Below are positions 1 through 22,268 of a stretch of DNA of 22,268 nt, one piece after another. A program made the translations under genes and the position numbers. Every line of letters starts with the position of its first letter. Within the stretch, counting starts at the first letter, position 1. Origin of the DNA: a virus; IMG/VR virus record IMGVR_UViG_3300042884_000549, positions 1-22,268 of that record; one strand, given 5' to 3'. Below the pieces are notes generated by a model. That model worked only from the letters and a program-made list of their open reading frames with translations. It was not told where the DNA came from and made no database searches.

Positions 1-1
1 A

Positions 2-268
2 ATGATGGCGATAATGAGCGCAATGTTGTCCTACTTCTTCAATTTTCTGATGGAAGACCATCCGGTTGGGCGGTGGTATCTCTGCCAATTGCAGAGACTC
101 CCGGAGGTGATGGCGAAACCATTGGGTGAATGCCCATATTGCTCCGCACCATGGCAGTATCTCGCCATCAATTTTCTCTTCATTTCTGACACCGATTGGT
201 TTATATGCTGTCTTGGATTAGGTCTAAACTTCGCAACAATTCGCTTTCTCATTCCTCCGGTCAAGTAG
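2..268 (+). CDS. Small membrane protein with CPYC motif (possibly 5'-truncated)
   Basis: The frame encodes 88 aa from the first visible ATG. It may begin before the window, because no in-frame stop precedes it. It has a hydrophobic N-terminal stretch, a central KPLGECPYCSAPW segment with a CxxC pair (residues about 45-48), and a hydrophobic C-terminal half (about 51-82), so one or two membrane segments are likely. Small membrane proteins with a PLGxCxxC segment are, as I recall, found in Bacteroidota phages, but I know of no assigned function. The position just upstream of the chaperone-like and tape measure genes suggests a role linked to tail assembly or the cell envelope; that is inference. 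The end overlaps the next gene by 64 nt in another frame, which is unusually long and leaves one of the two starts uncertain. Confidence 0.6.
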   Translation: MMAIMSAMLSYFFNFLMEDHPVGRWYLCQLQRLPEVMAKPLGECPYCSAPWQYLAINFLFISDTDWFICCLGLGLNFATIRFLIPPVK

Positions 269-981
269 TTGACCCGGTAGTGCCGGGAGTGCCAAAATAC
301 AATGGCATCGCACCGAAGGAGAGGCATGACCAAATCGAATTTGCATTCACATCGGGAGGCATCCACTACTTCCGATTTTCGGCAGATGTCAACATCCCAT
401 TCCAACGAGCAGTCACCGCTCGTGACATCCTCACGGAGGAGTTGTGGCAAATCAACCCGGCACTCCTCCAATCGTGGAATGAGGCATTGATTCAATTGGT
501 CATCAATCAGAAGACCCCGGCCGACAAAAAGTTGTACGAAATCGGCATCATGGCGAACCGACTCAAGGAGCAATTGTCGATGTCATTTTCTCTGACCCGG
601 ACATTCAAGTTGGCATCGGTGATGTACTTTGATGAGAACGAGAATCCGCTCGATTATCAGTACCCATACAATCAGACCAAGATGAAGCATTGGATGGAAC
701 ACAATGACATCCCCGGTTTTTTTTTGAATCTGCCGGAGACCGAATTCAATCCCTCTTTGCGAGAATTCAGTCAGAATTTTCCGACCTTTTTGGAGGCCGA
801 AACAAAAAGGATGCTGAACACAATCAGTCATATTACTTCACGCATATCCACCGAGAATTTAGGCGCAGATTTGTCGAAGTCTATCATTTCGGAAATGGAG
901 ACCCTCACCGCATTAAATGCTTGGTCGAAAAACCGATTTACGAATACTACCTCCTCTACTCAACATGGCTCAACGAACTGA
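205..981 (+). CDS. Probable tail assembly chaperone (0-frame product)
   Basis: This is a 258-aa protein starting at the ATG at 205; a TTG at 196 is in frame but less likely. The core PKERHDQIEFAF...IHYFRF (residues about 38-60), followed by a helical middle with KLASVMYFDENENP, matches my recollection of a protein that precedes the tape measure gene in Bacteroidota phages. Its position immediately upstream of the tape measure gene is the position of the lambda G/GT tail chaperones, which cover the tape measure protein during tail assembly. The last 15 residues after codon 243 (RFTNTTSSTQHGSTN) are low-complexity and look like out-of-frame noise. The -1 frame over the same DNA encodes a protein-like sequence instead, so this product probably coexists with a frameshifted longer form. 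Confidence 0.72.
   Translation: MLSWIRSKLRNNSLSHSSGQVVDPVVPGVPKYNGIAPKERHDQIEFAFTSGGIHYFRFSADVNIPFQRAVTARDILTEELWQINPALLQSWNEALIQLVINQKTPADKKLYEIGIMANRLKEQLSMSFSLTRTFKLASVMYFDENENPLDYQYPYNQTKMKHWMEHNDIPGFFLNLPETEFNPSLREFSQNFPTFLEAETKRMLNTISHITSRISTENLGADLSKSIISEMETLTALNAWSKNRFTNTTSSTQHGSTN
927..933 (+). promoter_or_regulatory. Candidate -1 ribosomal slippery site
   Basis: The heptamer G AAA AAC is read in the 0 frame as AAA AAC after a codon ending in G. The A-site slip (AAC to AAA) fits the X XXY YYZ pattern. The P-site slip (AAA to GAA) needs a G-U wobble, so the site is imperfect. A run of nine T at 717-725 is also slippery, but a shift there would replace a much more convincing part of the 0-frame protein. 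Confidence 0.4.
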
Positions 982-1031
982 AAAAGGAGAATAATCGCCT
1001 CAGGGAGTCAACCCGGAAGTTGGGAAAATAA
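933..1031 (+). CDS. -1 frame extension of the tail chaperone (GT-like)
   Basis: In the -1 frame relative to the upstream gene, this segment encodes 32 residues, beginning PIYEYYLLYSTWLNELKK and continuing as a charged helix, then TAA. The composition is far more protein-like than the overlapping 0-frame tail. A shift at 927-933 would give a product of about 275 aa. The stop lies two bases before a terminator hairpin, so using this frame removes an otherwise unexplained gap. No ATG opens the frame, only a TTG at 921. The alternatives are independent initiation at that TTG, or a sequencing or mutational indel in a gene that is really continuous. Confidence 0.55.
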   Translation, partial: PIYEYYLLYSTWLNELKKENNRLRESTRKLGK

Positions 1032-1033
1032 TG

Positions 1034-1057
1034 GGTCGGCAATCACCGACCTTTTTT
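1034..1057 (+). terminator. Rho-independent terminator after the chaperone gene
   Basis: A perfect 6-bp stem GGTCGG/CCGACC (1034-1039 with 1046-1051) closes a 6-nt loop and is followed directly by TTTTTT (1052-1057). It separates the chaperone from the tape measure gene, which has its own -7 box just downstream. Confidence 0.8.
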
Positions 1058-1060
1058 CTT

Positions 1061-1068
1061 TACTTTTG
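1061..1068 (+). promoter_or_regulatory. Bacteroidota-type -7 box before the tape measure gene
   Basis: TACTTTTG matches TAnnTTTG exactly and lies 17 nt before the ATG at 1086, just after the terminator T-run. No TTG or TTTG -33 element is visible 17-23 nt upstream, so the assignment rests on the -7 box and its position. Confidence 0.45.
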
Positions 1069-1085
1069 CCGAAACGCATCAAATC

Positions 1086-4043
1086 ATGCTGAATGAGGTA
1101 AAAATCAAATATGTTGTTGATTCTTCCGAGTTGGCGAAGGCCACGGCAGAATTCGACAAACTGACCAAGGAGGAACAACAAGCCAACGCAGCACTCGACA
1201 AGTTTCAAGAGAATCTCCGTGATACCGGAGCAGCCGGGAAGTCCGGAACTGCTCCGGTGGTTGATGGTCTTGACAAGGCCACCAATTCGGCAGTCAAATT
1301 CGGTGCAGCCATAAACAAGAACCAAGCAGCAGTCAAGGCATTCACAACCCAACTCCGGGAGGCCGGAGCAGTTGCGGTCAAGGCCGGGAATCAAGCATCT
1401 GCCGGGTTCTCAGGGATGGATGCAACCATTCGGAGGAATCAAGCATCTCTCTCGGCATTTCAGCGACAACTCGGTTCGGTTCAAGCACAAGCAACGCAGA
1501 TTGGAGGAGGAGCGAAGGGAGGAGGGACTGACCTCATTGGTCAATTGTCCGGGATGCTCAAAATTGGAGGTCGCTTTCTGATTGCGAAGCAGATTTATGA
1601 TACCACCATGGCGATGGCCGAGATGGGTGCGAAGGTGGAGTCACTCAATGCTCAGTTCAAGTTCTTGACCGGGACTGCATCCGGAGCGCAGATGCAACTT
1701 GAGGAAATCAAGGATTTGGCGAACAACTTCGGCATCAATGTCGACATCGCCACCACATCGTACAAGAACTTCGCAACGGCATCGGTATTGGCCGGGCAAT
1801 CACTTGAGGCAACCAATGACCAATTCAAGTCCGTAATGATGGCATCAAGAGCAATGGGTCTCAGCACGGAGCAAACCGAGAACGCATTCCGGGCATTGCA
1901 ACAAGCACTCTCGAAAGGAGTTTTGTCTGCCGAGGAATTGCGAGGTCAACTCTCCGAGGCCATCCCCGGTGCATTCACCATGACTGCTCATGCAATTGGA
2001 GTTTCTGAGCAAGAACTCAACAAGATGATTGCCTCCGGAGGAGTGATGTCCAAGGATGTATTGCCTCTTCTCGCATTGCAGATGAAGCAGACATTCGGAG
2101 CGCAAACTCTTGAAATGACTGATTCAATGGGTGCATCATTTGAGCGATTCGGAAATACCATAGGCAAAGTTGGAAAGGTCATTGCAATGGCTTATGCTCC
2201 GGTAATTAAGTATGTGATGGATTCAATTGTCTCATGGGCAGACAAAATTGAAAATATTTATGATAAACTATCAATGGGTTCGGATGAGTACACCGCAAAG
2301 CAGAAAGCCAACACAAAAAAGAACATCGAGTACAATGCCGAACTTGAAATCGCTCAGATGCAAGTCCAAATCGCACGAGAGCGAGGCATCAAGGCCGAAG
2401 AGGTGACTCGTGCTGATGCGTCACGCAGAGCATTGGCTCAGACCACCAAGGCATACGATGCACTCCGCTCACAAGCGGAGGGATTTGGCAGAACTGACCC
2501 AATGATTAAGGCACAACTTGAAAGTGCCAACATCCGCAGAAACATTCTGATGAAAGAGGTCGCAACTCAGAAAGAGGCCGACAAACTCTCTGCGAAAATC
2601 CGGGAGGATGCGAACAAGGCCAACATCGAGAAAGACAAGAAGGCATCGAAGGCCAAGGCAGACAAGGAGGAGAAGGAGAGACTCGCAAAGGTGAAGGCCG
2701 ATTTCGATGCGGAGAAAACTCGCATCGAGGATGCTCAGAAAATCGCTCAGATTGAACTTGAAGCATCCAAAAAAGATGAGGCAACCAAGGCCGAAGAGAA
2801 GTTGAAAATCGAGGAGAAGTACCTCCAAGACCTCATTGCTCTCAGGGAGCGATATGCCAAAAAAGAACCCAAACTCGCAACCCAATTCACGAAGGGAATC
2901 GGAGTCGAGAGAGCGCAACTTGGAGCAGTCCAAGGTGAGATTCCGACTGCCGGGATGGACATCAGAATGAAACAATTCGCCAAGGAGCAAGAGGCACTTG
3001 AGAAATTGAATGATGACCGATACAAGGCAGAACTCAAGGGAGCAGAATCACGAGCAACGATTCGTGAATCTGAGATTCAAGCCATGGAGGCATCTGAGCA
3101 GAAGAAGCGAAGATTGACCATCGAGAGCCAAATCACGGCCAACAATGAGACCATGGCAATCAATGAGAAGTTCATGAATGAAGGCAACGAGAACGCATTG
3201 AATGCGGTCGACACGCAGAATCAAGAACTCATTGCAAAGAACAAGGCATTGCAGAAGGAACTGACCGCAATCGACAAGGAGGGAAATCAAGAACGAGCAG
3301 ACCTCGTGTCGCAATGGGGTCAGCACATCGCATCGGTGTTCAACGGAGCGATGAACTTGTATCAGCAAAATCTCTCTGCCGAACTTGATGCGACTCAAGC
3401 ACGATATTCGGAAGAGGAGCGACTTGCTGGGGACAACAAGCAGAAGTTGACCGAACTCCGGGAAAAGCAACGGATGGAGGAGGCCGAAATCAAGAGGAAG
3501 CAATTCGAGGCTCAGAAGATTCAAGCAGTCGCAGAAGTAGTCTTTCAGACCGCACCAATCATCGCCAAGTACGGAGCAGAGATATTCACCATTCCTCTCG
3601 CTCTTGCTGCGGTTGCAGCACAAGCAGCGCAAATCGGGTTTATCCTCGCCCAACCCGTACCGGAATTCGCAGAAGGTACTCAAGGAACTCCACACAAGGG
3701 AGGTCTCGCCATGGTGGGTGAGAAAGGTGTTGAGCGAGTTGTCACCAAGTCCGGGAAGGTTTACTATACACCACCGACTGCGACCCTCGTTGACCTACCG
3801 AAGGGTGCAGAAGTAATTCCGAACCACCAATTGCGAAAGGAATTGCACTATGCCTCGAACATGAGCAGAGCATCCTCAGGGAACGGATTCGAGCCAATGA
3901 TTTCCGGCATCACCGAAATCGGAGGCATCCTCAAGTCACTCCCGATTCATCAAATCAACATGGATGAACGAGGATTCGAGAAGTACATCCGCACTCCTCG
4001 CAGAGCGACCAAAATTTTGAACAACCGATTCCCCGGAAACTGA
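1086..4043 (+). CDS. Tail tape measure protein
   Basis: This is a 985-aa protein that sets tail length and is expected to be ejected during DNA entry. Residues about 178-335 (from AKVESLNAQFKFLTGT to LLALQMKQTFG) match the N-terminal domain of lambda-type tape measure proteins (TIGR02675). Residues about 400-800 are charged, Lys/Glu/Ala-rich and strongly helical or coiled-coil. A hydrophobic segment follows at about 815-860 (IPLALAAVAAQAAQIGF). The C-terminal GTQGTPHKGGLAMVGEKGVE pattern is typical of Bacteroidota tape measure C-termini. The ATG at 1086 is the first in frame after the terminator and -7 box. The stop is one base before the next start. Confidence 0.95.
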   Translation: MLNEVKIKYVVDSSELAKATAEFDKLTKEEQQANAALDKFQENLRDTGAAGKSGTAPVVDGLDKATNSAVKFGAAINKNQAAVKAFTTQLREAGAVAVKAGNQASAGFSGMDATIRRNQASLSAFQRQLGSVQAQATQIGGGAKGGGTDLIGQLSGMLKIGGRFLIAKQIYDTTMAMAEMGAKVESLNAQFKFLTGTASGAQMQLEEIKDLANNFGINVDIATTSYKNFATASVLAGQSLEATNDQFKSVMMASRAMGLSTEQTENAFRALQQALSKGVLSAEELRGQLSEAIPGAFTMTAHAIGVSEQELNKMIASGGVMSKDVLPLLALQMKQTFGAQTLEMTDSMGASFERFGNTIGKVGKVIAMAYAPVIKYVMDSIVSWADKIENIYDKLSMGSDEYTAKQKANTKKNIEYNAELEIAQMQVQIARERGIKAEEVTRADASRRALAQTTKAYDALRSQAEGFGRTDPMIKAQLESANIRRNILMKEVATQKEADKLSAKIREDANKANIEKDKKASKAKADKEEKERLAKVKADFDAEKTRIEDAQKIAQIELEASKKDEATKAEEKLKIEEKYLQDLIALRERYAKKEPKLATQFTKGIGVERAQLGAVQGEIPTAGMDIRMKQFAKEQEALEKLNDDRYKAELKGAESRATIRESEIQAMEASEQKKRRLTIESQITANNETMAINEKFMNEGNENALNAVDTQNQELIAKNKALQKELTAIDKEGNQERADLVSQWGQHIASVFNGAMNLYQQNLSAELDATQARYSEEERLAGDNKQKLTELREKQRMEEAEIKRKQFEAQKIQAVAEVVFQTAPIIAKYGAEIFTIPLALAAVAAQAAQIGFILAQPVPEFAEGTQGTPHKGGLAMVGEKGVERVVTKSGKVYYTPPTATLVDLPKGAEVIPNHQLRKELHYASNMSRASSGNGFEPMISGITEIGGILKSLPIHQINMDERGFEKYIRTPRRATKILNNRFPGN

Positions 4044-4044
4044 T

Positions 4045-6393
4045 ATGGCATGGAGTTTTTTTCTCAACAATACTGAGGTCGAAGAACCGATTGGATGGGA
4101 TGCGATTGCGTTCAGGGCGCAACGAATGGAGTTCTCTGGAATCGACCAAGTCTTCTCGACCGATGTTCAGTTCTATGGCGAAGGAGCAAGATTCCTCAAG
4201 GATGTTTATGATGAATTTTTCATCAACGGATATGTGAAGTTCAGAATCACATCCGACCAATTCGTGAATGGTCAACCATACGAGTTCATAGGCCAAGTCA
4301 ACTTCGCATTGTACGAGGAGACCAATGTATGCGACACGGACTCGTGGGTTGTTTCGGTTGGTATCATCGAGGACAACTTCCGGGAAAGGTTCAAGGCAAG
4401 GATGGGAACTGACATCAACTTGTTCAGCACAACCGACCTTGATGGTTCTCCAATCCCGGCATTGACATTGGCAAGTGGATTGACTCGTGTCAGATTGCAC
4501 TCGCAGAACTTCATTTTGAGTGGTTCAGCAAAGCAACTCGCAGAGACATCGCTCGGTGTTGGAGATTACCATTCGAGAGTCGCTCATGTATGCCCATATT
4601 ATTGGGGGTCGAGCGATTACAAGGACAACTATGGGAGCAGTATTGATGTGGATGGGTTCAATTTCACCAACACAAATGTCAATTTTCAAAACAATGCCGG
4701 ATACACGAGGTCATTCCAATTGACCGGGAATCTCAAGTTCAAATTGAAAAATGATGGAGTCTATTCGCCTCCGACCTCATTTGACAATACCATCATCCGG
4801 ATGTTCGGTGATGTGTTGATTCGAGATGCATCTCACAACCAAGTCTCATTTGTGTTCATTGGTCTCACCAATGACCTCCATGTGCTGAACAACCCGGATG
4901 ATGAACCGACCGAAGGCACATTCTCATGGCCGTTCGACACATCGGTCACACTTGAGCCGGGTTGGAGTTTTCAGATTCGAATGTTCTTGGATGCCGATGT
5001 GACTGCCGGATATCAGTCGAAAGGAACGATGTCATATTTGTGGCCGGATGAGACATTTTTTAAACTGACCGAAGTCAATGCTGGGGAGCAATATGCATCA
5101 CCTTGTGATGGTCTTCTCGTTTTTGACTGCCTAAAAAGGTTGATTTATCAGATGACCGGAGACCCGGATGGATTGATTTCGCAAACATTCAATCCAATCG
5201 GACAAGGGTGCTATTTCAACAATTTTTTGACCACCGGGATGCAAGTCAGAAATGGCGCAGACCCGAACGGAGGGATTCAGCCGGAGATGACCACATCATT
5301 TGATGACTTGTTCAAGAGTCTCTATGGTGTATTCTGCCTCGGTTGGAGTTACGAGAAGACCGGGTTGGGATGGAAGATTCGAGTCGAGAAACTTGACTAT
5401 TTCTTCAAGAACCAAGTCGCACTCGAACCGACCAACATCGGAGAGGTCACGCAGAGAGCAATGAGTGACCGATTGGTCAATCAAATCAAGGTTGGATTCG
5501 ATGACAAGTGGAAGAACATCGCCATCTCAGGGATTTACTCCATCCACACTACTCGCACCTATTCAATCGCCAACAAGGCCACGAGAGATGGCACAACGGC
5601 CGACCTTGACTTGATTTCTGATTTCATCGCAGAAGGTAACACAATCGAATTCTTGAGGCGATTGTCATTCCTCAACAACGAGGACAATCCGGGGTCGAGC
5701 GACCGCCCGAATGACTACGATTTTTTCTTGATTTGGCTCAACCGATTTGAGGTCAGCATCGAGAACTTGGTCAACTCCGGATATGGTTTCAAGGATGAGA
5801 CCGGGAGCGCAATATTTGACTCGGCCACCATCTCTGCCAACTCAAATCAGATTGCGTTCTCAAGCAGTCTCGCCGATAGACTCTACAATATTTACCATAC
5901 ACCGACAAGAATTGCCTATCGCCATTGGAAGTCGACCGGGATGCACACATACGGACTCCTCGTTCCGGTGATGCGATTTCAGACCGGGGAATATTTCACG
6001 GAGTACTCAAGCAGAATCACCGAGACATCTGAGGACATTGATTGCATCGAAGTGGTCACGGATGTCAACCTATCGGAGCAGAGCAACATCGAGGTGGGCA
6101 TGATGCAAGATTGGGCGAAACCTTATTTATTCAAACCGATAGAAATCGAATTTGAATACCCACAATCATTTTGTGATTTCATAAATTTGTCCACGAACAA
6201 TCAGTTCGATAAGGTCAGAGCATCGAGCGGTCGGTGGTCTCAATCCGGATGGATTCAGAGCATCGAGAACAAACCAACGGATGCGAAAGGCGGTACAACC
6301 ATTTTCAGACTCATCGCATCAAATATCGCAGACCCACAACCACCACCGGAAGGTCGAGCATACTCGGATGCCTATTCATCAGCATATTCCTAA
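4045..6393 (+). CDS. Distal tail / tail-tip protein
   Basis: This is a 782-aa protein starting one base after the tape measure stop. The N-terminus (MAWSFFLNNTEVEEPIGWDA, then QVFSTDVQFYGEGARFLK) resembles, as I recall, a family of large proteins encoded right after the tape measure gene in Bacteroidota phages. In most siphophages that position is used by distal-tail and baseplate-hub proteins. The body looks beta-rich. The C-terminus has a short Pro stretch (PQPPPEGR) and ends in a Tyr/Ser/Ala-rich tail. No catalytic motif was recognised. The tail-tip role is inferred from position and family resemblance. Confidence 0.75.
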   Translation: MAWSFFLNNTEVEEPIGWDAIAFRAQRMEFSGIDQVFSTDVQFYGEGARFLKDVYDEFFINGYVKFRITSDQFVNGQPYEFIGQVNFALYEETNVCDTDSWVVSVGIIEDNFRERFKARMGTDINLFSTTDLDGSPIPALTLASGLTRVRLHSQNFILSGSAKQLAETSLGVGDYHSRVAHVCPYYWGSSDYKDNYGSSIDVDGFNFTNTNVNFQNNAGYTRSFQLTGNLKFKLKNDGVYSPPTSFDNTIIRMFGDVLIRDASHNQVSFVFIGLTNDLHVLNNPDDEPTEGTFSWPFDTSVTLEPGWSFQIRMFLDADVTAGYQSKGTMSYLWPDETFFKLTEVNAGEQYASPCDGLLVFDCLKRLIYQMTGDPDGLISQTFNPIGQGCYFNNFLTTGMQVRNGADPNGGIQPEMTTSFDDLFKSLYGVFCLGWSYEKTGLGWKIRVEKLDYFFKNQVALEPTNIGEVTQRAMSDRLVNQIKVGFDDKWKNIAISGIYSIHTTRTYSIANKATRDGTTADLDLISDFIAEGNTIEFLRRLSFLNNEDNPGSSDRPNDYDFFLIWLNRFEVSIENLVNSGYGFKDETGSAIFDSATISANSNQIAFSSSLADRLYNIYHTPTRIAYRHWKSTGMHTYGLLVPVMRFQTGEYFTEYSSRITETSEDIDCIEVVTDVNLSEQSNIEVGMMQDWAKPYLFKPIEIEFEYPQSFCDFINLSTNNQFDKVRASSGRWSQSGWIQSIENKPTDAKGGTTIFRLIASNIADPQPPPEGRAYSDAYSSAYS

Positions 6394-6396
6394 GCC

Positions 6397-7890
6397 ATGG
6401 CAGTAAAAACTCGCATTCAGTTAAAAGACCAATCGAACAACACATTCCTCGACAATACATCCGGGGCAATCATCCCGGAGAACCATCGGATTTGGAATGA
6501 TGACACCATCGACTCGGTTGCAACCTTGAGCGATGAGAATATTTTTTCACAAACTCAAACCTTTGAGGAATCAATTCAGTCACAAGGTGACAATACTTTT
6601 TCCGGGCAGAATTCATTCGAGGCACAAACTGATTTTTTAGGGCAAGTGAAAGTCGCAAAGTTTGTCCAAACTCAGATTGCGACCTACATCAGCGCAGACA
6701 CCAATGTCGACCTCACGAATGTTGAAGGCAACATCATTTACATTGATGGCACAACAACAATCTCAAGTTTCACCGGTTCGGTTGGTCAGATTTTTTATGT
6801 GACTTTTGTTGATGGTCTGCTCATCGATGCTCAAGGTGGTGCATCAGTTCGACCACCGCACAATATCGAAGCCAAGGCCGGAGATACATTCATATTTCAC
6901 TTCACCGAGGAGAATGTGATTCGTGTTCTCGGTTATTGGAGGCAGAACGGACAAAATTGGTTCATCCTCGCAGACTTGTCGGCTTACACCACATTGCAGA
7001 GCAACTCATCTTTTCAAATCGGTGCGGAGTACCTTGTCTTGAATTGTTACGAGTACCCAACCGACTTCATTTGGTCGGTATTGGTGAGAGCATATTCATC
7101 TTCAACAATCGACTCGACCGCATACATCCGCAGAAATGGTGCATTCATCCCGGTTGCAATTGCTGATGGTACTCTTGACCCCGGCACATTGCCAATCAGC
7201 ACGATGTCAACATACAATGACCGACTTACACTTGCTGAATGGTTGGTCAATCCCGGAAGTCCACAATGGACTATCGGTGGCTCTGCGGTTGTTGAATTGC
7301 CGGGAAAACCATTTCTCGCTCATGCGATTGCTGATGCATCCAATACCGGAATTCGTAGGAACTTATTGAACTTCTACAATTCCGCAGAACCATATTTCGG
7401 TCGAATTTTATTCTCTGAATTGCACTCTGAAAATCGTTTTTACTCGCATGATGGAAATTATTCATCATGGGGAAATAACCTTGATTTTGAGGCCGGAATC
7501 ACACCGACAAATCTGACTGATTGGAATGTTAACAATTTCGCAAATGACCCTCTAATCACATCAATAATTGCATCATATGTGGTTGTGAATGATACTTGCA
7601 CGATTCACTTTCAAATGACCGGGGAAGGGAAATTCGACCAAGGTGCAAGTGGTCATGAATTTCACTTGTATATGCCTCTCCCATTCGAGTCGGTTGGCAA
7701 TTATTGTGGACATGGGTCGGTTCGATTTACCGACATCAATTCACATGAGGACAATGGTGCAATCGTGGTCGCTATCGACCAATATTCATGCCTATTTTCG
7801 AGCAAGTGGAGCAATGCAATCAGTTCTTCAACCGGAATCATTGCCTCAGGGTCATATACATTCAAGGCAATCGGGGAAAACCTACTCTAA
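6397..7890 (+). CDS. Tail fibre / receptor-binding-type protein
   Basis: This is a 497-aa protein three bases after the previous stop. The N-terminal 100 residues are Gln/Ser/Thr/Asn-rich with repetitive heptad-like QTQTF...SQGDNTFSGQNSF segments, as in fibre shafts. A beta-rich middle follows. The C-terminal 120 residues (from about TSIIASYVVVNDTCTIHFQM to SGSYTFKAIGENLL) resemble the jelly-roll head domains that end many phage fibres. The DNA of the last third is visibly more AT-rich than its neighbours, as expected for a host-range module exchanged between phages. The receptor-binding role is inferred; it could also be another tail-tip appendage. Confidence 0.65.
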   Translation: MAVKTRIQLKDQSNNTFLDNTSGAIIPENHRIWNDDTIDSVATLSDENIFSQTQTFEESIQSQGDNTFSGQNSFEAQTDFLGQVKVAKFVQTQIATYISADTNVDLTNVEGNIIYIDGTTTISSFTGSVGQIFYVTFVDGLLIDAQGGASVRPPHNIEAKAGDTFIFHFTEENVIRVLGYWRQNGQNWFILADLSAYTTLQSNSSFQIGAEYLVLNCYEYPTDFIWSVLVRAYSSSTIDSTAYIRRNGAFIPVAIADGTLDPGTLPISTMSTYNDRLTLAEWLVNPGSPQWTIGGSAVVELPGKPFLAHAIADASNTGIRRNLLNFYNSAEPYFGRILFSELHSENRFYSHDGNYSSWGNNLDFEAGITPTNLTDWNVNNFANDPLITSIIASYVVVNDTCTIHFQMTGEGKFDQGASGHEFHLYMPLPFESVGNYCGHGSVRFTDINSHEDNGAIVVAIDQYSCLFSSKWSNAISSSTGIIASGSYTFKAIGENLL

Positions 7891-7893
7891 ACC

Positions 7894-10080
7894 ATGGCAA
7901 CAATAAATCCATTCTACCGATTTGAGATGCCGGAGGCGAATGCCGGGTTCTTCCCGGAGTGCAACCGAGTGAGTCAATTATTGAGCGACTTCTACGATGA
8001 GTTCAATGCGGTGATTTTCCAATTTCAGAATGTGGAATGGAAGTTTGCCAACAAATCACTCAAGGCACTCGTGGCGCAGTTTAATGCATCGCCATACTTC
8101 GCCAACATCGAGATTGAATATCCAAGTCCATTCCCGGCATTGACCGGGACTGACTACTTTGAAATCAAGATTTACAATCGCCAACTCAAGGCAACGATGC
8201 CGAGTCAAGTTCTGACAATCGGAGTCGATTCTGATGATGTTTTCGTTTATATGTACATCATCGAAAATGTCTCCGTGGTATCAATTACTGCCTCACTTGA
8301 TGTGCCATTCATCCGGGAGGAGCGAAAGGCATTGTCGGGTCTCAATATCGTTTCTGCAAATAACTCGGCATTTTTCGAGAAGCCATATTTCTTCGACTCC
8401 GCTGATGCATCGGCAGAGACATCACTCATCCGGGGTCAGAAATGGATAAACAATTCGACCTATTCATTCCCGACTCGGATGTCAACATCATCCCCGATGT
8501 CATTGGTGGCACAACCACCGATTCAAGCATTGAGCCGGGAGGCCATGGCGGTCATCGGATTGATGAATAAGGTGCTGAGTGCATCATGGAATGGGATGGA
8601 CTACAATGACATCTCTGATGCGTTCAATGCCATGGGTGACAATAATCAGTTCCCGGATGGATGGACAAGCATCAACTACGGAAACGCAACCGACCAACTT
8701 GAATTCACGATTCATAATGACAACGAGGTCATCAAGTATGTTGGGCAAATCACCTATGGCTCATTCCGGTTTCAGCGATTCATCGGGTTCGGTACTTATC
8801 CGGGAATCAACATCATCGATGTTGACCCATTGACAACATTCCCAATTGAGCCAACCGGAACGGCCTTGATTTATTTTGGGTTCTATTATGACCTCGACAT
8901 CGCTCAATTGGCAGAGCAATGCACCGAAATTAATGAGTCTTATCAGATGCCAATAAAGCCGGGCGATGAGTTGTCATTCATTGTCCCCATGGCACAAGCG
9001 AATGTCTTCGACTTGACCGAGGTCAATGTTGGCCTATTCACCGACACCGGGGTCTTCGTTCAGAAGGTAGGCGATGCCAATCTTGACATCGTTCAAACTG
9101 CTTGCACATCATTCACATTCATCATTTATCCATTGGCTCAGTACCTTGGATTCCCTCAGAATATCGGGTTCGGAATCGGTGATGCACCGACTGCACCGAA
9201 CACAATATTCACACCGGACATCACATTCGACCTTGGATATGGTGGAGATTGGCCGGGGACTCCTGAGGAATGGATGGATGCCATGGTTGCCGGATATCCG
9301 GCAGAGCAAGGTTCAATCACCTATGTTCAACTCGGTAGTGGTGAATTCGGTGACATTTACTCGGTCACATGGACATTGAATCAGACAATTGCTCCCGGTA
9401 AAATTGGCACATGGGGAGTCATGATTCCTCCATTGATGGATGCTCAAACATTCTTCGACACCGAATTTGGTCAACAATATGGGGAAGCATTCAATTGCTC
9501 ATTGTCGGTCTGCGAAAAGTTCTTGTCGGCCAATGTGACCATCCCGGCCAAACCATTCGGATGCTATCGATTCGGCCTCTACAATATCAACGCAGAGACC
9601 GAGGAGTACAATCTATATTCGCTTTCAAACTTGCTCCGACTCGATTGGAGCGATTGTTTCTCGACCATCCTTGAGTTCTACGGAAACGAGAATTCGGTCA
9701 ATCAAGGATTCTACTATGCATCCGGATGGAGGCATAGAATCCGACTTGGAATCAACGGAGGAGGAGCGAAACCAAAAATCGAGGAGAACATATACCGACA
9801 ATCGAATGGAGTCTTCAAAAGACCCTCAAACAAGTTGGATTTAACATTAGATTTGCACACGGATTTTCTCGATGAGCCAACGCAGAAAGCACTTGTCGAT
9901 GCCACACGGCATGACTTTCTGATTTGGAATGGCGAGAATATATTTGTGGAGGGAGACATCGATGTTGCCACCATCCAAGACTTCACCACGCAATCATCAT
10001 TTGAGAAATTGGCTCAAGTCAAGTTCTCGGTACTCGTTCAGAACTATCAACCGAACAACAATGCTTGTTTCAGTTGCTAA
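7894..10080 (+). CDS. Large tail structural protein
   Basis: This is a 728-aa protein three bases after the fibre gene, in the same operon. The composition is aromatic- and Asp/Asn-rich and beta-type throughout, without signal peptide or membrane segments. The C-terminal about 110 residues (from EENIYRQSNGVFKRPSNKL through DFLIWNGENIFVEGDIDVA) resemble the conserved end of large tail proteins of Bacteroidota phages and prophages. The last residues carry a Cys pair (ACFSC). The function is probably in the tail tip or fibre base. No enzymatic motif was recognised. Confidence 0.68.
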   Translation: MATINPFYRFEMPEANAGFFPECNRVSQLLSDFYDEFNAVIFQFQNVEWKFANKSLKALVAQFNASPYFANIEIEYPSPFPALTGTDYFEIKIYNRQLKATMPSQVLTIGVDSDDVFVYMYIIENVSVVSITASLDVPFIREERKALSGLNIVSANNSAFFEKPYFFDSADASAETSLIRGQKWINNSTYSFPTRMSTSSPMSLVAQPPIQALSREAMAVIGLMNKVLSASWNGMDYNDISDAFNAMGDNNQFPDGWTSINYGNATDQLEFTIHNDNEVIKYVGQITYGSFRFQRFIGFGTYPGINIIDVDPLTTFPIEPTGTALIYFGFYYDLDIAQLAEQCTEINESYQMPIKPGDELSFIVPMAQANVFDLTEVNVGLFTDTGVFVQKVGDANLDIVQTACTSFTFIIYPLAQYLGFPQNIGFGIGDAPTAPNTIFTPDITFDLGYGGDWPGTPEEWMDAMVAGYPAEQGSITYVQLGSGEFGDIYSVTWTLNQTIAPGKIGTWGVMIPPLMDAQTFFDTEFGQQYGEAFNCSLSVCEKFLSANVTIPAKPFGCYRFGLYNINAETEEYNLYSLSNLLRLDWSDCFSTILEFYGNENSVNQGFYYASGWRHRIRLGINGGGAKPKIEENIYRQSNGVFKRPSNKLDLTLDLHTDFLDEPTQKALVDATRHDFLIWNGENIFVEGDIDVATIQDFTTQSSFEKLAQVKFSVLVQNYQPNNNACFSC

Positions 10081-10095
10081 ACTTCGAAAATAATC

Positions 10096-10959
10096 ATGTC
10101 AATATATTCAATTACTTGTCCCGATGTTGGTTGCTACACCAATTTCCAATGTGACCCGGAGTTCCTCAATAAAGTTGTGGCAGTTGCCTACATCAAGAAG
10201 ACTGCCGGATTCGCAATCACCAATCAATCTGCCTCCGAATTGAAGGAGGATTTTCTCGGTCTATTCGCCAATGGCGATGGGTTCATCGTGTTCAACACAT
10301 CCGGTGAGAAACCAAGACCCGACACCGCCACAACGGCCGGAAGAGGGATGCAAACCACGAAGGCACTCGCCAAAACACATACCTTGAATTATACTGATAT
10401 GCAAGGCATAATAAAGGAAAATGTCGAGTGGTACAACTCCATCCTTTCGACCTCTCAGAATTACGATTTTTACTACTTCACTCCGGGTCGAGTTTGGGAT
10501 GCCTCAGGGAATTATGTGACCATCATCGGAGACCCGGTGATTGGTGCAGACCTCAACACATATCAGATGGCCGAGGTATCGGTGACATGGGTGAGTAAGG
10601 CCAATCCTCTCCCTTTCGCCATGGACACCGACACATTCCTTGAGGGTCTTTATTGGGTGATTGGTTCAACTACTCCAGCAGATGAATCATGGAATTGGGT
10701 TCTCGACACTTGTACTGCCAAGACATCCACAATCACCGCAGACCTCAATGTAGTCATTGCCGGAGTTGACCCAACATTCTCGGTGAACATCATCAGCGGT
10801 GACCTTGTCGGAAGTGTAGAAATCGATGCCGAAAGTGGTGCGCTCACCTTGACTCCATCCAACAATGGAACAATGGTTTTCGTGATTACTGCGACCACAA
10901 CATCCGGTTGCGTTATCGGTCAGCAAGAGGTGACTGCGGTAGTTACGAACTGCGATTAA
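10096..10959 (+). CDS. Tail-tube-like or appendage protein with C-terminal Ig-like domain
   Basis: This is a 287-aa protein. The N-terminal about 200 residues contain a motif also seen, to my recollection, in Bacteroidota phage structural proteins (TAGRGMQTTKALAKTHTLNY at about 79-98). The C-terminal about 80 residues (IAGVDPTFSVNIISGDLVGS onward) have the alternating hydrophobic/polar pattern and terminal Gly-Cys of phage Ig-like domains, which decorate tail tubes and capsids. Cysteines near both ends suggest a secreted-type or disulfide-stabilised fold. I cannot decide between a major tail protein and a tail appendage: the usual tail-tube position is before the chaperone, and this gene is not there. 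Confidence 0.6.
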   Translation: MSIYSITCPDVGCYTNFQCDPEFLNKVVAVAYIKKTAGFAITNQSASELKEDFLGLFANGDGFIVFNTSGEKPRPDTATTAGRGMQTTKALAKTHTLNYTDMQGIIKENVEWYNSILSTSQNYDFYYFTPGRVWDASGNYVTIIGDPVIGADLNTYQMAEVSVTWVSKANPLPFAMDTDTFLEGLYWVIGSTTPADESWNWVLDTCTAKTSTITADLNVVIAGVDPTFSVNIISGDLVGSVEIDAESGALTLTPSNNGTMVFVITATTTSGCVIGQQEVTAVVTNCD

Positions 10960-10973
10960 GTTTTAGTTTTTTT

Positions 10974-10981
10974 TAGGTTTG
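10974..10981 (+). promoter_or_regulatory. -7 box directly before the portal-like gene
   Basis: TAGGTTTG is an exact TAnnTTTG match within the 27-nt gap. It ends only 5 nt before the ATG at 10987, so the transcript would be leaderless or nearly so. No -33 element is visible. A chance match cannot be excluded. Confidence 0.35.
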
Positions 10982-10986
10982 AAACA

Positions 10987-12795
10987 ATGGAGCAAGTAGT
11001 CGGGGCAATTTATAAAGCACTCATGGATGATGAAATCCGTGAAGGTCGGACTGAGTACATCCGGGAGGCAAGGCGCAAGGCCGAGCAACTCGAATGGCAT
11101 TTCGAGGATAAATACCCCGACAAACTTCTCCATGCTCAACATCCATCCGAGGAGGAGTGGATGAAGCAGTACCGGAGGCATCGGTGGCAACCACCGACCA
11201 AAACATCCACCGGGAGAGTTTACAATTTCCTCCAAAAAATTCAACAAGCGGATGACTTCAAAATCCGATGGGAGACCGACTACACCAAGACCGGAATCGC
11301 TGAGAAGGTAGGCAACATCGACAACACATTGAAGAAGTATGTGACCGATGGAATGCCTCGCATCCCGAACTTAGAGACATGGTTGTTCAATGTATTTCTC
11401 AAGACATTCCTCCAAGATGCCAACGCAATTGTGGCCGTTCTGCCACGATTGGATGCGTTCATCGAGAATCCAAAGGAGACAACAACTCTCGATTGGAACA
11501 AACCATTTCCGCAGACATTTGAGTCGGATGACTTGATTTATGAGGATGATGAATTTGTCATCGTTGAAGTCGAGGAATGGAAGGATGAGAATCGCAGAGA
11601 ATGGTGTCAGTATCTCGCCATCACTCAGTTCGGATTGATGCTCTTTCGCCAAGTCAAGGAGATGCGTGAGATTGACCCTTTCGAAGTCTACTTCATGCCA
11701 TTCGATTTTCCTCGCATCCCGGTCATCAAGGTCGGAAATACAATATACGAGGAGGAGGATGGTCATCTGATTTACGATTCAGTTCTCGCTCCGTGTCTTC
11801 CGGCATGGAATGAGGTCTTGTACCGCACCGATGACTTGAACATCCTCTACGCAGTCCATGCACTCCCTCAAAAATGGGCATTGAAACTCTCCCCATGCAA
11901 GACTTGCAATGGCACGGGCGAGGCATACAATCACAAGCACGAGAAGGTATCTTGCGGAAAATGTAGTGGTTCAGGGAGAGCATCGAGCAGTCCATTCGGA
12001 CTGATGGAAATCAACATCGACCGGGTCTCTGCCATCAATCCGAATCCAACGATTCCACCGATTCCTCCGGCCGGATATATCGAGAGACCGACCGATGCGG
12101 TCAAATTGTTCCAAGAGGACATCGTGTACAAGGAGTTCCAAGGACTCAAGGCAATCGGTCTCGAAATCCTTGGACAAATACCGAGCAATCAATCCGGGAT
12201 TGCCAAAGAATATGACCGGAAGGAACTGAATACATTCTGCTTTTCGGTATGCGTTCACCTCGCTGATGTTTACGAGCGAACTTGTTTTCACATCATAGGT
12301 CAGCGGTACAAATCACTATTTGAATCCGGGTTGATGACCGAGGAGAATGTGATGTCTGCTCTGCCGAAGGTGACCATCCCGACAGACTTCGATGTGCTGA
12401 CATCATCGGCCATCTCTGCCATGCTCTCAGAGGCTCGGAAATCGGCCTACAATCCCATCATTGTGAATGGCCTTGAGTCAGACTATGTCGAGAAGTTGTA
12501 TGGCGAGAACTCGCCTCAGAAATACTTTTTGAAGGTCAACAATGCACTCGACCCTCTGCCATTCAGAACCACGGATGAGAAAATCATGTTGGTGGCTCAG
12601 GGAGGATGCACAAAGAGAGATTTCGTATTGTCGAGCAATCTTACATCTTTCATTGTTCAATTGACCGAGGAAGACCCCATGTGGGTCAAGAAATCACTCG
12701 ATGAGCAACGAGCAGATGTGAATGCCATGGCCGATGCGAAGTTGGCCGAAATCAATTCCGGCCTTGTGCCATTGATGGATTCCGGGATGGCTTAA
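10987..12795 (+). CDS. Portal-like protein with DnaJ-type zinc motif
   Basis: This is a 602-aa protein. A CxxCxGxG pair (C304/C307 in CKTCNGTG and C323/C326 in CGKCSGSG) would bind one zinc. The segment GQIPSNQSGIAKEYDRKELN, followed by a long helical region, resembles the part of portal proteins of Bacteroidota phages that carries QSGIAKExDR. The N-terminal 100 residues are highly charged and helical. Portal proteins form the dodecameric ring through which DNA enters and leaves the head. The call rests on recollection of the family and on the nearby MuF gene; a head or connector protein of another kind is the alternative. The end overlaps the convergent methyltransferase gene by four bases, with no terminator between them. 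Confidence 0.7.
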   Translation: MEQVVGAIYKALMDDEIREGRTEYIREARRKAEQLEWHFEDKYPDKLLHAQHPSEEEWMKQYRRHRWQPPTKTSTGRVYNFLQKIQQADDFKIRWETDYTKTGIAEKVGNIDNTLKKYVTDGMPRIPNLETWLFNVFLKTFLQDANAIVAVLPRLDAFIENPKETTTLDWNKPFPQTFESDDLIYEDDEFVIVEVEEWKDENRREWCQYLAITQFGLMLFRQVKEMREIDPFEVYFMPFDFPRIPVIKVGNTIYEEEDGHLIYDSVLAPCLPAWNEVLYRTDDLNILYAVHALPQKWALKLSPCKTCNGTGEAYNHKHEKVSCGKCSGSGRASSSPFGLMEINIDRVSAINPNPTIPPIPPAGYIERPTDAVKLFQEDIVYKEFQGLKAIGLEILGQIPSNQSGIAKEYDRKELNTFCFSVCVHLADVYERTCFHIIGQRYKSLFESGLMTEENVMSALPKVTIPTDFDVLTSSAISAMLSEARKSAYNPIIVNGLESDYVEKLYGENSPQKYFLKVNNALDPLPFRTTDEKIMLVAQGGCTKRDFVLSSNLTSFIVQLTEEDPMWVKKSLDEQRADVNAMADAKLAEINSGLVPLMDSGMA

Positions 12796-13667
12796 ATCTT
12801 CCAAAAAGAGAAGATGTGTTCAATCACCGGCAGAGTCCATCCATCTCCGAGAAGAGATGCGGTATCTCTGCGTGATATTGAGTCGCAATAATTATCAGGG
12901 AATCCTTGCAGTCGGCACATCTCAATCTTGCTCAATGTGCGGAGCAGACCATTCGGTTGAATTACCACCGGACAAATTGATTTTTCAGACCTTTTTCTAA
13001 GATAGTTCTGCGAAATTTCTGAATCATTGTCAGCATAAAAAGTGTCACGATATCTCTCACAAAGAGCTGTCGATTTTTCCCGGTCAGCACTCCCGGATTC
13101 CAATATTGATGCGAATGTGATTCCTCGGTCAATTGGTTGAGGGATGTCAACTTCCTCATCAAACAAGGTCTTTTTTGTTCTGATGTTTGTCCAATAATAT
13201 CGGTCACGCATCTGAGCGGTCAACAAAGATGAATTGATTCGCACCGGGTAAACTCCCAATTCACGAGACATGACTCCAATGTCATTGACATCGGCAGAAC
13301 CGACATTCTCTTGCATGAACTTTACATTCGGATTGAAACTGCGACAATGCTCAAGGATTTCGATGAATGTAAAAAACAAAGAACTCTTGTCTCCTTGAAC
13401 CCCGGTTCTTTTACCAGCAACTGAAAGGTCTTGACAAGGACTGCCCGAAAGAATCAAATCAATAGATGACCAATCGATTTCCCATGACTTCCATTGAGTC
13501 ACATCTCCCACTTGAATGGTGTCGGGATAGTGATGTTGAGTCAGTTTGATTGCTGATTTCTTGATTTCTGATGAGTAATATTTGCCGACCGAAAATCCGC
13601 AATTCTCAAGAGCCAATCTCCCGGTGTTCATGCCATTGAAAAGGCTCACTACATTAATTTGTTTCAT
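12792..13667 (-). CDS. DNMT3-like C5-cytosine DNA methyltransferase
   Basis: This 291-aa enzyme transfers methyl from AdoMet to cytosine C5. The motifs are in order: AdoMet site VVSLFNGMNTGRLALE (6-21), catalytic GSPCQDLS with C78, ENV (120-122), QMRDR (152-156), MCRLQGFPDNY (250-260) and LLGDGWTLPVIEHIF (272-286). SLF-GM-TG, GSPCxDLS, the LFFxFxxILEHCR helix and LLGxxWxxPVIxHxF resemble animal DNMT3 more than typical bacterial Dcm/M.HhaI types. The segment available for target recognition between QMRDR and MCRLQG is short (about 90 residues). The ATG at 13667 is chosen because the upstream extension is basic noise crossing a terminator. No restriction enzyme is adjacent, so self-protection or regulation is likelier than a complete R-M system. 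Confidence 0.95.
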   Translation of the reverse strand: MKQINVVSLFNGMNTGRLALENCGFSVGKYYSSEIKKSAIKLTQHHYPDTIQVGDVTQWKSWEIDWSSIDLILSGSPCQDLSVAGKRTGVQGDKSSLFFTFIEILEHCRSFNPNVKFMQENVGSADVNDIGVMSRELGVYPVRINSSLLTAQMRDRYYWTNIRTKKTLFDEEVDIPQPIDRGITFASILESGSADREKSTALCERYRDTFYADNDSEISQNYLRKRSEKSICPVVIQPNGLLRTLSKIEMCRLQGFPDNYCDSISRRDTASLLGDGWTLPVIEHIFSFWKI

Positions 13668-13672
13668 AATAG

Positions 13673-13695
13673 TAAAAACCCGGACTTGCCGGGTT
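13673..13695 (-). terminator. Intrinsic terminator / attenuator ahead of the methyltransferase
   Basis: The perfect 7-bp stem AACCCGG/CCGGGTT (13677-13683 with 13689-13695) and its 5-nt loop are followed on the minus strand by TTTTT. It lies after the 174-aa gene and ends 5 nt before the methyltransferase ATG. No promoter is visible between the hairpin and that ATG, so the methyltransferase appears to depend on read-through. Confidence 0.75.
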
Positions 13696-13714
13696 CGTTT
13701 CGAGTTGGTGATTC

Positions 13715-14239
13715 TTATTTGATGAGGTAGCGGTAGTGAGGTCTCACGATTTCTCCCTCTGCGATGATGGTGAATGCTCTCACTTTTTTGATGCCATCGG
13801 TGATGGTGCATTCGAAATTCACTCCTTGAAACCCGGAGGTCACCTCGATTGACTCGATGTTCAGTTCCTTTGCCTCTACACGAGCAGACAATTTCTCGAT
13901 GCTCTGAATGTAGTGCCTTTCCGCATTCTGAATTTGATTTGCAACATATCCATCCCGGCCTTGGCGAATGATTTGTCCGGATTTTACATTCATTTGAGAA
14001 TATGTTTTTGCATGGTATGTGTTGTAGAAATTTTTCGGGAATTTGAGATAAGTTTCTCCGGTGTAGTATTGTCCAACTTCCGGCTCAATGCCGAAGAACG
14101 CACACCATTTCTCAAGAGGCCATTTACTGATTTCATATGCACGAGTGAATTCTCTTTCTGCGAATGCTTGAGTTTTTGCGATGAATGCTGATTTGAATTC
14201 GGCAGTCTGAGCGAGGAGGATGTTTGTGAGAGTTGTCAT
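13715..14239 (-). CDS. Conserved phage protein of unknown function
   Basis: This is a 174-aa protein that I do not assign to a function. Residues 1-60 are helical (TAEFKSAFIAKTQAFAEREF). The middle (QIQNAERHYIQSIEKLSARV) is a long amphipathic helix. The C-terminal third looks like a small beta-sheet ending in PHYRYLIK. I recall similar proteins in other phage and plasmid genomes, without an established role. It is the first gene after a strong minus-strand promoter and has a motif-A leader, and the attenuator behind it would make it the main product of this transcript. The ATG at 14239 directly follows the leader and is well supported. Confidence 0.85.
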   Translation of the reverse strand: MTTLTNILLAQTAEFKSAFIAKTQAFAEREFTRAYEISKWPLEKWCAFFGIEPEVGQYYTGETYLKFPKNFYNTYHAKTYSQMNVKSGQIIRQGRDGYVANQIQNAERHYIQSIEKLSARVEAKELNIESIEVTSGFQGVNFECTITDGIKKVRAFTIIAEGEIVRPHYRYLIK

Positions 14240-14262
14240 GTCTTTTTTTATTGGTTAGTGTT
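14237..14262 (-). repeat. Leader motif A, copy 1
   Basis: Read on the minus strand, CACTAACCAAT is followed by an A-run and GACATG, ending in the start codon of the 174-aa gene. The same CTAACCAA block plus A-rich spacer occurs before the genes starting at 17722, 21226 and 21398. It is probably a translation-initiation or regulatory element. Confidence 0.6.
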
Positions 14263-14272
14263 AAAACTTATG

Positions 14273-14304
14273 CAAGTATAGGGTGCGTTTCTGAATCTGC
14301 AAAA
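14273..14304 (-). promoter_or_regulatory. Minus-strand promoter, family member 1
   Basis: The minus strand has TTTTG (14304-14300), exactly 19 nt, then TATACTTG (14280-14273). The second element is one mismatch from TAnnTTTG. The spacer begins CAGATTC, as in the two other copies (17744-17776 and 21428-21460). It drives the 174-aa gene. Confidence 0.75.
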
Positions 14305-14306
14305 TA

Positions 14307-14687
14307 TCAGATGAAAAAAGTTGAAAAAATTTTATTGGTCACCTCTTCTGCGAATGTAACTATCTCTTCCTCAAGCGATAAATCATAATCATGCAACAAC
14401 AAGGACAAATGAACTGACTCATGCATGATGGCAGAAACATCTCGGAAATCGCCATGCATCCGGAATCGATTCAGAAACATGAATGGCAAATCACCGGGAA
14501 TAGGTGATACATTGACCCATCCCCAAATGTAAACTCCCTGAGTCCCCGGTGTAGTCGATTCGGGATGGTCTTCGCATTCAACCAATGACAATCCATGCAT
14601 TTCATCAATTTCGAAATGGCGAAAGATGTCGCAACTACAATCGCCAAGAATCAATTGCCAAGATTCAAATCGATAGACATCAATCAT
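14307..14687 (-). CDS. Small HExxH metallopeptidase-like protein
   Basis: This is a 126-aa protein with a zincin signature HESVH at residues 89-93, inside a predicted helix. It is followed by an acidic helix EEEIVTFAEEV (107-116) that could supply the third zinc ligand. Two upstream in-frame ATGs exist (14738, 14720), but the ATG at 14687 lies one base after the stop of the nuclease gene, which is the usual coupled spacing here. No signal peptide is seen, so it probably acts in the cytoplasm. Phage peptidases of this size include ImmA-like (M78) proteins that cleave repressors, but the rest of the sequence does not establish that family. Substrate unknown. Confidence 0.72.
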   Translation of the reverse strand: MIDVYRFESWQLILGDCSCDIFRHFEIDEMHGLSLVECEDHPESTTPGTQGVYIWGWVNVSPIPGDLPFMFLNRFRMHGDFRDVSAIMHESVHLSLLLHDYDLSLEEEIVTFAEEVTNKIFSTFFI

Positions 14688-14688
14688 G

Positions 14689-15186
14689 TCAATACTTCGA
14701 TGCCGAAAAAAAATCTCCATCGGCACGGAGGAATGCATTTAGTCTATTCGCTATCCCTCCATTGGCAGAGAATTGAGTTGGTGTTCGCTCCGTCTTGAAC
14801 TCGGCCACGAACTTTCCCTCTGAATCGGTGAGTTGGAAGAAGAGCAATTGCCGGGAAAGCATCAGATTCACGATGAGGAAGAATGGGACTTCGTGAATGG
14901 CCGACAATTTCGAGGCATGGTCGAGTTTGTGATACGAGATGAGATATCCTCCGGATTTGCGGATGTACTCAAGAGTCAGAGGAACATTACCGGCATTCTC
15001 TCGTGACTTGACCTCTGCCAAGGCAATCAAGGTATTTCGGCCATCGACCTCTCGACCAAGGAGGAGGTCTGCCTTGTTCCATTCACCTGATGTGCGGAGG
15101 ATGGTATATCCTCGTGATTCGAGGATGCGTTGAACTCTCGCCTCCTCATGGAGAAACCGAGGCACATTGTCATAAATAAATTCCAT
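14689..15186 (-). CDS. PD-(D/E)XK-fold nuclease-like protein
   Basis: This is a 165-aa protein. The motif set fits a PD-(D/E)XK nuclease core: helix E14-E15, then D40 in KADLLLG, then E58-x-K60 in LIALAEVKSR, followed by a helix with KSGGYLISYHK. Such cores cut DNA in resolvases, restriction enzymes and recombination nucleases. The C-terminal half continues with a hydrophobic strand (PFFLIVNLML) and an unusual end. An ATG at 15288 is in frame, but the ATG at 15186 is preferred because it has the motif-B leader and a promoter-like sequence upstream. The methyltransferase lies in the same island, so a protection/attack pair is conceivable, but two genes and an attenuator separate them. The target is unknown. 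Confidence 0.75.
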   Translation of the reverse strand: MEFIYDNVPRFLHEEARVQRILESRGYTILRTSGEWNKADLLLGREVDGRNTLIALAEVKSRENAGNVPLTLEYIRKSGGYLISYHKLDHASKLSAIHEVPFFLIVNLMLSRQLLFFQLTDSEGKFVAEFKTERTPTQFSANGGIANRLNAFLRADGDFFSASKY

Positions 15187-15196
15187 TTTTTGAGAT
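15184..15196 (-). repeat. Leader motif B, copy at the nuclease gene
   Basis: The minus-strand sequence ATCTCAAAAAATG ends in the start codon. The same CTC-A5/6 leader recurs at 20695, 20942 and, without a gene, at 20170-20185. Confidence 0.5.
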
Positions 15197-15207
15197 GTTT
15201 TAACTGC

Positions 15208-15238
15208 TAAAAATAGCACCGAAATCGCAGAATGACAA
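15208..15238 (-). promoter_or_regulatory. Possible promoter of the nuclease-peptidase pair
   Basis: Minus-strand TTG (15238-15236), a 20-nt spacer, then TATTTTTA (15215-15208), one mismatch from TAnnTTTG. It lies 22 nt before the ATG at 15186. Confidence 0.45.
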
Positions 15239-15253
15239 GTCAAATTCATGGTG

Positions 15254-15261
15254 TAAATTTG
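15254..15261 (+). promoter_or_regulatory. -7 box directly before the MuF gene
   Basis: TAAATTTG is an exact TAnnTTTG match ending 5 nt before the ATG at 15267, the same close spacing as at the portal-like gene. It is divergent from the nuclease promoter. No -33 box is visible. Confidence 0.4.
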
Positions 15262-15266
15262 TGACC

Positions 15267-17003
15267 ATGGCAGACCCATTGGATGCACTCACCGGAAAAC
15301 AACGAGCAATCATCAAGCAACTTGGTGACCTTGAGACTGCGCTCGAAAATGGCATGGCCGGAGCATTGCCGAAGGTCTTCGCAACTCTCTCTCGTGATGT
15401 TCAGAGAATCTCTGCCAATCTCTCGCTCGACCCGAATGACCGAGCCAAGACTCTCCGAGAGTTGATTGGGATGAAGCGGAAAATCGGTGACCTCGTGGTC
15501 AATAATCCGGCCTACCAAGAAGAGGTCAAGAAGTTGCTCAACGAGTTCTCGACCATCAAGAACTTGACCGACCGATTCATTCAGACCACCATCGATGACT
15601 TCGTGCCGACACGGAGATTGTACGATGCGATTCTGCAATCAAACATCGCCATCACCAAGGATGCGCTCCTCGGAGGAGGCATCGTGGACAATTTCGGGAA
15701 TGCGATTCAAGAAGTCTTGAAATCCAACATTGCCGGGGTCTCCGACCGAGCGCAATTGATGGAGACATTGAGGCAATTCATCGAAGGGACTCCTGAGCGA
15801 AAAGCATATCTCGACCGATACATCAAGCAGACCACCAACGATGCGGTGATGGTATTCAATCGGGAATATTTGCAGACCATCAGCGAAGACCTCGGTCTCA
15901 AGCATTATCTCTACCAAGGGACAATCATCGGTGACACGAGGCAATTCTGCCAATCGAGAGCCGGGAAGTATTTCACCAAGGCAGAGGTCGAGAAATGGGC
16001 ATCTCAAAGTTGGGATGGTAAGATGGCCGGCACGAATGAAACCACCATTTTCTCGTATGCCGGAGGATATAACTGCCGACATAAGTTGTGGCCGATTTCA
16101 GAGGAGCAGTACAACCGAGGCAAAGGAATTGTTGCACCGAAACCGACTCCTCCTCCGGTGGTCGCTCCACCACCATCGATTCCTCCGCAGATGACCGCAC
16201 CTCCGGTTCTGCCGAAGCCACCGAAAGCACCGAAAGGTTTTGCCGGGGATTACACGAAATTGCCATCTGATGTGAGAGGACTCAAACGATACCTCAACGA
16301 TGTTGTTGCCAAGAAAATTGGATTCCAATTTTTTGATGATATCAATGTATCGAGGGACTTACCAATTGATATGATGCAACAACAAGTGTCGGCCATTGAC
16401 CGATTGGCAGAAACCTACAAGGTTGCATCAAACAACAATCTACAAGTAAGGCCAATTTTGAAATTTCAAAGCACTCCAAAAACCTATGGAGAAGTTGGTC
16501 GGTCAATTTACATGAGCAATGGCGAATCGAGATTTCGGTTCATCAATTTAGGTCACCGGGTTGACCGACATCGAGTTCTCGGAAATTTATCCACCACAAA
16601 TCTTGACCAACCCAAATCTCTTGTGGATTTAGTCAATGAACGAATTGCGACTGCGGTGCATGAATTCGCTCATGTCATTACCTCATCTGATTACTATCAA
16701 AAAAACCGAAACAAGGCTCTGAATGAATTTTGGGATGCCATGAACGCATTGTATTCAGATTACAAGAAAGGGATGCCGAAAATGTATCAAAATGTCATCG
16801 ATGCCGGGGACAAGCATGGATATTTCTCAAAGCAATTCGACAAGGCAGTTGCAAACTATCGCCAAGAATATCTTGGTGACTATTCAACCACGGAGGTGGA
16901 TGAGTTCTACGCAGAAGCATTCGCAAACTTCAATCTCAATTCCCGGCCATCGAAATGGGCGATGGAGGTCAAAAAATTAGTGAACAAATATTTTCTCAAG
17001 TAA
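15267..17003 (+). CDS. MuF-like minor head protein fused to a C-terminal HExxH zincin domain
   Basis: This is a 578-aa protein; a GTG two codons earlier is a weaker start. Residues 1 to about 285 are a MuF-type head morphogenesis domain: a helical N-terminus, then DTRQFCQSRAGKYFT (about 223-237) and GGYNCRHKLWP (about 266-276), the conserved Cys/Arg/His end of MuF domains. Residues about 289-325 form a Pro/Lys/Ala-rich linker (PKPTPPPVVAPPP). Residues about 326-578 are a second domain with HEFAH (465-469) and a distal EFYAE (546-550), which fits a zinc metallopeptidase with a glutamate ligand. MuF proteins sit in the capsid near the portal, and C-terminal effector fusions are known as MuF polymorphic toxins. 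The DNA of the second domain is more AT-rich than the first, which suggests separate acquisition. Confidence 0.9.
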   Translation: MADPLDALTGKQRAIIKQLGDLETALENGMAGALPKVFATLSRDVQRISANLSLDPNDRAKTLRELIGMKRKIGDLVVNNPAYQEEVKKLLNEFSTIKNLTDRFIQTTIDDFVPTRRLYDAILQSNIAITKDALLGGGIVDNFGNAIQEVLKSNIAGVSDRAQLMETLRQFIEGTPERKAYLDRYIKQTTNDAVMVFNREYLQTISEDLGLKHYLYQGTIIGDTRQFCQSRAGKYFTKAEVEKWASQSWDGKMAGTNETTIFSYAGGYNCRHKLWPISEEQYNRGKGIVAPKPTPPPVVAPPPSIPPQMTAPPVLPKPPKAPKGFAGDYTKLPSDVRGLKRYLNDVVAKKIGFQFFDDINVSRDLPIDMMQQQVSAIDRLAETYKVASNNNLQVRPILKFQSTPKTYGEVGRSIYMSNGESRFRFINLGHRVDRHRVLGNLSTTNLDQPKSLVDLVNERIATAVHEFAHVITSSDYYQKNRNKALNEFWDAMNALYSDYKKGMPKMYQNVIDAGDKHGYFSKQFDKAVANYRQEYLGDYSTTEVDEFYAEAFANFNLNSRPSKWAMEVKKLVNKYFLK

Positions 17004-17006
17004 AAA

Positions 17007-17240
17007 ATGGAAGCAGTTGAATTACCATGTGCAACTTGTCAGCACTATCGATTTTTCAAAAAAGTCAATTGTGAGGCATTTCCGGATGGAATACCTGAGG
17101 ACATCATCCTTGGAACTAATCGGCACACCGAGATTCAACCCGGTCAAGCAAATGACTTCGTGTATTTACCGATGCCATGGGTTGCAGACCCATCGATTCC
17201 GCAACCTTTCATTGACCCTCGGAAATTGGAATCTGACTAA
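17007..17240 (+). CDS. Small Cys-rich phage protein next to MuF
   Basis: This is a 77-aa protein three bases after the MuF stop. C8xxC11xH13 and C22 could hold a metal. The segment CEAFPDGIPEDIILGTNRHT belongs to a widely occurring small phage protein pattern (CxxCxHF...CxAFPxGIP...H) often found beside head morphogenesis genes. Its role is not established; structural or head assembly accessory is plausible from context. Its end overlaps the convergent 161-aa gene by four bases. Confidence 0.8.
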   Translation: MEAVELPCATCQHYRFFKKVNCEAFPDGIPEDIILGTNRHTEIQPGQANDFVYLPMPWVADPSIPQPFIDPRKLESD

Positions 17241-17722
17241 TTCAGATTCTTGTTTTGAATCCATGCATGATGCTCTTCTGAATACACGAGGAGACCATGG
17301 CGAACGAGGACATCATGTTTCCATTTCCAATTGCTCCTCCGCTCTCTGCGATTGTACGAGGCATTCCCGAAGTTGATGATGAGGATGTTCTTCTCCTCAT
17401 TGAACCGGACTGATGCTCCCAAATTTGTGAACCCATCGCCTCTCCAATTCTTGAGGTCAAATTTGCCTTTCCCGAAAGCAGATGACCAAACATGAATGGT
17501 GTCTAATCCATCGAAGTCAATTTTTTCAACCCGGTCAACCGGGAATGTCAAGTAAATGTCTTGAGACTTCTTGATTGATGCCTTGGCCTTACGGACTGCA
17601 TCCGGATTCGGATTGTCCATGGCGATTGCCTTGTTGACACATGACCATCCGTATGGTGCGTTTTTGTAAAAGACCGGGGATGTGAGGACTTCTTCGCAGA
17701 GTGAGCAATGGCAGAGACTCAT
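17237..17722 (-). CDS. Zinc-ribbon-like protein of unknown function
   Basis: This is a 161-aa protein. The N-terminus (MSLCHCSLCEEVL) with C4, C6, C9 and a later C28 could bind zinc. A short Lys-rich helix follows (PDAVRKAKASIKKSQ), then a beta-rich C-terminal 100 residues with many Trp/Phe and basic residues (ASYNRRERRSNWKWKH). This suggests nucleic-acid binding, but no family was recognised. It has a motif-A leader and the second copy of the minus-strand promoter. Its end overlaps the convergent 77-aa gene by four bases, with no terminator between them. Confidence 0.78.
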   Translation of the reverse strand: MSLCHCSLCEEVLTSPVFYKNAPYGWSCVNKAIAMDNPNPDAVRKAKASIKKSQDIYLTFPVDRVEKIDFDGLDTIHVWSSAFGKGKFDLKNWRGDGFTNLGASVRFNEEKNILIINFGNASYNRRERRSNWKWKHDVLVRHGLLVYSEEHHAWIQNKNLN

Positions 17723-17740
17723 AATTCAATTGGTTAGTGA
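17720..17740 (-). repeat. Leader motif A, copy 2
   Basis: The minus-strand CACTAACCAATTGAATTATG ends in the start codon of the 161-aa gene. It shares ACTAACCAA with the copies at 14237-14262, 21224-21250 and 21396-21425, but lacks the long A-run. Confidence 0.55.
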
Positions 17741-17743
17741 GTG

Positions 17744-17776
17744 CAAAGCAACACTAACTTTTCGAATCTGCAAAAT
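17744..17776 (-). promoter_or_regulatory. Minus-strand promoter, family member 2
   Basis: TTTTG (17775-17771), 19 nt, then TTGCTTTG (17751-17744). The spacer begins CAGATTCGAAAA, identical to member 3. It is one mismatch from TAnnTTTG at the -7 box. Confidence 0.8.
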
Positions 17777-17794
17777 ATGAGGCAAAAAAAAGTT

Positions 17795-18214
17795 CTAAAT
17801 TTTTGCAAGTTGGAAGTGCATCCCATCTTTTCGTTTCCAAATTCCTCCCCAATCGAACCCGGCATCGGTGAAGCACTTCACGAATCCCGTAGAAAGAGTT
17901 GGCTCTTTTCCAAGGCCATTCGAGAAGGCATTGACATCGACTGCGACTCCCCATGAATGAAGAGACATCGCATTCGCTCCACGGATTTTCCGGATATTGA
18001 AACACCCATCCCATGTCTTGAGTTCTGCCACGAATCCCCGGTTGATGAGATTCCCAAATGCGATGCTCAGGGGCATCACCATGTCCTTGTTGCAGTAAAT
18101 GCGTTTCGGGATGACACCGATTTCGAGGGAGGTCGGGACATCCCACAAGACCATGCATGAATTGGATGGTGTAGGTGTTCCATATTTTGCAAAGCAGTCT
18201 CTTGAATTGACCAT
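17795..18214 (-). CDS. M15-family peptidase, probable endolysin
   Basis: This is a 139-aa protein with the zinc-ligand motifs of LAS peptidases (M15, VanY / phage L-alanyl-D-glutamate peptidase): SLHSWGVAVDV with H86 and D93, and DGMHFQL with H133. These enzymes cut peptidoglycan stem peptides. The length matches compact phage endolysins. There is no signal peptide, so release would need a holin; three small membrane-protein genes start divergently at 18274. An ATG at 18286 is in frame but would overlap the divergent gene start, so 18214 is preferred. The near-match TGAATTTG (minus strand, 18242-18235) may be its -7 box. Confidence 0.9.
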   Translation of the reverse strand: MVNSRDCFAKYGTPTPSNSCMVLWDVPTSLEIGVIPKRIYCNKDMVMPLSIAFGNLINRGFVAELKTWDGCFNIRKIRGANAMSLHSWGVAVDVNAFSNGLGKEPTLSTGFVKCFTDAGFDWGGIWKRKDGMHFQLAKI

Positions 18215-18245
18215 AAATGGAGAATTTATGAATGCAAATTCAGTA

Positions 18246-18253
18246 TATTTTTG
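18246..18253 (+). promoter_or_regulatory. -7 box before the small membrane-protein operon
   Basis: TATTTTTG matches TAnnTTTG exactly, 20 nt before the ATG at 18274, in the divergent spacer to the M15 gene. A possible TTTA lies about 17 nt upstream; it is a poor -33 box. Confidence 0.45.
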
Positions 18254-18273
18254 AACATTGATTTTCCGAAAAA

Positions 18274-18555
18274 ATGAAAGACACAATCACTCACTTCATC
18301 GCAGATGTGCCAGCATACATTCTCATCGCATGGGTGAATTTTGCGGAGGTGATTCCGGCAGACTTGACCGGAGTTGAGCAATGGTTTCTGCATTGGGGAT
18401 GGTTGCTCCTACTTGCTCTGCGATTGCTGAATGCAACCATTGACCTATACAAGAGGTCGAGAGCGCATGATTTCACGATTGTGGTTGATGGAGAAATCAA
18501 GAGAGTCGGAATTTGGAAATCAATCGTACACGAATTAAAACTCTTAATCAAATGA
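18274..18555 (+). CDS. Small membrane protein, holin candidate
   Basis: This is a 93-aa protein. Residues about 14-27 (AYILIAWVNFAEVI) are moderately hydrophobic, and 37-57 (WFLHWGWLLLLALRLLNATI) form a strong membrane segment, followed by a basic cytoplasmic-type tail. Size, topology and the neighbouring divergent M15 peptidase fit a holin, which would time lysis by letting the endolysin cross the membrane. No recognised holin family. The stop overlaps the next start as ATGA. Confidence 0.72.
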   Translation: MKDTITHFIADVPAYILIAWVNFAEVIPADLTGVEQWFLHWGWLLLLALRLLNATIDLYKRSRAHDFTIVVDGEIKRVGIWKSIVHELKLLIK

Positions 18556-18869
18556 CCATCATTTTGGAAAGACTCGCATTGGTTCTGATTCTTCTCGCAA
18601 TCGGGGTCAATTTTTACTTTGACAACCAAGCATACCAACGAGACATCAAAGCATCCAAGCACCTCGAAGAATGGAGCATGGGTCTGACATTGCGGATGGC
18701 CGGCATGGAATCAAAACTTGACTCCATGGAGAACGCAACCATCAAGGTTGCCAAGGCAACGATGTACATCGACTCATGCCAATCAGCGAAGTCGACCAAG
18801 GTTGAACGAGCAGAGCGGAGAGGCAAGTTTGTAGGAGGATTGCTCCGTGGATTATTTCCCGGAATATGA
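18552..18869 (+). CDS. Single-pass membrane protein with coiled coil, spanin-like candidate
   Basis: This is a 105-aa protein. An N-terminal membrane segment (LALVLILLAIGVNFYF, residues about 8-23) is followed by a helical, probably coiled-coil region to about residue 70, one Cys (about 77), a basic stretch (KVERAERRGK) and a Gly/Leu/Phe-rich end. The inner-membrane anchor plus periplasmic coiled coil resembles i-spanins, but no lipoprotein partner (o-spanin) is visible. The ATG at 18552 is chosen because of the ATGA overlap with the upstream stop; an ATG at 18513 is in frame but lies inside the previous gene. ATGA overlap also joins it to the next gene. Confidence 0.7.
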   Translation: MTIILERLALVLILLAIGVNFYFDNQAYQRDIKASKHLEEWSMGLTLRMAGMESKLDSMENATIKVAKATMYIDSCQSAKSTKVERAERRGKFVGGLLRGLFPGI

Positions 18870-19102
18870 GCGCAGAGAGGCAGTACAACAAGAGGATGCA
18901 AGTATATGCATATACCTCGGTGACTGCCATCCTCGTGGCATTGTTGCTCGGTGTCGGTTGGCTCTACAAGGTTGACCGGGTCGCATCGACCGACAACATC
19001 CTCCTCTTCATCCTTGCTCAAGTTCTCGGTGTATGGGTCGGGTTGTCGAATAAGATTTTCCGAATATTGAATCCAAACCCGGAAAAAGATTCTAATCACT
19101 AA
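18866..19102 (+). CDS. Two-segment small membrane protein, holin candidate
   Basis: This is a 78-aa protein with two membrane segments (about 16-33, VTAILVALLLGVGWLY; about 45-62, ILLFILAQVLGVWVGL), a charged N-terminus and a polar C-terminus (NPNPEKDSNH). Two-pass proteins of this size are typical class II holins. It is the third gene of a translationally coupled trio (ATGA overlap at 18866-18869). I cannot tell which of the trio is the holin; one may be an antiholin. Confidence 0.72.
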   Translation: MSAERQYNKRMQVYAYTSVTAILVALLLGVGWLYKVDRVASTDNILLFILAQVLGVWVGLSNKIFRILNPNPEKDSNH

Positions 19103-19107
19103 CTTTG
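19100..19107 (+). promoter_or_regulatory. -7 box before the 345-aa gene
   Basis: TAACTTTG matches TAnnTTTG exactly, and its first three bases are the stop codon of the upstream gene. It lies 16 nt before the ATG at 19124. No -33 box is visible. Confidence 0.45.
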
Positions 19108-19123
19108 CAAAAATCGAATCACC

Positions 19124-20161
19124 ATGAATTGTCTGACTGACTATGTTGGCCTCTTATCTTGCGGAAGCGCATCACCAATCTCAGGAGTTTATATCAATGA
19201 CTATCCGGGAATGGGGATGGAATTGCTTGAAAGCATAAGCACCCCGGAACAATATTCATATGCTGGGTTTTGGGAGTCGACTCAACGAGCATCGTACCAA
19301 CGATTCCGGATGGACATTCAAAAGGTATTGTTCTCGGTTGCCGAGGCGAGACTCGACCAAGTACTTTTTCGCACATCCAAGCAATATGTTCAGCAATGGT
19401 CGCAAATCACTCCTCTCGCTCCATCAGAGGAGTTCAGAGGAGTCTTCGTGAGCATTGAGGGGTCGAAGTACCTTGGTCTCCGGATTCGCCAATTGTATAT
19501 CTACAATGCCGGGTCGGAGGCGGTCAACGGAGTTCCATTCTCAATTTTCCAAACTCAAGATGGCAAGGTGATTTATTCCGGGACTGCCGACTTGAATCCG
19601 GGAATGAATTACATCCCGGTGAACGAGACATTCGTTTCGGATTTCGACAAAATCAACATCATGGTCGCAGTCGATTCGACCAACTTGTCAACCTTGACCG
19701 GGTCATTCATGGACTTCGGATGGGAGCAATTTGATGTCGAATGTGGCAATCGATTCTCGTGGATAATGAACAACGGATGGAGCATCTTCCCGGTGACCGC
19801 TCCGTTGAACTACGGACTTGGAGTCGATTGGAATCAAGACTCGACTCAATCGGGAATTTACATCGATGCAGACCTTGTCTGCTCACTCGACCAATTCATT
19901 TGCCACGAGAAGGAATATCTCACCGATGCATGGGCAAATCTCCTATGCTATCAAATCCTATGGGCGAAAATCTCATCGCCTCGTGCCAATTATTTCGCTC
20001 AGAGCAATCGAGAATTGACCGAGCGCAACATGACCACATTCTTGGACAACTACAATCAGAGCATCGCCACATGGGCGAATCAACTAAACCTAAAAGGAGA
20101 AGACTTGTGTTTCAATTGCGAGAACTCCGGCCTCATCCAACAAGGTTTTTCGAGACCTTAG
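19124..20161 (+). CDS. Conserved Bacteroidota-phage protein, probably virion-associated
   Basis: This is a 345-aa protein. The N-terminus (CLTDYVGLLSCG...SGVYINDYPGMGMELLE) matches a family I recall as widespread in Bacteroidota phages, without a settled function. The middle part looks beta-rich. The C-terminal 100 residues carry several Cys (DLVCSLDQFICHEKE; DLCFNCENSG) that could bind metal. It forms its own transcription unit: a -7 box upstream and a strong bidirectional terminator downstream. A structural or head/neck role is inferred from its place between lysis and neck genes. Confidence 0.75.
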   Translation: MNCLTDYVGLLSCGSASPISGVYINDYPGMGMELLESISTPEQYSYAGFWESTQRASYQRFRMDIQKVLFSVAEARLDQVLFRTSKQYVQQWSQITPLAPSEEFRGVFVSIEGSKYLGLRIRQLYIYNAGSEAVNGVPFSIFQTQDGKVIYSGTADLNPGMNYIPVNETFVSDFDKINIMVAVDSTNLSTLTGSFMDFGWEQFDVECGNRFSWIMNNGWSIFPVTAPLNYGLGVDWNQDSTQSGIYIDADLVCSLDQFICHEKEYLTDAWANLLCYQILWAKISSPRANYFAQSNRELTERNMTTFLDNYNQSIATWANQLNLKGEDLCFNCENSGLIQQGFSRP

Positions 20162-20169
20162 AGTTTTTC

Positions 20170-20185
20170 CATTTTTGAGAGAACG
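20170..20185 (-). repeat. Orphan copy of leader motif B
   Basis: On the minus strand CGTTCTCTCAAAAATG reads like the leaders at 20695 and 20942, but the ATG opens only a four-codon frame (MEKL, stop at 20160-20158) running into the end of the 345-aa gene. It looks like a remnant leader. Confidence 0.45.
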
Positions 20186-20219
20186 AAAAAAACCCGGATG
20201 ATGTCCGGGTTCTTTTTTT
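20186..20219. terminator. Bidirectional rho-independent terminator
   Basis: The 8-bp perfect stem AACCCGGA/TCCGGGTT (20191-20198 with 20204-20211) and 5-nt loop are flanked by an A-run at the left (20186-20190) and seven T at the right (20213-20219). It can end both the plus 345-aa unit and the minus island III transcript. Confidence 0.88.
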
Positions 20220-20322
20220 ACTGATTGGCGATGATGCTCCGAAAAACCATCGCTAAAATGAGAGCGATGAATCCTCCGATGATGATGACTTCAATTGACC
20301 AAGGACTTTTTTTCGGCCTCAT
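20218..20322 (-). CDS. 34-aa single-pass membrane protein
   Basis: A short frame encodes MRPKKSPWSIEVIIIGGFIA and then a hydrophobic stretch ending RSIIANQ. It has a basic N-terminus, one membrane segment (residues about 11-28) and a short polar tail, a coherent small membrane protein. It overlaps the end of the upstream minus gene by 32 nt in another frame and ends in the terminator T-run. Its function is unknown; it could be a lysis or superinfection-type peptide. Confidence 0.55.
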   Translation of the reverse strand: MRPKKSPWSIEVIIIGGFIALILAMVFRSIIANQ

Positions 20323-20695
20323 AATATGATGGCAATGGTGTGACAAAATATGCATTGTCAACGAGAGTGAGATTGCATTTCTTGAATTTCAGAATGTCAT
20401 ACCCATCGAATGCATTGATTTGTTTCTGAGCCATCTCAGGAGTGATGTCGATGATGATGGAGAAGTGAAACCCAAGGATTGAATTGTTCATGGTATATGA
20501 CATGAATGCCATTGGAACTTTTCCAAATTTCGATTCCCATGAAACGATGGAGATGACTCCACCGAAGGTTGAGATGAGATTCTGAATGTGATTCAGACCT
20601 CCGGACTCAACCGAGAGATGTCCTTTTATCCGAACAAAATTGTCACTTGTTGTGATTTCGCATTTTTGAATTTGTCCGATGATTGTATTCCACAT
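20291..20695 (-). CDS. Unknown phage accessory protein
   Basis: This is a 134-aa protein with alternating hydrophobic strands (FGGVISIVSWESKFG; SILGFHFSIIIDITPE), suggesting a compact alpha/beta fold, and no membrane segment or catalytic motif. The ATG at 20695 follows a tandem motif-B leader; an ATG at 20770 lies inside the upstream gene and is not used here. Part of the island III operon; function unknown. Confidence 0.72.
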   Translation of the reverse strand: MWNTIIGQIQKCEITTSDNFVRIKGHLSVESGGLNHIQNLISTFGGVISIVSWESKFGKVPMAFMSYTMNNSILGFHFSIIIDITPEMAQKQINAFDGYDILKFKKCNLTLVDNAYFVTPLPSYYEAEKKSLVN

Positions 20696-20725
20696 AATTT
20701 TTGAGAGATTAGAGTTTGAGAGATT
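20693..20725 (-). repeat. Tandem motif B before the 134-aa gene
   Basis: On the minus strand the 11-mer AATCTCTCAAA occurs twice exactly (20725-20715 and 20710-20700), 4 nt apart, just before the ATG at 20695. The upstream gene's stop overlaps the first copy. Confidence 0.6.
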
Positions 20726-20942
20726 ATTTTGAAAGGATGGTGATAAATTTGCGGTATTGAGATGCCTCACGAGTCATTTCGATGGACTCATATCGCTTGG
20801 CTCTATCGTTGAGCCATTGGATGAACTTCGAGGCAGTAAACTTACCCGAACCGAAGATTGTCCAAAATTCGATTTGGAACAAGCAGTCTTTTGCAATCAA
20901 TGATTGCTGAGATGCGATTTCGATGATTTGATTTTTTGTCAT
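20724..20942 (-). CDS. Unknown 72-aa accessory protein
   Basis: A 72-aa, mostly helical protein (KNQIIEIASQQSLIAKDCLF; SKFIQWLNDRAKRYESIEMT) with a basic C-terminal half. No family recognised. It has a motif-B leader at 20940-20954 and a strong hairpin just upstream of that leader. It lies within island III. Confidence 0.68.
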   Translation of the reverse strand: MTKNQIIEIASQQSLIAKDCLFQIEFWTIFGSGKFTASKFIQWLNDRAKRYESIEMTREASQYRKFITILSK

Positions 20943-20954
20943 TTTTTGAGAGAA
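20940..20954 (-). repeat. Leader motif B before the 72-aa gene
   Basis: The minus-strand TTCTCTCAAAAAATG ends in the start codon. It is the best-conserved form of motif B. Confidence 0.55.
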
Positions 20955-20958
20955 TTAT

Positions 20959-20978
20959 GGGGTCGATTGCTCGACCCC
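20959..20978 (-). other. GC-rich hairpin without T-run
   Basis: GGGGTCGA and TCGACCCC (20959-20966, 20971-20978) form an 8-bp perfect stem with a 4-nt loop between the 79-aa and 72-aa genes. No T-run follows on either strand, so it is more likely an mRNA-processing, stability or translation-control element than an intrinsic terminator. Confidence 0.6.
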
Positions 20979-20986
20979 GGTTTGAC

Positions 20987-21226
20987 TTATATCCATGAAA
21001 ATTTTAATCCATTTTTTCCGGTGCTGCAAGTGATTAGGATATATCCTAAACCTTTTTTCTCACCCAAATTTGGAACAATCAATTTGCCCGATAACAAATT
21101 TTTCTTGACTCGGTAGAGAATTGATTTTGTTTGAAAAGCACCGAGTTCAAGCATGAATTTTTGCTCATTGTGAGAAACAAAAATATGATTGGTTGATGTC
21201 CTTGATGTTGGTCTTCTGACTGCCAT
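20987..21226 (-). CDS. Unknown 79-aa accessory protein
   Basis: A 79-aa protein with a basic, Ser/Thr/Arg-rich N-terminus (MAVRRPTSRTST), then mixed strands and helices (SILYRVKKNLLSGKLIVPN). Its basic charge would suit nucleic-acid or membrane contact; no family recognised. It has a motif-A leader placed between the stop of the upstream gene and its ATG, so that leader works inside an operon as well as next to promoters. Confidence 0.68.
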   Translation of the reverse strand: MAVRRPTSRTSTNHIFVSHNEQKFMLELGAFQTKSILYRVKKNLLSGKLIVPNLGEKKGLGYILITCSTGKNGLKFSWI

Positions 21227-21250
21227 GTCTTTTTTTGTTATTGGTTAGTC
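21224..21250 (-). repeat. Leader motif A, copy 3
   Basis: The minus-strand GACTAACCAATAAC is followed by seven A and GACATG (start codon of the 79-aa gene). It is nearly identical to copy 1, but here without the promoter. Confidence 0.6.
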
Positions 21251-21254
21251 AAAA

Positions 21255-21398
21255 TTACTTGGCGATTACTGAAACAATGTGTGAACCTTGAGGAAATCCA
21301 ACAAAAATGTCAGACCCATTGATTGATACACGAGTAGTCTTGATGACTTCTCCGTTGAACTGAAATTCGATTTCGAAAATTTGGATGTTGTTCTGCAT
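21255..21398 (-). CDS. Unknown 47-aa accessory protein
   Basis: A 47-aa protein, MQNNIQIFEIEFQFNGEVIK and onward, of alternating hydrophobic residues that suggest a small beta-sheet. It is the first gene after promoter member 3. The ATG at 21398 is preferred to one at 21470, which lies upstream of the promoter -35 region and leader. Function unknown. Confidence 0.65.
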   Translation of the reverse strand: MQNNIQIFEIEFQFNGEVIKTTRVSINGSDIFVGFPQGSHIVSVIAK

Positions 21399-21425
21399 GA
21401 CTTTTTTTTGTACTTGGTTAGTGAG
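21396..21425 (-). repeat. Leader motif A, copy 4
   Basis: The minus-strand CACTCACTAACCAAGTAC is followed by eight A and GTCATG, the start codon of the 47-aa gene. Confidence 0.6.
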
Positions 21426-21427
21426 TG

Positions 21428-21460
21428 CAAAGCAATATGCTTTTTTCGAATCTGCAAAAT
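21428..21460 (-). promoter_or_regulatory. Minus-strand promoter, family member 3
   Basis: TTTTG (21459-21455), 19 nt, then TTGCTTTG (21435-21428). The spacer start CAGATTCGAAAA and the following GCACTCACTAACCAA are identical to member 2. It drives island III. Confidence 0.8.
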
Positions 21461-21468
21461 ACTGATGC

Positions 21469-21490
21469 AAAATAATTCAATTATTTTTTT
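21469..21490. repeat. AT-only inverted repeat between divergent units
   Basis: AAAATAATT (21469-21477) and AATTATTTT (21479-21487) are perfect inverted repeats around one C, running into more T. It lies between the minus promoter and the plus gene at 21551; an operator or weak terminator is possible. Confidence 0.35.
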
Positions 21491-21550
21491 CGCCATCGCT
21501 TAACCGAGTGAAAACCACATATTTGATAAAAAAAGCAAATCGAAAACAAA

Positions 21551-22096
21551 ATGCAAGTATTCAATTCGACCTCCGATTTGTTCAAGTCGCATCTCGCACA
21601 ACTCAAGGAGATTGGCGATGTGAACCGAGTTCTCCGGGAACTCGCCATTGATGGTGCAGCAGCAGTTGCCAAGCGAGTGCAGAACGATGGTCAGAAGGCC
21701 GATGGTTCGCAGATTGGAGAATATTCGACATCGACCTTGGCATTCGGGAAAATCACCGGGAAGTTCGGGTCGATTGCGACCAAGAAGCAACTCAACAAGC
21801 GCATGAAGGCATTCGGTGACACGAGTGAATTTTATGGTGGATACAAGGAGTTCCGGCAGTCGCTCGGCAGACAAGTCGAGTTCATCGACCTAACTCTCAC
21901 CGGAGCAATGTTCGAGGATTGGATTCCATCTCCTCTCGATGACAACTCATGGGGAGTCGGGTTTAAGTCTGCCGGGTCAGCAGAAATTGCCGGATACCAT
22001 GAGAAACGATTCGGAACTATCTTTGCACTCAGTAAGGAAGAGGAGGAACAAGCAATGGAGACTCTCAACCGAATCATCAATCAGATTCTACAATGA
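21551..22096 (+). CDS. gp10/Mu-gpG-like neck or tail-completion protein
   Basis: This is a 181-aa protein. A helical N-terminus (LFKSHLAQLKEIGDVNRVLR) is followed by RVQNDGQKADGSQIGEYSTS, and a conserved-type AEIAGYHEKRFGTIFALSKEE near the end. This pattern resembles the HK97 gp10 / phage virion morphogenesis families that join tail and head. A near-match -7 box CATATTTG (21518-21525) lies 25 nt before the ATG. The stop overlaps the next start as ATGA. The exact family is not certain. Confidence 0.72.
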   Translation: MQVFNSTSDLFKSHLAQLKEIGDVNRVLRELAIDGAAAVAKRVQNDGQKADGSQIGEYSTSTLAFGKITGKFGSIATKKQLNKRMKAFGDTSEFYGGYKEFRQSLGRQVEFIDLTLTGAMFEDWIPSPLDDNSWGVGFKSAGSAEIAGYHEKRFGTIFALSKEEEEQAMETLNRIINQILQ

Positions 22097-22268
22097 CAAC
22101 AACAATCATCTCTCCCATGGGAGCAATCTGCGAGGTCATCTCTGCGCTCCCCGGCATCAAGGTCTTGAACTATGGCGAGGCGGTCGAGGCAGTCGCTCCG
22201 AGCGATGCCGGGAACTACATCACCGAGAACGGACAAACATTCTGCTCGGTCAATGACAATGCCGACCT
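22093..22268 (+). CDS. Partial gene, probable tail terminator or neck protein
   Basis: The frame is open from the ATG at 22093 to the window end (58 codons visible: MTTTIISPMGAICEVISALP ...). It is coupled to the upstream gene by ATGA. A gene right after a gp10-like protein is commonly the tail terminator; the visible part carries no decisive motif. Confidence 0.6.
   Translation, partial: MTTTIISPMGAICEVISALPGIKVLNYGEAVEAVAPSDAGNYITENGQTFCSVNDNAD

What the first reader, a model, noticed from the sequence alone, without database searches (positions are those of the whole stretch)
15267..17003. MuF head protein carrying a metallopeptidase cargo
The MuF domain is followed by a Pro-rich linker and a separate domain with HEFAH and a distal EFYAE. 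MuF proteins are packaged near the portal, so the zincin could be delivered into the host with the DNA, like MuF polymorphic toxins, and cut a host or defence protein. The AT-rich shift at about 16300 suggests the cargo was swapped in.
Basis: partly seen in the sequence, partly recalled or inferred. Interest (0 to 1): 0.7.

Follow-up and report, generated by a model that had tools for sequence, protein, structure and literature searches.

The report
Head-carried phage protease with partner gene
A phage head protein carries a zinc protease that is probably injected into the bacterium with the DNA, and this protease moves between phages together with a tiny neighbouring gene that looks like its dedicated partner, perhaps a silencer.

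Summary
Window 15267-17003 encodes a MuF-type minor head domain (by predicted fold), a Pro-rich linker and a zincin domain. The zincin model (pLDDT 93) aligns best with anthrax lethal factor and PPEP; H465, E466, H469, Y539 and E546 are invariant in 54 relatives. A gene of that family directly follows the zincin in 79 of 79 checkable viral loci, and a zincin (78) or its tail (2) precedes it in 80 of 80. Of 79 checkable relatives of this MuF, 74 have neither. Between contigs L004 and L005 (flanks 96-97% identical in DNA) zincin (37% aa) and partner (55% aa) differ together, as one exchanged block. Twelve of 15 cassette-bearing records have another head protease; 0 of 20 records show an integrase or recombinase. 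Best reading: a MuF-anchored protease effector, injected with the DNA, plus a coupled partner that restrains it in the producing cell. Virion location, injection, proteolysis, restraint and target are inferred. It works like MuF polymorphic toxins, but in apparently lytic phages and with one conserved partner family: a new variant of a known kind.

The parts
15267..16130 (+). MuF-type minor head domain, residues 1-288
   Evidence: AF2 and BFVD; 80 relatives, 74 of them ending at 287-290 aa
16131..16220 (+). Pro-rich linker, residues 289-318; exchange boundary
   Evidence: 96.7% aa between L004 and L005, beyond it zincin 37%
16221..17000 (+). zincin domain, residues 319-578
   Evidence: AF2 pLDDT 93, VIA-align, 54-sequence alignment
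16659..16673 (+). HEFAH, residues 465-469: predicted zinc ligands H465, H469 and general base E466
   Evidence: HExxH in 80 of 80 ORFs; position; roles inferred from PPEP-3
16881..16904 (+). Tyr539-x6-Glu546: predicted oxyanion Tyr and third zinc ligand
   Evidence: 86 of 86; same spacing as Tyr190/Glu197 of PPEP-3; role inferred
17007..17240 (+). 77-aa CCCH partner (C8, C11, C22, H40 invariant)

Best explanation
The C-terminal domain is a zinc protease of lethal-factor/PPEP-like fold, held inside the head near the portal by its MuF domain and ejected into the bacterium with the DNA, where it cuts a host protein (possibly a defence protein). The CCCH protein, translated from a start codon at or next to the zincin stop, binds the newly made zincin and restrains it in the producing cell until packaging. 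Zincin and partner form one cassette that phages gain, lose and exchange at the end of the MuF linker. Shown here: anatomy, active-site signature, model fold, linkage, co-exchange, dispensability. Inferred: virion location, injection, proteolysis, restraint, target.
For: Fold and residues. Partner directly downstream in 79 of 79 checkable zincin loci and zincin or its tail directly upstream in 80 of 80 partner loci. Spacing -11 to +7 nt in 84 extracted pairs, which suggests coupled translation. 74 of 79 checkable MuF relatives have neither element. Block exchange L004/L005; in 36 other loci partner distances follow the zincin (partial Mantel 0.53, 0 of 2000 permutations) and not MuF (0.07). 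38 of 54 zincin proteins match Phage_Mu_F at E<=0.1; L050 begins with a portal-like region (TIGR01540, E 6e-13 but below its cut-off). MuF proteins sit at the portal (SPP1 gp7, PMC5576092 passage). A CCCH gene also lies close downstream of a virion-annotated HEIGH protein in phage Jenst and six related contigs.
Against: No virion, toxicity or protease data. In lotta8-1 'structural protein' is annotated by similarity, and the term 'mass spectrometry' does not occur in its paper. The partner is more conserved (mean 53%) than the zincin (40%) in 36 loci, unusual for a specific immunity protein; adjacency alone could also make the two travel together. Foldseek found no PDB match at E<=0.001. Related domains in six MAG loci lack the CCCH gene in the five with downstream sequence. 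Only one cargo type on this MuF. The two 80-locus sets overlap and contain near-duplicates.
Confidence: 0.5

Rival explanations
1. Virion-processing protease: the zincin cleaves its own MuF/linker or other head proteins during assembly or ejection, and the partner times this.
For: Zincins of polyvalent phage proteins are proposed to self-process, with phage P1 DdrB as the example (PMC5512222 passages). PPEPs cut between prolines (PMC12828418) and this linker is Pro-rich. No ClpP- or S78-type protease was found in the L005, L066 and L068 records.
Against: 74 of 79 checkable MuF relatives lack it. 12 of 15 cassette-bearing records have another head protease, and the 5 MuF-only records do without zincin and without a recognised one. 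PP occurs in the linker of only 19 of 56 representatives.
Confidence: 0.2
2. Injected protease effector whose CCCH partner is not a silencer but a zinc-loading or packaging chaperone, or itself an early-acting protein.
For: Invariant C, C, C, H suggests zinc binding (inference). One conserved partner family serves divergent zincins.
Against: Nothing here separates chaperone from silencer; strict pairing and co-exchange fit both.
Confidence: 0.2
3. The zincin fold is catalytically dead and only structural.
For: Some phage effector domains on MuF are inactive, as the PBECR domain of Mu gp30 is described (PMC5512222 passages).
Against: HExxH in 80 of 80 and Tyr-x6-Glu in 86 of 86, with 35% mean column identity in the 54-sequence alignment.
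Confidence: 0.05

Closest known systems
MuF polymorphic toxins (Jamet et al. 2017, PMC5576092; passages seen)
   Same: MuF N-terminus, enzymatic C-terminus, small ORF right behind it; [quoted passage not shown]
   Different: They found MuF toxins only in temperate phages; here 0 of 20 records show integrase, serine recombinase or rve and the cultured example is described as lytic. One conserved CCCH partner family instead of diverse small ORFs.
Flavobacterium phage vB_FspM_lotta8-1 gp028/gp029
   Same: Same zincin (29% over residues 350-576) and a CCCH gene right behind it.
   Different: Different MuF subfamily, PF04233-positive (L057 is this phage). No function assigned in the record.
Anthrax lethal factor catalytic domain and Pro-Pro endopeptidases
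   Same: Best structural alignments: lethal factor Z 8.7, 186 residues, 4.7 A; PPEP-1 Z 7.0, PPEP-3 Z 6.9. HExxH and Tyr-x6-Glu as in PPEP-3.
   Different: 12-17% identity; Pfam ATLF below cut-off; the second His to Tyr distance is 48-70 residues here against 33 in PPEP-3 (157 to 190); head-anchored, not secreted.
Tox-ALF metallopeptidases of polymorphic toxins (Zhang et al. 2012, PMC3482391; passages seen)
   Same: Lethal-factor-like peptidase as a swappable C-terminal toxin domain.
   Different: Listed there for PVC and T2SS delivery with Imm-SuFu, not MuF with a CCCH partner.
Zincins of polyvalent phage proteins (N4 vRNAP, P1 DdrB; Iyer et al. 2017, PMC5512222; passages seen)
   Same: Zincin in virion-packaged proteins; related to lethal factor by profile in that paper. 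N4 vRNAP appears at Z 3.8.
   Different: Large multidomain proteins; the passages seen mention no CCCH partner.

Membership tests
Lethal factor/PPEP-type zincin | HExxH plus distal Glu with a Tyr seven residues before it | tested here: met
   80 of 80 and 86 of 86; spacing from PPEP-3
Lethal factor/PPEP-type zincin | Fold | tested here: met
   First 13 VIA rows lethal factor, Z 8.1-8.7, then 3khi Z 7.4 and PPEPs Z about 6-7. Caution: Z near 8 can be common, and Foldseek gave no hit at E<=0.001
Lethal factor/PPEP-type zincin | Pfam ATLF above its gathering score | tested here: not met
   8 of 54 members at E<=0.1, best 0.003; none for the window protein
Lethal factor/PPEP-type zincin | Zinc-dependent proteolysis | not testable with these tools
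   needs bench work
MuF polymorphic toxin | MuF N-terminus | tested here: met
   fold match; sequence tests failed for the window subfamily; 38 of 54 relatives match PF04233
MuF polymorphic toxin | Exchangeable C-terminal module with a small ORF behind it | tested here: met
   exchange seen between zincin alleles, not between different cargo types, on the window's MuF
MuF polymorphic toxin | Carried by temperate phages | tested here: not met
   0 of 20 records with PF00589, PF00239 or PF00665; records are contigs of 30-46 kb whose completeness is not given
MuF polymorphic toxin | Toxicity relieved by the small ORF product | not testable with these tools
   needs bench work
Head maturation protease | Present with the head module, as its only protease | tested here: not met
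   absent in 74 of 79 checkable MuF relatives; 12 of 15 cassette records have another head protease

The most novel reading that the evidence does not exclude
Apparently lytic phages run their own polymorphic effector system: an injected, head-anchored zinc protease, exchanged in divergent allelic forms and always paired with a small zinc-binding protein that silences it through its conserved active site. The same partner family also serves a different virion zincin in phage Jenst and its relatives, and perhaps a MuF with a JAMM-like motif in gut phages, so it may be a general controller of virion-packaged metalloproteases.
Probability: 0.3. Interest if true: 0.78.

Novelty: new variant of a known kind. 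Interest (0 to 1): 0.6.

Why it matters
MuF toxins have been linked to lysogeny. A swappable protease-partner pair in apparently virulent aquatic phages asks for another explanation, such as an arms race over an injected host target. A cultured phage (lotta8-1) makes it testable, and the partner is a candidate small protein controller of zinc proteases.

Tried and rejected
Head maturation protease: made unlikely by presence/absence and by separate proteases. Pro-Pro self-cleavage as a general rule: PP in the linker of 19 of 56 representatives only. Sequence-only assignment of the window's MuF: Pfam, PHROG and hhalign gave nothing solid, so structure was used. The PDB list for the MuF model was helical bundles and dynamin-like stalks, uninformative. 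PADLOC: no hit for 7 window or relative proteins. NCBIfam: none for the window MuF protein or the partner. Partner: no Pfam hit, PHROG phrog_33375 of unknown function (E 0.0003 window copy, 1.6e-6 lotta8-1 copy), no clear PDB sequence match. Plasmids: no match to the zincin of L046. Cultured phages: only lotta8-1 (two records) and lotta8-2 for the whole zincin, plus a short weak match in Gordonia phage DalanDe, not pursued further. Genome contigs: 6 relatives under one narrow pattern, so rarity in cellular genomes is not proven. The distance test used 36 of the 40 loci of one MuF cluster (L026, L064 and L079 are cut at the 5' end, the L063 partner was not extracted); other N-termini could not be aligned with it.

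Full report
What is there. Window 15267-17003(+) is one open frame of 578 aa: residues 1-288 a mostly helical head-protein domain, 289-318 a Pro-rich linker, 319-578 a zincin domain. The record is a virus contig of 22,268 bases; its host is not given. A portal-like gene lies upstream (10987-12795; PHROG portal E 0.0013), separated by a minus-strand island.

MuF part. Pfam does not name it, PHROG matches are weak and hhalign against PF04233-positive relatives fails. An AF2 model from 35 sequences (best pLDDT 86, worst of five 62; pTM 0.80) has 75 BFVD matches at E<=0.001, best 4.9e-10; most of the named rows among the 50 shown are minor capsid or head morphogenesis proteins, with query TM-scores of 0.30-0.72. 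I accept it as MuF-type, with that caution.

Zincin part. An AF2 model from 54 sequences has pLDDT 93 and pTM 0.92. VIA-align's first 13 rows are lethal factor (Z 8.1-8.7), then 3khi, a putative metal-dependent hydrolase (Z 7.4), and PPEP-1 and PPEP-3. Foldseek alone gave no PDB match at E<=0.001, so the match rests on the aligner together with the residues. H465, E466, H469, Y539 and E546 are invariant in 54 sequences. The Tyr-x6-Glu spacing equals Tyr190/Glu197 of PPEP-3 (PMC12828418, passages). That E546 is the third ligand is inference. Pfam ATLF stays below its cut-off.

The partner gene. Three nt after the stop lies a 77-aa ORF (17007-17240). A scan with the zincin alignment confirmed 119 viral loci, of which the best 80 were kept. 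All 80 ORFs have HExxH. In 79 of 79 with downstream sequence (L070 runs off its contig) an ORF of the same small family follows at once; the 84 I extracted, window, L002-L005 and L010 included, are 54-77 aa and start -11 to +7 nt from the zincin stop. Cys8, Cys11, Cys22, His40 and Gln47 are invariant in 51 aligned copies. In the reverse search 97 partner loci were confirmed and 80 kept: 75 passed an automatic zincin test; of the other five, L135, L146 and L168 have HExxH ORFs on inspection, and L149 and L152 show only the domain's tail at the contig start. The two sets overlap, contain near-duplicates (86 proteins reduce to 57 at 90%), and the partner patterns came from zincin-linked copies, so this is not 80 independent events.

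Presence, absence and exchange. With the window's MuF subfamily 123 loci were confirmed and 80 kept: 5 carry zincin and partner, 74 end at 287-290 aa with neither, 1 runs off its contig. No other cargo was seen on this MuF. L004 and L005 share MuF at 99.0% aa, linker 96.7%, zincin 37.1%, partner 54.5%; the adjoining DNA blocks are 95.9% identical upstream and 97.0% downstream; L005 has one further gene in the exchanged block. In another MuF cluster, L040/L030 (MuF 96%, zincin 37%, partner 54%), L090/L072 (98, 46, 67), L082/L074 (98, 50, 66) and L046/L037 (96, 52, 72) look alike at protein level; their DNA flanks were not checked. Across 36 loci of that cluster partner distances follow zincin (partial Mantel 0.53, 0 of 2000 permutations) and not MuF (0.07). 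GC falls from 0.506 to 0.415 at the boundary in the window and from about 0.51 to 0.35 in L004 and L005.

Setting. 38 of 54 zincin proteins match Phage_Mu_F at E<=0.1; L050 begins with a portal-like region, below the model's cut-off. In 20 records of 30-46 kb (15 with cassette, 5 MuF-only) no tyrosine integrase, serine recombinase or rve was found. 12 of the 15 have a ClpP-like (3) or S78-type (9) protease; the L005, L066 and L068 records and the 5 MuF-only records do not. The window's own lineage is thus among those without a recognised head protease, but its zincin-less cousins also do without. The cultured case is lotta8-1 gp028/gp029, treated as lytic in PMC7077304 (passages); 'structural protein' there rests on similarity. 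Six MAG loci have related domains: L091, L092 and L094 are PF04233-positive (the other three were not scanned); the five with downstream sequence lack a CCCH gene within 400 nt.

Wider partner family. In phage Jenst and six related contigs (7 of 7, 76-100% identical to the query partner, so few events) a CCCH gene lies 71-243 nt downstream of a 372-373 aa HEIGH protein; in Jenst that protein is annotated as a putative low-copy virion protein and one small gene lies between. Its similarity to our zincin is not significant (hhalign probability 3%). In gut phage record L252 and contig L253 a CCCH ORF lies tail-to-tail with a PF04233-positive MuF protein whose C-terminus has a JAMM-like HxHP...SxxD motif (motif recalled).

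Interpretation. The simplest account is a MuF-anchored protease effector with a coupled controller, inherited as a unit. Delivery is inferred from MuF biology (SPP1 gp7 at the portal, PMC5576092 passage). Restraint is inferred from strict pairing, spacing and co-exchange. That one conserved partner family (mean 53% identity against 40% for the zincin) serves divergent zincins suggests that it acts at the shared active site or on zinc, unlike a classical specific immunity protein; a chaperone role is not excluded.

Literature. Searches listed no title or abstract beginning that describes this CCCH partner or such a pair in virulent phages. I saw passages of five papers (PMC7077304, PMC5576092, PMC5512222, PMC3482391, PMC12828418) and otherwise only listings, so an earlier description may exist.

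Noticed in passing
window 14307-14738 (-): A second HExxH ORF: 143 aa with HESVH and later acidic residues; no Pfam hit at E<=0.1 and only a weak PHROG hit.
   Followed up: partly
window 10987-12795 (+): The portal-like protein holds a DnaJ-type CxxCxGxG stretch (Pfam PF00684, E 0.0014, below cut-off), also visible in the portals of L007 and L009.
   Followed up: no
window 12792-15288 (-): A minus-strand island between portal and MuF with a C5 DNA methylase and a PDDEXK_14 nuclease; in L007 portal and MuF are adjacent.
   Followed up: partly
window 17730-17787, 21414-21472, 14288-14318: A short repeat (60 bp at 87%, a 31-bp piece at the third place) in or near gaps between genes; function unknown.
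   Followed up: partly
window 17237-17722 (-): A 161-aa minus-strand gene behind the partner, with counterparts in L002, L005 and L006 but not listed at that place in L003 or L004.
   Followed up: no
L094 3982-7083: A MuF protein of a MAG contig with two HExxH domains in a row, the first near Pfam ATLF (E 5e-6, just below cut-off).
   Followed up: no
L253 3180-4634 (-) and 2941-3183 (+): A MuF protein with a JAMM-like motif lies tail-to-tail with a CCCH ORF of the partner family.
   Followed up: partly
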